DNA of 64,000 nt, taken from contig NZ_CP014862.1 in the NCBI RefSeq assembly GCF_002214585.1, positions 806,001 through 870,000 on the forward strand, given 5' to 3'. The notes below the pieces were generated by a model. It searched no databases, was not told where the DNA came from, and was given only the letters and a program-made list of their open reading frames with translations. Every line of letters begins with the position of its first letter. Within the stretch, counting starts at the first letter, position 1. Source of the DNA: Thermococcus profundus (GTDB lineage Archaea > Methanobacteriota_B > Thermococci > Thermococcales > Thermococcaceae). Position numbers and translations under genes: made by a program. Positions 1 through 64,000 of this stretch are shown here, piece by piece.

Positions 1-72
1 CACTAGAACCATGGCTATAAACACTATCAAGGTTCCAATACCAATCGCACCTCTTCTGTTTCTGGCCTTCAT
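1..72 (-). CDS. arlB: Archaellin (archaeal flagellin), N-terminal fragment
   Basis: The first 24 codons of an archaellin, the filament subunit of the archaellum; the rest lies outside the window. The ATG at 72 opens a class III signal peptide: a short basic stretch ending in Arg-Arg-Gly, then a hydrophobic segment beginning AIGIGTLIVF. The prepilin-type peptidase would be expected to cut after that Gly. A GGGGGTG ribosome site lies about 8 bases before the ATG on the minus strand. It probably heads the archaellum operon, which would continue to the left. The N-terminal pattern is very characteristic; which archaellin paralogue this is cannot be told. Confidence 0.9.
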   Translation of the reverse strand, partial: MKARNRRGAIGIGTLIVFIAMVLV

Positions 73-121
73 CAGCCATGCACCCCCTAGGGTTGTTTGC
101 ACTCATGATTACAAGCCGTAG

Positions 122-130
122 ATATAAATC
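122..130 (-). promoter_or_regulatory. TATA box of the archaellin operon
   Basis: Read on the minus strand the sequence is gatttatatc, about 50 bases before the archaellin ATG. This leaves a leader of roughly 25-30 bases with a good ribosome site. It lies about 20 bases downstream (in the direction of transcription) of the repeated ACCTACA units at 150-180. Confidence 0.7.
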
Positions 131-149
131 GCTTTTTTGTTCTTAGTAG

Positions 150-180
150 TGTAGGTGGACATGTAGGTGCATATGTAGGT
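150..180 (-). repeat. Three 12-bp-spaced ACCTACA units, candidate activator sites
   Basis: On the plus strand TGTAGGT occurs at 150-156, 162-168 and 174-180, exactly 12 bp apart, so the units lie on nearly the same helix face. On the minus strand each unit reads ACCTACA, and the most distal copy also contains TACATA. The array sits just upstream of the archaellin TATA/BRE, where an archaeal activator would bind. From memory, EarA of Methanococcus maripaludis needs several TACATA-like sites upstream of its archaellum promoter. The neighbouring EarA-like gene is the obvious candidate binder. Confidence 0.65.
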
Positions 181-294
181 AACTGTTTAATTTTTCTTGA
201 AGTGGGGTTTGGATCAAACGATTTCATGTGGTTCTGGAGAAATTTTTTCGGGGGTTCTTGAATGTTAAAATGAATACAAGGATAAACCAAAAAC

Positions 295-342
295 GTTATA
301 TACTATACAATCGAGAGATAGTTACGGTGCACACCTGTAGGT
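295..342 (+). promoter_or_regulatory. Promoter of earA with a palindromic copy of the motif
   Basis: TTATATA at 296-302 is a plausible TATA box for the plus-strand gene at 414. It gives a start near 325-330 and a leader of about 85 bases. ACCTGTAGGT at 333-342 is a 10-bp near-palindrome containing the same TGTAGGT unit found before the archaellin gene. It lies just downstream of the expected start of transcription, a position that would suit self-repression. The rest of 181-413 holds no gene that I can support. Confidence 0.5.
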
Positions 343-413
343 CGTTCCAGTAAAATCAGGGATGGTCAAAGGAGTCAGTAGACCCAGCTAATGCCAGTGG
401 GGGGTGAAGGGGG

Positions 414-749
414 ATGGCGGTGAGAACCATGATAATAGATCCGCAGGTGCTCAGGTCTATACACCGAAGCGAGCTCAGGAAAAGAATACTGCTGTACCTG
501 AACGAAATATACCCTTCTGCCACGTATCTCTCGGAGATAGCGAGGGTTGTCGGTTCTGATCCTTCTAATGTCCGCGGTGCCCTCGTCGGTCTCGGCAATC
601 GCTACAACGGCGAAAGTTCTCTCGTTTATCTCGGTCTGGTGGAAGAGATCAGCAACAACGGCTTCAAGTACTACCGGCTGACTGACTACGGAAGGCAGGT
701 TGTAGAGTACCTGAGGGAGTACTACAGGTATTACAGGAAGTTTATGTGA
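414..749 (+). CDS. earA: EarA-like winged-helix activator of archaellum genes
   Basis: A 111-residue winged-helix DNA-binding protein. Residues 20-75 form the helix-turn-helix (RKRILLYLNEIYPSATYLSE, then a second helix with SDPSNVRGAL), followed by a wing with YYRLTDYGRQVVEYL. Size, fold and place beside an archaellin gene match EarA, the euryarchaeal archaellum activator. The start at 414 is set by GGTGA at 403-407; a second Met follows at residue 6. The gene is divergent from the archaellin gene and forms an apparent operon with the methyltransferase downstream (10-base gap). The EarA assignment rests on context and recalled family features; a general archaeal HTH protein is the alternative. 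Confidence 0.7.
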   Translation: MAVRTMIIDPQVLRSIHRSELRKRILLYLNEIYPSATYLSEIARVVGSDPSNVRGALVGLGNRYNGESSLVYLGLVEEISNNGFKYYRLTDYGRQVVEYLREYYRYYRKFM

Positions 750-759
750 GGTGACGGGG

Positions 760-1734
760 ATGGAGGAAGTGAAGCGCAGGGTGGCCGTCGTTGACTCCAA
801 CATCGAGCAGATGGTCAAGATGTCAATACTCCACGTAATCCAGCTCGGAACGAAGCACGGCGTTTTTAAAGTCCTCTCAAGGGGACCTACTCAGAGGGAA
901 GTCCTCGACAGCGTTGACCTCCCGAACAGGAAGCTTCTGATGGAGTTTCTGGATACCCTGAGGGCGATAGGGATCGTGGAGGAGCAGGGAAATCAGCTCA
1001 AGCTCAATGGGTTCTCATACCTCCTGAAAGTCCCGCAGGAGCACTACGATTCGCTTCTACCCGGATGGGTTTCCATCCTTGAAGAGATATACAGAATGGT
1101 CGATTATGCGTTCATAACCCCAACCCATCCGCACGTTCTCATGGACTTCGACAAGGACGCCGACTTCTGGGACATAAGGATGAACACTGACTTCGCGACC
1201 CTTTACAGGGATGCGATAGCCGCTGCCGGGGAGATAAGCAGTGGGGCGAGTGTCCTGGATCTTGGGTGTGGTTCGGTAGCACCCTACGATTTTGGAAAGA
1301 GAATAGGGTACACGGGCTTCTACACTGGCGTAGACTATTCGTCAGCCATACTGGAGATAGCCAGGATGAGGGCCGAGGAGAACAGCCTCCCAGTCGAGCT
1401 TAAGGAGCTGGACGTGAGGCTGATAAGGCCCGTCAACGAGTACGACACCGCAGTGATAAGCTTCCTTCTTGAGTACCTGAAACCGGAAGACTACGGACGG
1501 GTTCTCAGAAGGACGCTTGAAGCACTGAAGCCTGGAGGAAAGCTCGTGATCGTGGAGCCCTTCAGGGACAGGTTCAAGCATATTGAAGCCCTTGAGTTCT
1601 TTGAGAAGCTCAACAAGGACTTTAAGCGGTTCCCAGAAGCTAAAGAGGTTATAGGTGCTGTGGAGAAAGAGGGGTTCGATGTAGCAATAAAAGAGTATGG
1701 AAGGAGCATGATCGTGGTTAGCCTGATGCCCTGA
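760..1734 (+). CDS. SAM-dependent methyltransferase of the archaellum locus
   Basis: 324 residues. An N-terminal winged-helix/dimerisation part (about 20-95), as in O-methyltransferases, precedes a class I Rossmann methyltransferase. Motif I is VLDLGCG, followed by YTGVDYSS, a post-I acidic residue region and the late motif LKPGGKLVIVEPF. Methyltransferase genes are known in archaellin clusters of Pyrococcus (called fam there, as I recall), so it may modify the archaellin or its glycan. The start ATG 760 follows GAGGTGA at 748-754; an upstream in-frame GTG at 751 lies inside that ribosome site. It is not CheR, which has a different architecture. The substrate is unknown. Confidence 0.7.
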   Translation: MEEVKRRVAVVDSNIEQMVKMSILHVIQLGTKHGVFKVLSRGPTQREVLDSVDLPNRKLLMEFLDTLRAIGIVEEQGNQLKLNGFSYLLKVPQEHYDSLLPGWVSILEEIYRMVDYAFITPTHPHVLMDFDKDADFWDIRMNTDFATLYRDAIAAAGEISSGASVLDLGCGSVAPYDFGKRIGYTGFYTGVDYSSAILEIARMRAEENSLPVELKELDVRLIRPVNEYDTAVISFLLEYLKPEDYGRVLRRTLEALKPGGKLVIVEPFRDRFKHIEALEFFEKLNKDFKRFPEAKEVIGAVEKEGFDVAIKEYGRSMIVVSLMP

Positions 1735-1818
1735 TTTTGGATTTTTTACAATTTGTCCCGGTATTTCATACGGGAATTTGTATATTTTGCAGGGATTCTA
1801 ACGGGTCCGGTGGTGTAG

Positions 1819-1864
1819 CTACATACCTACCTACACAGAAGGGTTTTAGGGGTGTTGTTTAAAT
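1819..1864 (+). promoter_or_regulatory. cheY operon promoter with archaellin-type motif
   Basis: CTACATA at 1819-1825 contains TACATA, and ACCTACAC at 1829-1836 repeats exactly the TATA-proximal unit of the archaellin promoter. A TATA-like TTTAAATC lies at 1857-1864, about 20 bases further on; in the archaellin promoter the gap is about 19. Transcription would begin near 1885, almost at the cheY ATG, giving a very short leader. A second possible TATA (tgtatatttt) lies near 1780. Confidence 0.55.
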
Positions 1865-1889
1865 CTGGTGAAGTAAGGAGGGGACGTCA

Positions 1890-2261
1890 ATGGCAAGGGT
1901 GCTCATAGCGGACGACGCTCTATTCGCGCGGATTCTCCTAAGGAAGATATTCACCGACGCAGGGCACGAAGTTGTTGGAGAAGCCTCAACAGGTAAGGAG
2001 GTTGTCGAGAAATACGCGGAGCTGAGGCCGGATATAGTGACCCTGGATATAATAATGCCTGACATGGACGGTATAGAAGCCCTCAAAAAGATCATCGAGA
2101 TGGATCCCAATGCCAAGGTGATAATGATAACCTCCGTCGACAGTGAGAAGAAGGTTATTGAGTGCATAAACGCCGGGGCATCGGGGTATATAATCAAACC
2201 CTTCGAGCCCTCACAGGTGCTTAGTGAAGTAAACAGGGTGCTTTCAAAGCGGAGGGCATAG
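1890..2261 (+). CDS. cheY: Chemotaxis response regulator CheY
   Basis: 123 residues, a single receiver domain. The acidic pocket D8/D9, phosphoacceptor D53 (in LDIIMPD), T81 and K103 (in IKPF) are all present, with Y100 as the switch aromatic residue. Phospho-CheY would act on the archaellum motor through CheF-type adaptors. A GGAGGGG ribosome site lies at about 1876-1882. First gene of a plus-strand chemosensory operon whose kinase follows after a 107-base gap holding a strong hairpin. Confidence 0.93.
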   Translation: MARVLIADDALFARILLRKIFTDAGHEVVGEASTGKEVVEKYAELRPDIVTLDIIMPDMDGIEALKKIIEMDPNAKVIMITSVDSEKKVIECINAGASGYIIKPFEPSQVLSEVNRVLSKRRA

Positions 2262-2262
2262 A

Positions 2263-2330
2263 GGCCGGCCGGGGAAGTAATGCCTTGGGGGCGTTATTTC
2301 AGAGTGCTTGGCGGCATGGCCCGGCCGGCC
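2263..2330 (+). repeat. All-GC 11-bp inverted repeat between cheY and cheA
   Basis: GGCCGGCCGGG at 2263-2273 is perfectly complementary to CCCGGCCGGCC at 2320-2330, with a 46-base loop. It starts two bases after the cheY stop codon and ends 38 bases before the chosen cheA start. No T-run follows, so it does not look like a terminator. It may stabilise the cheY message or limit cheA translation. Each arm is also partly self-complementary, so other pairings are possible. Confidence 0.6.
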
Positions 2331-2368
2331 CACAGCGATCTGGGGGTGGAAGCATCTCCCGGCTGTAT

Positions 2369-4570
2369 ATGAACGAGTTCATTGAGGAAGCAAGGACCAA
2401 GTTTGAGGAACTGGAGGATCTGATGCGGGAGCTCAGAGACGGGGTAGCCGGAGGAAGGGAGATTGGGCCGGTCCTGAGGAGAATGATCCGGGAGATTCAC
2501 ACGATAAAGGGGCTAGCCTCCCTGGCTGGTTTTCCAACCCTTAACAAGGCCGCCCACTGGCTTGAAACCCTCCTGGAACTGGCCTCTGAAGGGGAGCTCA
2601 AACCAGGGGAGGATTTTCTGAACGTCGTTGGTGACTTTATATCGGCGATGGAAAGAATTCTGAACTCAATCGAGACTTCGGGGGAGGAAGGTGATGCTGG
2701 CATTGATTACCTGGTGACCCGCGCTACTCTTCTTTTGAAAAAATCCAAGGGAAAAGGATCTGTTTTCGCGTCCCTAAAGGAAAAGGGAAGAACGTACCGG
2801 GTAGTTCTGACTCTTGACAGCGTCCCTGAGAAGATTCCATCCTGGCTCTTTTCCATCGTCTCAAAACTTCAAACGGCCTGTGAGATATTGAGCTCATCGC
2901 CAGACGTGGAGGAGGTGCTTAAGGGAAACGCAGAGCTCTCAAGCAGGTTTGAATTTCAAGTGCGCACCGCCCTTGATCCGGACAGGCTTAGGGATCTTCT
3001 CCTTGGGTGTGAGGGGGTCAGAAGCGTGGAGGTGGTGGAAGGTGAAGAAGTCGAAAAAATCCCCCTCCTTATCAGGGTTTACTTCAAGGAGGAGGCTCCT
3101 CTTAAGGCGGCACGTGCTCTTCTTATCCTTAAGGATCTCAGGGATCTTGGAAAGGTCGTATCGGTGAATCCACCTGAGGCGGAACTTAAAAACGGCATCC
3201 TTCTGGGCGGTAGGGTCTTGGAAGTCCTGATTGAAACGTCCAAGAGGCCGGAGAGAATAAAGAACGCTATCCTTGCCCACCAAGATGTGGACACGGTCGA
3301 GATTTTGGAGGATTTTGATGTTGAGACCCTGAAGCCTAAAAACGAAAGGCCCCCCTCTAAACCGGCTCGCGCTGTGGTAGAAAGGCCCTCTCTGGGGGAG
3401 AAGTCCGTCAGGATCAACCCCACCGTTCTGGACAGGCTTATGGCCGCCGTGGAGGAGTTTCTACTTCTGAAGGAGTGGCTGGAGGAGGCCGATGAGGGCG
3501 ATCTGGGGGAGATAAGGGAAAAGTTCAAGAAGTCCTTTGAGGAGCTCAGGAAGACCGTTTTGGAGATGAGAACCGTCTCGCTTCGCGATGTTCTGAAGAG
3601 CCTCATCCCCGGCATCAAAGGACTGGCCAGGGACCTGGGAAAAGAAATCAAGGTTGTTGTTGATGGAGATGATGTAAGGGTTGATCGGGGGATCGTTGAG
3701 GTTCTCTTGGAAAGCCTTGTGCACATACTCAACAACGCGGTTGTTCACGGTATAGAGAGCCCTGAGGAGAGAATCCGCAAGGGAAAACCGCGGGAAGGTA
3801 CCCTCCGCATTTCGCTTTCTCAGTATTCCGACTACGTTGAGGTATCCGTGAGCGACGACGGCAGGGGCATAGACCTTGAGACGATAAGGAAGAGGGCGGT
3901 TGAGAAGGGTGTGGTACCTCCTGAGAAGGTGGATCGGCTCTCCAAAAAGGAGGTTCTTGGACTCCTCTTTCTTCCCGGCATGAGCAGTGAGAAAGTGGCT
4001 TCCGAGAGGTCGGGGAGGGGCATAGGCCTCAGCGTTGTTTGGGAGGCTGTGAGAGCGGTTCACGGAAGTATAATCGTAGACACCGAGCAGGGAAGGGGCA
4101 CGACTTTCAGGATCCGCGTTCCCTATACTTTCTCCGTGATCCCCGCGTACATCCTGGATGTGGGGGGCAACCTGTACGCGTTTCCCTCCTTGGGTGTGCT
4201 GGGGGAGGTAAGGGTTGAGAAGGCCCTCGTCCGGAAGTTGGGCGGGGGTTACCTAACCGTTGCTGAGGGAGAGGTTCTCCCGGCGGTTATGCTCCACGAC
4301 CTCGTGGACTTCGCAGCTTTTCCGGGCGAGGAGCTTTCAGGTCTTATCTTTGATGCCGGGAAATCCAAGGTTGTCCTATTGGCAGACAGGATCGTGGACA
4401 AGAGGGAGATAGCCGTTAAACCACTGAGGGAAGTCCTTCCTCCTTCCCTTCTGGGAGAGGGGAAGCTGTACACGGGGATCACCCTGCTCGGTGGGAAGAG
4501 GATCGTGCCCGTATTGGATCACCTCGAAATCCTGGGGGTGCTCGGCTATGAGCCTGGTGGGGAAGCTTAA
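2369..4570 (+). CDS. cheA: Chemotaxis histidine kinase CheA
   Basis: 733 residues from the ATG at 2369. Hpt (P1) domain with phosphoacceptor H44 in HTIKGLASLAGF; a linker of about 230 residues that may hold two P2-like modules; P3 dimerisation helices near 360-430; kinase domain with N-box HILNNAVVHGIE, G1 DDGRGID, F-box LFLPGMSS and G2 SGRGIGLS; then a CheW-like P5 domain. The reading frame stays open to a TTG at 2285, but that extension spans a hairpin and does not resemble Hpt. No clear ribosome site precedes 2369, so the start is tentative. It is more divergent than usual CheA around the N-box and overlaps the next gene by 23 bases. Confidence 0.88.
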   Translation: MNEFIEEARTKFEELEDLMRELRDGVAGGREIGPVLRRMIREIHTIKGLASLAGFPTLNKAAHWLETLLELASEGELKPGEDFLNVVGDFISAMERILNSIETSGEEGDAGIDYLVTRATLLLKKSKGKGSVFASLKEKGRTYRVVLTLDSVPEKIPSWLFSIVSKLQTACEILSSSPDVEEVLKGNAELSSRFEFQVRTALDPDRLRDLLLGCEGVRSVEVVEGEEVEKIPLLIRVYFKEEAPLKAARALLILKDLRDLGKVVSVNPPEAELKNGILLGGRVLEVLIETSKRPERIKNAILAHQDVDTVEILEDFDVETLKPKNERPPSKPARAVVERPSLGEKSVRINPTVLDRLMAAVEEFLLLKEWLEEADEGDLGEIREKFKKSFEELRKTVLEMRTVSLRDVLKSLIPGIKGLARDLGKEIKVVVDGDDVRVDRGIVEVLLESLVHILNNAVVHGIESPEERIRKGKPREGTLRISLSQYSDYVEVSVSDDGRGIDLETIRKRAVEKGVVPPEKVDRLSKKEVLGLLFLPGMSSEKVASERSGRGIGLSVVWEAVRAVHGSIIVDTEQGRGTTFRIRVPYTFSVIPAYILDVGGNLYAFPSLGVLGEVRVEKALVRKLGGGYLTVAEGEVLPAVMLHDLVDFAAFPGEELSGLIFDAGKSKVVLLADRIVDKREIAVKPLREVLPPSLLGEGKLYTGITLLGGKRIVPVLDHLEILGVLGYEPGGEA

Positions 4571-5174
4571 GCTCCTTTTTGAGAGCCTTTTTGAGGATGT
4601 TCTAACCCGCATAGATCCGGAGGGAAGACTGAGGCTTTCTTCGGTTAGGGTGGTCCCCTCCACAACCCTTGTCCGGGAGGCGCTTCTGGAGGGCATTAAC
4701 GCCGTCTGCTTTACGCTGGGAAACCCGCCGGAGGTTATAATCGCCTTTAGCTTTGAAGGTTCATCGAAGGTGTGGGAAGACCTCATCAAGGGCGGCATTG
4801 GCTCGGATCTCCTTCACTCCTCTGATCCGACCGCGTTCCTGAGTTCCCTGCTCAAGGAGACCGGCAACATAATAGTGGGCCCCCTCTCTACCAGATTTTC
4901 GCGGGCCCTGGGAAGGGAGGTGCTACCGAGTGTTCCCTTCACCCTGAACGGCGTCGATAACTTGGAAAAGCTCCTTCAGATCATGGGTGAGGGGCCGCTT
5001 CCGGTGTTTAGGGGGAGGATAAGCGACGGCCATGTCGGCTCCATACAGGTTTACGTTATCCCCTCACGGCGCTTCCTCAGTGAGCTCAATGAGAGGCCAG
5101 AGATCGTTGAGAGGGCAAGGGGCCACCCCAGGGGGAGGGGCCTTGGGAGAAGAGGGGGGATTGAAATTGCCTGA
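4548..5174 (+). CDS. CheC/CheX-type CheY-P phosphatase, single active site
   Basis: 208 residues. It carries one copy of the CheC/CheX/FliY phosphatase signature S-x3-E-x2-N-x22-P: S100, E104, N107 and P130, with the expected spacing. CheC usually has two such helices and CheX one, so this is a one-site member. It would remove phosphate from CheY. The C-terminal tail is rich in Arg and Gly (about 190-204). ATG 4548 is supported by GGTG at 4537-4540 and overlaps the cheA end. No CheD gene, the usual CheC partner, is in the window. Confidence 0.75.
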   Translation: MSLVGKLKLLFESLFEDVLTRIDPEGRLRLSSVRVVPSTTLVREALLEGINAVCFTLGNPPEVIIAFSFEGSSKVWEDLIKGGIGSDLLHSSDPTAFLSSLLKETGNIIVGPLSTRFSRALGREVLPSVPFTLNGVDNLEKLLQIMGEGPLPVFRGRISDGHVGSIQVYVIPSRRFLSELNERPEIVERARGHPRGRGLGRRGGIEIA

Positions 5175-6066
5175 GGGGAAAGTTCGTGCGCGGGTTATGG
5201 TTGTTCCAGACTCATCCCCCGGTGGAAGTGCCGATACCTGGAAGGAGGCTGAGCTCTCCATCGAAGGTGGCCTCAGAATCCGCTACTTGAAGGACGGGCT
5301 CTTCTCCGGTGAGGACTTCTTCTCGTTTTCCTCCGTTGTTGATCTGGGTTTCAAAGTTCCCTCCCACATTGGTACTGGGGACGTGTTCGCGGTTAGGTTC
5401 CAGGGAAAAACCCTTTTCATGGCGCCGGGTAGCAATCCCCTCATATACAGTCCCTCAAAGTTCCGGGATTTCATCCATGGAATCTTTGAGGCCCTGCTGA
5501 GGGGAAGGCCAGTTCTGTTCTGGGAGGGCGGTGAAGTTCCGGTTTGGGAGAGGGGATACCTCGGTGCGGTGGGAGTTGGGAAGCTTTTGATCATCGGGCC
5601 CAACAGGGCGCCGATTCTGAGCTTTCCCTCCGTTGTAAAGGCCCGAACAGAGACCGTGGATGGAAAGATCGCCTGGTTCCTGGAAAGGTACACCCCACTG
5701 GGCATCTCCGGGGTCTACCTGCACATTCCCGAGAGGAAGACCCGGCTATTTGTCCTCAGGTACCTATCCCGGTTCGGCGGCGCCGGGTACCTCCCGGAAC
5801 TTGCCAGGGAGTTCCCGGATGTCCTGGCGGATCTCAAAGTGCCCGACGTTTCCCCGGAGGAGAGGGAAGTTCTAATGGCGCTCATGTCCGGTATAGATCC
5901 CCTTGAGCTTCCCGGTCTCCTGAGGATGGACGTCAGAAGGGTCGAGGAGATATACGACAGGTTGATAAGGAAAGGCCTCCTAAGTCTTGTTGGCATAAGG
6001 AAAATAGTGGAGCCGACACCGCTCGCTGAGACGGCGGTAGAACTGGAGGAAGGTGAAGGGGAATGA
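5161..6066 (+). CDS. cheF: CheF-like archaeal chemotaxis adaptor
   Basis: 301 residues if started at TTG 5161, which follows GAGGGGGG and overlaps the phosphatase gene by 14 bases. The frame is open further upstream to 5032, inside the previous gene. The N-terminal half looks like the PH-like part of CheF (DUF439): SSVVDLGFKV and DVFAVRFQGKTLFM. The C-terminal part carries a helix-turn-helix-like block: EREVLMALMSGIDPLELPGL, then DVRRVEEIYDRLIRKGLLSL. In Halobacterium CheF proteins bind CheY, CheC/CheD and archaellum accessory proteins. Position after CheA/CheC and before a HEAT protein fits this role. Assignment is from remembered family features. Confidence 0.65.
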   Translation: MKLPEGKVRARVMVVPDSSPGGSADTWKEAELSIEGGLRIRYLKDGLFSGEDFFSFSSVVDLGFKVPSHIGTGDVFAVRFQGKTLFMAPGSNPLIYSPSKFRDFIHGIFEALLRGRPVLFWEGGEVPVWERGYLGAVGVGKLLIIGPNRAPILSFPSVVKARTETVDGKIAWFLERYTPLGISGVYLHIPERKTRLFVLRYLSRFGGAGYLPELAREFPDVLADLKVPDVSPEEREVLMALMSGIDPLELPGLLRMDVRRVEEIYDRLIRKGLLSLVGIRKIVEPTPLAETAVELEEGEGE

Positions 6067-7358
6067 AGAAGACCGTTGCGTTCACTTTGCTCGCGGTGCT
6101 TTTCCTGCTTTTGGGGACTTCAGTCCAGGCGGAGATGTACCCAGTGGTGTTCCAGGGCAGCGTTGGTGAGGATATCCCCTACCAGAAGACAATAGAGGCA
6201 GTCGCTTTCGGGAACGGTACCGTCTACGCGGCGTGCGACTATCGGATGCAGGCTGGAAAGGAGCTCATAGGTATCTACTACCTTGGCCTCATGGGGGCGT
6301 ACTCAACAAACGGTTCGAAGCTCTGGGTCAATGGCTCTGGCTACGTTGTTAAAATCCAGCCTGTCGGAGACGGTGTCCTCGCAGGAAGCCTTGGAGGCTT
6401 CGTTTTCTTTGATAAAGATGGTCACATCGTAGCGAACGCCCCGACGATAAACAAGCTCTACGATTTCGTTGTTGGGGACGGCTACGTATATGGTGTCGAT
6501 GGGGACGTGTGGTATAGCAACGGAACCTACAGCAGTTCCGGGGAGGTTTTCAAGGCGAAGCTGTATGAAAACGGAAGCGTTGCCCTCTACAAAACCGGAT
6601 GGGTCCTGAACCTCACATCGATGCCGAGCAGGGTTAGGCTTGGGGATGTGGTGTACGTCGGCTCGGGCATGCCCTCTGGCTACTCCACCGGTTACAGGTT
6701 CGGTGCCGTATACGGCGTTTCCTACGATGGAAAGCTCCTCTGGACAATCAGAACAGGTGATTGGGTCAGGGATCTTGAGGTCTGGGACGGAAAGGCCGTG
6801 GCAGGGGTTGGCTCCAACGACGGAAGGGGACGGATTCTTCTGGTTGATGAAAGCGGAAAGGTCCTCTGGAACGAGAGCGCTTTTTCCATTGACGACCTTC
6901 TGGTCAGCGGGAACACCCTCTACGCCTCTGGAATAGACGAGGACGGCAGGGGAAGGGTGGCCGCCTACGATCTGGGGAAGAAGAAAAAGCTCTGGGAGAT
7001 CACCCTTCCGTACAGGGCGAAGGTTCTCGCTTACGGTGATGGAAAGCTCGCCGTCGGAATCGGAAAGTTTGAGAGCAGGAAAGAGGGGAACGTAACTAAG
7101 GTCTACAGTGAGGGCGGCCTTTACGTCCTCGATCCCAAGAACGGAAAGACCCTCTGGAAGAGCACGGACTTTGGCTACGTTAGAAGCCTCGCCGTCAGCG
7201 GCAACCTGCTTGCGGCCGGAACTGCCAGCTCATATTTCTACGTCGTGGATCTGGATAAGATCAGGTCGTCCTCGGGCATCTGTGGGCCAGGTATCTTTCT
7301 CCTTACCATCCTGCTCTCGATGGCCGTTGTGAAGGGAGGTGGTGGAGGTGCCTCCTGA
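6063..7358 (+). CDS. Secreted beta-propeller protein with CGP-CTERM tail, in chemosensory operon
   Basis: 431 residues. Signal peptide at 1-24 (basic start, then TLLAVLFLLLG), a PQQ/WD-like beta-propeller with repeated blades (for example GKLLWTIRTGDW, GKVLWNESAF, KKKLWEITLPY, GKTLWKSTDFGY), and a C-terminal hydrophobic segment preceded by Cys-Gly-Pro, the CGP-CTERM anchoring/sorting signal of Thermococcales surface proteins. N-x-S/T glycosylation sites are frequent. It starts with ATGA overlapping the cheF stop, so translation is coupled to the chemotaxis genes. A role as an external sensor or envelope partner is inference; no ligand can be named. Confidence 0.75.
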   Translation: MKKTVAFTLLAVLFLLLGTSVQAEMYPVVFQGSVGEDIPYQKTIEAVAFGNGTVYAACDYRMQAGKELIGIYYLGLMGAYSTNGSKLWVNGSGYVVKIQPVGDGVLAGSLGGFVFFDKDGHIVANAPTINKLYDFVVGDGYVYGVDGDVWYSNGTYSSSGEVFKAKLYENGSVALYKTGWVLNLTSMPSRVRLGDVVYVGSGMPSGYSTGYRFGAVYGVSYDGKLLWTIRTGDWVRDLEVWDGKAVAGVGSNDGRGRILLVDESGKVLWNESAFSIDDLLVSGNTLYASGIDEDGRGRVAAYDLGKKKKLWEITLPYRAKVLAYGDGKLAVGIGKFESRKEGNVTKVYSEGGLYVLDPKNGKTLWKSTDFGYVRSLAVSGNLLAAGTASSYFYVVDLDKIRSSSGICGPGIFLLTILLSMAVVKGGGGGAS

Positions 7359-8148
7359 GGAAGAGCTTGACGTTAGGGAGGCCCTCGCAACAGGTGAGAG
7401 GCTGGACGAGATCATTGTGCGAGCCGCTCACGACCGCGATCTCCTTGAGGAGCTCATCAAATACCTTGACGACGACCTCTGGACAGTCCAGAAAAACGCC
7501 CTCATAGCGATAGTTGAGGTCATTGAGGATTACGAGGAGCTTTTTGATCCACTCCTGCGGAAGCTCCTCGTTATGATAAGGAAGAGCGAAGCGGTTCCCC
7601 TAACGATAGAGGTGGCGAGGGCCATAGGAAAGCTCTCCAAGATAAAACCCGACCTCGTTAAGAACGCCGTTCCGGTGATATTCGCAAACTACCGCATAGG
7701 GGATCCGAAGATCAAGATAAACATGGCGTACGTCCTTGAGGAGATCATGCGCCAGAATCCGGTCCTCATCGGCAACATGCTCAGGGATATCGTTAACCTT
7801 CTGAACTCCCCCGACGAGACAGACAGGCTCACCGCACTGAACTTCATATCCGCCCTGGGGGAGAACAGTCCGAGGTACATCACCCCCTTCCTGCCCAGGC
7901 TCCTCTCCCTGCTCTACGATAAGGACGAGATAGTTAGGGCAAGCGTTGTCGAGACGCTGGTGGAGGTGGCGGTGAACAGCCCCAAGTTCAGGAAGATAAT
8001 TAAGGCAAAGCTCGCCGAGCTTAACGATAGAAGCGAGCTCGTTATGGGCAGAGTTCGGGACGGGCTCAACAAGATCGCCCTCGCTGAGATCGAGGAGATT
8101 CATGATGAGTCCGAGGAACCTGAGGAGTCTGGGGAGTCTGAGGATTAG
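7348..8148 (+). CDS. HEAT-repeat protein of the chemosensory operon
   Basis: 266 residues of paired helices in HEAT/ARM style: blocks such as DDLWTVQKNALIAIVEVI, SPDETDRLTALNFISALG and DKDEIVRASVVETLVEVA recur about every 38 residues, with an acidic tail (EESGESED). A HEAT_PBS protein is encoded beside CheF in Halobacterium and interacts with the Che/archaellum interface, so an adaptor role is likely. GTG 7348 is preferred because GGAGGTG at 7335-7341 precedes it; GTGs at 7339 and 7342 are alternatives. The gene overlaps the propeller gene by 11 bases and the convergent rnp4 by 83. Confidence 0.75.
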   Translation: MPPEEELDVREALATGERLDEIIVRAAHDRDLLEELIKYLDDDLWTVQKNALIAIVEVIEDYEELFDPLLRKLLVMIRKSEAVPLTIEVARAIGKLSKIKPDLVKNAVPVIFANYRIGDPKIKINMAYVLEEIMRQNPVLIGNMLRDIVNLLNSPDETDRLTALNFISALGENSPRYITPFLPRLLSLLYDKDEIVRASVVETLVEVAVNSPKFRKIIKAKLAELNDRSELVMGRVRDGLNKIALAEIEEIHDESEEPEESGESED

Positions 8149-8491
8149 CCTTCCTCCTTGCCTTCTTCTCTTTTAGGTATGGGTACCTCATGATGTTGCC
8201 GCAGTTGAGGCACTTCACTACCACATGGCCGTTTCTGAGCCTGACCCTGGCGTTGATCCCGGGGACGAGGAAGGAGTGGCACTTCTTGCAGTAGCGTCTC
8301 TTCCACTTCCTCGGCATTCTTATCTTGGCCTTCTGCTGGACTGCTAGGGCTATTTCAACGTAGCGGTTGGCGAGCTCCCTCTCGTAGGGAAAGACCCTCT
8401 CCGCCAAGGTGAACAGTGTCTCGACTCTCTCCCTCGCCACTCTTTTCTTTTCCCTCTGCTCCTTTTCCCGAATAAAACGCTTTTTTCCCAT
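8066..8491 (-). CDS. rnp4: Ribonuclease P protein component 4 (Rpp21 homologue)
   Basis: 141 residues. Long N-terminal basic helices, then a zinc ribbon with CKKC (in RRYCKKCHSF) and CLNC (in VVKCLNCGNIM). This subunit pairs with Rnp3 (Rpp29) and assists the RNase P RNA specificity domain in 5' tRNA maturation. Pyrococcus homologues are about 120 residues; this one has about 20 more at the C-terminus (QTPQTPQ and so on), read antisense to the acidic tail of the HEAT gene. That extension may be a by-product of the 83-base convergent overlap. Confidence 0.9.
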   Translation of the reverse strand: MGKKRFIREKEQREKKRVARERVETLFTLAERVFPYERELANRYVEIALAVQQKAKIRMPRKWKRRYCKKCHSFLVPGINARVRLRNGHVVVKCLNCGNIMRYPYLKEKKARRKANPQTPQTPQVPRTHHESPRSQRGRSC

Positions 8492-8497
8492 TCGTTC

Positions 8498-10030
8498 TCA
8501 CCTAACAAGTCTGAGCTTTCCGGCGGCCGGTTCGTAGAGATAGCCCTCCCTTATGAGCATCTCCAAAGTCCTTGCCGCCCCCTCCTGGCTGAAGCCGGCC
8601 TTAATCAGTGCTCTCTCGAACTCGGCCCTGCTCACGGTTCCTCTGAGGGTCGTCGACTCCAGATCCCTGAAGATGGTGAGTGCTTTTGCCGCCCTCCTGT
8701 CCGAGGGCACGTACCCCCTGTAGTTTTTGAGGAGCCTCTGCACCTCGCTCTGGGGAAGGGACGACAGCACGGTCATCCAGTCGTTGAGGATTTCGTCGTT
8801 TATAGTTTGAACGGTGCGGATATGGCTTCTCCTAACGTTCCCCTCAAGTCTGGCGATGGAGCCGAAGAGGCGGAGACTGAGCTCATAGCGGCTTCCAACG
8901 TCAAAGACTCCCCCCGGGATAGTTAGGACGTCGAACTTCCACCCGTACTCGCTCCGCTTCTCCATGAGCCAGTCCTCGAACTTTCTCCTGAAAGCTTCTC
9001 CAGTCCCCTTCGAAGCCGACAGTGCCGATACCTTCTCCCTCTCGAGGAATACAGTGACGATGAGGTTGGGCAGGTACTTCCTTATCCTTCCGCCCTCCTC
9101 AAGGTACGGCCTTTCGTCCTCCTCTGGTATGAATACGAAGGGAGTCTCTGCCTTTCCAGTTATGCTGTCCCCTGGATGGGCCCTCTTCGGAAGGGCCAGC
9201 AGTCCTACGGTCCGTTTCTCTAAAATGGCCCGTTCGGCTCCCTTCGACAACCTCCCCGGCGAGCGGGGAACGTAATACCTGAGGGGAGTGTTGTTCGGGT
9301 CAAACACTTTAAAGTCCAGATCCAAAAAGTTATCCACGAAGTTTTCCTTTCTGTTCTTTCTGAACCGAAGCTCCCGCGGCAGGAGGGAGTGGAGAAACTT
9401 GAGGATGCGCCACAGGGTTAGAACTCCGCTTTCCCTGCCTTTGTAGCCCAGAACAGAGAATTCGTAGCCCTCTCCCCAGTCCCTAGGAGATTCGAGGATT
9501 CGAGGACTCCCGTAGAGGGAATAAATAAGGCCCAGCTGGAAGTCGTGGTTAGCATAGATCGACGTTGAGATGAGTTCTTCAACCTCCTCCGGCTTCAGGG
9601 CCATATCTTTGTACTCCTTCCAGTACTCCGAGTAGTCCTCAGGGGTTATGGAGGTCGCCCTCACCATCCTCATGTTTCCCCAGGGGTAGGCATCGATGAC
9701 GCCGTGCACCACCACGTAGGATCCGGAGAGGAACTTTCCGGAAAGAACGGTCTTTTCGTCTATCCGGACTGCTACGTATGACCTCGGCGAGTTTGCGGGA
9801 AGCTCCCTAAGCTCGCCCGGGCTGAGTGGAGAAAGCAGGTAGTAGGCGGCATCCTTCGGCGCGTTTGGAGGTTTTCTCAGGAGAAGGAAGCCCGAAACTT
9901 CGACTTCCTCCCCGTTTGGAATCCTCTGTATCCTTTCCTGAAAGTCTCTAACCCTCTTCTGGGGCGTGAGTGCTTCCCTCTCCTCCCGAAGGAGCTCTGC
10001 GAGTTCAAGGTACGGATCCTTCATCACCAT
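8498..10030 (-). CDS. Conserved protein of unknown function with probable OB-fold and winged-helix end
   Basis: 510 residues (508 if ATG 10024 is used, just after a GGATGGTG). Not recognised with certainty. The N-terminal 45-150 region (GEEVEVSGFLLLRKPP, then VLSGKFLSGSYVVVHGVIDAYPWGNMRM) looks like an OB-fold. The last 90 residues look like a winged helix (FERALIKAGFSQEGAARTLE, then MLIREGYLYEP), recalling the C-termini of DNA replication proteins. I see no Walker or nuclease motifs. It lies upstream of rnp4, 6 bases apart, so the two are probably one transcript. A nucleic-acid-binding role is inference. Confidence 0.6.
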   Translation of the reverse strand: MVMKDPYLELAELLREEREALTPQKRVRDFQERIQRIPNGEEVEVSGFLLLRKPPNAPKDAAYYLLSPLSPGELRELPANSPRSYVAVRIDEKTVLSGKFLSGSYVVVHGVIDAYPWGNMRMVRATSITPEDYSEYWKEYKDMALKPEEVEELISTSIYANHDFQLGLIYSLYGSPRILESPRDWGEGYEFSVLGYKGRESGVLTLWRILKFLHSLLPRELRFRKNRKENFVDNFLDLDFKVFDPNNTPLRYYVPRSPGRLSKGAERAILEKRTVGLLALPKRAHPGDSITGKAETPFVFIPEEDERPYLEEGGRIRKYLPNLIVTVFLEREKVSALSASKGTGEAFRRKFEDWLMEKRSEYGWKFDVLTIPGGVFDVGSRYELSLRLFGSIARLEGNVRRSHIRTVQTINDEILNDWMTVLSSLPQSEVQRLLKNYRGYVPSDRRAAKALTIFRDLESTTLRGTVSRAEFERALIKAGFSQEGAARTLEMLIREGYLYEPAAGKLRLVR

Positions 10031-10074
10031 CCGATAGGGAGGGGGGCTGATAAAATTTTGGTCTGCAGGACCGT

Positions 10075-10087
10075 AAACTTTATAAAC
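10075..10087 (+). promoter_or_regulatory. Promoter of the 5S rRNA gene
   Basis: Gtaaactttataaa forms a BRE/TATA element about 25 bases before the expected 5' end of the 5S rRNA. Confidence 0.7.
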
Positions 10088-10109
10088 CCCCGGCGGCAGG
10101 TATGTATCG

Positions 10110-10233
10110 GTACGGCGGTCAGGGCGGCGGGGTTACACCCGGTCTCGTTTCGACCCCGGAAGTTAAGCCCGCCAGCGATCCCGGGTGTACTGCCCTCCGG
10201 GAGGGGGCGGGAAACCGGGGACGCCGCCGGCCA
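10110..10233 (+). rRNA. rrf: 5S ribosomal RNA
   Basis: The sequence has the archaeal 5S layout: 5' terminal stem tacggcggtc pairing with gacgccgccgg at the 3' end, the loop-A/B region with cacccggtctc and cgaccccggaagttaag, and the GCGATCCCGG/GGGAAACCGGG arms. Ends are estimated from the terminal stem and may be off by 2-3 bases. It stands alone, with no 16S/23S or tRNA directly beside it, as is known for one 5S copy in Thermococcales. T-rich sequence follows at 10236-10260. Confidence 0.93.
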
Positions 10234-10347
10234 CTATATTCTCTCTATCCAATTCCTCCTAGACGCTACTAGTTCTTACTGTCCCAACTGGTAACGGCCT
10301 ACACAAAACCTATTTAAGTTTTGGATCCCTTAATTCTCCGAGGCGTT

Positions 10348-11349
10348 ATGTTCGACAAGGGAAAGTCAGGCATTACCTGGGACTACCTGAAGGAGAGGCA
10401 TCCTGAGATCCTCTCGGAGCTGAAGACCCTTAGGGAGTGGGATACTGTAAAGTCTATAGTTCCTGAGTCCGAAAAGCTTGATGATTACTCCCTTCTTGCC
10501 CTCCAGGCTTTGGCTTCTCTCATCCGTGAGTTTCATATAGAGAGGAACATTCTGGGTGAGAGGATCGAGATCCTAAACGGGAAGCTTGAGGATCTCAGAA
10601 CCGAGGTGAGAGAGAGCAACTCCTCCCTTGAAAAGCGCATAAAAGCCCTCGAAGATGCCATCAGGGACATACAGAGGAAGATGCTTTTCGTCGAGGGAGT
10701 GAGCAATCTAATTCCTCGCATCAACGAGCTTGAGGAGAAGATGGAAGCAAATCAGGCAGAGCTCCTTGCCAGGCTGGAGAAGCGCTACGCTCAGCTCATT
10801 GAGGAGAGGGTTGACGAGATGATCAACCAGCGCCTTCAGGAGTTCGAGAGATCCATTCTCGGCATCAGCGGCGACCTCGCCAAGACCCTCAGGGAGATGC
10901 AGGAGAAGCACGAAACACTTGTTATTGAAAACTACCGCCTGAAGAAGGAAGTGGAACCCCTCAAAGCCGCACTCAGGGCCCGGGAGAGCGAGATAGCTGA
11001 GCTCAGGAAGAAACTTGCCCGGTGCAACGAGCTCAACAAGAAGATAGACGAACTCCAGAGGAGGGTCAAGGAGTACGAGGAGCGGGTTGGAACGCTCTCC
11101 CCGATAGAGAAGGAGCTTCTTGAGATAACTGGTGCCCCGACTCCAGAAGGAGCCATAGCCCTCGTCAAGAGGATGAAATCGGAGTACGTCCCCAGGTCTA
11201 AGCTTACCCCCCTCCTTGCTGAGGTCAAGCGCCTTAAGTCAAGGATTGAGGAGCTGGAAGATGAGAACCGCTCCCTTAGGGAGAAGAACGAGAAGCTCGG
11301 CCAGGCCCTCAAGATGCTCCTTGAGAGGGGAGAAGAGGAGGGCGAATAG
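10348..11349 (+). CDS. Long coiled-coil protein of unknown function
   Basis: 333 residues, very rich in Glu, Lys, Arg and Leu with heptad patterns from about 60 to 245 and again from 280 to 330; no membrane segment or enzyme motif seen. A short folded N-terminus (MFDKGKSGITWDYLKERHPE) precedes the coils. ATG 10348 is chosen because TATTTAAG at 10311-10318 would start transcription near 10337; the frame is open to TTG 10321 upstream of that point. It could be a scaffold or chromosome-associated coiled-coil protein, but nothing in the neighbourhood decides this. Confidence 0.7.
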   Translation: MFDKGKSGITWDYLKERHPEILSELKTLREWDTVKSIVPESEKLDDYSLLALQALASLIREFHIERNILGERIEILNGKLEDLRTEVRESNSSLEKRIKALEDAIRDIQRKMLFVEGVSNLIPRINELEEKMEANQAELLARLEKRYAQLIEERVDEMINQRLQEFERSILGISGDLAKTLREMQEKHETLVIENYRLKKEVEPLKAALRARESEIAELRKKLARCNELNKKIDELQRRVKEYEERVGTLSPIEKELLEITGAPTPEGAIALVKRMKSEYVPRSKLTPLLAEVKRLKSRIEELEDENRSLREKNEKLGQALKMLLERGEEEGE

Positions 11350-11351
11350 GC

Positions 11352-11918
11352 CTAAAGAACTGCGACCGCCCTTACGGGACTTCCAGAGCCGCCCTTTATT
11401 TTCAGCGGAAGCGCTATGAATGTGAACTCTTTGCCCCTCAGTTCTTCGAGGTTCCTCAGGTTCTCGAAGATCGGCACTTCCTCGCTCAGGAATATGGTGT
11501 GCACAGCATCACTCCCTATGCTCATTGCGTCGGTTCCAACTGCCTTTATCCCCTCCGCTACTAGGAAAAGCGCCACCTCTGCCGAGAGTTCCCTCCCGCC
11601 TGTCAGAATGAGGACTACCCTGTCGTAGTAGCCTGAATCTGGGATCTCATCGAGCTTTACTTCGCCGTCCCCGCCGCGGACATCGATGACGACTCCCCTT
11701 CCTATGAATCGCTCCAGGGGCAGTTCATCGACGGTCTTTCCGTTTGGAATGAAGTGCGCTGGGGCGTCAACGTGAGTCCCCGCGTGCTCCCCCAGTTTGA
11801 GGACGTTCATGTAGTAACCGTCCCTCCATATCAGAGCCCAGGGCTTGACACTGATCGGGGGATCCCCAGGATAAACCTCGGTTTCCTCCCCCAGCGGAAG
11901 GGAAAGATCCACTATCAT
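11352..11918 (-). CDS. Cyclase/arylformamidase-like metal hydrolase
   Basis: 188 residues of the cyclase family (kynurenine formamidase, polyketide cyclase-like). The signature [12 protein letters not shown] supplies the metal ligands; [17 protein letters not shown] is the usual N-terminal strand of the family, and GTDAMSIG matches the later loop. ATG 11918 is preferred over the longer open frame to 11966, because GGTGAGG directly precedes it. The natural substrate is unknown; archaeal members have been annotated broadly. Convergent with the coiled-coil gene, two bases apart. Confidence 0.8.
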
Positions 11919-12040
11919 GGCCTCACCGTTCAAACTACGCCAAACTCCATAAAAACCTTCCTCCACCGGCGTCTTTGTTCGCTCTTAGACGGGTCAAATA
12001 CTTTTTAACCTTGGAACCGTTATTGTTCAGGGTGGTCCAT

Positions 12041-13306
12041 GTGAACTGCACGAAGAATTACTGCGTTAAGGACATCTCTTTAGCACCGAGCGGGGAGAGG
12101 AAGATAGACTGGGTCTCCCGCTTCATGCCCGTCCTCCAGCACATCAGGAGGGACTTCGAGGAGAGAAAGCCGTTCAAGGGAGTGAGGATAGCGACGACGC
12201 TCCACCTTGAGATGAAGACGGCTTTTCTGCTTCTGACGCTCAAATCGGCTGGGGCTGAGGTTTCTGCCGCTGCAAGCAATCCTCTGAGCACTCAGGACGA
12301 TGTTGTTGCGGCTCTGGCTAGAGCAGGGGTTAAGGTCTACGCAATCAGGGGCGAGGACAGGGAGCAGTATTACGAGTTCATGCACAAGGCCCTCGACATC
12401 AAACCGAACATCATCATAGACGACGGTGCCGATATGGTAAGCACAGTCCTCAAAGAGAGACAGGAGCTCATCCCTGACCTCTGGGGTGCGAGCGAAGAGA
12501 CCACAACCGGCGTCATAAGGCTCCGCGCTATGGAGAAGGACGGTGTTTTGAAGTTCCCGATTATAGCGGTCAACGATTCCTACACCAAATACCTCTTCGA
12601 CAACCGCTACGGAACCGGTCAGTCAACGTGGGACGGCATAATAAGGACCACGAACCTCCTCGTCGCCGGTAAAAACGTCGTCGTTGTCGGCTACGGCTGG
12701 TGCGGCAGGGGCATAGCCATGCGCGCGAGGGGACTCGGAGCGACTGTCATAGTGGTCGAGGTCGATCCGATAAGGGCACTGGAGGCGAGGATGGACGGGT
12801 TCATAGTCACGAACATGATGGAGGCCGCTAAAATAGGAGACATTTTCGTGACCTCTACCGGCGATATCAACTGCATAAGGCGGGAGCACTTCGAGGTCAT
12901 GAAGGACGGCGTCATAATGGCCAACGCCGGCCACTTTGACGTCGAGATAAGCAAGCCTGACCTTGAGGAGCTGGCGGTTGAGATAAGCGAGCCGAGGCCG
13001 AACATAACCGAGTACAAGATGGCCGACGGAAGGAGGCTCTACCTCCTTGCTGAGGGCAGGCTGGTGAATTTAGCTGCTGCAGACGGCCATCCTGCGGAGA
13101 TAATGGACATGAGCTTCGCCCTCCAGGCTAAGGCCGCTGAATACATCATGGAGAATCATGAAAAGCTTGAGCCGAGGGTCTACGTCCTCCCGAGGGAGAT
13201 AGACGAGATGGTGGCGAGGATAAAGCTGGCCTCGATGGGGATCAAGATTGAAGAGCTGACGGAAGAGCAGAAAAGGTACCTGGAGAGCTGGGAGCACGGG
13301 ACTTGA
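12041..13306 (+). CDS. ahcY: S-adenosylhomocysteine hydrolase
   Basis: 421 residues. It splits S-adenosylhomocysteine into adenosine and homocysteine, removing the inhibitor formed by methyltransferases. Substrate-site segments [10 protein letters not shown] and [19 protein letters not shown] and the NAD-binding [18 protein letters not shown] are present, with [13 protein letters not shown] near the end. GTG 12041 gives the usual archaeal start ([12 protein letters not shown]) with GGTGGT at 12031-12036. The frame is open to 11975 but that part is promoter (aatactttttaa). As in other archaea the C-terminal tail of eukaryotic enzymes is missing. Confidence 0.95.
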
Positions 13307-13331
13307 TCTCTTTTCATTTTGAGGTGGGACG

Positions 13332-13985
13332 ATGGATTTCGAACCCTTCAAAATTGTCCCAGTGGGTTACCTGAGAAATGACGAGAGGCTTCATGAGACG
13401 TCCATTGAAGTCCTCCCTGAGTTTACCGAAGCCATAGAGGGCCTCCGCGAAGGAGACTGGATAAAGCTCCTCCTCTGGTTCCACGAGAGTGACGGACCTG
13501 AAAAAAGAAGGATCCTCAAAGTCCACCCACGGGGAAATCCCAGGAACCCTGTTAGAGGTGTCTTCGCGACGCGCTCACCGTACAGGCCGAATCCAGTAGC
13601 GCTCTACACCGTCCAGATACACCGAATAGAGGGCAATATGCTCTACATCGATTGGATAGACGCCCGCGATGGAACACCTGTCGTTGACATAAAACCCTTC
13701 GTTGAGAGGCTTGACTGCCCTTTCGACGAAATTGAGGAACGGGAACTTGATCTCGATAAGGCATTCTGGATTGGAAAGCTTAGAATAATTCCGCGGAAAA
13801 GCGAGCACCTGGATGAGCTTGAGGAGGTTTCACCCGAAGAGTACGACTCCTTAATCATTGAAATCGGCCCCAAGGCTACGACGCTGAGTGCCAGGGAGCT
13901 GAAAGACTTGATAAACTTTCTAAAGGAAGTTTATGATAACCTCCCAGTTGAGATTAAGGACAGGCTCGGTGAGCCCGAATGCTGA
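13332..13985 (+). CDS. TrmO-like tRNA methyltransferase (UPF0066/TsaA family)
   Basis: 217 residues. Family landmarks are VPVGYLRN at the start, the segment GVFATRSPYRPNPV with its RSPxRPNP motif, and DARDGTPVVDIKPF. Bacterial TrmO methylates N6 of t6A37 in tRNA using SAM; the archaeal enzyme is assumed similar. The C-terminal 60 residues (EEVSPEEYDSLIIEIGP and on) are an archaeal addition. It overlaps the following HAD gene by 7 bases, so the two are co-transcribed. Confidence 0.8.
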   Translation: MDFEPFKIVPVGYLRNDERLHETSIEVLPEFTEAIEGLREGDWIKLLLWFHESDGPEKRRILKVHPRGNPRNPVRGVFATRSPYRPNPVALYTVQIHRIEGNMLYIDWIDARDGTPVVDIKPFVERLDCPFDEIEERELDLDKAFWIGKLRIIPRKSEHLDELEEVSPEEYDSLIIEIGPKATTLSARELKDLINFLKEVYDNLPVEIKDRLGEPEC

Positions 13986-14635
13986 GGGGAATCATCTTCG
14001 ACGTTGACGAGACCCTCGTTTACTACGAGGGCTACGACCATAAGAGGTGGTTCGAGGAGTGGGTCAGGCCGGAGCTTGAGGGGCACGGGATAAGGCTTGA
14101 CTACGAACTCTACTCCAAGACCGCCCGTCTGGAACTTCCAAGGACTTACGTGAAAAAGTTCGGCATAGATCCTGTGGAGCTGTGGAAGATAATAGATGCC
14201 GTAAACAACAGATACCGGAAGAAGATGCTCGCTGAAGGAAAGATAAAGGCTTTCCCCGATGTTTCGGCACTCAAAGAACTTAAAAAGCTCGGTTTAAAGC
14301 TCGCGGCAGTCAGCAACGCCTCACTCGAAAATACCCTCCTCGTGCTGAGAGCCTTCGACCTCCGGAAGTACTTCGACGTTATTCTCGGGAAGGACTACTC
14401 CAACCTCGATGGGGTGAAGCCCAGCCCGTACCTCATAGAAAAGGCACTAAAAGAACTCGAACTTCCGCCGGATGAGGCCCTCGTTGTGGGAGACAGCTCA
14501 AACGACGTCCTCGCTGCTCACGGAGCTGGGGTAAAGGCCGTAAACGTGGTCCGCTTTGGAAAGGTCGATGGGGCGGACTACCACGTAAAAAACCTATGGG
14601 AACTTGTTGAACTCGTTGAAAGCATGATCCGATGA
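13979..14635 (+). CDS. HAD-superfamily hydrolase
   Basis: 218 residues. HAD motifs are in order: I FDVDETLVYYEG (nucleophile Asp and acid/base Asp), II AVSNAS, III Lys in KPSPYLIEKAL, IV VVGDSSNDVLAA. A helical cap lies between motifs I and II. Likely a phosphatase acting on a small phosphate ester; the substrate cannot be read from the sequence. The start overlaps the TrmO-like gene. Confidence 0.85.
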   Translation: MLRGIIFDVDETLVYYEGYDHKRWFEEWVRPELEGHGIRLDYELYSKTARLELPRTYVKKFGIDPVELWKIIDAVNNRYRKKMLAEGKIKAFPDVSALKELKKLGLKLAAVSNASLENTLLVLRAFDLRKYFDVILGKDYSNLDGVKPSPYLIEKALKELELPPDEALVVGDSSNDVLAAHGAGVKAVNVVRFGKVDGADYHVKNLWELVELVESMIR

Positions 14636-14656
14636 TCTTTTTCTTAACCTCTCAGT

Positions 14657-14672
14657 CTCCCTTGAGCGGGAG
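14657..14672. terminator. Small hairpin between converging genes
   Basis: CTCCC at 14657-14661 pairs with GGGAG at 14668-14672, flanked by T-rich runs on both sides (tctttttctt before, ctcttttct after). It lies between the ends of the HAD gene and the M42 peptidase gene and could end transcription in both directions. Confidence 0.4.
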
Positions 14673-14744
14673 GTGCTCTTTTCTAGTTAGTGAAAAATCC
14701 TTTTATGTGCCACTTTTGCATAGCCGGAAAAAGAGGAGATGGGG

Positions 14745-15764
14745 TTAGGGTCCGAACTTCTCTTCAATGTACGCCCTTATGAGCTCCTTGGTCGCTAGGA
14801 GACCCTTTACGTGCGTCCTCTCCATGCCGTGGCTCGCGTGGACGCCCTGGCCGATGAGGGCAACCCTGAAGTCCCAGCCGGCCCTTAGAGCCGCGCTCCC
14901 GTCGGAGCCGTAGTAGGGGAAGACGTCCACCGTGTAGGGGATTCCCCTCTTCTCGGCGAGCTCGATCAGCTTGGTCGTCATCTCGTAGTCGTAGGGGCCG
15001 CTTGAGTCCTTCGCCGCTATTGAGACGGCCGTCTCCTTTCCGACTACACCCTCGCCGACGACGCCCATGTCGACGACTAGGAGTTCCTTAGTGCTCTTTG
15101 GATAGCCGGCTGAGCCTCCGTGTCCTACCTCTTCGTAGGGCGAGAAGAAGAACGCCACCGGGAGCTTTTCGAGAGCTTCCGCACCGAGATCTAGCATGAG
15201 GTCGATGAGTACTGCAACGCTCGCCTTGTCATCAAGGAAGTGGGCTTTGACGAAGCCGTTCACGTACTCAAACTTTGGATCGAAGGCTATGAAATCCCCC
15301 GGCCTTATTCCGAGCTTCTCAGTGTCCTCCCTCTTCTCGACCTCTGCATCCAGTCGGATGTACATGTTCTCCTCCTTGCGCTCTTTCTTTCCCACTTCCC
15401 TGTTGACGTGGACGCTCGGGTTCTTGAGGAGGAGAGTGCCCCTATAGCGCTTCCCTGAGCGGGTGATTATAGTGCAGTACTCCCCCTCAAACGTTGGAAG
15501 GAGTAGACCGCCTATCCTCGTGAAGCTTAGGTGTCCGTCGGGGAGGATCCCCTTCACCATCGCACCGAGAGTATCAACGTGGGCCGCTATCACAAGCTCG
15601 GGCTCCGGGTGGTTGCCCGCTATTAGGGCACCCTTGTTGGTGTAGTAAGTCTTAATCCCGGCATCGTTAAGCTTCCCCTCGATGTGGGACAGGACCTCCT
15701 TGGTGTAGCCCGTGGGGGAGGGTATTTCCAGTATCTCCTTCAAAATCTCGACGACGCGCTCCAT
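14745..15764 (-). CDS. M42-family aminopeptidase (TET-like)
   Basis: 339 residues. Dinuclear metal site motifs are AAHVDT, FLDDKASVA, YEEVGHGGS (catalytic Glu then metal Glu) and the C-terminal HASHGMERTH. These enzymes form dodecameric tetrahedral particles that trim peptides after proteasome action. ATG 15764 has GGTGGT immediately upstream; GTG 15773 lies within that ribosome site. Thermococcales carry several M42 paralogues of different specificity, so the preferred residue is not assigned. Confidence 0.9.
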   Translation of the reverse strand: MERVVEILKEILEIPSPTGYTKEVLSHIEGKLNDAGIKTYYTNKGALIAGNHPEPELVIAAHVDTLGAMVKGILPDGHLSFTRIGGLLLPTFEGEYCTIITRSGKRYRGTLLLKNPSVHVNREVGKKERKEENMYIRLDAEVEKREDTEKLGIRPGDFIAFDPKFEYVNGFVKAHFLDDKASVAVLIDLMLDLGAEALEKLPVAFFFSPYEEVGHGGSAGYPKSTKELLVVDMGVVGEGVVGKETAVSIAAKDSSGPYDYEMTTKLIELAEKRGIPYTVDVFPYYGSDGSAALRAGWDFRVALIGQGVHASHGMERTHVKGLLATKELIRAYIEEKFGP

Positions 15765-15811
15765 GATGACCACCGTTCAAAAATTGTTCGAAGGGTTGAA
15801 AAGGGAATCGG

Positions 15812-16690
15812 TTAGAAACCGATGGCCCTGAGGGTTGTGAAGAAGACGAGAGTGATGAGCGTCAGAACCACGGTAACCCCAATCCCCTCCTCTGCCTTCA
15901 GCTTATAGTGGGCCAGGATGACGTTCGCCATTATGGCCGGCGGCATCGCTGACTCCACCAGGACGGCGTAGTAGACATCTCCAGCGCCCTTCAGGGTCAG
16001 GAAGACGAAGATGAACGGGAGGACGTTCCTGAAGAGACCGACCTCGACGAGGTGCCTCAGCCTGAACTCGCGGAGGTCTATTATCGATCCGAAGTAAACC
16101 AGCAGGAGCGGGATGCTCCACCAGCCGACTTCCTTCACTGGGTTCAGGAGCCACGCCGGGAGCCGCACACCAGCGAGGACTAGGGCCAGCGCCAGAAGGT
16201 TTGCGGCCGTTGGAGGGAACTTAAGGGCCCTGACCAGGCTGTTCTTCACCGAGGCCCGGCCGCTTGAATAGTGAGCCGCTATGAACGTCGCTAGCGGGAG
16301 AACGATGAGGCTGTTGGTGGTGGAGTAGAGTATCGCGGGCGTTATGTCGTCCAGGAAGAGGCTCGCTATGGGGAAGCCCATCGCCGCGGTGTTCGGGTAA
16401 GTTGAGAGTATCATGAGCGCCCCGCGCCAGTTGTCGTCTTTTACAAAGCTTCTCGCGTAGATGTAAGACATGCCAAGGCTCAGGGTTATGATGAGGACGA
16501 CGTAGATGAAAACGAGCCGTATGCTCAGGAGGTAGCCCAAATCCTTGCTCGCCACGTTGCCGAAGACGAAGAGTGTGAGCAGTATCCTGGTTGAGAAGAC
16601 GTTGAGCCACTGGAAGGGCCTTTCGTCCCGGACCAGCCACTTCAGGACGCACCCAACGGCTATTACGGCGAGCATCTCGTAGATGTTCAT
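15812..16690 (-). CDS. AEC-family permease (auxin efflux carrier fold)
   Basis: 292 residues, about ten predicted membrane segments in two halves; the crossing region with STYPNTAAMGFPI (conserved N and P) and the second-half NVLPFIFVFL and MPPAIMANV fit the AEC/bile-acid transporter fold. Bacterial relatives move dicarboxylates such as malate. No ribosome site is evident; a TATA-like ttttaaac lies about 20 bases upstream on the minus strand, so the message may be leaderless. Substrate unknown. Confidence 0.8.
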   Translation of the reverse strand: MNIYEMLAVIAVGCVLKWLVRDERPFQWLNVFSTRILLTLFVFGNVASKDLGYLLSIRLVFIYVVLIITLSLGMSYIYARSFVKDDNWRGALMILSTYPNTAAMGFPIASLFLDDITPAILYSTTNSLIVLPLATFIAAHYSSGRASVKNSLVRALKFPPTAANLLALALVLAGVRLPAWLLNPVKEVGWWSIPLLLVYFGSIIDLREFRLRHLVEVGLFRNVLPFIFVFLTLKGAGDVYYAVLVESAMPPAIMANVILAHYKLKAEEGIGVTVVLTLITLVFFTTLRAIGF

Positions 16691-16767
16691 GGTGAGAGCT
16701 CGGGCTTAGCGTTTAAAAGTCTGTCGAGTATGTCCGAAAAATAAAAAAGAGAAAACGGAGAGGGGGC

Positions 16768-19700
16768 TCACTCCTTCTTCTCAACCCTGTGCAGGGGCCA
16801 CCAGGCTTTCTCCCCAAAGAGGGCCATTGTGGCCGGTCCTATGAAGTACACCGCCAGCGTTGCCGTTAGGAGGACGCCGAGGGCCAGTGCAAAGCCTATC
16901 TCCCTGATGCCCCACGTTGCACCGGTCATCAGTGAGCCGTAGGTAGCCGTGAGCACGGCCGCTAGACCTACCACTAGAGTGTCCATGGTTCCCGCCGCGA
17001 CTATCAGGGCATCCTCGGGCTTTCTCCTCTCGAACTCATCCCTGGCCTTCACGAGGTAGAAGCTGTTGTAGTCGATGCCGACACCCATCAGCACGATGAA
17101 GACCATCAGCGGCAGGAACCACATGACCTGCTGTCCGAAGACCCTCTCGAAGAGCCAGCTCGATATCGTTATGCTGAGGAGAACTCCAGTGGCTATCGTG
17201 CCCATAGTTGCTATGACCGCCGGCAGGCCCCTGAGCGTCGGTATGAGCGACAGGAACATCAGGAGGAGCGCCACTGGGAATATCCTGTGCCAGAAGACGT
17301 CGTTGATGAGGTTGCTGAGGTCGAGAGCTAGAGCCGTGTTCCCCCCGACCATTTCACCGGCGATACTTCCGGAGTCCTTCTCTCCCTTTACGATGTCCCT
17401 TATCTCCCTGACCATCTCCTTTGAGCGCTCGTCAGTGGCGCTGTACTTTCCAACGACCTGGATGAGAACCTTGTTCTCCTTCTCGGAGAGATAGCGGTCT
17501 CCGCCAAGAGATTTCAGGGTTTCGATGTCGCTGGTGTTGATGGCCTTCCCGTAGGGCATGGTGAAGGTGTAGACGTGCTGAACCCCTTTTACCCCGGCTA
17601 TCTTTTCCGCTATCGAGTTTATCTCCGCCAGATCATCCGCGCTGATCCTGTGGCCGAGGTCGAGGACGACGTAAGTCGGTGAGCTGACCCCAGCTCCGAC
17701 GGTTTTGTCGCTCAGGTCAAGGAAGTGGTACGTCTCGCTGTCCTTGGGGATGAAGAGCTTGACGTCGTGGGTTCCGTGGAAGTTGGTGAAGTTGTACGCC
17801 GCCGGAACTGCTATGAGAAGGGCTATTATCGTGACGACCTTGGCGTGCTTTACCGCCCATTCAGCTATTCTGCTCCTCTCGTGGAGGTCAACGTTTCCGA
17901 TGTGGTGCTCGATGTGCCTTGGCCACCAGAATATCGGCTTGTCCCCTATCAGGACGGTTATCGCGGGGATGAAGGTCAGGCTCGCGAGGAGGACTATGAT
18001 GACGGCCAGGGGCGCTATTACGCCCATCGTCTTGAATATTGGGAACTCCCAGGCGAGGACAAAGCTGGCGAAGGCTATGATGTCCGTTGATGCGCTCGCC
18101 AAAACTGCATCCTTAGCCCTCTTTAGGGCCTCGCTCGCGGCCCCGTCGTGGTCGTAGCCTTCAGCCAGGTACTCCTTGAAGCGGTGGAGGTAGTAGGTTG
18201 AGTAGTCTATACCGAGACCGAGGGCGGTGGTTACCGTGAGCATCTGGGCCCAGCTTCCAACGTCGAGGATGTCTCCCCTGGCGAGCAGGTAGAGCATTCC
18301 AAGGGCGGTCAGGGTAGAGGTCGCAACGCCCGTGAACGGCAGGAGCGTCGCGAGGAGGGCCACCCCCATCAGGATCAGGAGCACGAGCAGGGCACCAGCC
18401 ACGCTGAACTTCGTGGTCTTGTCGTTGTCCTCCTTTCCGTACTTGATGGCCTCGTAGGTCTGTATCGGGGTTCCCGTGACGTAGGCCTCGACTTCCTTGA
18501 AGTCCTTTCCGAACTCCTTCAGGGCCAGTTCCTTGACCTTGAGAGAGCTCTCGTACTGCGCTTTGCTGGCCTTTTCCAGGTCGCTGATCCCCTCGCCGCC
18601 CTTCGGGGTGAAGAGTATCAGCATCGTCCTGTTGTCCTTGCTCTTCAGCATTTCTATGTAGTCCCTGGCGTTTTCGTAGAGCTTGGAGTAGAGATCGTCC
18701 GAGAGGGGTTTGACTTCGTCCTCGGTTATGGAATCTGGATCGTCCAGGTGCTTCATGGAGATATCGATAACGAGGCCCGCGTCGAGATCCTCCGTCACCG
18801 GGTTGTCCTTGAGGTTCTCGGATATTATTTCGAGTGCTTTTTCCCTTACGAGGGCCTCTGTTCTGCTCTCATCAATCGGGTATTCCGAGGCCACACTCTC
18901 GGCTATCTCAATGACCTTTCCCTTCACATCCTTGGGGAGGTTCCTCTCCTTCATCTCCTCCTCAACGCCCTCAAGGAAGAGGGCCCTGGCGATCTCACCT
19001 GGGGATGAGCCCTCGTAGAGCCTTTCAACCACTTCCTCGATGGTCCAGTTCCCGGGCAGATCGACGTTTCCCGCCAGGCTGACCACGACCTCAACGGTGG
19101 CGTTCTCAATTCCCTCTCCCCTTGCGAGGCCTTGGGGGTTGCTTAAAGCCGCGTTTAATATCTCCTCCGCCGTTTTCTCGGAATCACCAATACCTTTCTC
19201 CTCCAGCTTTTCGATGAGGCCGCTCAGCAGGATCTCTCTGGTCACTCTTTCGAGCTTCTCCGCGTCTCCCCCGCTCTCATAGATCTCCCTCAGGTACTTT
19301 TCGTCTATTACAACTCCTTCCTCCGCGAACGCTTTCTCCGCCGCTTCTATGGTCGCTTCCTCAAGGGAGGTCTCGTTTTTGGCAATGCCCTCCGCAACGT
19401 TCACAATGACATTGGCGAGTTTGGCCGGGTCTTTGACTTTTCCCTCCAGCCTCTTTGAGACCTCTTCAGCGAGCACCTCTCTGGTCACGGTCTCGGGATT
19501 CTTCCCCTCGTAGAGCTCCCGGAGGTATTTCTCGTTCAGGAAGACGCCCCTTTGGGTAAGGATGCCTTTGATGATTTCGATGGTGGCGTCCTCGAGCTCT
19601 TCAGCACTCGTTGAGATTCCCGGATTGGAGGCGGCGGTGTCGACTATTATCCCGGCCATTCCCTCGGGGTTCTCAGTCCCTTTCTCTGCCAGCTCTTCGG

Positions 19701-21531
19701 CTACGGCTTTTCTGAGCACCGCCTTTGCCACCTCTGAGATCCTGGCTTCGTCACCACCGCTCTCGTAGACCTCCCTCAGGAGGGACTTGTCCGTGGGAAC
19801 GTTCTCCTCCTTTAGAATGGCCGCTGTGGCCTCGATGGTTGCGTTTTCGAGGAGGGCGCCGTTTGAAGTGAGGATCCCCTCCGCGTTGGGGTCGTATGTC
19901 ATGGTCGCGTTGACTACGATGGGTGCAATTGACTTGGCCTCGTTTCCAACCTCCTCCATAAGTCCCTCTTCGAGGAGGGTTCTTTCGAGATCTTTCGTCG
20001 GACCTTTCCTGAGGAGCCCGGTGAGAACCGCCTTTGGGTCGGGAAGCTTGAGGAGCGGACTATCAGGCTGGGTCTTTGAGAGGTACTCCATGGCAAACTC
20101 AGCTGTCTCTTCCTCGACGGCTTTGGGAGTGGGATTGGGGCCCAGGGAGATGGAGACGTTGACCAGGAGTGAGAGGGTCTCCGAGTTTATCTCCCCGAAG
20201 CCGGGAACGGTCATGCTCTCCCCGCTGGCCGCTATCACCTCGGGGGTGTTTTCAAGGGCGGCTGTGGCCAGCTGGGAGGAAACCCTGGGTAAGAGATCCT
20301 CCGGAAGTTCTTGGACAGCGTAGGGGCTTCCGTGTGTTCTATCAAAACCCTCAACTGCAAGGTAGAAAGCGTAGGCGTAGGCTTCGGCCAGCTTTCTCTC
20401 GCCTGGATCGCTGAGGGTGGAGAGCACTATCCCTGAGGTAACGTTTGCAAGGGCGCCGTCCGTTACACCGGCGCTTCCGTAGTGGGAGTAGATCTGGCTG
20501 GTCGCGTTGAAGACGGCGTAAACGAACTCCACAGAAGTTCCGGTTGCGTTGGCAACGGCCTCGGCGGTGGTGGGATCGAGGGATCCGCTGGAGTAAACCC
20601 CTGCCGTGGTGAGGGCCCTGTAGACACCCACCGTGCCAGCGTAGGCCCTTCCGTAGGTTTCGTTGAGGGCGTAGAGGCCCCTGTTTATCTCCCATATTGT
20701 GGCGTTGAGGGCCTTAAGGGTCTCGCTTGTCCTGCTCAGGTTCTCGTGAAGCACAACGTAGGCCGCGTCGGTCGAGTTGATTGCCGTGCTGAGGTTTGCC
20801 ATTTTGCCGTACAGGAGGGTCAGGTTCTCCATCAGCTCGGAGTAGACCTGGGCAGTCTGGTTCAGGGCGCTGGAGAGCTCGATCATCTGAGCTTGGAGTT
20901 GGGTCAAGTTGTAGCTGAGCTCGACGTAAGCGCCGGAGGTCTGGTTGATCGCATTCTGGAGTTCAATCATCTTACCGTATGCCTCTGTGAGGTTCTCCCT
21001 TAGTTCAAGGTACACCTTCGCCGTCTCCTGGATAGCTTCTTTCGTGTCGCTGATGCTCGCCGCGAGGTCGCTCATGTTCCTGAGAATGGTTCCGTAGGTT
21101 TCGTTCATCTCAACCGTCGTGTTGTAGAGCGAGGAGGTCAGATTGGCCGCGATCAACGTTACGTTCAGCGCCACTTCATCGGACTTGTTCCTGAGCAGAT
21201 CAACGGCGTCGTAGTAGCTGGTGAAGTTGCTCCCGTACGTTTCTGCCTTGCCCTTGAGCCTCTCGTAGGCTTCCCTGGCCCTCGGATCGTTCACGTCTAT
21301 ACCAGTTACTATCATGTACGTCTGGTTCGTGCTCTGGGAGAAGCTCGGGAACTCCCTCTCGAGGGTGTGCTGAACCTTCACCGACTCAACATCGTTCGGA
21401 AGGAACTGGTCCATGCTGTAGTTGGTTACATCATGGAGCCTGCTTGCGAGCGGTATCGAGAGGAGTACCGCTATTATCCAGACGGCCACTATAGCCTTCG
21501 CGTGCTTTACAATCCACTCGTTCCACGCCAT
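16768..21531 (-). CDS. Giant RND/MMPL-type exporter with ~1000-residue external loop
   Basis: 1587 residues. Two RND halves: a first membrane helix at about 10-32, a huge external loop to about 1035, then five helices (KFSVAGALLVLLILMGVALL onward, with DYSTYYLHRFKEYL), a second lead helix near 1230, a short loop, and a second helix set (GVGIDYNSFYLVKARDEF). Usual archaeal MMPL loops are a few hundred residues at most. The loop holds Asn-rich coiled coils (about 100-330, many N-x-S/T sites) and four imperfect modules of about 80 residues with a core like LREIYESGG. ATG 21531 follows GGTGGTG. It faces a PadR gene across a palindromic operator, suggesting induction by a ligand. Substrate unknown. 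Confidence 0.85.
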   Translation of the reverse strand: MAWNEWIVKHAKAIVAVWIIAVLLSIPLASRLHDVTNYSMDQFLPNDVESVKVQHTLEREFPSFSQSTNQTYMIVTGIDVNDPRAREAYERLKGKAETYGSNFTSYYDAVDLLRNKSDEVALNVTLIAANLTSSLYNTTVEMNETYGTILRNMSDLAASISDTKEAIQETAKVYLELRENLTEAYGKMIELQNAINQTSGAYVELSYNLTQLQAQMIELSSALNQTAQVYSELMENLTLLYGKMANLSTAINSTDAAYVVLHENLSRTSETLKALNATIWEINRGLYALNETYGRAYAGTVGVYRALTTAGVYSSGSLDPTTAEAVANATGTSVEFVYAVFNATSQIYSHYGSAGVTDGALANVTSGIVLSTLSDPGERKLAEAYAYAFYLAVEGFDRTHGSPYAVQELPEDLLPRVSSQLATAALENTPEVIAASGESMTVPGFGEINSETLSLLVNVSISLGPNPTPKAVEEETAEFAMEYLSKTQPDSPLLKLPDPKAVLTGLLRKGPTKDLERTLLEEGLMEEVGNEAKSIAPIVVNATMTYDPNAEGILTSNGALLENATIEATAAILKEENVPTDKSLLREVYESGGDEARISEVAKAVLRKAVAEELAEKGTENPEGMAGIIVDTAASNPGISTSAEELEDATIEIIKGILTQRGVFLNEKYLRELYEGKNPETVTREVLAEEVSKRLEGKVKDPAKLANVIVNVAEGIAKNETSLEEATIEAAEKAFAEEGVVIDEKYLREIYESGGDAEKLERVTREILLSGLIEKLEEKGIGDSEKTAEEILNAALSNPQGLARGEGIENATVEVVVSLAGNVDLPGNWTIEEVVERLYEGSSPGEIARALFLEGVEEEMKERNLPKDVKGKVIEIAESVASEYPIDESRTEALVREKALEIISENLKDNPVTEDLDAGLVIDISMKHLDDPDSITEDEVKPLSDDLYSKLYENARDYIEMLKSKDNRTMLILFTPKGGEGISDLEKASKAQYESSLKVKELALKEFGKDFKEVEAYVTGTPIQTYEAIKYGKEDNDKTTKFSVAGALLVLLILMGVALLATLLPFTGVATSTLTALGMLYLLARGDILDVGSWAQMLTVTTALGLGIDYSTYYLHRFKEYLAEGYDHDGAASEALKRAKDAVLASASTDIIAFASFVLAWEFPIFKTMGVIAPLAVIIVLLASLTFIPAITVLIGDKPIFWWPRHIEHHIGNVDLHERSRIAEWAVKHAKVVTIIALLIAVPAAYNFTNFHGTHDVKLFIPKDSETYHFLDLSDKTVGAGVSSPTYVVLDLGHRISADDLAEINSIAEKIAGVKGVQHVYTFTMPYGKAINTSDIETLKSLGGDRYLSEKENKVLIQVVGKYSATDERSKEMVREIRDIVKGEKDSGSIAGEMVGGNTALALDLSNLINDVFWHRIFPVALLLMFLSLIPTLRGLPAVIATMGTIATGVLLSITISSWLFERVFGQQVMWFLPLMVFIVLMGVGIDYNSFYLVKARDEFERRKPEDALIVAAGTMDTLVVGLAAVLTATYGSLMTGATWGIREIGFALALGVLLTATLAVYFIGPATMALFGEKAWWPLHRVEKKE

Positions 21532-21540
21532 ATCCACCAC

Positions 21541-21612
21541 CAATGTCGCTTTTCAACATGGTGTTTCTTAACATGTCGAAATCCGACATGTCGTTTGGAG
21601 AAGCCTTTATAA
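21541..21612 (+). promoter_or_regulatory. Divergent promoter/operator between RND exporter and PadR
   Basis: ACATGTCG (21571-21578) and CGACATGT (21584-21591) form an 8-bp inverted repeat with 5-base spacer. Further half-sites AATGTCG (21542) and AACATG (21555, 21569) lie toward the exporter gene. The PadR TATA (ctttataaac) is at 21603-21612. The array spans the exporter's start region, so PadR could silence the exporter and itself. Confidence 0.65.
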
Positions 21613-21649
21613 ACCTTTTGCCCGAAGTTTGGAACAAAGGTGGTGAAAG

Positions 21650-22129
21650 ATGAGCGAAGACGTTGAACGACGAATAATAAAGGGTCTGTTTACGGTGCCT
21701 CTGAAGGACATAATACTTGTTATAGTTGGCCTTAAGGGTGAGGCCCACGGCTACGAGATACTCAAGGAGCTGGAGAAGCTTGCGATAGGTCTGTGGAAGC
21801 CCAGCCACAGCAACCTCTACACGATCCTCAACAAAATGGTCGAGGAAGGCCTGCTGGAGCCTAGGGAAGAATACCGGGGAAAGGTCAGGAGGGTGAAGTA
21901 CAGCCTCACCCCCAAGGGATTGGAGTATTTGAAGGTCTCCAACGATCTGGCTTTGAGGGTTCTGTACACGGCCGTGAACTATCACGAAGCCCTCAAGCGG
22001 AAGCTGGATACTCTCGGTGAGAAGAGGGAGATGGACAAGGAGGCCGTCAGGGAGTACCTCGAACTGCTGAAGAGCATACGGGACATTCTGGACGAGGAGA
22101 TAAAGACGATAGAGGAAAAGCTCTCCTAA
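21650..22129 (+). CDS. PadR-family transcriptional regulator
   Basis: 159 residues. Winged helix of PadR type: VPLKDIILVIVGLKGEAHGYEILKEL split as helix 1-2, recognition segment PSHSNLYTILNKMVEEGLLEP, wing VRRVKYSLTPKGLEYL, and a long C-terminal helix for dimerisation (KEAVREYLELLKSIRDILDE). PadR proteins usually repress a neighbouring exporter and themselves until a ligand binds. Divergent from the giant RND exporter. GGTGGTGA precedes the ATG. Confidence 0.88.
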   Translation: MSEDVERRIIKGLFTVPLKDIILVIVGLKGEAHGYEILKELEKLAIGLWKPSHSNLYTILNKMVEEGLLEPREEYRGKVRRVKYSLTPKGLEYLKVSNDLALRVLYTAVNYHEALKRKLDTLGEKREMDKEAVREYLELLKSIRDILDEEIKTIEEKLS

Positions 22130-22233
22130 TGCCTCCCCTTTTTTGCCTTTTCCGGATTCCTGCGTTTCTGGTGGGGTTCCGTTCCTCCCCAGTGTCTCGG
22201 ATGATTGGGGTCTCGGGCTTTAACTCCGGACCG

Positions 22234-22296
22234 ATAAACTTTTATATACCTACAGCACTAGTTGAGTACAGAAAAGTGTACTACAAAAATCTGTAC
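22234..22296 (+). promoter_or_regulatory. Promoter with repeated GTAC half-sites before the ArsR-like gene
   Basis: TATA-like ttttatata lies at about 22239-22248. Downstream, GTACAGA (22266-22272) and TCTGTAC (22290-22296) form an inverted repeat around a third GTAC at 22278, and AGTAC/GTACT pair at 22265-22269 and 22278-22282. Their place between TATA and start codon fits binding by the encoded regulator. The 130-base stretch before this holds no gene I can support. Confidence 0.5.
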
Positions 22297-22307
22297 CTGG
22301 TGGTAGC

Positions 22308-22718
22308 ATGGACGATTTGAAGGCCCAGCTCGAGGAGCTGAAGAAGAGGCTGGAGGTGCTTGAGGAGAACATCGACCCAGTTGACGAGGTCATGCTCTCC
22401 ATAAAGGCCCGTCTGAAAAAGCGGCTTGAGGGTGGGGTTCTGCCTGAGATAGACGAAGAGAAAGCCGCCAAGACCCTGAAGGCCCTCGCCAACCCCGACA
22501 GGATAAGGATCCTGAAGATGCTCGCCGAGAGACCGATGGGCTTCAAGGAGATGAAGGAGATCCTGGGTGTCGAGAGCCCAACCGTTTCTCACCACCTCAA
22601 GCTCCTCGTCAGGACTGGAATGGTGAGGAAGGGTGATAAGTATGAGATTTCGCCCAACGGACGTTTGTTTTTGCGCTTGCTCGAGATTATAACTGCCCTT
22701 GAGGAGGTGGAAGAATGA
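22308..22718 (+). CDS. ArsR-like winged-helix regulator with N-terminal coiled coil
   Basis: 136 residues. Residues 1-45 are a charged coiled coil (LKAQLEELKKRLEVLEENID), an unusual addition to the ArsR fold. Residues 50-125 are the winged helix: KTLKALANPDRIRILKML, then recognition helix SPTVSHHLKLLVRTGMV and wing KYEISPNGRLFL. No metal-binding cysteines are seen. It heads a three-gene operon (overlap of 4 bases with the next gene) with a membrane protein and a DUF4097 protein, and probably controls its own promoter. Confidence 0.82.
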   Translation: MDDLKAQLEELKKRLEVLEENIDPVDEVMLSIKARLKKRLEGGVLPEIDEEKAAKTLKALANPDRIRILKMLAERPMGFKEMKEILGVESPTVSHHLKLLVRTGMVRKGDKYEISPNGRLFLRLLEIITALEEVEE

Positions 22719-24019
22719 TGTACGGTTTCCAGGAAGAGAGTGGCTTCCGGTTCAGACTGGCCGAATATCTGAAAGCTCTCACGGCGCTCCTGCTTATACT
22801 CTGGCTCTTTAAGGGGCCGCTGAAGCTTGAAGCATACAACGACTACATGGTGTATGCGATAATAGCGCTCATCTTTGTCTTCGAGCTCCTGAGCGTCGGG
22901 AAGTGGTTTGGGGTAACGATAAGCGGGGTCGTTTTTGCCCTCGCCAAGGCCTCCTTTTGGACGAGCGTATTCCTGTTCTTCGGGAAGTGGCTGGGGTTAT
23001 CCAAGACCTTCACAGGTGAGAACGCCACCATAACCGCGGGCACGATGTTCGCCTACGCGGTCGTCCTCTCCATAGCCGGCCTTCTGCTGACCAAGTTCGA
23101 CGAGAGGAGGCTTGAATGGAAGGTTGAAAGGAATGCTTACGAGTTCAACGGCGCCTCTTTCGGCGGGGTCAGGCTCAATGGAAGCGGCAAGGCCTACCCG
23201 GTGAAGTTCGGAAGGAAGCTCGTTGGCTGGGTCATCGACGGCGACCTCACCGTGGAGGCAGAGACGCCTATTGGGAAGGTCACGAGAAGGCTTCTCTCTC
23301 CGGTTGCAGTCTGGACTTCGGAGAAGATTGCCGAAAAGAAGACCTCGCCAGATCCTGGTTTCGTCAAGAGGGCAAACGAGCTGATAAACCCCGACAGGCT
23401 CTACCACCCCAAGGACAAGGCGAGCGTCGTTGATCTGGGGATTGTAAAGGTCTACGAGGGCAGCGGCTTCGAGTACGTGAAAGTGCCCTTTGTGGAGGTC
23501 ATAAGCACTCCCGCGGGGGAGGAGGTGAAGATAGGGCCGATGAGGTTCCGCGAGGGCAGGGTTGGAAGGTTCGTGGAAGAAATGCTCACCATAAGGGAAC
23601 TCACCAACGGCTTCCAGCTAACCAAGGCCGGCGATAGGCTGACCATCAAGACTGAGGAGTACACGATAGAGACCGACGGGAGAAAGGTAACGTACAGAAG
23701 CGGCGATGAAACCCTGAGCCTTGGAGAAACCGTCTCCCTCCGTTCGGGAGACATCTCCGTCACCGTCGGCAGGGGGAGGGCCAAGCTCAGGATAGAGGAC
23801 GTGGTTATCTCCGCCCGCGATGGAACTGTGAAAATCCGCGTCGGGGAGAAGACCCACACGATTGAGAGCAGGGAAGCCTGCAGCCTCGTCCTCAGGAAGG
23901 CGAAGGAGATAGTAGAGGAGCAGGGCGTTGAAATGGTAGAAGGTCTCGGCATAGACCGCGGAAAGCTGAACGCGCGCGTCAGGGAGCTGATAGACGAGCT
24001 GATGAGGTATTTGGGGTGA
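22715..24019 (+). CDS. Membrane protein of unknown function in DUF4097 operon
   Basis: 434 residues. Four membrane segments in the first 130 residues (KALTALLLILWLF, YAIIALIFVFELL, SGVVFALAKASFWTSVFLFF, AYAVVLSIAGLLL), then a soluble region of about 300 residues with many short beta strands (TYRSGDETLSL, ISVTVGRGRAKLRI, TVKIRVGEKTHTI) and a helical end. I do not recognise the family. ATG 22715 overlaps the ArsR-like stop; GAGGTGG precedes it. It ends on the start of the DUF4097 gene. A membrane-stress or envelope role is a guess from company. Confidence 0.7.
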   Translation: MMYGFQEESGFRFRLAEYLKALTALLLILWLFKGPLKLEAYNDYMVYAIIALIFVFELLSVGKWFGVTISGVVFALAKASFWTSVFLFFGKWLGLSKTFTGENATITAGTMFAYAVVLSIAGLLLTKFDERRLEWKVERNAYEFNGASFGGVRLNGSGKAYPVKFGRKLVGWVIDGDLTVEAETPIGKVTRRLLSPVAVWTSEKIAEKKTSPDPGFVKRANELINPDRLYHPKDKASVVDLGIVKVYEGSGFEYVKVPFVEVISTPAGEEVKIGPMRFREGRVGRFVEEMLTIRELTNGFQLTKAGDRLTIKTEEYTIETDGRKVTYRSGDETLSLGETVSLRSGDISVTVGRGRAKLRIEDVVISARDGTVKIRVGEKTHTIESREACSLVLRKAKEIVEEQGVEMVEGLGIDRGKLNARVRELIDELMRYLG

Positions 24020-24678
24020 TGGCGGTGATCTTTGAAAACGTGAGGGAAGTTGAGATATCTGCCGTGAACGGCAGAGTGGAGATTGAAGGCTGGGAGAACG
24101 ACCACGCGGAAGTAAGTTACACCGTACACGGGGAGGCAGAGGTGGAAGTCGAGCGGAAAGGGGGGAAGCTCATCGTCAGGGAGGAGCCGAAGAAGAAGTT
24201 CCTCAACCTCTTCGGGAAGAGCGGCTGGGCCGAGGTTAGGGTAAGGGTGCCAAGAAAAGTCGCCGTGAGAGCCTCTACAGTGAACGGGGAAATAAAGGCA
24301 AAAAACGTCTCCTTCGAGAAGGTCTCCACTGTGAACGGAAGGATAGAGCTTGAAGACTGTAATGCGGGGGAGATAAGCAACGTGAACGGGAGGGTGAGGG
24401 CGCATTTAGCGTTCGCGAAATCCCTGAAAGTGGGCAGTGTCAACGGGCCGATTGAGGTTGAGATAGAGGAGCTTGAGGGGAACGCGAAGATAAGCACGGT
24501 GAACGGGCATATCAGAGTGGGTCTCTCCGACTTCTGCGATGCGACCATAAAGGCGGGCCGCGTGAACGGGGCGGTAACCTTCGAGGGCATTGACCCCGAG
24601 AACCCCGTGATCGGCACCGGCGATTACGAGGTGAAGGTCTCCACGGTGAACGGCGACATAACTGTTGAGCTGGTTTAG
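24019..24678 (+). CDS. DUF4097 beta-strand repeat protein
   Basis: 219 residues. Eight short repeats with a VNG core (STVNGEI, STVNGRI, SNVNGRV, GSVNGPI and so on) spaced about 20 residues, typical of DUF4097/adhesin-like beta-helix proteins. No signal peptide or membrane helix, so it is probably cytoplasmic or rests on the membrane partner upstream. ATG 24019 overlaps the previous stop; a GTG at 24016 is also possible. Such proteins often accompany PspC or sensor membrane proteins in bacteria; the function is not known. Confidence 0.75.
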   Translation: MAVIFENVREVEISAVNGRVEIEGWENDHAEVSYTVHGEAEVEVERKGGKLIVREEPKKKFLNLFGKSGWAEVRVRVPRKVAVRASTVNGEIKAKNVSFEKVSTVNGRIELEDCNAGEISNVNGRVRAHLAFAKSLKVGSVNGPIEVEIEELEGNAKISTVNGHIRVGLSDFCDATIKAGRVNGAVTFEGIDPENPVIGTGDYEVKVSTVNGDITVELV

Positions 24679-24761
24679 CTTTCTTTTTCTGCTCACTTCT
24701 GCGCGGAAGGCGGAAGTGGACTGAGCGGTCTAGTGCAGTTGTAGTAAGGGGGTTAGGGAAG

Positions 24762-26027
24762 ATGCTCGACGACTTGAGGTCACTCGGAAAAAACTTCTGG
24801 CTATTCGCGGTGGGGCGCTTTATTTCACAGCTCGGCTGGGCGGTTCAGGATGTTGCGTTGCCCCTCTATGTTCTCGACAAGACCCACAGCGGGGGCATGA
24901 TGACCGCATTCATCCTCGCCGAGATGATCCCGGCCATGATAGTAATGCCCTTCGCCGGGGTCGTGGGCGACCGCTACAACAGAAAGAAGCTGATGGTTTG
25001 GTTCGATATCGCGAGGGGGATTCTCCTCTTCGGCGTCCTGGCCTTCAACCTTCTGGAGCTGAACCAGCTTATAGTCGTTCAGGTTGTAATGGCAGTCATG
25101 GGCACGTTCTTCGGCTCCGCCACAAGCGCGATGTTTCCGGATCTTGTGGAACCAGATGAGCTTGAGAGGGCCAACTCGGTGAACTCTTCCATGAACATAC
25201 TGGCGAGGCTGGTGGGGCCGGCCCTCGGCGGCTTTATCTACGCAGTCGGCGGCATAAGGCTTGCCATACTAATCAACGCGGTCAGCTTCTTCGGCTCCGG
25301 CCTGTTTGAGGCCCTCATAAAGTACGAATGGAGGACAAAGGAGCTTGAGAGCTTCTCCCAGGTTGTAGACGATCTGCGGGAGGGGATCTCGTACCTGCTT
25401 TCGAACAGGTATCTGAGGACCCTCATGTTCTTTGCCCTGTTTATGATGGCTTTCGGACAGCCATTTGGAGCCGTTCTCATGCCCTACTCATTCAGGGAAG
25501 TCCTTAAGTTCTCCAGCTATCAGTTCGGTCTTCTTGAGAGCGCCTTCATGCTCGGCGCCCTCGCCGGGAACATGCTGATAGGGATGAAGTTTGGCAGAAA
25601 GGCTGGAATGTATCTCTTCCACGCGCTCCTCTTCGACGGCTTCATGATACTTCTCTTTACGTGGGCAATAAGCCCGCTCTCAGCTTTTGATCGGACGGGG
25701 GTGTTCCTCTTCCTGGCGACAATCAACGTGCTCTGGGGGGCGGTTGAGGCTTTCTTAAGCGTCCCCTTAAACTCAAAGATTCAGCGCGCCGTCCCTAGTG
25801 AGCTGAGGGGGAGGGTGTTCTCTGCCATGGCGGTGATGATGCACGTTTCCGGGCCCCTCGGCCTGGTTGCAGTTGGGCCTCTCCTCGACAGGTTCCCAGC
25901 ATGGGGGGTGTCACTCGGCCTCTGGGCCGGAATGGGTGCCGTGGTCGCTTATTTCTGGATGAATCACAGGGAAACCCTTCTTGCGGATGTGGGGGGAGAA
26001 AAGAATGGGAACGCGGAGGTTACTTAA
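24762..26027 (+). CDS. Major facilitator superfamily transporter
   Basis: 421 residues with about 12 membrane segments. Motif A is GDRYNRKKLMVW in the loop between helices 2 and 3; the second-half loop has FGRKAG. Resembles the DHA3/enterobactin-exporter-like (MdtB-type, MFS_3) group. A weak GGGGGTTAGGG precedes the ATG. The 83-base gap upstream has an inverted repeat CACTTC/GAAGTG (24694-24718) after a T-rich run, likely the end of the DUF4097 operon. Its end overlaps the convergent adenosyltransferase gene by 8 bases. Substrate unknown. Confidence 0.85.
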   Translation: MLDDLRSLGKNFWLFAVGRFISQLGWAVQDVALPLYVLDKTHSGGMMTAFILAEMIPAMIVMPFAGVVGDRYNRKKLMVWFDIARGILLFGVLAFNLLELNQLIVVQVVMAVMGTFFGSATSAMFPDLVEPDELERANSVNSSMNILARLVGPALGGFIYAVGGIRLAILINAVSFFGSGLFEALIKYEWRTKELESFSQVVDDLREGISYLLSNRYLRTLMFFALFMMAFGQPFGAVLMPYSFREVLKFSSYQFGLLESAFMLGALAGNMLIGMKFGRKAGMYLFHALLFDGFMILLFTWAISPLSAFDRTGVFLFLATINVLWGAVEAFLSVPLNSKIQRAVPSELRGRVFSAMAVMMHVSGPLGLVAVGPLLDRFPAWGVSLGLWAGMGAVVAYFWMNHRETLLADVGGEKNGNAEVT

Positions 26028-26535
26028 CCTCCTTTACCTTCCCCTCCCTCTTCTCTATGACCCTTGCCATTATAAAGAGCAGGTCACTGAGCCTGTTGAG
26101 GTAGACGAGTGCGTTCTGGCCGAAGCCGTAGTCGAGGACGAGCCTTGCAACCTTCCTCTCCGCCCTTCTTGCAACGGTCCTGCAGATATCGAGCTTGGCG
26201 CTGGCTATGGTTGAGCCCGGCAGGACGAAAGCCCTCATCTGGAACTCTTCTTCATACTTATGAATAAGCTCCTCCATCCACTTTACCTCTTCTTCCCCTA
26301 TCTTTGCGTACTTCCCCTTGCTCGCCAGCTCTGCCATTAGGTCGTAGAGCTGAACCTGGATCTTTTCGAGGATCCCAACCATCTCCTCTGGGACGTAGTG
26401 CTTTGCCTCGCCGATGAAGCTGTCCAGCTCGTCTATCGTTCCGTTCGCCTCCATAATCGGCGAGTACTTTGCAACGCGCTCCCCGGTGAAGAGGCCGGTC
26501 AAACCCTTATCTCCAGTTTTCGTGGTAATGGACAT
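26020..26535 (-). CDS. Corrinoid adenosyltransferase, PduO type
   Basis: 171 residues, a five-helix-bundle protein that transfers the adenosyl group of ATP to cob(I)alamin. Signature features are TKTGDKGLTGLFTGERVAKYSP near the N-terminus (ATP site), and the Arg-rich helix DICRTVARRAERKV. ATG 26535 has GGTGGTC before it; the open frame to 26619 covers the divergent promoter region. Thermococcales salvage corrinoids, so this supports coenzyme B12 formation. Confidence 0.92.
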   Translation of the reverse strand: MSITTKTGDKGLTGLFTGERVAKYSPIMEANGTIDELDSFIGEAKHYVPEEMVGILEKIQVQLYDLMAELASKGKYAKIGEEEVKWMEELIHKYEEEFQMRAFVLPGSTIASAKLDICRTVARRAERKVARLVLDYGFGQNALVYLNRLSDLLFIMARVIEKREGKVKEVK

Positions 26536-26632
26536 TTTGACCACCAATCTCGATGGGGCAAAAACCTTTATTGCCTTTTTGGATGGGTGGGTTTTTATAC
26601 TCCCTCGACCGTCGCCCAATGGGGTGAGAGAA

Positions 26633-26923
26633 ATGGAGATAAGAGAGTTTCAGGACATGATAAGGGAGATCTACTTTCACAAGGATTCGAAGCGCGGCGT
26701 TGAGAGGACGTTTCTCTGGTTCGTCGAGGAGATTGGTGAGCTGAGCGAGGCGATAAGGAAGCGCGATAGGGAATCGATGGAGGAGGAGTTTGCAGACGTT
26801 CTGGCCTGGCTTGCGAGCCTTGCTAACCTGCTTGGGATTGATCTTGAGGAGGCGGCGAAAAAGAAGTACCCCGGCGTCTGTCCATACTGCGGGAAGAAGC
26901 CCTGTGAGTGCGAGGAGAAGTGA
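26633..26923 (+). CDS. MazG-like nucleotide pyrophosphohydrolase
   Basis: 96 residues. Helical MazG fold with metal-binding ExxE (FVEEIGELSEAI) and ExxD (MEEEFADVLAW), which hydrolyse nucleoside triphosphates to monophosphate and pyrophosphate. A C-terminal Cys cluster (CPYCGKKPCEC) looks like a zinc knuckle, as in archaeal MazG-like proteins. ATG 26633 follows GGGGTGAGA; TATA-like gtttttatac lies at 26591-26600. Its stop is followed at once by the end of the convergent relE gene. Confidence 0.85.
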   Translation: MEIREFQDMIREIYFHKDSKRGVERTFLWFVEEIGELSEAIRKRDRESMEEEFADVLAWLASLANLLGIDLEEAAKKKYPGVCPYCGKKPCECEEK

Positions 26924-27190
26924 CTACTCGTAAACGTTCTCCCGCTTTCCAAATTTAATAATCAAAATCAACAACTCATCTTTTTCAAGCTCGTAAATTA
27001 CCCTATATCCTCCCAGACGCACTCTGAACGTGTTTTTACGGCCTTTGAGCTTTTTAATATCAAATCTTTCCGAGGGAATTGGGTTGAACCTGAGTTCTTC
27101 AACAAACTCATAAAATCTTTGTTTGATGCTATCAGGAGCTTGTTTTAAGCTTTTTAGTACATTTCGATGAAGAATCACTCTGTAGGACAT
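26924..27190 (-). CDS. relE: RelE-type toxin (mRNA interferase)
   Basis: 88 residues with the RelE fold: YRVILHRNVLKSLKQ, a helical hairpin, then DIKKLKGRKNTFRVRLGGYRVIYE and ELLILIIKFGKRENVY. Basic residues K, R and the terminal Tyr match the archaeal RelE active surface described for P. horikoshii. It would cut mRNA on the ribosome unless bound by the antitoxin encoded just upstream. ATG 27190 is the first Met giving the canonical N-terminus; a longer open frame to 27313 runs into relB. Confidence 0.9.
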   Translation of the reverse strand: MSYRVILHRNVLKSLKQAPDSIKQRFYEFVEELRFNPIPSERFDIKKLKGRKNTFRVRLGGYRVIYELEKDELLILIIKFGKRENVYE

Positions 27191-27200
27191 AAAAAGTCCC

Positions 27201-27419
27201 TCACAGTCCGAGCTCTTTCTTCGCTTCTTCCCATAAGATCCCACTCTTTCTGGCCTCTTCAGACAGCTTGTCAATCTCTTGGAGTTCGTCCTCGGTGACT
27301 TCTTCCTCCTCAAGCTCCTGAATTTTCAGCTTGAGAAGCTCTTTTTCGATCTCATCCAGCTTTTTTCTCATTAATTGAATGTCTCGGAGGATTAGGGAGA
27401 TGTTCACACTATCGCTCAT
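27201..27419 (-). CDS. relB: RelB-type antitoxin
   Basis: 72 residues, acidic and helical (IRL helix MRKKLDEIEKELLKLKIQEL, then an acidic stretch and DKLSEEARKSGILWEEAKKE). Genes ordered antitoxin-toxin, 10 bases apart. GGTGAGG lies just before the ATG; TATA-like gctttaag lies near 27455-27465 on the minus strand. As in archaeal aRelB there is no obvious DNA-binding domain, so control of the operon may rest on another factor. Confidence 0.85.
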   Translation of the reverse strand: MSDSVNISLILRDIQLMRKKLDEIEKELLKLKIQELEEEEVTEDELQEIDKLSEEARKSGILWEEAKKELGL

Positions 27420-27546
27420 GTCCTCACCACTTGTCGTTCTGTTTCGGGAAACTTAAAGCTTACGAGTCTTTTCGACCATCATCTAAGCGAAAAGATTTTT
27501 ATACTCCGGAGAGCACTATCCTATGCAGTAAACCGAGGTGGTGTGC

Positions 27547-28968
27547 ATGCATGAACTTGTGGAGTTCGCCGTTGAGAAGGCCCTCGAACTGGGGGCGGAT
27601 TATGGGGAAGCGCGCTTCGAGGAGAAGAACGGCACTTCCCTGGCAATGAAAAACGGAAACCCCGAGGGGCTCTCGATAGAGGCAGACAAGGGGATTGGCA
27701 TCAGGGTTCTCGTAAACGGTGGAATGGGCTTCGCCTCAACCAACGTTCTAACTAGGGAAAGCGTGGCCGAGGCGGTGAAGAAGGCCGTAAAGCTCGCTAA
27801 GGCCGCATCGAAGGTAAGGAACGAGCCGATACGCTTCAGCGAGGAGGACTTTCACGAAGTTTACTATGAGGTTAAGATGAGGAAGGACTTCCGCGGCGTT
27901 TCTCCGGAGGAGAAGCTTGAACTCCTGAAGAAAATCGAGGAGGAGGTAAAGGCTACCGGCGTAAACGTCCCGATGCGCTATCTAATGTACTCTGACCAGG
28001 TGTGGCACAAGATCTTCATGAACAGCGATGGGGCTTTGGTTGAGAGCGTTATTCCGCGCGTCTCAACGGTCTACAACCTCGTCGTCTTCGAGAACGGCCA
28101 GATGGAGCAGGCTCCATTCGTCCAGAGGGCCTTTGCCGGCGGGCTGGAACTTCTCGAGAGGGACGAACCCTGGAAGTGGGCTGTCAAGGATGTTCAGGCA
28201 CTCAAGAGGCTTATCCAAGAGGGGCAGAAGGCACCCGAGGGGAAGGTTGACCTCGTGATAAGCCCCGAGGTCGCTGGAATAGCAGTACACGAGAGCGTCG
28301 GGCACCCCTACGAGTCAGACAGGATATTCGGAAGGGAGGCGGCCCAGGCGGGAGAGAGCTTCGTAAAGCCGGACATGCTCGGCGAGAGGATTGGAAGCGA
28401 CGTCGTTACCGTCATTGAAGACCCAACGATACCGAACAGCTGGGGCTTCTATCTCTACGACGACGAGGGCGTTAAAGCCCGTCCGAGGTACCTAATAAGG
28501 AACGGAATCATCACCGAGTTTCTCACCAACAGAGAGTACGCCTACAAGCTCGGGCAGCGCTCAAACGCGGCCGCTAGGGCCATCAACTACAACCGCGAGC
28601 CGATAGTGAGGATGGCGAACACCTACCTAGCTCCAGGCGATCACTCCTTCGAGGAGCTGATTGAAGATATTAAGCTCGGCGTCTACATGGTGAGCTTCAA
28701 CGAGTGGAACATAGACGATAGAAGATACCAGCAGAGGTACATAGGCAGAGAGGCTTATCTCATCGAGAACGGCGAGATAAAGCACCCTGTCAGGAGGCCC
28801 ATCCTCGAGATAACGACGAGGGCTTTATGGAGCAGCGTCGATGCCGTTGGCAAGGATGTCGAGTTCTATCCAGGAACCTGCGGAAAGGGCGAGCCAGGAC
28901 AGGGCGTTCCAGTCTGGATGGGCGGTGCCCACGCGAGACTACGCGATATTCCGCTTAGGAGGCCGTGA
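27547..28968 (+). CDS. tldD: TldD-type metalloprotease
   Basis: 473 residues. Zinc motif HESVGHPYE (HExxxH) and downstream Cys in GTCGKGEPGQG are the expected metal ligands. TldD forms a heterodimer with TldE and degrades unfolded small peptides inside the complex. ATG 27547 is preferred; GGTGGTG upstream contains two in-frame GTGs (27538, 27541). TATA-like tttttatac lies near 27496-27504. TldE follows 10 bases later. Confidence 0.93.
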   Translation: MHELVEFAVEKALELGADYGEARFEEKNGTSLAMKNGNPEGLSIEADKGIGIRVLVNGGMGFASTNVLTRESVAEAVKKAVKLAKAASKVRNEPIRFSEEDFHEVYYEVKMRKDFRGVSPEEKLELLKKIEEEVKATGVNVPMRYLMYSDQVWHKIFMNSDGALVESVIPRVSTVYNLVVFENGQMEQAPFVQRAFAGGLELLERDEPWKWAVKDVQALKRLIQEGQKAPEGKVDLVISPEVAGIAVHESVGHPYESDRIFGREAAQAGESFVKPDMLGERIGSDVVTVIEDPTIPNSWGFYLYDDEGVKARPRYLIRNGIITEFLTNREYAYKLGQRSNAAARAINYNREPIVRMANTYLAPGDHSFEELIEDIKLGVYMVSFNEWNIDDRRYQQRYIGREAYLIENGEIKHPVRRPILEITTRALWSSVDAVGKDVEFYPGTCGKGEPGQGVPVWMGGAHARLRDIPLRRP

Positions 28969-28978
28969 GGTGGTGGAG

Positions 28979-30301
28979 ATGTTCGACGTTAACGAGTTCA
29001 TCCTCAAGAAGGCGAAGGAACTCGGCTTCGGTGACGTGGTTGTCCTGAGCTACGAAACAAACCGGAGGCAGGTCCGCTTCGCCAACAACGAAATAACCAT
29101 CGCCAAGAACTGGCACGAGAGGAAGGTCGAGCTCTTCGTGGAGCTGGAGAAGCGCGTTGCAGGAACGACGATAACCGAGCTGAGCGAGGAGAACATCGAG
29201 CGGACACTCAAAACGCTCCTCTCCAACATGAAGGGCATGGCCCCGAAGGAGGACTACTACGGCATAGCCGAGGGGCCGTTCGAGTACAGGGACATCTCGG
29301 AGACCTTCGATAAAGCCATAGTCGAGCTCGACGAGCCGAACGAGTACGTTGAGAGGGCAATAAACGCGGCCCTTGAGGAGGGGGCGAAGAGGGTAGCCGG
29401 AGTGCTCTACACCGACCACGACAAGATTTACCTCACAACGAGCAACGGCGTTGAAGCCTTCGACGAGGGCACCGGGATAGAGATAAGTGTTCGCGCCTTC
29501 ATCGGCGATCTTGAGAGCGGCCACGGGACGAACTCGGTTCGCGTTCTCAAGAAGTTTGACCCCGAGAGCGCCGGAAGGAAGGCCGGTGAGATAGCAAAGC
29601 TCGCCCAGAACCCGGAGCAGGGGCCGGAAGGGAAGTTCGACGTCATCTTTGACCCATTGGCCTTCGCCAACCTGCTGAGCTACATGAGCTTCATGACGTC
29701 CGCCTATGCCGCAGAAGCTGGTTTCTCATTCCTCGTGAACAAGCTCGGGCAGAAAGTCGCCGCCGAAGGGGTCACCATCAAGGACGTTGGAAACATGCCC
29801 AACGGCTATGGAACCAGGAAGTTCGACGATGAGGGCGTTCCAACGAGGGAAACTGCAATAATCGAAAACGGAACCTTCAAGACGTTCCTCCTCAACACGA
29901 GCCTCGCCAAGAAGTACGGGACTGAAACGACTGCCAACGCCGGTCTTGTAATACCCCACGCCTGGAACATAGTCCTTGAGCCGGGCGACTACTCGAAGGA
30001 GGAGCTATTCAGCGATGTGAAACAGGGAATTTACATCACCAACGTATGGTACACGCGCTTCCAGAACTACGTTGCGGGAGACTTCTCAACCATTCCAAGG
30101 GACGGCATCTTCCTGGTTGAAAACGGCGAGCTGAAGCCGATAAGGAACATAAGGGTGAGCGACAATCTCCAGAGGATTCTTGAGAACATCGTAGCCCTCG
30201 GAAGAGACCTCTACCATATCCACTGGTGGGAGGTAAACACCCCGGTCTCGGCGCCGTACGTGCTCGTCAAAGATGTTGGTATAACCAGGGCGACGAAGTG
30301 A
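28979..30301 (+). CDS. tldE: TldE (PmbA-type) partner protein
   Basis: 440 residues, homologous to TldD in fold but without the HExxxH motif, as usual for the TldE subunit. Landmarks are VRFANNEITIAKNW, the Gly-rich EGKFDVIFDPLAFANLLSY and NTSLAKKYGTETTANAG. Works with TldD as an intracellular peptidase. ATG 28979 follows GGTGGTGGAG. Ends before a T-rich run (30327-30341) that probably stops transcription. Confidence 0.92.
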   Translation: MFDVNEFILKKAKELGFGDVVVLSYETNRRQVRFANNEITIAKNWHERKVELFVELEKRVAGTTITELSEENIERTLKTLLSNMKGMAPKEDYYGIAEGPFEYRDISETFDKAIVELDEPNEYVERAINAALEEGAKRVAGVLYTDHDKIYLTTSNGVEAFDEGTGIEISVRAFIGDLESGHGTNSVRVLKKFDPESAGRKAGEIAKLAQNPEQGPEGKFDVIFDPLAFANLLSYMSFMTSAYAAEAGFSFLVNKLGQKVAAEGVTIKDVGNMPNGYGTRKFDDEGVPTRETAIIENGTFKTFLLNTSLAKKYGTETTANAGLVIPHAWNIVLEPGDYSKEELFSDVKQGIYITNVWYTRFQNYVAGDFSTIPRDGIFLVENGELKPIRNIRVSDNLQRILENIVALGRDLYHIHWWEVNTPVSAPYVLVKDVGITRATK

Positions 30302-30455
30302 AGGTTGTGAGGTTTCATCTCTCCAGTTGTTTTTTCTTTTCTTCTGAAATCCCCATTGTAAGGACAAAGGAGCTGAAAGCGGCTTTTGGATGGACGTTGA
30401 AAGAGGGCCAAAACCTTATTAGCTTCCAAGGGGTGGTGTTAATTGGTGAGAGACT

Positions 30456-31532
30456 GTGCTTGAGATATTGAACGTGCTCATGCGCCTCTTCACTTGGGGG
30501 CTTGCCGTATACCGCTGGGGGAAAAGAAGGGAGGGGTTCATGTTTCCCCTGACCCTCGCCCTCTGGATAGATTTTCTGGCGGCCCTGACTCAAAGGGCAA
30601 TCTTAACCGACCTGGGATGGACCCCCAGTGCAAACGCGCTGGCTCCTTTACTGAGCACGTTCGCTGTGCTGGAGGGTACGCTCTTCATCACGGTGGCTCT
30701 CCTCGTTCTAGACAGCTTTGATACACTCAAGGGGCAGCTGACCGTCCTTGTAAGCTCCGTTATTGGGCCCGCCTACGTCCTGGTGGCGGTTCTGCTCAAC
30801 GAGCCCTCAACGATCCTCTTCGCGTTTCCCCTTCCCTTCATGGGGGCCTCTCTCATCCTCATGGGATACGCCCTCATCAAGGAAGAGGTCGGTGTTAAAA
30901 GCGTGGCCACTCTGTTCCCCTTGGGAGCATTGTTTTTGGGCATCATAAACCTCACGTACCCCATAACAGTTAAAACCTCTCTGTCCGGTTATCTCTATGC
31001 ACTGGGAGCCATCTTTAGGGCGATGATATTCATAGGGATGCTGAACTACGCATTCCTTCCTGTGAGGCCTCCCGAGAAGCCCATAACAGAGCTCCCCACC
31101 GGGGCATTCTACTCCTCGGAGGCGAAGGTCCTCAGGATCCTCCTCCAAAAGATGCAGTCCAGCGGAAACGGCATTCTCATAACTAGAAACCTACTGCGGG
31201 GCCTCAAACCCAGGTTTCCTGTTTTTTGGGTGAGCAAGGTCTCAGAAGGCGAAATGGCTGAGGGCATCATGACGATATCCCCGACGGATATGGGCATCCT
31301 GATCGACCTCATAAGGAAGTACCTCGAAAAGGGCCACTCCCTTGTGGTTATAGACTGCTTCGAGTACTTGATGATGGAGAACGGCTTTGAGAGCGCCCTT
31401 AAGTTTCTGCTCTCCCTGAAGGACTACGCGTCCAAGTACGGGGGCACCCTAGTCCTGGTTACAGATCCCTCCGCATATCCAGAAAAGGAGTGGAGGATAA
31501 TAACCCGGGAGCTGGAGAAGCTGGAACTGTAG
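30456..31532 (+). CDS. Seven-helix membrane protein with C-terminal DUF835 domain
   Basis: 358 residues. About seven membrane helices in residues 1-205, then a soluble DUF835 domain from about 225 to the end (FYSSEAKVLRILLQKM, VFWVSKVSEGE, HSLVVIDCFEYLMMENGFE, GGTLVLVTDPSAY). DUF835 is common in Thermococcales and resembles the RecA-like fold of signalling modules, but its role is not known. The start is GTG 30456 with GGTGAG 6 bases upstream. Confidence 0.8.
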   Translation: MLEILNVLMRLFTWGLAVYRWGKRREGFMFPLTLALWIDFLAALTQRAILTDLGWTPSANALAPLLSTFAVLEGTLFITVALLVLDSFDTLKGQLTVLVSSVIGPAYVLVAVLLNEPSTILFAFPLPFMGASLILMGYALIKEEVGVKSVATLFPLGALFLGIINLTYPITVKTSLSGYLYALGAIFRAMIFIGMLNYAFLPVRPPEKPITELPTGAFYSSEAKVLRILLQKMQSSGNGILITRNLLRGLKPRFPVFWVSKVSEGEMAEGIMTISPTDMGILIDLIRKYLEKGHSLVVIDCFEYLMMENGFESALKFLLSLKDYASKYGGTLVLVTDPSAYPEKEWRIITRELEKLEL

Positions 31533-31685
31533 CCCTCGCTGGAACGTTTTGGCATAATCAAAGAAGAAGCAAAGTTCCCGGATAAATCCGATGCGTTGTT
31601 CAAAGGCTTAGGATCTGGAGATATCTCTGCATATGCTTCGATTCTGTGGTTTTCAATGGTTGATATCTTCCCGCATGGAAACTGA
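31533..31685 (+). other. 50-codon open stretch directly after the DUF835 stop
   Basis: Immediately after the TAG at 31530-31532 the same frame stays open for 50 codons (LERFGIIKEEAKFPDKSD, later SILWFSMVDIFPHGN) to a TGA at 31683. It has no start codon or ribosome site of its own and looks more AT-rich than its neighbours. It may be a gene remnant or chance. The rest of 31533-31750 holds only the promoter of the next gene (cgtttttatttt near 31711-31722). Confidence 0.25.
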
Positions 31686-31750
31686 AACTGGAGTCCGAGT
31701 AGGCCCCTAAACGTTTTTATTTTCCCTGCTCAACTCCTACCGGTGAGAAA

Positions 31751-32071
31751 ATGATAGAGTTCGTGATCCTCCTCGGCGTCATCGGCGGCTGGTTCATAGC
31801 CGCGACCACACTGCTCCTGATGCTGGTTTTTGGAAAAATGTGGGGACTTCTTGGGGTCTTCCTCCTAGTCCTGGGGGTAGAACTCAATAAGTTCTTAAAA
31901 CGGAGGTACATGGGGGTTATAGTCTCAAACTCACCGCGTGCTCGTGAGGTTGCGAGGCACATCTTCGAGATGAACGAGCTTATAATCCTCTCCTCCTACG
32001 CGGCGGCGCTGTTCCTTTACATAGTGGTTCAGAAGTACGTCGAGATCGTAATCAAAGTTCCCGCGGGGTGA
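31751..32071 (+). CDS. Small membrane protein of unknown function
   Basis: 106 residues with two strong hydrophobic segments at the N-terminus (EFVILLGVIGGWFIAATTLL and GLLGVFLLVLGV) and one near the C-terminus (SSYAAALFLYIVVQKYVEIV). No family recognised. It ends 4 bases before thiI, so they share a transcript; whether they share a function is unclear. Confidence 0.7.
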   Translation: MIEFVILLGVIGGWFIAATTLLLMLVFGKMWGLLGVFLLVLGVELNKFLKRRYMGVIVSNSPRAREVARHIFEMNELIILSSYAAALFLYIVVQKYVEIVIKVPAG

Positions 32072-32075
32072 TCGC

Positions 32076-33221
32076 ATGTTCAACGTGGTTATCGTGAGGT
32101 ACGGCGAGATCGGAACGAAATCGAGGCAGACGAGGAGATGGTTTGAGAACATCCTCATGAACAACATCAGGGAGGCCCTCGTCAGCGAAGGGATTGAGTT
32201 CAAGAAGATAGAGGCTAGGCATGGAAGGGTTCTTGTGAAGACTAACAGGGCAAGGGAATCGGTAGAAGTCCTCTCCAGGGTTTTTGGTATAGTATCGCTC
32301 TCGCCGGCCATGGAAGTCGACGCCGAGATGGAGAAGATCAACAGGACTTCCCTGAAGCTCTTCAGGAAGATGAAGCGCGAGCTTGGCCTTGAGAGACCGA
32401 GGTTCCGAGTTACCGCTAGGAGGATAACGAAGGAGTTCCCGCTCAAGAGCCCGGAGGTTCAGGCCAAGGTCGGTGAGTACATCCTCGAAAACGAAGAGAG
32501 TGAAGTCAACCTCCATGAGTACGATGTAGAAGTCGGCGTTGAGCTGATGGAGGGTAGGGCGTATATCTACGTCGAGAAAGTGAGGGGCTGGGGGGGTCTT
32601 CCGATAGGCACTCAGGGCAAGGTCGTTGCCCTTCTCAGCGGAGGTATAGACTCGCCGGTTGCCGCCTTTCTCATGATGAAGCGCGGCGTGGAGGTCATTC
32701 CAGTCCATATTTACATGGGCGAGAAGACGCTTGAGAAGGTCAGGAAGATATGGAGCCAGCTCAAGAAGTACGGCTACGGTGGAAAAGGCGAGCTGATAGT
32801 GATAAAGCCGAAGGAGCGTGAGAAAATAATTCAGAAGCTCAAGGAGCTCAAGAAGGAAAAGTACACCTGCGTCTTCTGCAAGTATATGATGGTAAAGCAT
32901 GCGGATAGAATTGCGAGGGAGTTCGGCGCAAAGGGGATAGTCATGGGCGACTCCCTTGGCCAGGTGGCAAGCCAGACTCTCGAGAACATGTACATAGTCA
33001 GTCAGGCGACCGATCTGCCGATTTACAGACCGCTCATCGGCCTCGACAAGGAGGAGATAGTTGAAATGGCCAAGAGGATCGGCACCTTCGAGCTGTCGAC
33101 GCTTCCCGAGGATGAGATACCTTTCATACCTAAACACCCGGTAATAAGGGGTTCCTGGGAGGAGTTCAAAAAGATATACAGGGCAGTGTTTGAGGAAGAA
33201 CCGAGAAAGAGGGAATGCTGA
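32076..33221 (+). CDS. thiI: tRNA 4-thiouridine synthase ThiI
   Basis: 381 residues. NFLD/THUMP RNA-binding region at about 1-165, then an ATP-pyrophosphatase domain with PP-loop LLSGGIDSPVAAFLM. The CVFC pair (in KYTCVFCKYMM) marks the archaeal type, which is thought to bind an Fe-S cluster instead of using a rhodanese domain; none is present here. It makes s4U8 in tRNA by adenylating the uridine and inserting sulfur. GGGGTGA lies before the ATG. A shortened paralogue is encoded 600 bases downstream. Confidence 0.93.
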   Translation: MFNVVIVRYGEIGTKSRQTRRWFENILMNNIREALVSEGIEFKKIEARHGRVLVKTNRARESVEVLSRVFGIVSLSPAMEVDAEMEKINRTSLKLFRKMKRELGLERPRFRVTARRITKEFPLKSPEVQAKVGEYILENEESEVNLHEYDVEVGVELMEGRAYIYVEKVRGWGGLPIGTQGKVVALLSGGIDSPVAAFLMMKRGVEVIPVHIYMGEKTLEKVRKIWSQLKKYGYGGKGELIVIKPKEREKIIQKLKELKKEKYTCVFCKYMMVKHADRIAREFGAKGIVMGDSLGQVASQTLENMYIVSQATDLPIYRPLIGLDKEEIVEMAKRIGTFELSTLPEDEIPFIPKHPVIRGSWEEFKKIYRAVFEEEPRKREC

Positions 33222-33231
33222 GGGATGGAAC

Positions 33232-33786
33232 ATGGAGTTGACAAAGCTCGCAGGCTACGTTGCCCTTTCCCTTCCCGCTATTTTCATTATCGGGCTTTCC
33301 CTGGTTATTCACCACAATCCCTGGTTCTCGTTCACCGACAACGCACTCAGCGACATGGGCTCACTTGAAAATCCCGCTAGGTGGTGGTTCAACGGATTCC
33401 TGATGGTATTCGCGATCTTTACTATGGTACCATCGATCATCGCCTTCAGAAACGGCCTCAGCTACATGATGCCCATAGCGGCGGTGTTTTTATTCCTAGT
33501 TGGGGTTTTTCCTGAGGAAACCTCCCTCCACGCTCCCTCCGCGGTGCTCTTCTACCTTTTAGCCCTGGGGGACATAGCGGTGATGGGCTTCAAACTGGGG
33601 GAAGGAGGAGTAAGGGTTGGATACGTTTGGAGTGCCTTGGCAGGGGTTACTTTTCTCTTAATGCTGTACCTAGCCGGTGTCGTGGCCTTCCGGGGTCTTG
33701 CAATACCCGAGCTTGTGGGGGCCACCACAATACTCGCGTGGTTCGCCTACCTGGGTTTTCTTCTTCTCAGGGGTTTTAAACTTTAA
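33232..33786 (+). CDS. DUF998-family membrane protein
   Basis: 184 residues with about six membrane segments; NALSDMGSLENPARWWFNGF is the conserved extracytoplasmic loop of DUF998, and FPEETSLHAPSAVLFYLL the later conserved helix. Function unknown. ATG 33232 follows GAGGGATGG and lies 10 bases after thiI, so it is probably in the thiI transcript. Confidence 0.8.
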   Translation: MELTKLAGYVALSLPAIFIIGLSLVIHHNPWFSFTDNALSDMGSLENPARWWFNGFLMVFAIFTMVPSIIAFRNGLSYMMPIAAVFLFLVGVFPEETSLHAPSAVLFYLLALGDIAVMGFKLGEGGVRVGYVWSALAGVTFLLMLYLAGVVAFRGLAIPELVGATTILAWFAYLGFLLLRGFKL

Positions 33787-33827
33787 GTTTTGAAAAGAGC
33801 CTTAAGGCGTTGAAGGAATGCTCTGCC

Positions 33828-34412
33828 ATGAGAGCGGTAGCGTTGCTCAGCTCTGGAATAGACTCACCGGTGGCCATATATCTCATGCTCCGGAAGGGGA
33901 TAGAGGTTGTTCCCGTCCACTTCAGGCAGGATGCTGTGAAGGAAGGGAAGGTCTTGGAAATAATTGATGTCCTGAGGAGATACGGAAAACTCGGTGATCC
34001 GATCGTTGTTGACTTCTCGGAGGAACATATCCCGGCTTTCAGGAGACTTCAGGAAATCGGCAAGACCCGCTATACCTGCGTCCTGTGCAAGTGGCTGATG
34101 GTGAGGAAGGCCTGTCAAGTGGGGCATGAGATCGGTGCACAAGCTTTAATAATGGGTGATTCCCTCGGTCAGGTGGCAAGCCAGACCCTCGACAACCTGC
34201 TGGTTGTAAGCTCCGTCAGCGACCTTCCGATTCTAAGACCGCTGATAGGATTTGACAAGGAGGAGATAGTAGGGATTGCGAAGGCCATAGGTACTTTTGA
34301 GATTAGCTCAAGGAGGGAGCCTCCCTGTCCCTTCACGCCGAAATACCCTGTTGTCCGTGCCTCCTTCGCGGAATTTCTGGATATAACAAGGGCCGTGAGA
34401 AAAGTTTTATAA
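33828..34412 (+). CDS. ThiI-like ATP-pyrophosphatase domain protein without THUMP
   Basis: 194 residues matching only the catalytic half of ThiI: PP-loop LLSSGIDSPVAIYLM, CVLC (in RYTCVLCKWLM) and the shared GDSLGQVASQTL and PILRPLIGFDKEEIV. The PP-loop has Ser where ThiI has Gly (SSGIDS for SGGIDS). Without THUMP it needs another way to reach its substrate. It may thiolate a different RNA position or act in thiazole or sulfur-carrier chemistry. ATG 33828 is preferred over TTG 33810; GAAGGA lies about 10 bases before it. Confidence 0.82.
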   Translation: MRAVALLSSGIDSPVAIYLMLRKGIEVVPVHFRQDAVKEGKVLEIIDVLRRYGKLGDPIVVDFSEEHIPAFRRLQEIGKTRYTCVLCKWLMVRKACQVGHEIGAQALIMGDSLGQVASQTLDNLLVVSSVSDLPILRPLIGFDKEEIVGIAKAIGTFEISSRREPPCPFTPKYPVVRASFAEFLDITRAVRKVL

Positions 34413-34432
34413 AGCAACATATCAAGCGATAT
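34403..34432 (+). promoter_or_regulatory. Promoter and palindrome before the second PadR gene
   Basis: TATA-like gttttataaa lies at 34404-34413. ATATC (34419-34423) and GATAT (34428-34432) form a palindrome with a 4-base spacer over the expected start of transcription, a good place for self-repression. Confidence 0.5.
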
Positions 34433-34447
34433 ATCCGTGAAAGAAAA

Positions 34448-34924
34448 ATGGAGAAGCCGAAGTTTAAGGGACACCTCAGAATTCTCGTTTTGAAGCTTCT
34501 CGCGGAGCGACCCCTTCACGGCTACGGCATAATGGCGGAGCTTGAAAAGAGGTACGGAATGCCCCACCCAAGTCCCGGAACCATATATCCCATACTTGCC
34601 TCCCTCAGGAGGGCCGGTCTCATAGAGATCGCCAGCGAAGGCAAGAGGGAGAAGAAGCTCTACCGCATAACGGAGAAAGGAAAGGAGTATCTCAAGGAGC
34701 ATGACTACGAGGTCAAAGAAGCCCTTGAAATGGCAGAGAGCTTCAGAGAGTTCGCCAGGCTTGGAGGAAGAGAACTCGCGGAGGTTCTTAAGGAGGCATT
34801 CGGTTCCGTTAGCAAGCTGAGCGAGGAGCAAAAGGCGGCCCTAGCAAAGGAGTTTGAAGAGTTCGCGAAGAGAGTTAGGTTGATTCTGCTGGGGGAGATC
34901 CAGGGGAAAAACAATAGCCCGTGA
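34448..34924 (+). CDS. PadR-family transcriptional regulator
   Basis: 158 residues. PadR winged helix: FKGHLRILVLKLLAERPLHG, recognition segment SPGTIYPILASLRRAGLIE, wing KKLYRITEKGKEYL, then a C-terminal dimer helix with many Ala, Glu and Lys. It has no divergent transporter beside it; its targets may be its own promoter and distant genes. Its end lies 30 bases from a tRNA gene on the other strand. Confidence 0.88.
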   Translation: MEKPKFKGHLRILVLKLLAERPLHGYGIMAELEKRYGMPHPSPGTIYPILASLRRAGLIEIASEGKREKKLYRITEKGKEYLKEHDYEVKEALEMAESFREFARLGGRELAEVLKEAFGSVSKLSEEQKAALAKEFEEFAKRVRLILLGEIQGKNNSP

Positions 34925-34953
34925 AATTGAGTTCAGAAGTGAGAACCAGGGTT

Positions 34954-35040
34954 TGGCGCCGGGGCAGGGATTTGAACCCTGGCGGGCAAACGCCCACGGA
35001 CTCTCCAGGCCCGCGCCTTCCCAGGCTAGGCTACCCCGGC
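34954..35040 (-). tRNA. tRNA-Ser(GGA)
   Basis: On the minus strand: acceptor GCCGGGG/CCCCGGC, discriminator G, encoded CCA, D arm GCCTAGCC, anticodon stem CGGGC/GTCCG around loop CTGGAGA (anticodon GGA), a long variable arm typical of serine tRNA, and T loop TTCAAAT between CAGGG and CCCTG. 87 bases with CCA; no intron. It follows the S10 gene and likely shares the EF-1A/S10 transcript or its own promoter. Confidence 0.95.
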
Positions 35041-35056
35041 GCATAAATGAGAGGAA

Positions 35057-35365
35057 TTAAGAGATGAGCTCGATCTCGATGGTGACATCCTCGGGAACGC
35101 GGATGCGCATGATCTGGCGCATGGCCCTTTCGTCTGCCTCAATGTCGACGAGCCTCTTGTGGACGCGGAGCTCGAACCTGTCGAAGGTGGCGGTGCCCTC
35201 TCCGTCCGGGCTCTTTCTGGTGGTGATCCTTATCCTCTTGGTTGGGAGCGGTATCGGGCCGCTCATCCTGACGCCGGTCCTCTCTGCTATCTGCTTGATC
35301 TGGTCAGTGACCTCGTTGAGGGCCTTAATGTTGGTGCTCGCAAGCTTAATCCTTGCCTTCTGCAT
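35057..35365 (-). CDS. rps10: Small ribosomal subunit protein uS10
   Basis: 102 residues with the S10 pattern: [37 protein letters not shown] and [19 protein letters not shown]. Component of the head of the 30S subunit. Gene order EF-1A, S10, tRNA-Ser on the minus strand is the arrangement known in Thermococcales. GGAGGG precedes the ATG. Confidence 0.97.
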
Positions 35366-35417
35366 TTCCGTCCCTCCTAAGAGTTCAAGGAAGTAAAGGA
35401 AAGGTCAGAGAAGGCCT

Positions 35418-36704
35418 TCACTCGGCCTTCTGGATGGATATAACCATACCCGCGGCAACGGTCTGGCCCATGTCACGGATGGCGAACCTGCCCATCTGCG
35501 GGATCTCCTTGACCGGCTCGATGACCATCGGCTTGGTCGGCCTGAGGATAACGATGGCCGAGTCACCGGTCTTGATGAACTGCGGGTTCTCCTCGACGAT
35601 GTTTCCAGTCCTCGGGTCGAGCTTGGCGAGGAGCTGCTCGAACCTGACGGCGACCTGGAGGGTGTGGGCGTGGAGGACCGGGGTGTAGCCGACGGTGATA
35701 GCTGTTGGGTGGTTGAGGACGATGATCTGGGCCTTGAAGGTGTCCTTCGGCCTGACGACGGTCGGCGGGTTGTTGGTGTGTCCGGCAACGTCACCGCGCT
35801 TTATGTCGTTCTTACCGACGCCACGGACGTTGAAACCGATGTTGTCGCCTGGGTAGGCTTCCTGGAGCGGCTCGTGGTGCATCTCGATGGACTTAACCTC
35901 ACCCTGGATCGGCTTGTGGAAGATCGTTGAAGCCGGCTCGAAGATGACGACGTCACCGACCTTGAGGACACCGGTCTCAACACGACCGACCGGAACGGTA
36001 CCGACACCCTTGATGGAGTAAACGTCCTGGATCGGGATGCGGAGCGGCTTGTCAGTCGGCTTCGGCGGCTCTGGGATCTGGTCAAGGGCCTCGAAGAGGG
36101 TCGGGCCGTTGTACCAGGGCATCTTGTCGCTCTTCTTAACGATGTTGTCGCCTTCCCAAGCGCTGGTCGGGATGATCTGGACGTTCTTGTAGCCGAGCAT
36201 CTGCAGGAGCTTCTTGACCTGGTCGGCAACCTGCTTGAACTTCTTCTCGTCGTAGTTGACCATGTCCATCTTGTTGATGCTGACGATCATGTGGTTGATA
36301 CCGAGGGTCCTGGCAAGGAAGGCGTGCTCCTTGGTCTGCGGCATGACACCGTCGGTGGCGGCGACGACGAGAACTGCCGCGTCGGCCTGGCTGGCACCGG
36401 TGATCATGTTCTTAACGAAGTCCCTGTGGCCCGGAGCGTCGATGATGGTGATGTACCTGTGCGGGGTCTCGAACTTGGTGTGGGCGACGTCGATGGTGAT
36501 ACCCCTCTCGCGCTCCTCCTTGAGCCTGTCCATGACCCAAGCGAACTTGAAGGACTTACCCTTCTCACCCATCTGCTCGAACTTCTGGATGATGTTCTCC
36601 GGGATGTTCTGGCTGTCGAACAGGAGCCTTCCGACGGTGGTACTCTTACCGTGGTCGACGTGTCCGATAAAGACAATGTTAATGTGTGGCTTCTCCTTAG
36701 CCAT
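35418..36704 (-). CDS. tuf: Translation elongation factor 1-alpha
   Basis: 428 residues. GTP-binding motifs are G1 [10 protein letters not shown]2 region with RERGITID, G3 DAPGHRDF, G4 NKMD and G5 TSAWEG; domains 2 and 3 follow. Delivers aminoacyl-tRNA to the ribosome. Codon choice is strongly biased, as expected for very high expression. ATG 36704 lies after GGAGGTG; an in-frame ATG two codons earlier is less well placed. Confidence 0.97.
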
Positions 36705-36748
36705 TTTCAAACACCTCCAAATTTTGGTCTAGCCTCATTGACTAGGAT

Positions 36749-36767
36749 GGCTTTTTAAATCTTTCGA
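36749..36767 (-). promoter_or_regulatory. Strong BRE/TATA promoter of EF-1A
   Basis: On the minus strand cgaaagatttaaaaagcc is a textbook archaeal BRE plus TATA element about 45-60 bases before the EF-1A start codon, giving a leader of about 20 bases with GGAGGTG. Confidence 0.85.
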
Positions 36768-36782
36768 ACCTCGGCCCCCTCG

Positions 36783-36797
36783 GGCGGGAAACCCGCC
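36783..36797. repeat. GC hairpin upstream of the EF-1A promoter
   Basis: GGCGGG (36783-36788) and CCCGCC (36792-36797) form a 6-bp stem with an AAA loop, followed on the plus strand by GTTTTC. It stands between the small ferritin-like genes and the EF-1A promoter. Terminator of an antisense RNA or an upstream promoter element are both possible. Confidence 0.35.
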
Positions 36798-36890
36798 GTT
36801 TTCGGGGGGACCTCATGAGTCCCGGTGTTGATTTAAAGGGGAGGTTTAAAAAGTTAACTAAAAGCCGGTTCTCCTCTAGCGGAGTTCTTT

Positions 36891-37094
36891 TTATTTTTCA
36901 TGGTTTGTGTCCATAAGGTACCTTATGCTCTCCGCAAGGAGTCTCGCGTGCTGTCTTTCAGCTTCCGCGAGCATTTTAAACGTGTCTCCGTTGGTCATCA
37001 GTTTTTTCGCTAGATATTCGTAGACCTCTGCCATTAGAAGCTCGTTTTCGTGTAGAATCGAGAGAAGATCCATTAATCTAGAACTTCTTATCAT
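36891..37094 (-). CDS. Two-helix ferritin-like protein (67 aa)
   Basis: 67 residues: one helix with NELLMAEVYEYLAKKL and a second with AEAERQHARLLAES. The Glu of the first helix and the E-x2-H of the second are the ligand pattern of one half of a rubrerythrin/ferritin diiron site. A complete four-helix domain would need a partner or a dimer. It lies 30 bases after a second, similar small gene. The start could also be Met8 (37073). Diiron binding is inference. Confidence 0.6.
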   Translation of the reverse strand: MIRSSRLMDLLSILHENELLMAEVYEYLAKKLMTNGDTFKMLAEAERQHARLLAESIRYLMDTNHEK

Positions 37095-37124
37095 GGGTTT
37101 TACCCTGTTTTCAAGCAGGATAAC

Positions 37125-37418
37125 CTACATTGGAGGCAGATCCACGTTTTTTGTAGGTTCTTCCCTGAAGAGAGATTTGTACGTCTTTAACAGTATTTCA
37201 GAGTGTTGGAGGCGCTGGTTGGCCAACTCCTCGAAAACCTTTGGAATTCTATCGTCCCAGACGATGTCTCGGATAGTTCTGGCGAGCTCGGAGTACATCT
37301 CGGCTTCCTCTAGTTCACCCTCAATCCAGTAGGAGATTAATTCCTTCTCGTCTAGTCTCATCAGCTTTCCTAGGAGGTCTCTCAGTTCGGGGATCAGATT
37401 ATCGTCGGTCTTTTCCAT
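37125..37418 (-). CDS. Ferritin-like helical protein (97 aa)
   Basis: 97 residues. A leading helix (DDNLIPELRDLLGKLMRLDE) and a ferritin-like pair: SYWIEGELEEAEMYSELA and KVFEELANQRLQHSEILLKTY. The second helix has Arg at the place where E-x2-H would put Glu, so the metal site seems incomplete here, while the partner gene at 36891 keeps it. ATG 37418 follows GGGGAGA; the frame is open to TTG 37442. The pair may form a mixed four-helix unit. Confidence 0.6.
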   Translation of the reverse strand: MEKTDDNLIPELRDLLGKLMRLDEKELISYWIEGELEEAEMYSELARTIRDIVWDDRIPKVFEELANQRLQHSEILLKTYKSLFREEPTKNVDLPPM

Positions 37419-37464
37419 GGATCTCCCCAAAAATAATGCCAAAAGAGAAAATAAAAAGTTACTC

Positions 37465-39081
37465 TCACTTTGAAGATATTACGACAAAGCCATCCATTAC
37501 AAGCAAATCTAAACCGGCTTTTCTGAACGTTTCCAGCGCGTCCCGGGGTGAGCAAACTATCGGCTCTCCGTGCATGTTGAAGCTCGTGTTGAGAACCGCA
37601 CCAATTCCTGCTTTTTTGTTGAATTCTTTAATTACTGAATAGTACAATTCATTAGACTCTTTCCTTACAGCCTGCGGCCTCGTTGTTCCGTCAACGTGTA
37701 CAACGGCTGGGGCAAGTTTCCTAAATTCCTCTGTGGCAGTGTAGCTCATCGTCATGAACTCGTTGGGCCTTCCGTTAAGGTCTTCAAGGTATTCTCCTGC
37801 CTTCTCCCAGAGCACCGAGGGTGCAAAGGGCTGAAAGACGTCCCTTTTCAGGGCAACGTTGAGCCTCTCCTTTACTCCTTCGTCCCTCGGATCGGCCAGA
37901 ATTGAGCGGTTGCCCAAAGCCCTCGGCCCGAACTCCATCCTCCCCTGGAAAAGGCCGACGAGCTTTCCATCTAGGAGGGCATCGGCGACGAACCCGGGAA
38001 TATCGGTTACCTCCGCGTACTCAAATCCCTCCTCTTTAAGAACGCTCTCTATCTCTTCACTCGAATACTCAGGTCCCAAATAGACGTGCTCCAGCTTGAA
38101 TGGTCTCCACTTCCCATCTAGCCTCTCGAACTGAGCCTTGACGAAGACCGCCGCCCCAAATGCTAGGCCTCCGTCATCCATAGCTGGGAACACCCAGAGG
38201 TCCTCGTCTCCAAAAACGTGCCTTAAAACCGCGTTGGCCTTGACGTTCTGGGCAACACCGCCAGCGTAGGCCACCGGCAGGGAGTAGCCTTTAAGGTTGA
38301 GTCCGAGCTCTTCAACAAGCTTTTCAAGGTGGGCTTGGGCGCTGGCGGCTATCTCTATCGCCTTCCTCTGGAGCTTTCCATCGAGCTTTCCGTGCTTCAT
38401 CTGAGTGGCTATCTCCTTTGCATGCCTGAGAGGGTAATTGAACAGCTCAGCTAATTTTCTCGTCGCCTCGATGCCAACAACTTTGAGGTGGTTCTCGAAG
38501 GTCAGGCCGTTTAACTCGATTATTGAGCTTAAATCGTAGGTGGGCTTTCCGTAGGCAGCTAGGCTCATCACCTTGCCCTCGTGCCTCATCGGCTTAAATC
38601 CTAGGAGTTCAGTAACGGAGGCATAGAAGTCGCCGAGGGAGTCTAAATAGGTGCTCTGGGCTATCCTGATCATCTCGCCGTCTCTGGCTATGTAAACCGA
38701 CGAGCTAAGCCCGTCTCCTGCCGCGTCTATGCTCAGGACTACCGCATCCCTCCAGCCTGACGTGTAGTATGCAGAGGCCGAGTGGGCAAGGTGGTGTTCG
38801 ACGAAAAGAACCTTCCGCTTAAAATCCGGCCCGAGGATTGATTTTAGGTTCTCCTCAAGTTCTATAAGTCTCTTCTGCTTTCGGAATATGCCTGCTATTG
38901 CTATTACCTCAACGTCCTCTGGGGAAGCCCCGGCCATTTCAAGGACTTTCTTGATGCTCAGCTCAGGGAAGCCGCGGTACTTTTTAATTCGGTTTAAGCG
39001 CTCCTCGTTCACCGCAAAGATTCTGTCGCCGTCTATCAGAACGGCTCCCGCGTCGTGACCGTCGTGGACTCCGAGGATCAT
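37465..39081 (-). CDS. NodU/CmcH-family carbamoyltransferase
   Basis: 538 residues. N-terminal ASKHA/Kae1-like part with metal-binding FVEHHLAHSASAYYTSGW, DAAGDG, GGVAQNVKAN and DDGGLAFGAA; C-terminal domain with EFGPRALGNRSILADPR and NTSFNMHGEPIV. Such enzymes carbamoylate an O- or N-atom using carbamoyl phosphate through carbamoyl-AMP, as in nodulation factors and cephamycin. In Thermococcales the acceptor is not known. ATG 39081 follows GGTGGCGAC. No glycan or antibiotic genes flank it. Confidence 0.88.
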   Translation of the reverse strand: MILGVHDGHDAGAVLIDGDRIFAVNEERLNRIKKYRGFPELSIKKVLEMAGASPEDVEVIAIAGIFRKQKRLIELEENLKSILGPDFKRKVLFVEHHLAHSASAYYTSGWRDAVVLSIDAAGDGLSSSVYIARDGEMIRIAQSTYLDSLGDFYASVTELLGFKPMRHEGKVMSLAAYGKPTYDLSSIIELNGLTFENHLKVVGIEATRKLAELFNYPLRHAKEIATQMKHGKLDGKLQRKAIEIAASAQAHLEKLVEELGLNLKGYSLPVAYAGGVAQNVKANAVLRHVFGDEDLWVFPAMDDGGLAFGAAVFVKAQFERLDGKWRPFKLEHVYLGPEYSSEEIESVLKEEGFEYAEVTDIPGFVADALLDGKLVGLFQGRMEFGPRALGNRSILADPRDEGVKERLNVALKRDVFQPFAPSVLWEKAGEYLEDLNGRPNEFMTMSYTATEEFRKLAPAVVHVDGTTRPQAVRKESNELYYSVIKEFNKKAGIGAVLNTSFNMHGEPIVCSPRDALETFRKAGLDLLVMDGFVVISSK

Positions 39082-39136
39082 TGTCGCCACCATAAAATTA
39101 AATTTTGAAAATTAACGCCGATTCAAAAATGGGAAA

Positions 39137-40588
39137 TCAATAAGTTCTCGCGAACCTCGCGATGAACTTGGCTTCCCTGCCGCAGACCGGGCACTTCTTG
39201 CTCTCCGGGGCTTTGGCCTTCTCCTCCGGATAGGGAATTCCGAGCATCTTGGCGTCCAGTTCCTCCTCCATCTTGAGGCCGCACTCCTCCTCACCGCACC
39301 AGGGAATCTCGACGATTCCGCGCCTGTCCTCGAATACCTCTTTGGCCTCCTCGATGGTATCGACGCGCTTGATGTGGCTCTCGAGGAACTCGCTCGCCCT
39401 CTGGTAGAGGTTCTCCATTATCTCGTCGAAGGTTTTCCTAACGGCCTCAACGAGCTCCCCCCTCTCGACGACCTTCTTGGTGAGAGTGTCGCGCCTCGCT
39501 ATGACGGCCTTCTTTCCTTCCACGTCCCTCGGGCCGACCTCTATCCTCACCGGAACTCCCTTCATCTCCCAGTCGTAGTACTTCCTGCCTGGTCTTATGT
39601 CGCGTTCATCAACGTGAACCCTTATTCCAGCGGTTCTGAGTTCATCGGCTATCTCGCGCGCGTAGGCGAAGACGTCGGCTTCGGCATTCTTCTTCGGTAT
39701 CGGGACGATGACGACCTGTATCGGCGCTATCGTGGGCGGGAGAACTAGACCGTTGTCATCGCCGTGTATAGCCATAACAGCAGCCAGAAGCCTCTCGCTC
39801 ATTCCGAAGGTCGTCTGGTGAACGTACTCGTGCTCTCCCTCCTCCGTCTCGTACTGGATGTTGTAGGCCTTGGCAAAGTTCTGCTTGTAGTTGTGCATCG
39901 TGCCTATCTGGAGCGTCCTGCCGTCGGGCATCATCACTTCAGCGCCGAGCGAATAGTACGCCCCGGGGAACTTGTCCCACTCCGGCCTCTTGGAGACTAT
40001 GTACGGAATCGCCAGGAATTTGGCGAGGTTGTCGAATATCTCAAGGTCCTCCTTTATCTGTCTCTCCGCATCTTCGTAGCTGTCGTGGGCCGTGTGGGCC
40101 TCAAAGAACCTGCTTATCTCTCTGACCCTGATGAGGGGCCTTGTGTGCTTGGTCTCGTAGCGGTATGTGTTGACTATCTGGTAAACCTTGAAGGGAAGGT
40201 CAGCGTGGGATCTTATCCAGAGGGAGAACATCGAGTACATAGCGGTCTCGCTCGTTGGGCGGAGGATGAGCCTAACATCAAGAGGATCCAATCCAGCGTG
40301 GGTAACCCAGTAAACCTCCCCTTCGAACCCCTTTATGTGCTCGGCCTCCTTCTGAAACTCTGTTTCAGGAATTAAAGCCGGGAAGAGAACCTCGTCGTGG
40401 CCTGTTCTTTCCATCTCGGCGTGAATGAAGCGCTCTATGTTTCTCATGATTTTAAGTCCGTACGGGAGCCAGATGTTCATTCCCTTAACCGGATAGCGCT
40501 TGTCCTGGATTCCAGCGGTCTCGATGAGCTCGTTGTACCACTCGCTGAAATTCTCGCTCCACTTTTCCCTCTTAACTTTACCCGCCAT
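39137..40588 (-). CDS. proS: Prolyl-tRNA synthetase, archaeal/eukaryotic type
   Basis: 483 residues. Class II motifs: motif 2 [13 protein letters not shown] with [10 protein letters not shown], motif 3 [24 protein letters not shown]; an anticodon-binding domain follows; then a C-terminal zinc-binding domain with CGEEECG and CPVCG ending in the conserved Tyr. Charges tRNA-Pro. ATG 40588 follows GGTGGTG. Confidence 0.97.
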
Positions 40589-40684
40589 CTGCACCACCTA
40601 GCCGTTGCAGGGAAAAGCTGTTTATTAAGTTTTTTTCGATAGAAGTCGAGGGCGGAAAAGTTGGGAAAGAAAGGGGATCTAACC

Positions 40685-42013
40685 CTAAAACTTTAGAACC
40701 CTGGCGAGGACTATGAGCGGGTCCCAGACTGGGGCAAAGGGTGGTGCGTAGGCCAAGTCCGTGAAGAAGGCGTCCTTCGTGGTGAACCCTGCGGTTAGCA
40801 TAGCCGCGGCCGTGTCTATCCTCGGGAGTATCTCGGCACCTACAGCCTGCACACCGAGCAGTTTGTTCGTCTCGTTGTCGACTACGCCCTTGAGCCATAT
40901 CGTCCTGGAGCCAGGATAGTAGTGGGGCTTTGTTCCGGCCTTTATGAAAGCAGTCCTGACATCGTAGCCCTCCTTTATTGCCTCCGCCTCAGTAAGACCT
41001 GTCTTTCCTATCTCGAGGTCGAGGAACTTGGTTATACTAGTTCCAAGGACGCCGGGGAAGTGGACTTCCTTGCCCGCTATGTTGCTTCCGGCCACGTAGC
41101 CCATCTTGTTTCCGGCTGGGGCGAGGGGCATCCATACACGTCTGCCCGTTATCATGTGTTTTGTCTCGGCGACGTCTCCGGCGGCGTAGACGTTCTCGAC
41201 GCTTGTCTGCATTTTATCGTTTGTCCAGATTGCCCCTGTCTCTCCCACCCTAACACCAAGCTGCCTGGCCAGCTCGGTGTTTGGCTTTATCCCGGTGGCC
41301 ACTATGACGAGGTCGGCCGGGTACTCGCCGGCGTCGGTGATGACCTTCTCGACCCTTCCGTCCCCTTCAAAGCGCATCGTCAGCTCCTCAAGGCGGAGGT
41401 TGAGGTTTTCCCTGAGCTTCCCCTCCACGACTTCGGTTATCTCCTTGTCGAAGGTCTTTCTGAGAACCCTCTCGCTCCTGCCGATGAGGGTGACGTTCTT
41501 CCCGCGTTCAACAAAGGCTTCTGCCATCTCAATGGCGATGTAACCAGTTCCGATGACGGCGACGTTCTTAACGTCGTGCTTCTCCATGTACTCGGTTATC
41601 GCAACGGCGTCGGGCGGCAGGTCTGCTGTGAATACTCCTTCCAGGTGACAGCCCTCTATCGCCGGAACCTGCGGCGAGGCACCGTTTGCGAAGACGAGGT
41701 AGTCCCACTCGTAGGTGTGCTCCCCATCTGGTTCTCTCACGCGCACGCGCCCCTGCTCGACCTCGATTACCTCAGCCTTCATGTGGAGGTCTATGCCGCG
41801 CTTTTTGATGAAGACCTCCGGCGGATAGTGCATGAGCTTCTCCTTGGGCGAAATACCCTCAACTACGTAGGGGATACCACAGGGAGCGTGGCTCACCCAT
41901 TCCGTCGCCTCGAAGACCTTGACGTCCCACTCGGGCTTGAGCCTCTTGACGCGCGATGCGGCGCTCATTCCTGCCGCTCCACCGCCTATGATAACAACGC
42001 GTTTCCTCTCCAT
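40685..42013 (-). CDS. nsr: CoA-dependent NAD(P)H sulfur oxidoreductase (CoADR family)
   Basis: 442 residues. FAD-binding [12 protein letters not shown] at the N-terminus, active-site Cys in [16 protein letters not shown](P)H-binding [12 protein letters not shown], second FAD motif YAAGDVAE, and a C-terminal dimerisation domain. Pyrococcus homologues have been described as CoA-disulfide reductase and as NSR, which reduces sulfur with NAD(P)H and CoA. A perfect SurR site in the promoter supports the sulfur-metabolism role. ATG 42013 follows GGTGGTTGGT. Confidence 0.85.
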
Positions 42014-42035
42014 ACCAACCACCAGCGGGCTTTCG

Positions 42036-42052
42036 AACCATCAGTTAAAAAC
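42036..42052 (-). promoter_or_regulatory. SurR-type operator of the sulfur reductase gene
   Basis: Read on the minus strand this is GTTtttAACtgatgGTT, an exact match to the SurR consensus GTTn3AACn5GTT of Thermococcales. It overlaps the TATA-like gtttttaac, about 25-40 bases before the start codon, so SurR would block transcription until sulfur oxidises it. That agrees with the known rise of this gene when sulfur is added. Confidence 0.75.
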
Positions 42053-42072
42053 ATTAGGTGACAGAAATGTCC

Positions 42073-42318
42073 TCAGGTCTTTCTTAGTATTATCTCGTAA
42101 GTCCTGTCCCCCTTCATCATGCTTAAGACGAGGCTCTTGTCGTAGTCTATGAACTTTGCTCCAGTGAGCGAATAGCCTTCCCCCTCAAGGAACTCCCGGA
42201 TTTTAAGGCCTAGATCATCAAAGAGCTCCGCAGCCAGGGTTGCCAGGCTGGGCTCCTCGATCTTCAGCTCACCGTGGTATCTCCTTGCCAACTCAAAAAC
42301 ATCGACTTCTTCACCCAT
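42073..42318 (-). CDS. Small conserved protein of unknown function
   Basis: 81 residues (MGEEVDVFELARRYHGEL start), mixed helix and strand, with a final KGDRTYEIILRK strand. No family recognised. ATG 42318 follows GGTGATCG. Divergent from tfs across an 80-base promoter region; lies upstream of the sulfur reductase gene, but the SurR site between them suggests separate control. Confidence 0.6.
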   Translation of the reverse strand: MGEEVDVFELARRYHGELKIEEPSLATLAAELFDDLGLKIREFLEGEGYSLTGAKFIDYDKSLVLSMMKGDRTYEIILRKT

Positions 42319-42397
42319 CACGATCACCATTCCCTACTCGTCGCAAACCTTTTTATTACCTTCCCGCATACCCCCATATTGGCTGGAGGTGAGAAAA

Positions 42398-42736
42398 ATG
42401 GCGGGATTGAAGTTCTGCCCAAAATGCGGCACTCTCATGCGTCCGGACAGGAAGAAGAACGTCTGGGTCTGTCCAAACTGTGGCTATGAGGAGCCGATAA
42501 CTGACGAAGACAAAAAGAATGCTAAAATAACACAAAAGGTGGAGCACAAGCCTGACGAGGGAATAATCGTGGTCGAGCAGGACGTCAAGACCCTTCCGAC
42601 GACCCACGTAATCTGCCCCAAGTGCGGCAACGACACCGCCTACTGGTGGGAGATGCAGACCCGTGCTGGAGACGAGCCGAGCACGATATTCTACAAGTGT
42701 ACCAAGTGCGGCTACGTCTGGAGGGCCTACGAGTGA
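42398..42736 (+). CDS. tfs: Transcription factor S (TFIIS-like cleavage factor)
   Basis: 112 residues with two zinc ribbons: N-terminal CPKCG/CPNCG and C-terminal CPKCG/CTKCG. The C-terminal ribbon carries the acidic Asp-Glu pair (TRAGDEPSTIFYKC) that stimulates RNA cleavage by backtracked RNA polymerase. GGAGGTG precedes ATG 42398; TATA-like ctttttatt lies near 42348-42357. First of a run with an unknown small gene, PCNA and GINS51. Confidence 0.93.
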   Translation: MAGLKFCPKCGTLMRPDRKKNVWVCPNCGYEEPITDEDKKNAKITQKVEHKPDEGIIVVEQDVKTLPTTHVICPKCGNDTAYWWEMQTRAGDEPSTIFYKCTKCGYVWRAYE

Positions 42737-42909
42737 GGGAGCTCACCGAACTTGAGAGGGAAACCCTCAGAAAGCTCGCGCAGAAGGCCCTGAAGGAGCT
42801 TGAGGAGGCCTACCGCAGGGTACCCGGTACCGACAACGGAAAAGCTTATCTATTCCGGGGGAAAGAAAGGGTTAGGCTAATGCTTGGGATACTGAATAAG
42901 GAGGGATAA
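42733..42909 (+). CDS. 58-residue conserved protein between tfs and pcn
   Basis: Starts at GTG 42733, overlapping the tfs stop; GGAGGG lies about 9 bases before. The first half is a charged helix (ELERETLRKLAQKALKELEE), followed by RVPGTDNGKAYLFRGKERVR and a helix. No family name known to me. Coupling to tfs and a 2-base gap to pcn imply an expressed gene of the same operon. Confidence 0.65.
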   Translation: MRELTELERETLRKLAQKALKELEEAYRRVPGTDNGKAYLFRGKERVRLMLGILNKEG

Positions 42910-42911
42910 AG

Positions 42912-43661
42912 ATGGCGTTTGAGATCGTTTTTGATGGGGCAAAGGAGTTCGCGGATCTCATAGCGACCGCAAGCAACCTGATAGACGAGGCCGCATTTAA
43001 GGTCACGGAAGAGGGCATAAGCATGCGCGCCATGGATCCCAGCAGGGTTGTTCTCATAGACCTGAACCTTCCGGAGAGCATATTCTCCAAGTACGAGGTC
43101 GAGGAAGAGGAGACAATCGGGGTTAACATAGACCACTTCAAGAAGATACTCAAGCGCGGAAAGGGCAAGGACACCCTCATCCTCAGGAAGGGCGACGAGA
43201 ACTTCCTTGAGGTGACCTTTGAGGGCACTGCCAAGAGGACTTTCCGCCTTCCGCTGATCGATGTGGAGGAGCTGGAGCTCGACCTTCCGGAGCTCCCGTT
43301 CACTGCCAAGGTGGTTCTCCTCGGGGAGGTTCTGAAGGAGGCCGTTAAAGACGCCTCTCTAGTCAGCGACGCCATGAAGTTCATAGCCAAGGAGAACGAG
43401 TTCACAATGAAGGCCGAGGGTGAGACCAACGAGGTCGAGATAAAGCTCACCCTCGAGGACGAGGGCCTTCTTGACCTTGAGGTCGATGAGGAGACCAAGA
43501 GCGCCTACGGAATAAGTTACCTCGCAGACATGGTGAAGGGCATCGGCAAGGCCGACGAGGTGACGATCCGCTTCGGCAACGAGATGCCGCTCCAGATGGA
43601 CTACTTCATCCGCGACGAGGGCAAGCTGACGTTCCTCCTCGCTCCCAGGGTTGAGGACTGA
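42912..43661 (+). CDS. pcn: DNA polymerase sliding clamp (PCNA)
   Basis: 249 residues, the usual length. Two-domain clamp with the interdomain connector after LPLIDVEELELDLPEL, centre-loop region and the C-terminal YFIRDEGKLTFLLAPRVED. Homotrimeric ring that holds polymerases, FEN1 and ligase on DNA. No intein. GGAGGGA lies before the ATG. Confidence 0.97.
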   Translation: MAFEIVFDGAKEFADLIATASNLIDEAAFKVTEEGISMRAMDPSRVVLIDLNLPESIFSKYEVEEEETIGVNIDHFKKILKRGKGKDTLILRKGDENFLEVTFEGTAKRTFRLPLIDVEELELDLPELPFTAKVVLLGEVLKEAVKDASLVSDAMKFIAKENEFTMKAEGETNEVEIKLTLEDEGLLDLEVDEETKSAYGISYLADMVKGIGKADEVTIRFGNEMPLQMDYFIRDEGKLTFLLAPRVED

Positions 43662-43703
43662 TACCTTTTCTTCTTTTGATAATCTCCTGAACGGTGGAAA
43701 GCC

Positions 43704-44288
43704 ATGGACATCGTCAAGCTCAGGGAGATGCTAGAAGGAGAACTCTCCAGCGATGAGCTCTCACCTCTGGATGAGGGCTTTTACAGGGACTACGACAGTC
43801 TCATGAAGGCCCTAAAACTGGGCGCCGAGAGCTCAAGGGAGAGGGGAGAGGAGATCGAAGAGAGGCTCTACCTCGAACAGCTTAAAATAGCCGAGGGGCT
43901 GATGAGGGAGATACTTCGGGTGAGGCTTCACAAGCTCGTCGATATGGCGTTCTCGGGGACTCCTCCTGAGCTTGTGGATGAGGAGAAGAGGATGTTCCTC
44001 GTTCTAAAGGCCTTCGTGGAACGGGGTGAGCTCCCTGGAATTGAAGTGGTCTCCCCGGAGAGCATACCTTCAGAGTCCGAAACCGCTAATGAAGAACCTT
44101 CGGTCTCCCTTACCAGCAAAGCTCCCACGGAAGCGTACATTGTTACCGAGGATGTTCCCCGGATTCTCGACGAGAACCTTAACGAGTACGGTCCGATAAA
44201 GGCCGGTGATCTCGCGGTTCTGCCAAGGAGTATCGCGGATGTTCTTTTAAAACGTGGGGTTGCCCAGAAAATCAGGCTCTCATTTTGA
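43704..44288 (+). CDS. GINS complex subunit Gins51
   Basis: 194 residues. N-terminal helical A domain (MDIVKLREMLEGEL through about 110), a low-complexity linker (PESIPSESETANEEPSVSL) and a small C-terminal B domain (AYIVTEDVPRILDENLNEYG, then KAGDLAVLPRSIADVLLKRG). This A-then-B order is that of Gins51. With Gins23 it forms the archaeal GINS that binds MCM and GAN/Cdc45. It lies next to PCNA, as in T. kodakarensis. Confidence 0.9.
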   Translation: MDIVKLREMLEGELSSDELSPLDEGFYRDYDSLMKALKLGAESSRERGEEIEERLYLEQLKIAEGLMREILRVRLHKLVDMAFSGTPPELVDEEKRMFLVLKAFVERGELPGIEVVSPESIPSESETANEEPSVSLTSKAPTEAYIVTEDVPRILDENLNEYGPIKAGDLAVLPRSIADVLLKRGVAQKIRLSF

Positions 44289-44327
44289 ATTCTTTTCCAT
44301 TTGGGAATAAAGAAAAGTGGAAAGGGG

Positions 44328-47300
44328 TCAGCCGTACATGGCCATGTAGTACTGGAGGGTGTACTGGGCGAGCACGGCGTACTTGTAGGCCTGCTTCATG
44401 TAGTACTGGCTGACCATCGGGTCGTAGAGCGCGTACTTCATCGCCTTGCCCCTGAACTCCTCCGACTTCTGGATGTAAGCGTTCGTGACCGCGGATATCC
44501 TGGCAACGGTCTGGATCGGAAGTGTCTCCATGGCCTCGGTGAGCTCGGCGTAGTATTCAGTCACGGTTTCCTCGTACTTGGACTCGATCTTCTTCACTTC
44601 TTTGGTTGCCTCTACCTTCTGGTTGAGAACGAGTACCGTGTCAGTGTATCCGTAGTTCGGGTTTATCACGGTGATGTGGAGGAGGTTGTCCCCGGCTTTG
44701 ACTTTGTACTCGAACTTGACCGTTCCGAGGGTGGTGTAGTAGTACATGCCGTTGACGTACACCTTGGTGCCGCTGGTTATGAGGTCACCGCTGTTCGGAT
44801 CGCGGAGTTCGAGGGTAACGTTAACTGTGTTGCCTGGCTTGATCTCGCCCTCAACGTACGGAACCACGGCAACCTGCGGGGTTCCAACGTCAACGATGAC
44901 CGGGGCGTAGTCTATGAGCTCCCCTGTCTCGGCGTTGACGACTTCGACGACGCCAAGGTAGGTTCCGGTTTCGTCCACTTTGGCCATCAGGTTTATGGGC
45001 ATCTCCCCGTTGTTATTGACCTGAACGTTAGAGGGCTCAACCTGGAGGTCTCCGTTGTCTCCAAGGAGCTGGTAGTAGAACAGGTAGTGGATCGGGTTGT
45101 AGCCGACGGTGTCGTAGCCGTAGACCGCTATTAGGTAGTAGCCCGGAGCAGGCATGAAGGCCTCGTAGTACTCGTAGCTGGTTGGACCAATCTGGTCAGT
45201 GTAGAGCTCGTAGTTCGTGAAGTTCATGAGATCATCGTAGGTCGGGAAGTAGTACACGTAGAGGTCGAGGTCTGCGCTTGGATCCTCTGGCTGGGTTATG
45301 CCGACGCGGAAGTAGTAGTCGCTTGAGGTGACGGGGATGACGCCGATGACGTCCCACCCATCCTGGGTGACGTTCCTGTCCATGGCGTAGGCGAGGTCGA
45401 GCCTTCCGAGACCGAGGCCGGTGACGTTGACCTCAACGTCGCCGTACCCTCTGTTGACGAGCTCGGCCTGGGTCTTAACTACGCCGGGCTTGTCGGAGTA
45501 AGTCCTGACGATGTGCGGTGAGACTCCAAGTGAAGCAGCCTCAACCTCTATCTCGTAGTGGGACTCGTTGTAACCTGTCCTCGGCTTGGTGAAGGTGCTC
45601 GTGTAGGCGGTTATCTCCCAGGTTCCGGGCTCTGGATCCTTGATAACCCAGGTGTATTCCGGAAGTCCTGGACCGACGAAGTAGTATCTCGGGACGTAAC
45701 GGGCAACGACGGCTCCCTCTGGCCTGGCTATCATGAGGGTCGTCCTTCCCATCGGGTTTCCGTTCTCATCGAGGGGAACCCTGAGGGTGACGCGGAGCTC
45801 CTTGGTTCCCGGAGCGACCTGGAAGTAGTAGTGCTTGGCGACGCCCGGAAGGGCAGTGTCGCTCAGAGAGGCGTGGCTCTCACCGTTCGGGTTCATCGGA
45901 TAGTCCACGATGACAGGGATGAAGCCGTCGATGTAGCTCGTGTCAGGGTCGTCGATGTAGACGAGGCCGACGTAGATGTGGCCCGGCTGGAGCTTCGAGT
46001 AGTCGATCTGGATTGAGAAGGCTCCGATGGTCTGGTTGCCTGCCACAACCATGCTGGTGCTCGGTGTTATCCAGTCGACGTTGGTGCTTATTTGGTAGGC
46101 CTTCTCAGATCCGGTGTACCAGAGGCCCCATCCTGGGTAGTAGTCCATCGGGTAGAAGTAGAGCGGCACGCTCTCCGGGAACTCGTTCCTGATGTAGACA
46201 CCGCGGTAGAAGTACGGGAGTCCAAACTCGCCGTGGAAGTAGCTGTTGAAGTCAGCGTAAGCGGGGCTGAGCGGTATCTTCTCTTTGTCGAGGGCATTCC
46301 TGAAGCCGGTAAAGGTCGTTCCGCCGTAGATGTAGGTGGTGGGCTCCTTGCTCAGGTTCTCAAGGGCGGCTATGGCGTCCTCGACCTGTATAAGGCCAAA
46401 GCCCTCGTCGATCATCGTCGTCTCTTCGAGGTGCTTTCCGGTCATCTCAAGGGCGCGCTTTATCATGAACGGGTCGTACCTGAGGCCGTGGGCCTTTGCA
46501 TAGCTGATCATGAGGGCGACGGCACCGCTGACGTGAGGTGTTGCCATAGAGGTTCCATCCCAGATGCCGTAGTACCTGTACCACTTGCCTGTTATAATGG
46601 TATTCCAGAGCGGCAGACTTGAGAATATCATCTCACCAGGCGCGGTTACGTCCGGGTCGAGCAGACCGTCCATCCTCGGCCCCCTGCTTGAGAAGCTCGC
46701 CATGGTGTCGGCAACGCCGTCAACACCGTAGAATATCTGCCAGCGCTGGCTTGAGCGGTATGCGCCTACGGTTATGACAAGGTCGCTGTCACCTGGGGCG
46801 TGGACGGTGTTGGTGGTTGGTCCCTCGTTGCCGGCGGCTATGGCGAAGGTAACTCCAAAGTAGTCGGTTAGGAGGTTGGCGAAGAAGATCTCCGGGGTCT
46901 CAAGACCGTCGTTTATCTCTCCACCGCCGCCGAGGGACATGCTTATGACGTCCGCACCGTTAAGGGCCGCGTAGAACATTCCGTTGATGATCCAGCTCGT
47001 TCTTCCAAATCCAAGTTCGCCAGGGAGGACCTTAACTTCCATGAGCTGGGCGTTGGGAGCCATTCCATAGACGTCGCTGAAGACTGGATCATCCGGGAGA
47101 CCAACACCAGCTATAGTACCGCTGACGTGGGTTCCGTGGCCGTGGGCATCCCACATGAACATTGCGTAGCCGATTCCCTGCCCGTAGGGTATCGTGTACG
47201 GGTAGTTCTCGTCGTTGCTCATGTCCCCGATGTGCACCCTTGAGAGGGCAATGTCGACGAGAGTCGGGGTCTGGAAGTAGTCGCCGGTCAGGTTAAACAA

Positions 47301-48275
47301 TCCGAGAGGCTGGTCGTCGGTAAAGTCATTGTTGAGGTTGTAGTCGATGTAAGCAACGAAGTTTCCGCTCTGGTTGACGACGAGGACGGGGTAGACGTCG
47401 CTGAGGTCTCCGAAGAGGCCAAGGTCGTATGGGTCGTTCGGAGTGCCTGCGAAGTTGTTGAGGTCGAAGTACCTCTCCGGAAGGAGTCCGAGGTAGTACT
47501 CGTCTCCGCTTATGTTTCCGACGTAGTAGGAGGTCATTGTGTACTCAGTGGTTGGGTTGTGACCATAGTATTTGGCATAAACACCCCAGTAAACCGGAAC
47601 CGTCATGTCAACTGTGATGGTTCCATTCTGAACCTCGTCAGTGGCGTAGTAGAGCTGGGCGATTCCCTCATCGCTTGCGTCGTAAACGTCTATGATCTTC
47701 CTCCTGCCGTCAAGGGTCCTCTGGAGGAAGGGGTGGCCGACGTCGATTCCAGTATCAAGAACCGCAACGGTAACGTTCTCACCGAGAACACCGTAGTCGA
47801 CCCAGGTGTTGTAAGCTTGGGTGGTGAAGACGCTCAGGAACATGTTGGGCATCTGGGGGGCGTCCTTTGGTGGGAGGGCATCGGGCTCCTTTACAGGCTC
47901 GGGGAGCTTAACCATCCTGTCCTCCCAGATCCCGATTATCCCATCGATCTGCCTGAGCTTCTCAAGGTTCTCCCTCGGGATCGTGGCAACTATAAACTGG
48001 TACTCGGGTTTGCTTATGGGGTCGATCTTACCGATCTTGGATATCTCGTCGTAGACCTTCATGGTCTTGTCCTTCGCCGGCGCTATGATGAGCCTAAGCT
48101 CCTTTTCGTCTCCTTGGAGAAGCTTTTCAATCTGCTTATCAACTGGCATAAGTTTCGCAGTGGTTGGATTCTGATTTGCAACCGTTGGAGTGGCGGCAGC
48201 TGGCGCTGAAGTCACTGGAACGATGGCCAGGGCCATAATCAAAACAACCAAGACGCTAAGGGTCTTTCTGCTCAT
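44328..48275 (-). CDS. Pyrolysin-like extracellular subtilisin protease
   Basis: 1315 residues. Signal peptide (1-24), a propeptide to about 150, then a subtilisin catalytic domain with D174 (AVLDTGID), H380 (HGHGTHVSG), oxyanion N483 and S576 (DGTSMATPHVSG). About 200 residues lie between the catalytic Asp and His, an insertion also known from pyrolysin. The C-terminal half is beta-rich with many N-x-S/T sites and ends in a helical Tyr-rich region (EFRGKAMKYALYDPMVS and on). Likely a cell-envelope-bound protease that feeds peptide uptake. GGAGGTG precedes the ATG. Confidence 0.93.
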   Translation of the reverse strand: MSRKTLSVLVVLIMALAIVPVTSAPAAATPTVANQNPTTAKLMPVDKQIEKLLQGDEKELRLIIAPAKDKTMKVYDEISKIGKIDPISKPEYQFIVATIPRENLEKLRQIDGIIGIWEDRMVKLPEPVKEPDALPPKDAPQMPNMFLSVFTTQAYNTWVDYGVLGENVTVAVLDTGIDVGHPFLQRTLDGRRKIIDVYDASDEGIAQLYYATDEVQNGTITVDMTVPVYWGVYAKYYGHNPTTEYTMTSYYVGNISGDEYYLGLLPERYFDLNNFAGTPNDPYDLGLFGDLSDVYPVLVVNQSGNFVAYIDYNLNNDFTDDQPLGLFNLTGDYFQTPTLVDIALSRVHIGDMSNDENYPYTIPYGQGIGYAMFMWDAHGHGTHVSGTIAGVGLPDDPVFSDVYGMAPNAQLMEVKVLPGELGFGRTSWIINGMFYAALNGADVISMSLGGGGEINDGLETPEIFFANLLTDYFGVTFAIAAGNEGPTTNTVHAPGDSDLVITVGAYRSSQRWQIFYGVDGVADTMASFSSRGPRMDGLLDPDVTAPGEMIFSSLPLWNTIITGKWYRYYGIWDGTSMATPHVSGAVALMISYAKAHGLRYDPFMIKRALEMTGKHLEETTMIDEGFGLIQVEDAIAALENLSKEPTTYIYGGTTFTGFRNALDKEKIPLSPAYADFNSYFHGEFGLPYFYRGVYIRNEFPESVPLYFYPMDYYPGWGLWYTGSEKAYQISTNVDWITPSTSMVVAGNQTIGAFSIQIDYSKLQPGHIYVGLVYIDDPDTSYIDGFIPVIVDYPMNPNGESHASLSDTALPGVAKHYYFQVAPGTKELRVTLRVPLDENGNPMGRTTLMIARPEGAVVARYVPRYYFVGPGLPEYTWVIKDPEPGTWEITAYTSTFTKPRTGYNESHYEIEVEAASLGVSPHIVRTYSDKPGVVKTQAELVNRGYGDVEVNVTGLGLGRLDLAYAMDRNVTQDGWDVIGVIPVTSSDYYFRVGITQPEDPSADLDLYVYYFPTYDDLMNFTNYELYTDQIGPTSYEYYEAFMPAPGYYLIAVYGYDTVGYNPIHYLFYYQLLGDNGDLQVEPSNVQVNNNGEMPINLMAKVDETGTYLGVVEVVNAETGELIDYAPVIVDVGTPQVAVVPYVEGEIKPGNTVNVTLELRDPNSGDLITSGTKVYVNGMYYYTTLGTVKFEYKVKAGDNLLHITVINPNYGYTDTVLVLNQKVEATKEVKKIESKYEETVTEYYAELTEAMETLPIQTVARISAVTNAYIQKSEEFRGKAMKYALYDPMVSQYYMKQAYKYAVLAQYTLQYYMAMYG

Positions 48276-48340
48276 AATTCAAGACACCTCCATGCAGTAG
48301 TGTGCAGTGGTGTATACACTAAGGGGATTATTAAATTTTC
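48276..48340 (-). promoter_or_regulatory. Protease promoter with GTGTATACAC palindrome
   Basis: On the minus strand TATA-like aaatttaataat lies at about 48326-48337. The perfect 10-bp palindrome GTGTATACAC at 48310-48319 sits between TATA and the expected start, and GCAGTRGTGT is directly repeated beside it (48295-48312). A repressor could bind here. The next 260 bases to 48600 hold no gene that I can see. Confidence 0.5.
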
Positions 48341-48603
48341 CGTTTTCTCTGGCACTTATTTCCCGTGAAGCTTCAGGATTAACGAGGCCCAACAAGTTAC
48401 AGTGGTGTGGAAAGTTAATTCCCCGTAGAATTAAAGAGGGGGACGTTTTTATTCATCAAAGTCGATGAAAATTCACTGATCACCTCAATTTTCTCTTGGA
48501 TCGTTTGGATACATGAGAACAGGCAGAAGAATTTGGATCTCCCTAAGATTATTCCCCAGAGTCCCCCAGACCCCTTAAAAAGTTGTCCCCTCCCTCCGGG
48601 GGG

Positions 48604-48660
48604 TTAATTTTAAATAGGGTTTACTTATATCACCACCGGTAAGTACTTTAAAAAGGAGGG
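48604..48660 (+). promoter_or_regulatory. PEP synthase promoter with half TGM-like site
   Basis: TATA-like TTTTAAAT at 48608-48615, ribosome site GGAGGG at 48655-48660. TATCAC at 48628-48633 matches the left half of the Thermococcales glycolytic motif TATCACn5GTGATA; the right half here reads GTAAGT, so only half is conserved. CCCTCC/GGGGGG just upstream could pair. Confidence 0.45.
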
Positions 48661-48666
48661 ATCGCC

Positions 48667-51021
48667 ATGAGCGAATACAAATTTATAAGGTGGTTTGAGG
48701 AGCTCAGGAAGACCGACGTTCCCCTCGTCGGTGGAAAGGGTGCCAACCTTGGAGAAATGACCAACGCGGGAATACCCGTCCCGCCCGGATTCTGTGTCAC
48801 CGCCGAAGCCTACAAGTACTTTGTCGAGAACGTCAAGCTCGAGGACGGTACCGTTCTCCAGGACTGGATTATGAACATCATCGCCCAGACGAATGTTGAT
48901 GACTCAAAGCAGCTCCAGGAGAACACCGCCAAGATCAGGCAGAAGATCATCGAGCTCCCGATGCTCCCTGAGATCGCCCAGGAGATCGAGGACGCCTACA
49001 AGAAGCTCAGCCAGAGGTTCAACAAGGACGCCGTTTACGTCGCCGTTAGGAGCTCGGCCACCGCCGAGGACCTTCCGGAGGCTTCCTTCGCCGGCCAGCA
49101 GGAGACCTACCTCGACGTCTACGGCGTTGACGACGTCATAGACAAGGTCAAGAAGTGCTGGGCCAGCCTCTGGACCGCTCGCGCTACATTCTACAGGGCC
49201 AAGCAGGGCTTCGACCACAGCAAGGTCTACCTCTCAGCCGTCGTCCAGAAGATGGTCAACAGCGAGACCAGCGGTGTCATGTTCACCGCCAACCCGGTCA
49301 CCAATGACAGGAGCGAGATAATGATCAACGCCGCCTGGGGCCTCGGTGAGGCCGTCGTCAGCGGTAGCGTTTCCCCGGACGAGTACATCGTCGAGAAGGG
49401 CACCTGGAAGATAAAGGAGAAGTACATCGCCAAGAAGGAAGTTATGGTCGTCAGGAACCCGGAGACCGGCAAGGGCACCGTCTACGTCAAGGTCGCCGAC
49501 TATCTCGGCCCCGAGTACGTTGAGAAGCAGGTTCTTACAGAGGAGCAGATCGTTGAGGTCGCCAAGATCGGCGCCAAGATAGAGGAGCACTACGGCTGGC
49601 CGCAGGATATCGAGTGGGCCTACGACAAGGATGACGGCAAGCTCTACATCGTCCAGAGCAGGCCGATCACCACCCTTAAGGAGGAGGTTAAGACGGAGGA
49701 GACCGAAATGACCGAAGAGATGAAGGTCCTTCTCAAGGGTCTTGGAGCCTCACCCGGCGTTGGTGCCGGTAAGGTTGTCGTTATCTTCGACGCCAGCGAG
49801 ATCGACAAGGTCAAGGAAGGAGACGTTCTCGTTACCACAATGACCAACCCGGACATGGTTCCGGCAATGAAGAGGGCTTCCGCCATCGTTACCGACGAGG
49901 GCGGAAGGACCTGCCACGCGGCCATCGTCAGCCGTGAGCTCGGCATTCCAGCCGTCGTCGGTACCAAGGAGGCCACCAAGGTCCTCAAGGACGGCATGCT
50001 CGTCACCGTTGACGGTACCAGGGGTGTCGTTTACGAGGGCATAGTCAAGAGCCTTGTCAAGGGCAAGGAAGAGGAGAAGGCCGCCGGCGGCCAGGTCGTC
50101 GTTGCCGGTGCCCCGCTCGTCACCGCCACCGAGGTCAAGGTCAACGTCTCAATGCCCGAGGTTGCTGAGAGGGCAGCCGCCACCGGCGCCGACGGCGTTG
50201 GACTTCTCCGCGCTGAGCACATGATCCTCGGCATCGGTGCCCACCCGGTCAAGTTCATCAAGGAGGGCAAGGAGGAGGAGCTCATCGAGAAGCTCGTCGA
50301 AGGCATAAGGAAGGTCGTTGAGGCCTTCTACCCGAGGCGCGTCTGGTACAGGACCCTTGACGCCCCGACCAACGAGTTCCGCGAGCTTCCGGGCGGAGAG
50401 GACGAACCGGAAGAGAGGAACCCGATGCTCGGCTGGCGCGGAATCAGGCGCGGTCTCGACCAGCCGGAGCTCCTCAGGGCCGAGTTCAAGGCCATCAAGA
50501 GGCTTGTCGACGAGGGCTACGACAACATCGGCGTCATGCTCCCGCTCGTCAGCTACCCGGAGCAGGTCAGGCAGGCCAAGGAGATCGCCCTCAGCGTCGG
50601 CCTCGTTCCGCACAAGGACGTCGAGTGGGGCGTCATGATCGAGACCCCAGCCAGCGCCCTCATCATTGAGGACCTCATCAAGGAGGGCCTTGACTTCGTC
50701 AGCTTCGGCACCAACGACCTCACCCAGTACACCCTCGCCATCGACAGGGACAACGAGCGCGTCTTCAAGCTCTACGACGAGAAGCACCCGGCAGTCCTCA
50801 AGCTCATCGAGAACGTCATAAAGGTCGCCAAGAAGTACGGCGTCGAGACCAGCATCTGCGGCCAGGCCGGAAGCGACCCGAAGATGGTCAAGCTCCTCGT
50901 CAGGATGGGCATCGACAGCATTAGCGCCAACCCGGATGCCGTCGAGCTCGTCAGGAAGACCGTCGCCAGAGAAGAGGCCAGGATTCAGCTCGAGGCCGCC
51001 AGGAAGGCCCTCAAGGAGTGA
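48667..51021 (+). CDS. ppsA: Phosphoenolpyruvate synthase
   Basis: 784 residues. N-terminal ATP-grasp domain (VGGKGANLGEM, AVRSSATAEDLPEASFAGQQ), central phosphohistidine domain with His in GGRTCHAAIVSRELG, and a C-terminal PEP/pyruvate barrel with GTNDLTQYTLAIDRD and Cys in SICGQAG. Converts pyruvate and ATP to PEP, AMP and phosphate, linking glycolysis and gluconeogenesis. Codon use is extremely biased to C/G-ending codons, as in EF-1A, showing very high expression. No intein. Confidence 0.97.
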   Translation: MSEYKFIRWFEELRKTDVPLVGGKGANLGEMTNAGIPVPPGFCVTAEAYKYFVENVKLEDGTVLQDWIMNIIAQTNVDDSKQLQENTAKIRQKIIELPMLPEIAQEIEDAYKKLSQRFNKDAVYVAVRSSATAEDLPEASFAGQQETYLDVYGVDDVIDKVKKCWASLWTARATFYRAKQGFDHSKVYLSAVVQKMVNSETSGVMFTANPVTNDRSEIMINAAWGLGEAVVSGSVSPDEYIVEKGTWKIKEKYIAKKEVMVVRNPETGKGTVYVKVADYLGPEYVEKQVLTEEQIVEVAKIGAKIEEHYGWPQDIEWAYDKDDGKLYIVQSRPITTLKEEVKTEETEMTEEMKVLLKGLGASPGVGAGKVVVIFDASEIDKVKEGDVLVTTMTNPDMVPAMKRASAIVTDEGGRTCHAAIVSRELGIPAVVGTKEATKVLKDGMLVTVDGTRGVVYEGIVKSLVKGKEEEKAAGGQVVVAGAPLVTATEVKVNVSMPEVAERAAATGADGVGLLRAEHMILGIGAHPVKFIKEGKEEELIEKLVEGIRKVVEAFYPRRVWYRTLDAPTNEFRELPGGEDEPEERNPMLGWRGIRRGLDQPELLRAEFKAIKRLVDEGYDNIGVMLPLVSYPEQVRQAKEIALSVGLVPHKDVEWGVMIETPASALIIEDLIKEGLDFVSFGTNDLTQYTLAIDRDNERVFKLYDEKHPAVLKLIENVIKVAKKYGVETSICGQAGSDPKMVKLLVRMGIDSISANPDAVELVRKTVAREEARIQLEAARKALKE

Positions 51022-51040
51022 AGCCTTCCGGCTTCCTTCT
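51020..51040 (+). terminator. Terminator after ppsA
   Basis: GAAGCC (51020-51025), a TTCC loop and GGCTTC (51030-51035) form a hairpin overlapping the stop codon and are followed by cttcttttct, a fair transcription terminator for a highly expressed gene. Confidence 0.6.
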
Positions 51041-51161
51041 TTTCTACTTCGTTTTGAACCGTTTCACATTTCTAGTCCCTACGGGGCTGTATTCCCATAG
51101 CTGGCTCTTTTATCCACGATAAGCTTTTTATACTAACGTTTAGATTGCTATCTGATCGAAC

Positions 51162-52580
51162 ATGCGGAGCGAGAAAGTAGAGCGGATGCGCGAACAGATA
51201 CTCAACGGCCCGATAATTAAAACGCTTATCCTGTTATCCTACCCATTGATTATCAACCAGCTCGTTCAGGTGCTCTACAACCTCACAGATACGTTCTGGC
51301 TCGGAAAGCTCGGAAGGCTTGAACTCTCCGCCCCTGGAACGGCGTGGCCTCTCGTGTGGTTCTTCATGAGCATAGGGATGGGCTTTGCCACAGCAGGCTT
51401 CGCCTTCGTGAGCCAGTACGTTGGGGCAAAGGACTACGAGAAGGCCAACCGCTATGCAGGAGCGCTCTACTCCCTCATGCTCATCTTTGCAACGGCAGTT
51501 GGAATTCTCGGCGTCATACTAGCTCCCTATCTCCTCAGTTTGATGGGCGTCAGCGACACGATATTCCCCTATGCCCTCCGCTACACCCGCGTGATATTCG
51601 CCGGGATACCGTTCTCATTCACCCTCTTTGCCTTCAACTTCCTCCTGAGGGCGGTTGGTGACACTAAAACCCCTGTAAAGATAAACGTCGGTACAGTTCT
51701 CCTCAACCTCTTTCTGGACCCCTTCTTCATCTTCGGCTGGGGACCCTTTCCACAGCTTGGGGTCGTCGGCGCTGCGGTAGCTACTATGCTCTCTAACACC
51801 CTAGGTTCCCTGATCGGCGGCTACCTGCTCTTTACCGGTAAGGTGGGCATACACCTGACGCCGGAGACCCTTAGGCCCGACATCCACTTCTACTCGCGGA
51901 TATTCCGCGTCGGCCTGCCTTCGAGCATTGGATCATCAACCACTGCCCTCGGCTTCGTCATCCTGGCGAGGGTAATCTTTACCGTTGGACGGCTCTATGG
52001 AGAAGCACATGGCATTCCACACTACGAGGACGTTGCCTTTGCCACGTACAGCATAACCAACAGGCTCACCAACTTCATGTTCGCCTTCTCCGACGGCATC
52101 AGCATGGCGATGGGGACGATGGTAGGGCAGGCCATCGGTGCCGGCCTCTACGAAAGGGCCAAGAGGATAGCGGAGAAGACGATGTTGATCAACTTCACCA
52201 TCCTGAGCATTGGAACGCTCCTCTTCGCGTTCTTCCGCGTCCCAATATTCAGGTTCTTCATCAACGATCCGGCGATAATAGCCGAGAGCGGGAAGGTGGT
52301 TCTCTACTTCTCTGCCTCACTTCCATTCTTCGGGGTATTCGCGGCCGTGAACAATACGTTCAACAGCGCGGGACACACCAAGAAGAGCATGGTCATAGGG
52401 ATGGTCCGCCTCTGGGGCATAAGGCTCCCGCTCAGCTACGGCCTCGGAGTTCTCATGAGGGACACCGCCGGAATGTGGCTTGGAATGGGCCTCAGCAACG
52501 TCCTTGGAGCAGTCATAGCGCTCGCCTGGTTCCTCAGGGGCAGCTGGATGAGGGCGATAATCGAGGGGGAAGCCCATTAA
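51162..52580 (+). CDS. MATE-family efflux transporter, first of a tandem pair
   Basis: 472 residues, 12 membrane segments in two similar halves (LIINQLVQVLYNLTDTFWLG in the first; GLPSSIGSSTTALGFVILAR in the second). MATE proteins export cationic drugs or metabolites in exchange for Na+ or H+. TATA-like gctttttatac lies at 51123-51133. A close paralogue follows 43 bases later. Confidence 0.92.
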   Translation: MRSEKVERMREQILNGPIIKTLILLSYPLIINQLVQVLYNLTDTFWLGKLGRLELSAPGTAWPLVWFFMSIGMGFATAGFAFVSQYVGAKDYEKANRYAGALYSLMLIFATAVGILGVILAPYLLSLMGVSDTIFPYALRYTRVIFAGIPFSFTLFAFNFLLRAVGDTKTPVKINVGTVLLNLFLDPFFIFGWGPFPQLGVVGAAVATMLSNTLGSLIGGYLLFTGKVGIHLTPETLRPDIHFYSRIFRVGLPSSIGSSTTALGFVILARVIFTVGRLYGEAHGIPHYEDVAFATYSITNRLTNFMFAFSDGISMAMGTMVGQAIGAGLYERAKRIAEKTMLINFTILSIGTLLFAFFRVPIFRFFINDPAIIAESGKVVLYFSASLPFFGVFAAVNNTFNSAGHTKKSMVIGMVRLWGIRLPLSYGLGVLMRDTAGMWLGMGLSNVLGAVIALAWFLRGSWMRAIIEGEAH

Positions 52581-52623
52581 CTTTTTATATCCTCGCTTCG
52601 ATGCCCATCTTACCGTGATGGGG

Positions 52624-54063
52624 ATGGAGCGCGGAAAGATTCAAGCGATGCGTGAGCAGATACTCAACGGGCCGATAGAGAAGACCCTCCTCAAGCTAGC
52701 TTACCCCCTCATCGTCAGCAACCTCGTTCAGGTTCTCTACAACATAACCGATACCTTCTGGCTTGGAAAGCTTGGAAGGGAAGCATTAGCGGCCCCAGGG
52801 ACGAGCTGGCCGATAATAGGGACGCTAATGGCCCTTGGCATGGGGTTCGCTACTGCCGGCTTCGCCTTCGTTGGGCAGTACATTGGGGCTGGGAACTACG
52901 AAAGGGCCAACCGCTCAGCTGGAGCGCTTTACTCACTAATGCTCCTCTTCTCAACGGCGACGGCAATAATAAGTCTCGCGATCCTTCCTTACGCGCTCCA
53001 ATTCATGAAGGTCACACCCAACGTCTACCCCTACGCCAAGGCATATGCCACGGTAGTTTTCGCGGGCGTTCCCTTCTCCTTCACGTTCATGGCCTTCTCT
53101 GCCCTTATGAGGGCCTCTGGAGACACAAAAACTCCTGTAAAGATAAGCATGCTCACAGTGGCTATGAATATAGTGCTCGATCCTCTCTTAATCTTTGGAA
53201 TCGGACCCTGTCCGAGGTGGGGCGTTGCGGGGGCGGCGGTAGCAACGGTTATCTCCAACGCAACCGGCGCCGTGATAGGTGCAAGGCTCTTAACGAGCGG
53301 AAGGGCCGGCCTTCACCTCACGAGGGAAACACTTAAACCTGACACGGAGTTCTACTCGAGGATCTTCCGCGTTGGCCTGCCTTCGGCCGTCGGTCAGTCT
53401 GCCAACAGCTTCGGCTTTGTTGTCCTTACGAGGATCATCTACGGCTACGGAGATGTGACCTACGCGGCCTACACAATAACCACCAGACTGGTGAACTTCA
53501 TAACTAGCATAGCAAGGGGCGTCAGCATGGCGATGGGGACGATGATAGCCCAGAACATCGGGGCGGAGAAGTACGAGAGGGCAAAGAGAATAGCGGAGAG
53601 GGCAATGGTGATTAACTTCCTCATTGCGTCCTCTGCAGTCTTGACAATAGGCCTTTTTAGAGTTCCCGTCTTCAAGGTCTTCCTCGATGACCCAAAGGTC
53701 ATAGCCCAGAGCGAGTACGTTCTCAAATACTTCCTGATATCAGTCCCGTTCTTCAACGGGATCTTCGTCGTCGTAACGAGAACCTTTAGCTCCGCCGGAC
53801 ACACGAAGAAGAGCATGGTGCTCAGCATGCTCCGCCTCTGGGGCTTCAGGATACCCCTGAGCTACCTCTTCGGCTACGTAGCTTCGATAACGGTTTTTGG
53901 TCTTAGAATTCCTCTCGCTGAGCTCTTTGGGATGAGCCCCAAGGGAGTCTTCTTCGGGATGGGTATGAGCAACTTTCTAGCGGCGATAGTTGCTTTCCTC
54001 TGGTTCAGCAGGGGGACGTGGATGAAGAGGATAATAGAAGAGGAAGTCAGGAGAGAGCCTTAA
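52624..54063 (+). CDS. MATE-family efflux transporter, second of a tandem pair
   Basis: 479 residues, similar to the preceding gene throughout (PLIVSNLVQVLYNITDTFWLG; GLPSAVGQSANSFGFVVLTR). Met at 52624 is chosen because it aligns with the start of its neighbour (both have eight residues before MREQILNGP); in-frame GTG 52615 and ATG 52618 precede it. It has its own TATA-like ctttttatatcc at 52581-52592. About 20 extra residues before the last membrane helix (AELFGMSPKG) are not in the first copy. The 3' end overlaps the convergent peptidase gene by 17 bases. Confidence 0.92.
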   Translation: MERGKIQAMREQILNGPIEKTLLKLAYPLIVSNLVQVLYNITDTFWLGKLGREALAAPGTSWPIIGTLMALGMGFATAGFAFVGQYIGAGNYERANRSAGALYSLMLLFSTATAIISLAILPYALQFMKVTPNVYPYAKAYATVVFAGVPFSFTFMAFSALMRASGDTKTPVKISMLTVAMNIVLDPLLIFGIGPCPRWGVAGAAVATVISNATGAVIGARLLTSGRAGLHLTRETLKPDTEFYSRIFRVGLPSAVGQSANSFGFVVLTRIIYGYGDVTYAAYTITTRLVNFITSIARGVSMAMGTMIAQNIGAEKYERAKRIAERAMVINFLIASSAVLTIGLFRVPVFKVFLDDPKVIAQSEYVLKYFLISVPFFNGIFVVVTRTFSSAGHTKKSMVLSMLRLWGFRIPLSYLFGYVASITVFGLRIPLAELFGMSPKGVFFGMGMSNFLAAIVAFLWFSRGTWMKRIIEEEVRREP

Positions 54064-55897
54064 TAACAAACGCGAGGAGATCCGTGAGCTCCCTTGCCCT
54101 CGTCTCCGGCGATGCCCCCATGTGGCCGCTCTTCGTTTCAACTCTAAGATAGACTGGTGCACCTGTCTCCTTCAGCTTCATGAAGAACTTGAGGGCGTGC
54201 GCTGGATGAACGCGGTCATCGTGGAGACCTGTGTAAATGAGCGTCGGCGGGTAGCGCTTGTTCGGGTCGATGTTGTGGTATGGGGAGTACTTCAGCAAGA
54301 ACTCCCTGTCCTTCGGGTCATCGGGGTTTCCGTATTCCGGAACCCAGACGCTACCGATGTAGAGCTTGTGGAAGCGCATCATGTCGATGACGGGATAGCC
54401 GATTAGCGCAGCGTCCATTACATCGGGCCTCTGGGTGAGGGTTGCTGAAACCAGAAGCCCACCGTTGCTCCTTCCCCACGCGGCAACATTATAGCCCTTC
54501 TCCTTGAGCTTCCCAAGGACTGCTATGAAGTCATCGAAGACGTTCTGCTTGTTTTCCCTCATTCCAGCTCTGTGCCATTCCTCACCGTATTCTGAGCCTC
54601 CGCGCAGGTTGGCCATGGCGAATGTTCCACCGCGCCTGATGAACGGAATCGCCTGCGGGAAGAAGCGCGGGGTTAGGGAGATGTTGAAGCCGCCGTAGCC
54701 GAAGACCCAGACCTTTTTGTTGTCATCCTTTCCCTTAACATGGAAGTAGTGAATTTTAGTTCCGTCCCTGCTCACCGCGAAGTCCTCTTCAACGGCAAAC
54801 TCCCCCTCGATTTCCTGCTTCTCCACGAGCCTAAGCTCACCTTTGAACTCGTAGAGCCTGTAGGGAACCGTAAAGCTCTCGTAGCGGAGCAGGACCTTTT
54901 TACCGTCTGAATCAAGTGGATAAACGCTTCCAGGAAGTTCAAAGCCGAGCTCACTTATCTTCTCACCTTCAAGGGAGTAAACCTCAATCCTGTGGCTCGC
55001 ATGAACGAGCCTGCCGGCGAGGATTTTGTCATCCAGGATCACGGCCCACTCGAGCGGGAACTCGCTTTCTGGAATGACCTCGATGGTTTTCTCACCCTCT
55101 ATGGCAACGACCTTTCCGAGGCCCTTTCCTTCCCTCGTGAGAACGTAGAGCCTGCCGTTGATGACATCGATCGGCTCCGCTGGAACTTCGGCAGAGTAAA
55201 CCTTCTCCCATAGGTCGGGGGCCTCAATCGGTCCAATGTAGATATCGGCCTTGTTCCAGCCGAAGGTGACGGTGAGCATCGCCCACTTCCCGTCGGTGCT
55301 CCTTCTGAGACCCATGAAGTAGCCTGAACCCAGACCCTTTCCAAAGACCATCCTCTCTCCGTTTTCGTCCCCCCAGAAAAGCCTTACCGCGGGCGCTTTA
55401 ACTCCATCTGGAGTCTCCCCGTGCCTGTAGAAGCGGCTGAAGTAGTATCCGTTCTTGAGGAACGTGACGTTCCACACCGATGGCTTGAGCTCGTCTATAA
55501 GTTCGCCGCTTTCGAGGTCGATAATCCTCGTTATCCCCTCGTCCGCCCCTCCGATTGAGAAGCTGTAGGAAAGCCGTTTGCCCGTTTTATCAACGGTGAA
55601 GCCCTGGAGAAGAACCTGGTCGTTTACTTCCTCTTCCAGCTCCTTTGAGTCGATTATAACGTCCCCACCGAGCCACCTTATTATCTGCCTGTCTTTTTCG
55701 CGGTACATTGCGATAGTGCCCTTTTCAGTCAGCATTGCACTTCTGAGGATTGGGATCGAGTACAGCCCCCAGACCTCTGGGAAGAGCTCATCGCTGAGAT
55801 CGCCCACAAACCCTCTGAAGCGCTTGTTCTCCTCCTCAACGAGCTTCAAAACGCGCTCGTCCTGGAGGTTCTCCATCCATGCATAAGGGTCTTCCAT
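54047..55897 (-). CDS. Prolyl oligopeptidase
   Basis: 616 residues. N-terminal DPYAWMENLQDERV, a seven-bladed propeller that filters peptide substrates, and a C-terminal alpha/beta-hydrolase with nucleophile Ser in GRSNGG, Asp in GLHDDRVHP and His in KSGHMG. Cuts after proline in peptides shorter than about 30 residues. ATG 55897 follows GGTGGT. Length matches the P. furiosus enzyme. Confidence 0.95.
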   Translation of the reverse strand: MEDPYAWMENLQDERVLKLVEEENKRFRGFVGDLSDELFPEVWGLYSIPILRSAMLTEKGTIAMYREKDRQIIRWLGGDVIIDSKELEEEVNDQVLLQGFTVDKTGKRLSYSFSIGGADEGITRIIDLESGELIDELKPSVWNVTFLKNGYYFSRFYRHGETPDGVKAPAVRLFWGDENGERMVFGKGLGSGYFMGLRRSTDGKWAMLTVTFGWNKADIYIGPIEAPDLWEKVYSAEVPAEPIDVINGRLYVLTREGKGLGKVVAIEGEKTIEVIPESEFPLEWAVILDDKILAGRLVHASHRIEVYSLEGEKISELGFELPGSVYPLDSDGKKVLLRYESFTVPYRLYEFKGELRLVEKQEIEGEFAVEEDFAVSRDGTKIHYFHVKGKDDNKKVWVFGYGGFNISLTPRFFPQAIPFIRRGGTFAMANLRGGSEYGEEWHRAGMRENKQNVFDDFIAVLGKLKEKGYNVAAWGRSNGGLLVSATLTQRPDVMDAALIGYPVIDMMRFHKLYIGSVWVPEYGNPDDPKDREFLLKYSPYHNIDPNKRYPPTLIYTGLHDDRVHPAHALKFFMKLKETGAPVYLRVETKSGHMGASPETRARELTDLLAFVIKALS

Positions 55898-55959
55898 AGA
55901 AACCACCGAAGGGGTATATGAAAATTGGAATATAAACGTTTAGGCAGTGGTATTAGTGA

Positions 55960-56910
55960 TCATTTGGCGGAGATCCTGTTCTTCAGATCCTCAATCAGCT
56001 CGATGAGCTCATCAACGTCCTTGATTTCCTCAAAGCTCTCCTTTGGAATCAGGGGAACCTCAGAAACGACTTCAAGCTTTGACTTCTCAAGAACGAAGAG
56101 GCCGCCGCTGTTTATTATCCTTCCCACTTCCGCCACCATCTCTGCGCGCTTTACAGTCGAGCGGGTTTTCTTCTCATCTATGCCAGTCAGTATGGTGAAC
56201 TCGTCCTCCTTGGAGAGGGCGTTGAAGGGAGCGCGCTTCACCTTCACCACGCCCATACCCAGCTCGGTGAGCTTGTCGAAGACCTCCTTTTCCAGGGGCG
56301 TCTCGGGTTTGGAGGGCTTGAGCTCCCCCTCAACCTTAGCCCGGAGCACGTCTATGGGCTCCGCTATGGGCTCGTCGAATATCTCCTCCATTCTCACAGC
56401 GACTTCGAGCGAAACCGCCCCCTCCTCGCGCTCGTAGTTCAGGATGCTCTTCCTCGAAACCCCGAGGAGAGAAGCGAGCTCGCCAACGGAGTAGCCGTGC
56501 TTCTCGCGGAGCCTGCGCAGAAGTTCCCCGTTTATCCTCACGTACAATCCTCCGCGCTCGGCGAATATCGCCGGAAGTTCACCTTCTATTATGACCCGGT
56601 AGAGGGTGGCTGGGCTCAGCGCGTATATTCCAAAGCGCTCGTATATGACGTCCTCCTCCAGCTCGGAGTTCTTCGTCTTAAGTCCCACTATGAGCGGGGA
56701 AGCCTTGAACACCTTTGAGAGCCTCTTTAAGTCCTCCGCCTGCTCCTCAGTGACCGTATCTATGTTGGTGGCGACCTTGACGAAGAGGAGCGTCAGAAGC
56801 CCGCTGGCGACCAGATCAAAACACCCTCCTCTAAGCTCGACGCGCGCAACCTTGAAGCCACCCCTCTGGAACACCCTTGAAACGATCTCTATGAGCCTTT
56901 CCCTGTCCAT
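55960..56910 (-). CDS. Archaeal HTH-type transcriptional regulator (COG1395-like)
   Basis: 316 residues. N-terminal region (FKVARVELRGGCFDLVASG, then LLFVKVATNIDTVTEEQAED) resembling a restriction-nuclease-like fold, followed by an XRE-type helix-turn-helix at about 130-185 (RLREKHGYSVGELASLLGVS, then RKSILNYEREEG), and a second mixed domain. Widely conserved in euryarchaea; target genes unknown. ATG 56910 with a TATA-like aactttaaaagc about 25 bases before gives a leaderless message. Confidence 0.8.
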   Translation of the reverse strand: MDRERLIEIVSRVFQRGGFKVARVELRGGCFDLVASGLLTLLFVKVATNIDTVTEEQAEDLKRLSKVFKASPLIVGLKTKNSELEEDVIYERFGIYALSPATLYRVIIEGELPAIFAERGGLYVRINGELLRRLREKHGYSVGELASLLGVSRKSILNYEREEGAVSLEVAVRMEEIFDEPIAEPIDVLRAKVEGELKPSKPETPLEKEVFDKLTELGMGVVKVKRAPFNALSKEDEFTILTGIDEKKTRSTVKRAEMVAEVGRIINSGGLFVLEKSKLEVVSEVPLIPKESFEEIKDVDELIELIEDLKNRISAK

Positions 56911-56931
56911 CAAGGTTTAAATATGAGAAGG

Positions 56932-56944
56932 AGCTTTTAAAGTT
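56932..56944. promoter_or_regulatory. Shared near-palindromic TATA element of divergent genes
   Basis: Gcttttaaagtt can serve as TATA box in both directions, about 25 bases from the start of the HTH gene (minus) and close before the GNAT gene (plus). Divergent transcription would then be mutually exclusive. Confidence 0.4.
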
Positions 56945-56956
56945 AAGGTGCAAGCC

Positions 56957-57493
56957 ATGAGGCCCGTTGTTATCAAAGGTGACAGGGTCAGCCTGGGAGT
57001 GCTCACAAGGGAGGATCTCCATACCGTCTGGAAGTGGTACAACGACAGGAGGGTGAGAAGGTACCTCTCCTTCCCTCACGAGGTCTTCTTCTACGAGGAT
57101 GAAATGGAGTGGTATGAAGCCATAAGGCGGGAGAAGAGCAGGGAGAAGGTCTTTGCCATCGTGAAAAACGAGGAAAAGACCCTTGTGGGGTTGATAGGCC
57201 TCCACAACATCGACCTCTACAGCAGGAACGCCGAGCTCGGCTACTTCCTTGGCCCAGAGCACTGGGGGATGGGGTACGCGACGGAGGCTGTTTTTCTGGC
57301 CGTCAGATACGCCTTCGAATGGCTTAACCTGAGGAAGCTCTATGCTAGGGTTTTTGAGCCCAACGTCCCCTCCAGCAGGATCCTTGAGAGGAACGGCTTC
57401 ACCCTGGCTGGAAGGCTCAGGGAGCACCAGTACGTACCTGGAAAGGGCTTCGTTGACGTCCTCCTCTACGAGCTGCTTCGTGAGGAGGTGTAG
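56957..57493 (+). CDS. GNAT-family N-acetyltransferase (RimJ/RimL-like)
   Basis: 178 residues. Acetyl-CoA site in LGPEHWGMGYATEAVFLAVR, with the preceding strand LVGLIGLHNIDL and the later ARVFEPNVPSSRILERNGF. Likely acetylates a protein N-terminus or a small amine; substrate unknown. ATG 56957 follows AAGGTG. The stop is 4 bases before the start of the channel gene, so they are co-expressed. Confidence 0.88.
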   Translation: MRPVVIKGDRVSLGVLTREDLHTVWKWYNDRRVRRYLSFPHEVFFYEDEMEWYEAIRREKSREKVFAIVKNEEKTLVGLIGLHNIDLYSRNAELGYFLGPEHWGMGYATEAVFLAVRYAFEWLNLRKLYARVFEPNVPSSRILERNGFTLAGRLREHQYVPGKGFVDVLLYELLREEV

Positions 57494-57497
57494 GGAC

Positions 57498-58946
57498 TTG
57501 TGTGAGTACGTCTACGCCAACGGGAAGAAGTGCAGGCTGAAACCGCTGGAGGGCTCGAAGTTCTGTCCTCTCCACGTTCCCTACGAGGAAGGAGAGTCCC
57601 TTTTGGGTGATGGGATAAGGGAGATAAAAAGGAAAAAATTCGAGGAGAGACTCAAAGCGGGGAGGTCATACTTTGAGGGCGTTTATCTCTACGATGCCGT
57701 CGTTAAGGATTTCAACTCAGAGAAAGCCATTGTGTTCAAAAACTCCCATGTGAAGACCCTCATCATTGAAGGCTCCACTCTGAAGGGTCTGATAGTGGTG
57801 AACTCAAAGATAGAGCGGGTAATAATCTTCGAGACGAAGGTGGAGATGCTCTTCTTCAAAGGGTCCGAGATATTCGGTCTCAACATCCTTCGCGTTGATT
57901 TCACCGGCCACATCTCCATAAGAGACTTAGAGGTCAGGTACCTCATGATAAACTCCACCCGATACGTCAGAGACGGTGAGGGCGGAGAAGAAGAGGCTTA
58001 CGGTGAAAAGAAGGGCATCATCGGAACTATAGAACTCTCGGGCCTCAAAAACGTTAGGAGAATAGGAATCAACACGCGGTATCCCCTTCTCAGGAAGATA
58101 TTGGAGGAGCACGGTGTAAGCGTCTCCGAGAACCGTGAGCGCATGGTAAGGGTGGTGTCCCTGATCCTGAGGGACGTGAGCTTCGACGTTTCCCCCCGCT
58201 TTAAAAGGCAGGTCAGACTTGCCGTAAGCGGCCTCTCCGGCCAGCTGGTAATGGAGAACCTTGAGGTCTTCGGCCATGTGGAGATACGGAGGAGCAGGCT
58301 CAGATCACCTGAGTTTATACACGTGAGGATCGAGAGCAACCTGATCCTGAGGGGATCATCCTTTATAGCGGACCCCTCGTGGAACATAACGGTACTGCCG
58401 AACCTGCCGATAGAACTCATCATTGGCGGTTTTATGATCGTTGAGGACTGCGAGTTCAGCAATCCCCACGCGGCTGAGGTCTTCTACCGCCTCGCCAGAA
58501 CGAGCTGGGAAAGGAGCGGGGATTTCGAGAAAGCCGATGAGTACTACTATCTTGAGATGGTCGCTAAAAGAAAGATAAAATCCCTTGGGCGGAGAAGAGG
58601 GTGGAGGAAGATACTTCAGAGGCTTGAGGTCGCCTTCGAGTGGCTCTTCGCTGATTTGACCTGCAAGTACGGAACCGACTGGAAGAGGCCCGTTATAATC
58701 TGGATCATTGCAGTCAACGTGCTCTTTCCGATCCTCTTTTACGCGACGGAAAGCGTGGAGGGTATCTCTGGGGCAATGGGATCCCTGGACTACGAATACT
58801 TCAGCATAGTCACTGCCACCACCCTCGGCTACGGAGACTACCACCCGATAGGTGTTGGCAGGGCCATCGCCTCCCTTGAAGCGCTCTTCGGAATGTTCAT
58901 GTGGGCGGTATTCCTCACGGTCTTCGCGAGGAAGTACATGAGGTAG
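57498..58946 (+). CDS. Potassium channel with N-terminal Cys/His knuckle and beta-helix-like domain
   Basis: 482 residues if started at TTG 57498, which follows GGAGGTG by 7 bases; GTG 57480 is the alternative. Residues 1-30 hold a possible zinc knuckle (C at 2 and 11, then CPLH). Residues 60-330 are regular short strands (VKTLIIEGSTLKGLIVVNSK, IERVIIFETKVEMLFFKGSE) like pentapeptide/beta-helix repeats. A helical linker leads to a two-helix channel: TM1 VIIWIIAVNVLFPILFY, filter TTLGYGDYHP, TM2 SLEALFGMFMWAVFLTVFA. The filter is that of K+ channels. The soluble part probably gates the pore; its signal is unknown. Confidence 0.82.
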   Translation: MCEYVYANGKKCRLKPLEGSKFCPLHVPYEEGESLLGDGIREIKRKKFEERLKAGRSYFEGVYLYDAVVKDFNSEKAIVFKNSHVKTLIIEGSTLKGLIVVNSKIERVIIFETKVEMLFFKGSEIFGLNILRVDFTGHISIRDLEVRYLMINSTRYVRDGEGGEEEAYGEKKGIIGTIELSGLKNVRRIGINTRYPLLRKILEEHGVSVSENRERMVRVVSLILRDVSFDVSPRFKRQVRLAVSGLSGQLVMENLEVFGHVEIRRSRLRSPEFIHVRIESNLILRGSSFIADPSWNITVLPNLPIELIIGGFMIVEDCEFSNPHAAEVFYRLARTSWERSGDFEKADEYYYLEMVAKRKIKSLGRRRGWRKILQRLEVAFEWLFADLTCKYGTDWKRPVIIWIIAVNVLFPILFYATESVEGISGAMGSLDYEYFSIVTATTLGYGDYHPIGVGRAIASLEALFGMFMWAVFLTVFARKYMR

Positions 58947-58989
58947 AAACCTTTAAGCTACCTAGGCGTTCTACACTCCGGGGATACGT

Positions 58990-60135
58990 ATGACGGAGAA
59001 AAGACTAAGAGTGGGCCTCGTAGTCAATCCCATAGCCGGAATGGGGGGAAAGGTGGCCCTAAAGGGAACCGATGGCGTTGTCGAGGAGGCTATAAGGCGT
59101 GGGGCCAGACCAATCGCCCCCGACGTGGCGAGGCTTTTTCTGAACGAGCTCAGCAACTACGAGGAAAATGAGCGGATAGAGTTCCTGACGGGCCCTGACG
59201 GACTCGGTGAGGATATAATACGGGAGTTCGAGTTTCCCCACGAGGTCATAATGCACAGGGAGATAGGCTACCGGGAGGTTCTGGGAGTCAAAATTCCTGA
59301 CACAAGCGGCGACGATACGAAGGAGCTTGTAAGAAGGATGCTCGGAGCGGTTGACATCATAGTCTTTGCCGGCGGTGATGGAACCGCCAGGGACGTCCAT
59401 TCCGTTGCTGACAAAAAAGTTCCGATCCTCGGTGTGCCGACCGGTGTAAAGATGTTCTCCGGGGTCTTCGCGGCTTCTCCAGAGGACGCAGCGAGGCTCG
59501 TCGTCGAGTTCCTCAAGGGAAACGCGGAGCTTGTCGAGAGGGACGTCATGGATCTCGACGAGAACGCCTTCAGGCACGACGAGGTGAAGCCGAAGCACTA
59601 CGGAAAAGCCCTGACGCCCTACGCGGAGCTGCTCCTCCAGGGCGCTAAGGAGCCCACCAAGACCGACGAGGCAGAGGACGCGGATTCCATGATACGGGCC
59701 CTCGCGGAGGAGCTTGAGGACGGCGTTTACTTCCTGGGGGCAGGTTCAACGGTCAAAAAACTAAAAGATCTCCTCGGCATAAACGGCACTCTCCTGGGCG
59801 TCGACGTTGTTGAGATAAAGGACGGGAAGGCGAGGCTTCTTGTTAAAGATGCGGCCGAGAAAGACCTCCTGAAGTTCGTTGACCGGAATCCAAAGATAGT
59901 GGTCACCGTTATAGGCGGGCTGGGCTTCCTCTTCGGCAGGGGCAACCAGCAGTTCTCGGCGGAGGTTCTGAGGCACATACCCAAGGAGAACATCATAGTC
60001 GTCGCCACGCCCTCAAAGCTGAGAAACGGCATCGTGAGGGTCTATACTGGGGATAAGGAGGTCGACGAAAAGCTCAGAGGGTACATGAAAGTCCGCGTTA
60101 GCCCCTGGATGGAGAGGATGGTGAAGGTGGTTTGA
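58990..60135 (+). CDS. ATP-NAD kinase-like protein (AcoX group)
   Basis: 381 residues. NAD-kinase/diacylglycerol-kinase fold with LVVNPIAGMGG at the N-terminus, FAGGDGTARDV as the GGDGT motif, and GVPTGVKMFSGVFA. Longer than NAD kinases proper and of the COG3199/AcoX type, whose substrate is not settled. TATA-like elements are weak; the gene lies 43 bases after the channel gene. Confidence 0.8.
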   Translation: MTEKRLRVGLVVNPIAGMGGKVALKGTDGVVEEAIRRGARPIAPDVARLFLNELSNYEENERIEFLTGPDGLGEDIIREFEFPHEVIMHREIGYREVLGVKIPDTSGDDTKELVRRMLGAVDIIVFAGGDGTARDVHSVADKKVPILGVPTGVKMFSGVFAASPEDAARLVVEFLKGNAELVERDVMDLDENAFRHDEVKPKHYGKALTPYAELLLQGAKEPTKTDEAEDADSMIRALAEELEDGVYFLGAGSTVKKLKDLLGINGTLLGVDVVEIKDGKARLLVKDAAEKDLLKFVDRNPKIVVTVIGGLGFLFGRGNQQFSAEVLRHIPKENIIVVATPSKLRNGIVRVYTGDKEVDEKLRGYMKVRVSPWMERMVKVV

Positions 60136-60186
60136 GCGGACGAACCAGAAGCCGTTTATACAACCTCCCCCTATTCTTAACCTGTG

Positions 60187-61122
60187 ATGCGTATGAAGTA
60201 CAGCCGCATAGCGGTTCGACTTTTCGAGAGGGAGGGCCAGGATGTATTCTACGACCCCGTTTACCACGGCAGAACCCTCAAGGTCTTCGGAATGGACGAG
60301 TGGCCTGGAAAGGCCCTCCAGTACTTTGTGGGAAAGTACTGGGAGATAGGCTACGGGACGGTGGTCTTCGACACCACAGGGACTTTTCGAGAGGAAGGCT
60401 TTGACACGGTAATTAAAGTGAAGGACGGTGAAGGAACGGGCCTTGATCCGCTGGCCCTTGCTTCGAAGGGCATCTTGGACGGCTACACTGCGGCCACAAT
60501 AGTTCAGACTATCTACGGCCTCGACAGAACACTCACCGAGAGGCTCTACGCGGACTTCCTCTCGGGAAAGGTCAAGAGCGTTCCGGAGGCGGCGAAGTCG
60601 GAGAACAAGTACTCAGAGGTCATTCAGGAAAGCTACACCCCCCTTGACGAGGCTTTTTACAGGGGAAATGCTCCCGAGTTCGGTAAAAACATTTTAGTGA
60701 ACCTGGGGGAGACGTACAGCGTAAGCCTCGCGGGAATGGCTTTTCTGATAATGGGCGCGGTCATCAGAACGAGAAGAAACGTAATGGTGGGTGTTAACGA
60801 CGCCGCCGTTCTCGCATACACGGAGATAGGCAGCGCCGCTGTGCCTCTGATAACCAAGCCCCTGAGGAGGAGGGTGGCGATTCTGGCAACACAGTACGCC
60901 CTTGAGAGCGTGATGAACCTGGCCGGCCCGAGCCTGCTACTCTACCACGATCCGGACACTCAGAGCGTCGTCTACGAGACCAACGGGGTTCCCCCGGGTC
61001 CGATGAGGAAGTACGTCCACAAGGGGCAGGCGGCATTTATATACCGCACGCCGGAAACGATAGACGTGGAGTGGGGGAGATGGCTTTCTAACCCCCCAGG
61101 TTCTTTACCAGCTCCTCCATAA
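60187..61122 (+). CDS. Conserved protein of unknown function
   Basis: 311 residues, mixed alpha/beta. Segments such as GYGTVVFDTTGTFREEGFD and KNILVNLGETYSVSLAGMAF recall the second half of HerA/FtsK-type ATPases, but no Walker A loop is seen, so it may be a degenerate member. Start may be ATG 60187 or 60193; gtttataca at about 60154-60162 is a TATA candidate giving a nearly leaderless message. The end overlaps the convergent desulfurase gene by 35 bases. Confidence 0.65.
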   Translation: MRMKYSRIAVRLFEREGQDVFYDPVYHGRTLKVFGMDEWPGKALQYFVGKYWEIGYGTVVFDTTGTFREEGFDTVIKVKDGEGTGLDPLALASKGILDGYTAATIVQTIYGLDRTLTERLYADFLSGKVKSVPEAAKSENKYSEVIQESYTPLDEAFYRGNAPEFGKNILVNLGETYSVSLAGMAFLIMGAVIRTRRNVMVGVNDAAVLAYTEIGSAAVPLITKPLRRRVAILATQYALESVMNLAGPSLLLYHDPDTQSVVYETNGVPPGPMRKYVHKGQAAFIYRTPETIDVEWGRWLSNPPGSLPAPP

Positions 61123-62287
61123 CCCCGAGGAAGGTCTCGACCTCTTCAGAGCTGTTGTAAACGTGGAACGAGGCCCTAACAGTGCCGTTTATTCCGAGCT
61201 TCTTCATCACCGGCAGGGCGCAGTGGTGGCCGGAGCGGACCATTATGCCGTGTTCGTCGAGGACAGCGGCAACGTCATGCGGGTGGAGCGGGGGAACGTT
61301 GAAGCTCACCACCCCGGCGTGCTTCTCCATGTCCCTCGGCCCGTACCACGGAACCTCAAGTTCGTCGAGACCCTCGGTGATGCGCTTTACCAGCTTGTGC
61401 TCCTGCCTCTCGATTTTTTCTATCCCAATCCTCTTGATGTACCTTATTCCCGTAGCGAGCCCTATGGCTCCCCCTATGTTCGGAGTGCCGGCTTCAAAGC
61501 GCTCGGGTGGTTCGGCCAGCCTGTAGTTCTCAAGCCACACGTCCTCTATCGTCCCGCCGCCTATGAGGGGCGGTTCAAACATATCGAAGACCTCCTCGTT
61601 TACGTAGAGCACCCCAATCCCGGTCGGTCCCATTGGCCCCTTATGGCCAGAAAAACCAAGAAAGTCCGCGTGGAGTTTTCTCACATCAACCTCCATGTGA
61701 CCGGCGCTCTGGGCCGCGTCAACGACGAATACCGCCCCCTCCTCCTTCGCCATCCTTCCGAGCTCCTCAACCTCGTGGATGACCCCTAAAGCGTTCGAGA
61801 CGTGCTGGACGGCGACGAGCTTGGCACCTTTTATTTTCTTCTCCGCATTGTCCAAGTCGAGGTTTCCCTTGTTGTCCCCCTCTATGAACTCCAGCCTGAG
61901 ACCTTTCTTCTTTGCCAACCTCTGCCAGGGGAGTAAATCTGAGTGATGCTCGTAGGGCGTCGTAACTATCTTGTCTCCCTTTTTAAAGAGGTGCTCCAGC
62001 CCGAGTGCTACTAAGTTCAGGCTCTCGCTCGTGTTCTTCGTGAAAACGATCTCCTCGAACTTCGCGTTGATGAAGTCCGCCACAACCTTCCTGCTCTCCT
62101 CGTACTTGTGCGTCGCCATCTGGGAGAGTCTGTGTACTCCGCGGTGGACGTTGGCGCGGTACTTCAGGTAGTACTCGTTCATCGCCTCGACAACGGGCTT
62201 TGGAGTGAGAGAGGTTGCAGTGTTGTCGAAGTAGATGACCTCGCTCGTCAGGGGTATGTCCTTCCTAACGTCTTCGGGGATTCTCAT
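61088..62287 (-). CDS. Cysteine desulfurase (SufS/Csd type)
   Basis: 399 residues. PLP-binding K216 in GFSGHKGPMGPTG, Asp in VVDAAQSAGH, and catalytic C356 in RSGHHCALP, with a short loop around it as in group II (SufS/CsdA) enzymes. Releases sulfur from cysteine for Fe-S clusters or thiolated tRNA, and could supply the two ThiI-type proteins of this window. ATG 62287 overlaps the upstream small gene by 4 bases. Confidence 0.92.
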   Translation of the reverse strand: MRIPEDVRKDIPLTSEVIYFDNTATSLTPKPVVEAMNEYYLKYRANVHRGVHRLSQMATHKYEESRKVVADFINAKFEEIVFTKNTSESLNLVALGLEHLFKKGDKIVTTPYEHHSDLLPWQRLAKKKGLRLEFIEGDNKGNLDLDNAEKKIKGAKLVAVQHVSNALGVIHEVEELGRMAKEEGAVFVVDAAQSAGHMEVDVRKLHADFLGFSGHKGPMGPTGIGVLYVNEEVFDMFEPPLIGGGTIEDVWLENYRLAEPPERFEAGTPNIGGAIGLATGIRYIKRIGIEKIERQEHKLVKRITEGLDELEVPWYGPRDMEKHAGVVSFNVPPLHPHDVAAVLDEHGIMVRSGHHCALPVMKKLGINGTVRASFHVYNSSEEVETFLGVMEELVKNLGG

Positions 62288-62577
62288 GATACCACCTCCA
62301 GAATCCCGGCGCAGTCGTATACGGTTTCGGCCAGCTCCTTTCCTTTCCTGGAGTCTTCAAGGAGCTTGATTATTATCTTCCCGCTGGGATAAACGCTCGT
62401 CTCGTAGCCATCCATCTCAAGGATGAGCATCATACCTGGAATGAGCTTTTTCACCGTGTAACCCCTTTCCTTAAGACACTGGGCGGTTTTTGTCAGGTCT
62501 ATCTTAATGGGCTTCTCCCATGAATAAGCTCCGACAACTATCCCCCTCATGGTGGTGCAGGGTTTTGCTATCATCAT
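62284..62577 (-). CDS. Small protein coupled to the cysteine desulfurase
   Basis: 97 residues, alpha/beta, with C at 7, 34 and 89, and a central GGxx-free core YTVKKLIPGMMLILEMDGYETSV broken by turns. No family recognised. Overlap with the desulfurase gene suggests a partner or sulfur acceptor role, which is inference. The start may be either of the first two Met codons. TATA-like gtataaat lies near 62612-62620 on the minus strand. Confidence 0.65.
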   Translation of the reverse strand: MMIAKPCTTMRGIVVGAYSWEKPIKIDLTKTAQCLKERGYTVKKLIPGMMLILEMDGYETSVYPSGKIIIKLLEDSRKGKELAETVYDCAGILEVVS

Positions 62578-62620
62578 TCCACGCTCACCTGAGGCTTTTT
62601 GGCGCCTCGGAATTTATACG

Positions 62621-62682
62621 TTTCCTAAACCAAAAGTTGAGGGCGGATGTGTCCAAAGGTTTTAAACCACCGGTTTAGGAAA
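62621..62682. promoter_or_regulatory. Divergent operator with TTTCCTAAACC inverted repeats
   Basis: TTTCCTAAACC (62621-62631) and its complement GGTTTAGGAAA (62672-62682) are 40 bases apart; a further TAAACC (62663-62668) pairs with the near half of the right arm around a 3-base spacer. The left arm abuts the TATA/BRE of the desulfurase operon and the right block covers the TATA-like tttaaa of the CcdA-like gene. One factor could control both operons. Confidence 0.6.
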
Positions 62683-62714
62683 GTCTAAAAATTGGGTTCT
62701 CCCAAATCCCGATC

Positions 62715-63464
62715 ATGAGGGCCGGTGAGATTGGAAGGTGGAGGGAGCTCTGGTATCTGCTGCTTATAGTCCTCCTATCATTTGGGATAAGTGGGGTCGC
62801 TCTGTCCCTGCTGGGAATGTCCTACTTTATTCCCCAGTTCCTCACCTTGGCACTAACGGATTCCGTGAACCCGTGCACCTTCGCGGTGTACACCCTCTTT
62901 CTGATAGCCCTGTCGGTTAAGGGCGTCGACAAAAAACGCCTTTACCTGGTCGGTTTCTCCTTTGTGGTGGCAGTTTACATCTCCTACTACACCCTCGGGC
63001 TTGGTCTGACGTTTATAGCTGGAAAGATACCCGTTAAGTGGGCCGGCTACTTTGCGATAGCCTTCGGACTCTACACGATAGTTACCGGAATAGCGGAGCG
63101 TTCAAGAACGGGGGATAAAAAGACCCTGAGGAAAAAGATGTTCTCGTCCGATACAACCGTCCTCGGGGCGATGATACTGGGTATCAGCGTTTCCACTACT
63201 CTGCTGCCGTGCTCAGCGGGTCCTTACATAGTTTACGCCGCGGTTATAGCCAGATCCTCTATGGGGCTGGCGGCCCTCTTGCTGGCCCTCTACAACATCA
63301 TCTTCGTTCTTCCCTTGATGGTGATCCTCTTTGCCATGGGAGGATTGAGGGAGAGCAAAGAGTTCTCCAGGGCCATGGTCAGGCACTCGGCCGAGCTCTC
63401 CATATTTGCGGGAGCGCTCCTGATCCTTGTGGGGCTCTGGATTCTGGGAATTGTGGGGTTCTAG
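62715..63464 (+). CDS. CcdA/DsbD-like thiol-transport membrane protein
   Basis: 249 residues, six or seven membrane segments. The two characteristic half-site cysteines are in TDSVNPCTFAVYTLF and in LLPCSAGPYIVYAA. CcdA-type proteins pass electrons from cytoplasmic thioredoxin across the membrane to external thiols. Its link to a cysteine desulfurase and NikR suggests a part in metal/sulfur enzyme maturation. It lies 45 bases before nikR. Confidence 0.85.
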   Translation: MRAGEIGRWRELWYLLLIVLLSFGISGVALSLLGMSYFIPQFLTLALTDSVNPCTFAVYTLFLIALSVKGVDKKRLYLVGFSFVVAVYISYYTLGLGLTFIAGKIPVKWAGYFAIAFGLYTIVTGIAERSRTGDKKTLRKKMFSSDTTVLGAMILGISVSTTLLPCSAGPYIVYAAVIARSSMGLAALLLALYNIIFVLPLMVILFAMGGLRESKEFSRAMVRHSAELSIFAGALLILVGLWILGIVGF

Positions 63465-63509
63465 CGAAAGGCTCTTTAGAGGAACTTCCAAGAGGGCACG
63501 GGTGGTAAA

Positions 63510-63926
63510 ATGAAGATAACCCGCTTCGGCGTCTCAATCCCGGATAACCTCCTCAGAAAGTTCGACGAGATAATCGAGGAGAAAGGCTACGCCAACAGGA
63601 GCGAGGCCATCAGAGACCTCATCAGGGACTTCATAGTCCGGCACGAATGGGAAACCGGCGATGCGGAGGTGGCGGGAACCATAACGATGGTCTACAACCA
63701 CGATGAGGCGGACGTCGTCAAGGAGCTTCTCGATCTCCAGCACGACTACTTGAGCGAGATAGTCTCAAGCATACACATACACATGGATGAACACAACTGC
63801 CTCGAAGTCGTTATAGTCAAGGGGAAGGCAAGCAGGATAAAGGAGATAGCGGACAGACTGCTGAGCCTGAAAGGGGTAAAGCACGGAAAGCTCGTCATGA
63901 CTACAACGGGGAAGGAGATAGTGTAG
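63510..63926 (+). CDS. nikR: Nickel-responsive regulator NikR
   Basis: 138 residues. Ribbon-helix-helix DNA-binding domain at 1-45 ([17 protein letters not shown], then [15 protein letters not shown]) and an ACT-like Ni-binding domain. H78, H89, H91 and C97 match the square-planar nickel ligands of E. coli NikR (H76, H87, H89, C95). It would repress nickel-uptake genes when nickel is plentiful, and nickel is needed for NiFe hydrogenases in this order. GGTGG precedes the ATG. Confidence 0.93.
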
Positions 63927-63929
63927 TCA

Positions 63930-63950
63930 TCGAAAGATTTAAAAAGGCCC
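63930..63950 (+). promoter_or_regulatory. Promoter of the terminal tRNA gene
   Basis: Cgaaagatttaaaaaggc is a consensus BRE/TATA about 35-50 bases before the tRNA that runs off the window. Confidence 0.75.
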
Positions 63951-63982
63951 TCCTGGAGGTATAGGTCGAGCGCTCGGGCAGT

Positions 63983-64000
63983 GCCGGGGTAGCTTAGCCT
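63983..64000 (+). tRNA. tRNA gene, 5' fragment
   Basis: GCCGGGG acceptor strand, T8 and A9, then the D-arm start GCTTAGCCT. The window ends before the anticodon, so the isotype cannot be told. Confidence 0.8.

Follow-up and report, generated by a model that had tools for sequence, protein, structure and literature searches.

A putative receptor- and adaptation-free chemosensory module beside the archaellum genes of Thermococcus profundus

CheA has been described as a receptor- and CheW-dependent kinase lacking a sensor domain of its own, and its activity without a receptor is normally low. A compact cheA-containing gene cluster of Thermococcus profundus (positions 1890-8148), within which no cheB, cheR, cheD, cheW, or MCP gene was found, raises the question of what drives its kinase and whether it represents a second system next to a complete one. 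The window, i.e., the whole stretch of DNA analyzed, comprises 64,000 nt (G000:C1:806001-870000) of a 2.04-Mb Thermococcaceae genome that is 99.96% complete.

Gene layout and predicted regulation

The cluster consists of six genes on the plus strand in the order cheY2 (1890-2261), cheA2 (about 2369-4570), cheC2 (about 4548-5174), cheF2 (5167-6066), a gene for a secreted β-propeller protein (6063-7358), and a gene for a HEAT-repeat protein (7339-8148). The first two genes are separated by a gap of 107 nt, and all junctions from cheA2 onward are overlaps, namely of 23, 8, 4, and 20 nt. ORFs and Pfam matches confirm the gene content, the order and the overlaps given in the first-pass annotation, which had also correctly noted the lack of CheB, CheR, CheD, CheW, and receptors in the cluster. 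The layout does not appear to be a product of chance, because the same arrangement was found in seven other genomes.

Immediately 5′ of the module lie earA, encoding the archaellum transcription regulator (414-749, plus strand; Pfam EarA, 2.1e-33), and a gene for a SAM-dependent methyltransferase (751-1734, plus strand; Pfam Methyltransf_25), which accompanies type-1 archaella and adjoins earA in every type-1 archaellum (Arl1) locus where this stretch was read. Upstream of both, divergent and on the minus strand, is the archaellum operon, which contains four archaellin genes, flaC, D/E, F, G, H, I, and J and extends beyond the window; according to the ORFs and a tblastn map, the 5′ end of the first archaellin gene occupies positions 1-102.

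The EarA motif of the Thermococcales is A(C/G)(C/G)TACA(T/C) (PMC10665913). Three such boxes with a 12-bp period are located in the archaellin promoter (149-180, minus strand), and a motif search against shuffled windows, in which the expectation for pairs was 0, revealed a tandem pair, likewise 12 bp apart, 5′ of cheY2 (1817-1836, plus strand). A pair precedes cheY2 in seven of the eight genomes that contain the module, and in the eighth it has one mismatch. Canonical che operons also possess such pairs, located about 0.2 kb upstream of cheR in G000 and G012 and carrying one mismatch in G072 and G001. Since motif pairs precede both cheY2 and the canonical cheR, EarA control of the che promoters is predicted, which makes both promoters concrete predictions for the EarA regulon.

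Properties of the encoded proteins

CheY2 is a receiver protein (Pfam Response_reg, 6.6e-30) that forms a separate clade (100/100), and the acidic pocket (D8, D9), the phospho-Asp (D53), the Thr (T81), and the Lys (K103) are kept in the CheY2 sequences examined. CheA2 comprises a P1 domain, two P2 domains, a divergent P3 domain scoring below the Pfam cut-off, a P4 domain, and a weak, divergent P5 domain, and it can be aligned to T. maritima CheA structures through P3-P5. Its catalytic residues, namely H44 in P1, N456, D496-G-R-G (DDGRG), and G549-R-G, are invariant across all eight members. In comparisons of three species pairs, in two of which dS is near saturation, the dN/dS values of all six genes are within 0.03-0.18; together with the invariant residues, they indicate that the module is kept functional under purifying selection.

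In the kinase tree, CheA2 forms a clade with a support of 100/100 on a very long stem (2.3 changes per column). Jointly, CheA1 and CheA2 are separated from the bacterial outgroup, and the placement of CheA2 relative to the CheA1 sequences has a support of only 60/52. Among the CheA1 domains, P3 shows the highest conservation (mean pairwise identity of 88%), whereas it is the least conserved one of CheA2 (40%), for which P4 ranks highest (57%). The P5 domain of CheA2 is loose, too, and matches the CheW model with 22-54 bits, compared to at least 90 bits for nearly all full-length CheA1 proteins. From these domain comparisons we infer that the divergence of P3 and P5 would fit a CheA2 freed from receptor-array contacts; alternatively, the fast divergence could be caused by the tracking of a variable partner.

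CheC2 carries a single E-x2-N-x22-P site (E104, N107, P130), which is invariant in all members. It matches a CheC profile (4e-7) and reaches 21.3 bits against Pfam CheC, for which the curated cut-off is 22. Foldseek assigned the AF2 model (pLDDT 74) to FliY/CheC with a probability of 1.00 and a TM-score of about 0.5, so that the modeled structure indicates the CheC/FliY/CheX fold. Site and fold are common to CheC/CheX/FliY phosphatases (T. maritima 1XKR and 4HYN), whereas CheC2 differs from the usual CheC by its one instead of two active sites and by its remote sequence. Both features agree with the earlier assignment as a one-site CheC/CheX protein, and CheC2 is a putative CheY-P phosphatase of this type.

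For CheF2 (299 aa, with TTG as the most likely start), Pfam and NCBIfam searches yielded no match. The Pfam CheF-arch model matches one of nine sequences in a set including CheF1, and the window's CheF2 is among those missed. Nevertheless, CheF2 shares 32% identity with CheF1 of its own genome (E = 4e-34) and is homologous to P. horikoshii CheF (7OVP) over nearly its whole length (E = 4.9e-35, residues 21-284), although it is about 45 aa shorter. A match to the structure of the CheF C-terminal domain (7OD9; 2e-11) is accompanied by a C-terminal motif common to both, and the homology spans both CheF N-terminal domains as well as the C-terminal helical domain. Judged by these similarities, CheF2 is a true CheF despite the Pfam miss, in line with its former description as CheF-like, and a putative archaellum-switch adaptor. 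The CheF2 clade (100/100) has a long stem and is nested inside the CheF1 sequences of genomes with a type-1 archaellum.

The propeller protein (Pfam PQQ_2) bears a C-terminal CGP-CTERM anchor signal, for which the curated cut-off is passed by one relative and failed by the window's copy, and it had rightly been regarded as a surface protein. It was found in all 38 genomes with type-1 FlaC and was absent from all 31 that have type-2 FlaC alone (Fisher p = 2.5e-20, a value that ignores the relatedness of the genomes), making it a marker of the type-1 archaellum. The HEAT-repeat protein is an orthologue of PH0542 (PDB 2DB0, 2.2e-82; Pfam HEAT_UF, 1.7e-20). In four che-free genomes (G015, G034, G069, and G089), the propeller and HEAT genes adjoin the archaellum. 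Because they are present beside type-1 archaella without che genes, both are archaellum-associated and not specific to CheA2; their interpretation as chemotaxis parts was rejected, and they are thereby tied to the type-1 archaellum. The Halobacterium HEAT_PBS protein OE2401F is likewise encoded between che and archaellum genes (PMC2666748) and resembles the protein described here by type and position; however, the latter is also found beside archaella in che-free genomes, and the co-occurrence with che genes expected of an OE2401F-type adaptor is missing in the four genomes mentioned. Of the direct coupling to the archaellum through CheF and HEAT that had been suggested, the part concerning CheF2 fits, whereas HEAT also accompanies archaella without che genes.

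Distribution and ancestry of the module

A genome search for cheB, cheR, cheD, and cheW revealed a complete canonical che cluster about 345 kb from the module. It encodes CheR, CheY1, CheB, CheA1, two CheC proteins, an MCP, CheD, a TM coiled protein, and CheF1 and is accompanied by divergent genes for an MCP and CheW; the genome contains eight MCP-domain matches as well as CheW. Because this cluster has a kinase of its own, along with its own CheY1, CheC pair, and CheF1, and because the CheA phylogeny sets the CheA2 clade apart from the standard Thermococcales CheA, the interpretation as a second, adaptation-free system, which the first-pass annotation had considered, is supported.

Among 94 Thermococcaceae genomes, eight contain the CheA2 module, always divergent from the archaellum operon. 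CheA1 occurs beside CheA2 in two of them (G000 and G072), and the remaining six have CheA2 without CheA1 (G019, G021, and G032, each a single contig, as well as G050, G055, and G067). Genome-wide searches of these six detected no canonical CheA, cheW gene, CheR, CheB, or CheD, and no CheW domain besides the P5 domain of CheA2 itself, and CheY2 is the only receiver domain in each of them. MCP domains were absent from five (G019, G021, G032, G055, and G067), and one MCP was found in the draft genome G050. Since each CheA1 genome has MCPs, the occurrence of CheA without MCP is limited to CheA2 genomes. In at least five related species the module is the sole che system of the whole genome, and its kinase apparently operates in these species with no known chemoreceptor. 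As these five genomes possess the module as their only CheA system and neither MCP nor CheW, their gene content supports the reading of the module as receptor-free as well as adaptation-free, which goes beyond the original claim.

No CheA2 was found in the phylum outside Thermococcus. A contig search yielded no matches beyond the MAGs G050, G055, and G067, and the nearest match in a plasmid collection covered part of the protein with 33% identity. The full-length CheA proteins of G001, G002, and G093 were rejected as CheA2, being canonical CheA1 proteins in full che clusters. A single species clade of CheA2 genomes was rejected as well, the ProRS tree requiring at least three changes. MCP-free archaeal strains encoding CheA have been counted before (PMC9680633), and the main-text passages concerned give no module, lineage, phylogeny, mechanism, or explanation. 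Thermococcus is not mentioned in a survey of CheA architectures (PMC10782961), and no description of the module was found in the open-access literature, most subscription papers being outside this search.

The canonical island of the Thermococcales has the order cheR-Y-B-A-C-C-D-mcp-TM protein-cheF, with cheW and an mcp being divergent. In relatives such as G022, G043, G029, G023, and G059, this island is located between the archaellum/earA/methyltransferase genes and the propeller-HEAT pair, the same interval that is filled by the CheA2 module with the order Y-A-C-F. Module and island thus have the position and the order of CheY, CheA, CheC, and CheF in common, whereas the module is devoid of CheR, CheB, CheD, CheW, MCPs, the second CheC, and the TM protein, and its CheA2 and CheF2, unlike their counterparts in the island, are on long stems. 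The simplest account would be that the canonical che island was reduced in place to give the module. Its composition and ancestry are well supported, and the missing input is what we infer. In G000 and G072, the canonical cluster is sited away from the archaellum-adjacent module, and its CheA1 and CheF1 group with those of G028 and of G001, which belongs to another genus. Because of this location and grouping, the canonical cluster of both genomes may have been regained later by transfer.

Proposed function and alternative explanations

Taking the homologies together, the module probably represents a CheA-CheY-CheC-CheF switch in reduced form, devoid of receptors and adaptation, in which archaellum reversals would be generated by the intrinsic balance of kinase and phosphatase. 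CheA2 dimers would autophosphorylate at basal activity without a receptor array and pass the phosphate to CheY2, from which CheC2 would drain it. CheY2-P would bind CheF2, which in turn would dock on the ArlCDE switch and cause the motor to reverse. The reversal rate would be set by ATP, temperature, or some cytosolic input in place of MCP-based gradient sensing, and in the window's genome the module would operate beside the complete canonical system. Since motor switching of H. salinarum is abolished by the loss of cheA or cheY (PMC2666748), a minimal CheA-CheY-CheF path could restore reversals, which may be useful even without sensing. The further-reaching proposal of a CheA independent of receptors and CheW that forms the cell's only two-component pathway, i.e., a reversal generator which arose from a full chemotaxis system by the loss of sensing and adaptation and which was freed from the constraints of the array, appears to us evenly balanced.

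It is rather unlikely that CheA2 is driven by an unrecognized non-MCP receptor or by a cytosolic adaptor encoded elsewhere that binds the altered P3/P5 domains. Such an input would be in line with the whole-length alignment of P5 to solved CheA structures, the selection acting on this domain, and the fact that P3 and P5 have changed most, as if re-tuned to another partner; however, the genomes concerned have no MCP and no CheW domain besides the P5 of CheA2, and the only candidates within the operon, propeller and HEAT, both occur without any CheA. Linkage to earA and the EarA boxes in common with the archaellin promoter could also point to a module that regulates archaellum assembly or adhesion via CheY2 and CheF2 instead of reversal. 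This is improbable, as the region of the CheF fold, with the 7OD9-type C-terminal motif, is retained in CheF2 and the function known for CheF is the switching of rotation (PMC9126983, PMC2666748). For the window's genome, its CheW and eight MCP-domain matches would permit CheA2 to join the canonical CheA1/CheW/MCP array as an accessory kinase, a role made hardly probable by the presence of CheA2 in genomes lacking both MCPs and CheW, the eroded P3, and the low P5 scores against the CheW model given above.

The MCP-free CheA2 genomes provide natural examples in which kinase, response regulator, phosphatase, and motor adaptor outlive receptors, coupling protein, and adaptation. They make it testable how CheA behaves by itself, which parts are minimally needed for archaellum reversal, and how P3 and P5 evolve after release from the array.

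The propeller gene and archaellum type

The gene for the secreted CGP-CTERM beta-propeller of the reduced module (window:6063-7358, + strand) or a homologue was present in all 38 genomes with a type-1 archaellum vs none of the 31 with only a type-2 archaellum, a perfect type-1 marker. Elsewhere in the window, a ThiI-like protein is encoded at 32076-33221, closely followed by a second, shorter ORF (33810-34412) that, by eye, resembles only its C-terminal part.

Origin and variation of che genes

In phylogenetic trees, CheA1 and CheF1 from the canonical che cluster of T. profundus (L004/L005) grouped with those of G001, a genome of a different genus, which suggests that this cluster may have moved horizontally. 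In G024, CheA1 is carried by two reading frames (G024:C1:539335-541676; L153), a split due to a frameshift or else to an error in sequencing. Five genomes (G049, G069, G073, G081, and G088), some of them incomplete drafts, contain MCP-domain proteins with no CheA detected, the reverse of CheA2 occurring without MCP.

EarA-type boxes upstream of cheR

Tandem EarA-type boxes were found approximately 0.2 kb upstream of cheR in the canonical che operons of four genomes (L005:137-156, L145:13425-13444, and L075:14687-14706, all - strand; L155:4294-4313, + strand), with one mismatch in two of the four pairs. These boxes suggest that EarA controls chemotaxis in addition to archaella.

Follow-up and report, generated by a model that had tools for sequence, protein, structure and literature searches.

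We begin by asking how a potassium channel could be opened or closed when its large soluble domain lies ahead of the pore. The gating of prokaryotic potassium channels is usually framed in terms of RCK, voltage-sensing, Kir-type and cyclic-nucleotide domains. One gene in the window (the whole stretch of 64,000 nucleotides of Thermococcus profundus DNA that was analysed) very probably encodes a potassium channel, and its product begins with a Cys/His knuckle, followed by a predicted beta-helix, then by a helical hairpin and a slide helix, and last by a two-helix K+ pore with the filter TTLGYGD. The features of the locus are as follows.

56948-57493, + strand: GNAT acetyltransferase gene, upstream; its stop lies 4 nt before the channel start
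57484-57489, + strand: ribosome-binding site GGAGGT, 8 nt 5' of the TTG start, overlapping the end of the acetyltransferase gene
57498-58946, + strand: channel gene, 482 aa, TTG start, TAG stop (58944-58946)
57498-57581, + strand: Cys/His knuckle, residues 1-28, C2-x9-C12-x10-C23-x2-H26; pLDDT about 90
57582-57668, + strand: helical cap, residues 29-57 (AlphaFold2 helices 29-36 and 39-53)
57669-58451, + strand: predicted beta-helix, residues 58-318 (AlphaFold2), with a clear 10-residue repeat in 58-152
58464-58586, + strand: helical hairpin linker, residues 323-363 (AlphaFold2), common to the pentapeptide paralogues; the HalA profile extends into it
58602-58682, + strand: slide helix before TM1 and YGTDW turn, residues 369-395 (AlphaFold2), very conserved
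58683-58748, + strand: TM1, residues 396-417 (AlphaFold2; Ion_trans_2)
58782-58838, + strand: pore helix and selectivity filter, residues 429-447, with TTLGYGD at 441-447 (58818-58838)
58854-58940, + strand: TM2, residues 453-481; the protein stops here, without a C-terminal RCK or cyclic-nucleotide domain
58990-60135, + strand: NAD-kinase-family gene, downstream (Pfam NAD_kinase, E 8.5e-21)

The gene and its setting

The coordinates 57498-58946, as given in a sequence-only reading of the window, are correct, with TTG at the first position, GGAGGT upstream and the stop codon at the end. The TTG start is supported because nearly all orthologues begin with MCEY at the same position of the alignment. 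The upstream neighbour varies, the GNAT gene adjoining the channel in only 7 of 30 loci, while the NAD-kinase-family gene lies 3' of the channel in all 30 (flanks up to 1.5 kb) and in 17 of 20 loci with flanks of 0.5 kb. We read this arrangement as a core chromosomal setting and not as a defence island.

The pore and the elements that lead to it

The two-helix pore with TTLGYGD, already claimed from the letters, is borne out by the profile scan and by the alignment. Pfam Ion_trans_2 covers residues 404-480 (E 1.3e-11, 44.6 bits against a cut-off of 22.5), and in the 49-row alignment (A1) T441, T442, G444, Y445, G446 and D447 are invariant and L443 is nearly so. AlphaFold2 predicts helices at 323-340 and 343-363 (the hairpin), 369-389 (the slide helix), 396-417 (TM1), 429-442 (the pore helix) and 453-481 (TM2), and by these boundaries a single residue remains past TM2; the profile scan gives no TrkA (RCK) match in the protein. 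Pore and knuckle aside, the hairpin and the slide helix are among the best conserved parts. Within the genus, the median identity is 73-78% for linker plus slide helix against 56-59% for the beta-helix, as would be expected of a coupling element.

MthK-type RCK channels share the 2TM K+ pore with the window protein, as does the RCK channel of the same genome (L001), which has TrkA matches. In RCK channels, however, the RCK domain follows the pore and pulls TM2, whereas in the window protein TM2 is the end of the chain and the large domain comes before TM1. KirBac channels and inward rectifiers have a pore fold close to that of the window protein (rmsd 2.4-2.7 Å over 89-90 columns, in several rows of the comparison), and KirBac has a slide helix before TM1 as is predicted here. 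The cytosolic domain of Kir channels is immunoglobulin-like and C-terminal, and the window protein differs from them in being without a C-terminal domain.

The knuckle

The Cys/His cluster named in the sequence-only reading is present, although its spacing had been given as C-x8-C-x9-C-x2-H, which is off by one in two places; the sequence gives C-x9-C-x10-C-x2-H. None of C2, C12, C23 and H26 varies when the window protein is aligned with 47 orthologues (48 of 48). This set leaves out L004, which duplicates the window, two split genes (L048, L049) and the divergent L054; in alignment A1, whose 49 rows take in L054 as well, the four residues stay invariant. As a background, a knuckle-like pattern occurs within the first 60 residues in none of 54 window ORFs and none of 143 ORFs from ten control stretches, in a scan that used an upstream ATG for the window channel and so missed the channel itself.

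What kind of knuckle might this be? The Pfam profile zf-C3Hc3H gives 11.8 bits for the window protein, below its cut-off of 27, and E 0.0032 for the best relative tested; there is no match to a WRC model. The spacing is identical to the CX9CX10CX2H of the plant WRC domain, which is described as DNA-binding (PMC7380329). This equality is a lead rather than a proof. We take the knuckle to be of the C3H type and a putative zinc site.

The beta-helix

The short repeated strands that had been noticed by eye correspond to a beta-helix predicted at residues 58-318, mostly at pLDDT over 90. It had been said that the idea would fail if no such fold were predicted, and the AlphaFold2 run (a monomer, with 49 aligned sequences) does predict it: strands span residues 58 to 316, the mean pLDDT is 85 and the pTM 0.76, and block means of pLDDT are 92-97 over the greater part of 58-290, falling off near 160-172, 200-220 and 290-305. 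The hydrophobic autocorrelation at a lag of 10 is 0.39 in residues 58-152, a value reached by none of 2000 shuffles, and 0.14 over the whole of 58-318 (p 0.008); the second half alone (215-318) has no significant period of 10 (p 0.24, shuffles).

In VIA-align the model matches phage tailspike beta-helices (Sf6, Z 16.3) and, over 218 residues, the pentapeptide protein HetL (Z 15.8), differences of this size being ties. On present sequence evidence the domain is probably a diverged pentapeptide-type solenoid, a reading that follows from the canonical pentapeptide proteins among its homologues of the same domain order. The earlier description of the domain as pentapeptide-like is carried by the structure prediction and by the canonical repeats in homologues, but not by the window protein's own repeats, which have no Pfam pentapeptide match at E<=10. 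The net charge of the beta-helix is about neutral to slightly basic (mean +3.9 in 48 sequences), so nucleic-acid binding is not favoured by charge.

A broad family of channels

Does the same order of domains exist in other proteins? The search that had been proposed for it finds, at the level of sequence, that the order is common to a broad, widespread family and not unique to the window gene. Within the Thermococcaceae, 75 of 94 genomes have a full-profile match (positions 1-481, counted by hand) and in 5 more (G010, G069, G080, G082, G088) there are strong matches that are partial or split. The other 14 are without a match that strong, although 9 of these have a listed completeness of 90% or more. 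No full-length match occurs in the 21 non-Thermococcaceae genomes of the phylum search. In three genomes the orthologue is split into two open frames (L048 and L049, in G069 and G080, and also G088); these are either pseudogenes or sequencing errors.

The T. profundus genome itself holds a second knuckle channel, L002, with textbook pentapeptides (Pentapeptide E 2.4e-44), and other relatives of the same order score likewise (L055, 4.1e-18; L060, 9.7e-32). Homologues with this domain order are found among Thermococcus paralogues, Caldisericota, Thermoplasmata, Archaeoglobaceae, haloarchaeal plasmids and Aeromonas. The Caldisericota protein L100 has a knuckle very like that of the window protein (Pentapeptide_3 E 5.2e-39). 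In the genome-wide scan the knuckle is present in the Thermoplasmata proteins L102 and L104 and in L105 of the Archaeoglobaceae and absent in L110 of the Omnitrophota, the remaining rows being fragments or pore-only matches. Twenty loci give 21 paralogue ORFs; the knuckle is present in 17 of these and missing from 4, and TTLGYGD occurs in 19. A looser pattern finds the knuckle in one record from Aeromonas caviae and 11 from haloarchaea, out of 16 records of the plasmid collection that were hand-picked from three match lists, so that 12/16 is no unbiased rate; the knuckle is absent in both cyanobacteria, in Aureimonas and in one Haladaptatus. In L125 and L131 it begins upstream of the annotated start. 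The two plasmid-collection records scanned, L124 and L133, have both pentapeptide and Ion_trans_2 matches over the cut-off.

Proteins on archaeal plasmids that are annotated as "pentapeptide repeat-containing protein" or "potassium channel family protein" share with the window protein, in those 12 of 16 records, the knuckle ahead of a soluble domain and the C-terminal pore region. They differ from it in that the window repeats are too diverged for the Pfam pentapeptide models, and in that some of them are without a TxGYGD filter where the window protein has TTLGYGD. The K+ filter is altered or missing (e.g., TLGLGD, TLSYGD) in the haloarchaeal L130, L132, L125 and L143, whose ion selectivity, judging from these residues, may be different.

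Several further forms stand beside these. Two long solenoid-like paralogues (L064:975-2954 and L065:997-3096) have a helical linker and a pore-like C-terminus with ALVTSDPY in place of TTLGYGD, and no knuckle; they are possibly non-conducting partners or other membrane sensors. Genome G074 carries two knuckle channels in tandem (L054:1366-4261), one of them intermediate between the window type and the pentapeptide type. An unannotated knuckle-pentapeptide channel of Aeromonas caviae (L124:3551-4504) lies between a response-regulator/TPR-like frame before it and an exonuclease-III-like frame after it, both named by eye. In a pore-and-linker tree of 38 rows the deep branches are weak and several branches are very long, and no argument here rests on it. 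The family is apparently undescribed: by titles and abstract openings, literature searches on the channel side or on HalA return no paper on these channels, and the KCTD9 papers found concern animal KCTD proteins and not a channel pore.

The relation to HalA

The closest studied channel that we find is HalA, the DNA-repressed effector of Hailong, a bacterial anti-phage system, and the relation appears distant, a weak but specific likeness in the profiles. Hailong is described as making single-stranded DNA oligomers that suppress its own effector (PMC12657230), and poly-dA adducts of HalB are described as blocking the HalA channel (PMC13275509). Like the window protein, HalA has a large N-terminal domain, a linker and a C-terminal 2TM K+-type pore. 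Among the orthologues of the window channel the Cys/His knuckle is invariant, and no HalB over the cut-off is found in the phylum.

At E<=1, 42 of the 49 orthologues match the NCBIfam HalA model NF051894 (best E 4.6e-8); 3 of 15 pentapeptide paralogues match it too. In the window protein it aligns residues 327-481 to model positions 191-337 with 15.3 bits, far below the cut-off of 250. Among the relatives it gives E 6.3e-7 for L002, 1.1e-5 for L102, 0.013 for L045 and 0.075 for L110, with no match in L100, L104, L105 or the RCK channel L001 (for L001, none at E<=1). The Kch model PRK10537 matches 49 of 49 orthologues, in the window protein over only 18 residues at the filter. In Foldseek, HalA with oligo-dA (PDB accession code: 9nyi) ranks second for the window model, a borderline match (322 columns, E 3e-3, probability 1.00, TM 0.41 by target length), its neighbours in the ranking being a designed solenoid and AlbG, a pentapeptide protein; no match reaches E<=0.001. 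HalA is absent among the 50 VIA matches listed for the window model, among the top 50 structural matches for the paralogue model, among the matches listed (60 of 280) in the full-length profile search, and, where PDB sequences were searched with a linker-only and an N-domain-only profile, from the three matches that either profile gave.

The HalB model is over its cut-off in none of 115 genomes; 97 of them have weaker matches, mostly of about 20-35 residues at the start of the model. PADLOC gives no match for any of the 4 channels tested. The HalA score lies a long way under its cut-off and none of the 115 genomes has a HalB above the threshold, and on these grounds we reject membership in Hailong. 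A viral origin is also rejected, with no phage record for the window protein and none for the paralogue profile. The Aeromonas relative has one phage record, where the match is to a pentapeptide protein and spans 28% of the query, and four viral contigs match in the pore only.

A hypervariable paralogue locus

At one Thermococcus locus a knuckle-pentapeptide channel sits between an amino-acid-kinase-family gene and a Pyr_redox gene. Nine of ten neighbourhoods are syntenic, the reference included (L144-L152, e.g., L148:6322-7800), and L153 is not; against the reference, the flanking genes are 92-98% (kinase family) and 93-95% (Pyr_redox) identical. The channels there combine a hypervariable beta-helix with a knuckle and a pore that hardly change. 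The median identity of the paralogues is 93% in the pore (120 pairs of 16 paralogues, not all of them shown to lie at the syntenic locus) and 72% in the linker. In the beta-helix, whose length runs from 272 to 628, it falls to 35% (78 pairs of 13 sequences, 3 being omitted where the linker pattern was not found). In the T. profundus genome the site is empty, the flanking genes lying 150 bp apart (L167, between 6770 and 6921). In this genome, the window gene has the look of a housekeeping channel, not of a defence effector.

A proposed mechanism and its alternatives

We think it probable that the window gene encodes a K+-selective 2TM channel that is regulated from the cytosolic N-terminal side by a knuckle-capped beta-helix. 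Of the mechanisms considered, gating by the N-terminal domain is the most likely, an inference drawn from three points: the sole soluble domain precedes TM1, the hairpin and slide helix are highly conserved, and HalA has its own controlling ligand. By analogy the channel would be a tetramer, with the soluble domains presumably in the cytosol. The zinc-type C3H knuckle would cap the pentapeptide-type beta-helix, and four such helices would form a ring, or a crown in the term used for HalA, below the membrane. Ligand binding to this crown, or ligand release, would move the hairpin and the membrane-parallel slide helix, and this movement would open or close the TM1/TM2 pore, in whichever direction. 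As there is no C-terminal domain, the force would have to reach the pore by way of TM1, unlike in RCK channels, where TM2 transmits it. A nucleic acid or a nucleotide is our leading guess for the ligand.

A HalA-like immune channel, which a nucleic-acid ligand keeps shut until an invader removes the ligand, whereupon the pore opens and the cell is de-energised, would account for the specific HalA similarity in most orthologues and the second rank of HalA in Foldseek; the hypervariable beta-helices and the empty site at the paralogue locus would also fit an arms race. For the window gene we nevertheless regard it as unlikely, given the low HalA score, the lack of a HalB over cut-off in 115 genomes and of any PADLOC match, the near-universal presence in Thermococcaceae, the adjoining NAD kinase gene and a fairly conserved helix.

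The soluble part might also have no gating role, beta-helix and knuckle being a scaffold by which a leak or osmotic K+ channel, open constitutively, is tethered to another protein or to the membrane. Pentapeptide solenoids often serve as protein-binding surfaces, and the beta-helix is the least conserved large part of the protein. Such a scaffold seems improbable to us in view of the invariant knuckle and of how strongly the hairpin and slide helix, which join the solenoid to the pore, are conserved. The neighbouring gene suggests yet another reading, in which the channel senses a redox or nicotinamide signal together with the co-located NAD kinase, the Cys3His site acting as a redox switch or a sensitive zinc site. 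The NAD-kinase-family gene directly 3' of the channel, constant or nearly so in both sets of loci within the family, and the three invariant cysteines speak for it, but co-location alone makes no functional link and the residues are spaced as in a zinc finger, not as in a disulphide pair; we consider this very unlikely.

A wider picture than regulation from the N-terminal side is speculative, with some modest chance of being right. A large archaeal family of ligand-gated K+ channels would carry a zinc-knuckle-capped beta-helix as sensor; a conserved branch, with the window gene, would read a cellular nucleic-acid or nucleotide signal, and a hypervariable branch would serve as immune or self-recognition channels, the solenoid remodelled between species and the pore kept fixed, with HalA as a bacterial offshoot.

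The sequence-only reading had spoken of a new gating module. The architecture of knuckle, beta-helix and pore stands; its novelty is reduced, as it is common to a broad family and the layout of HalA is distantly similar. If the N-side solenoid does gate through the slide helix, this would be another route of gating, of which HalA already gives a hint. Structural work could draw on the thermostable proteins of the family, and with a widely varying sensor beside a constant pore the family forms a natural series in which the coupling of sensor and pore is directly testable.
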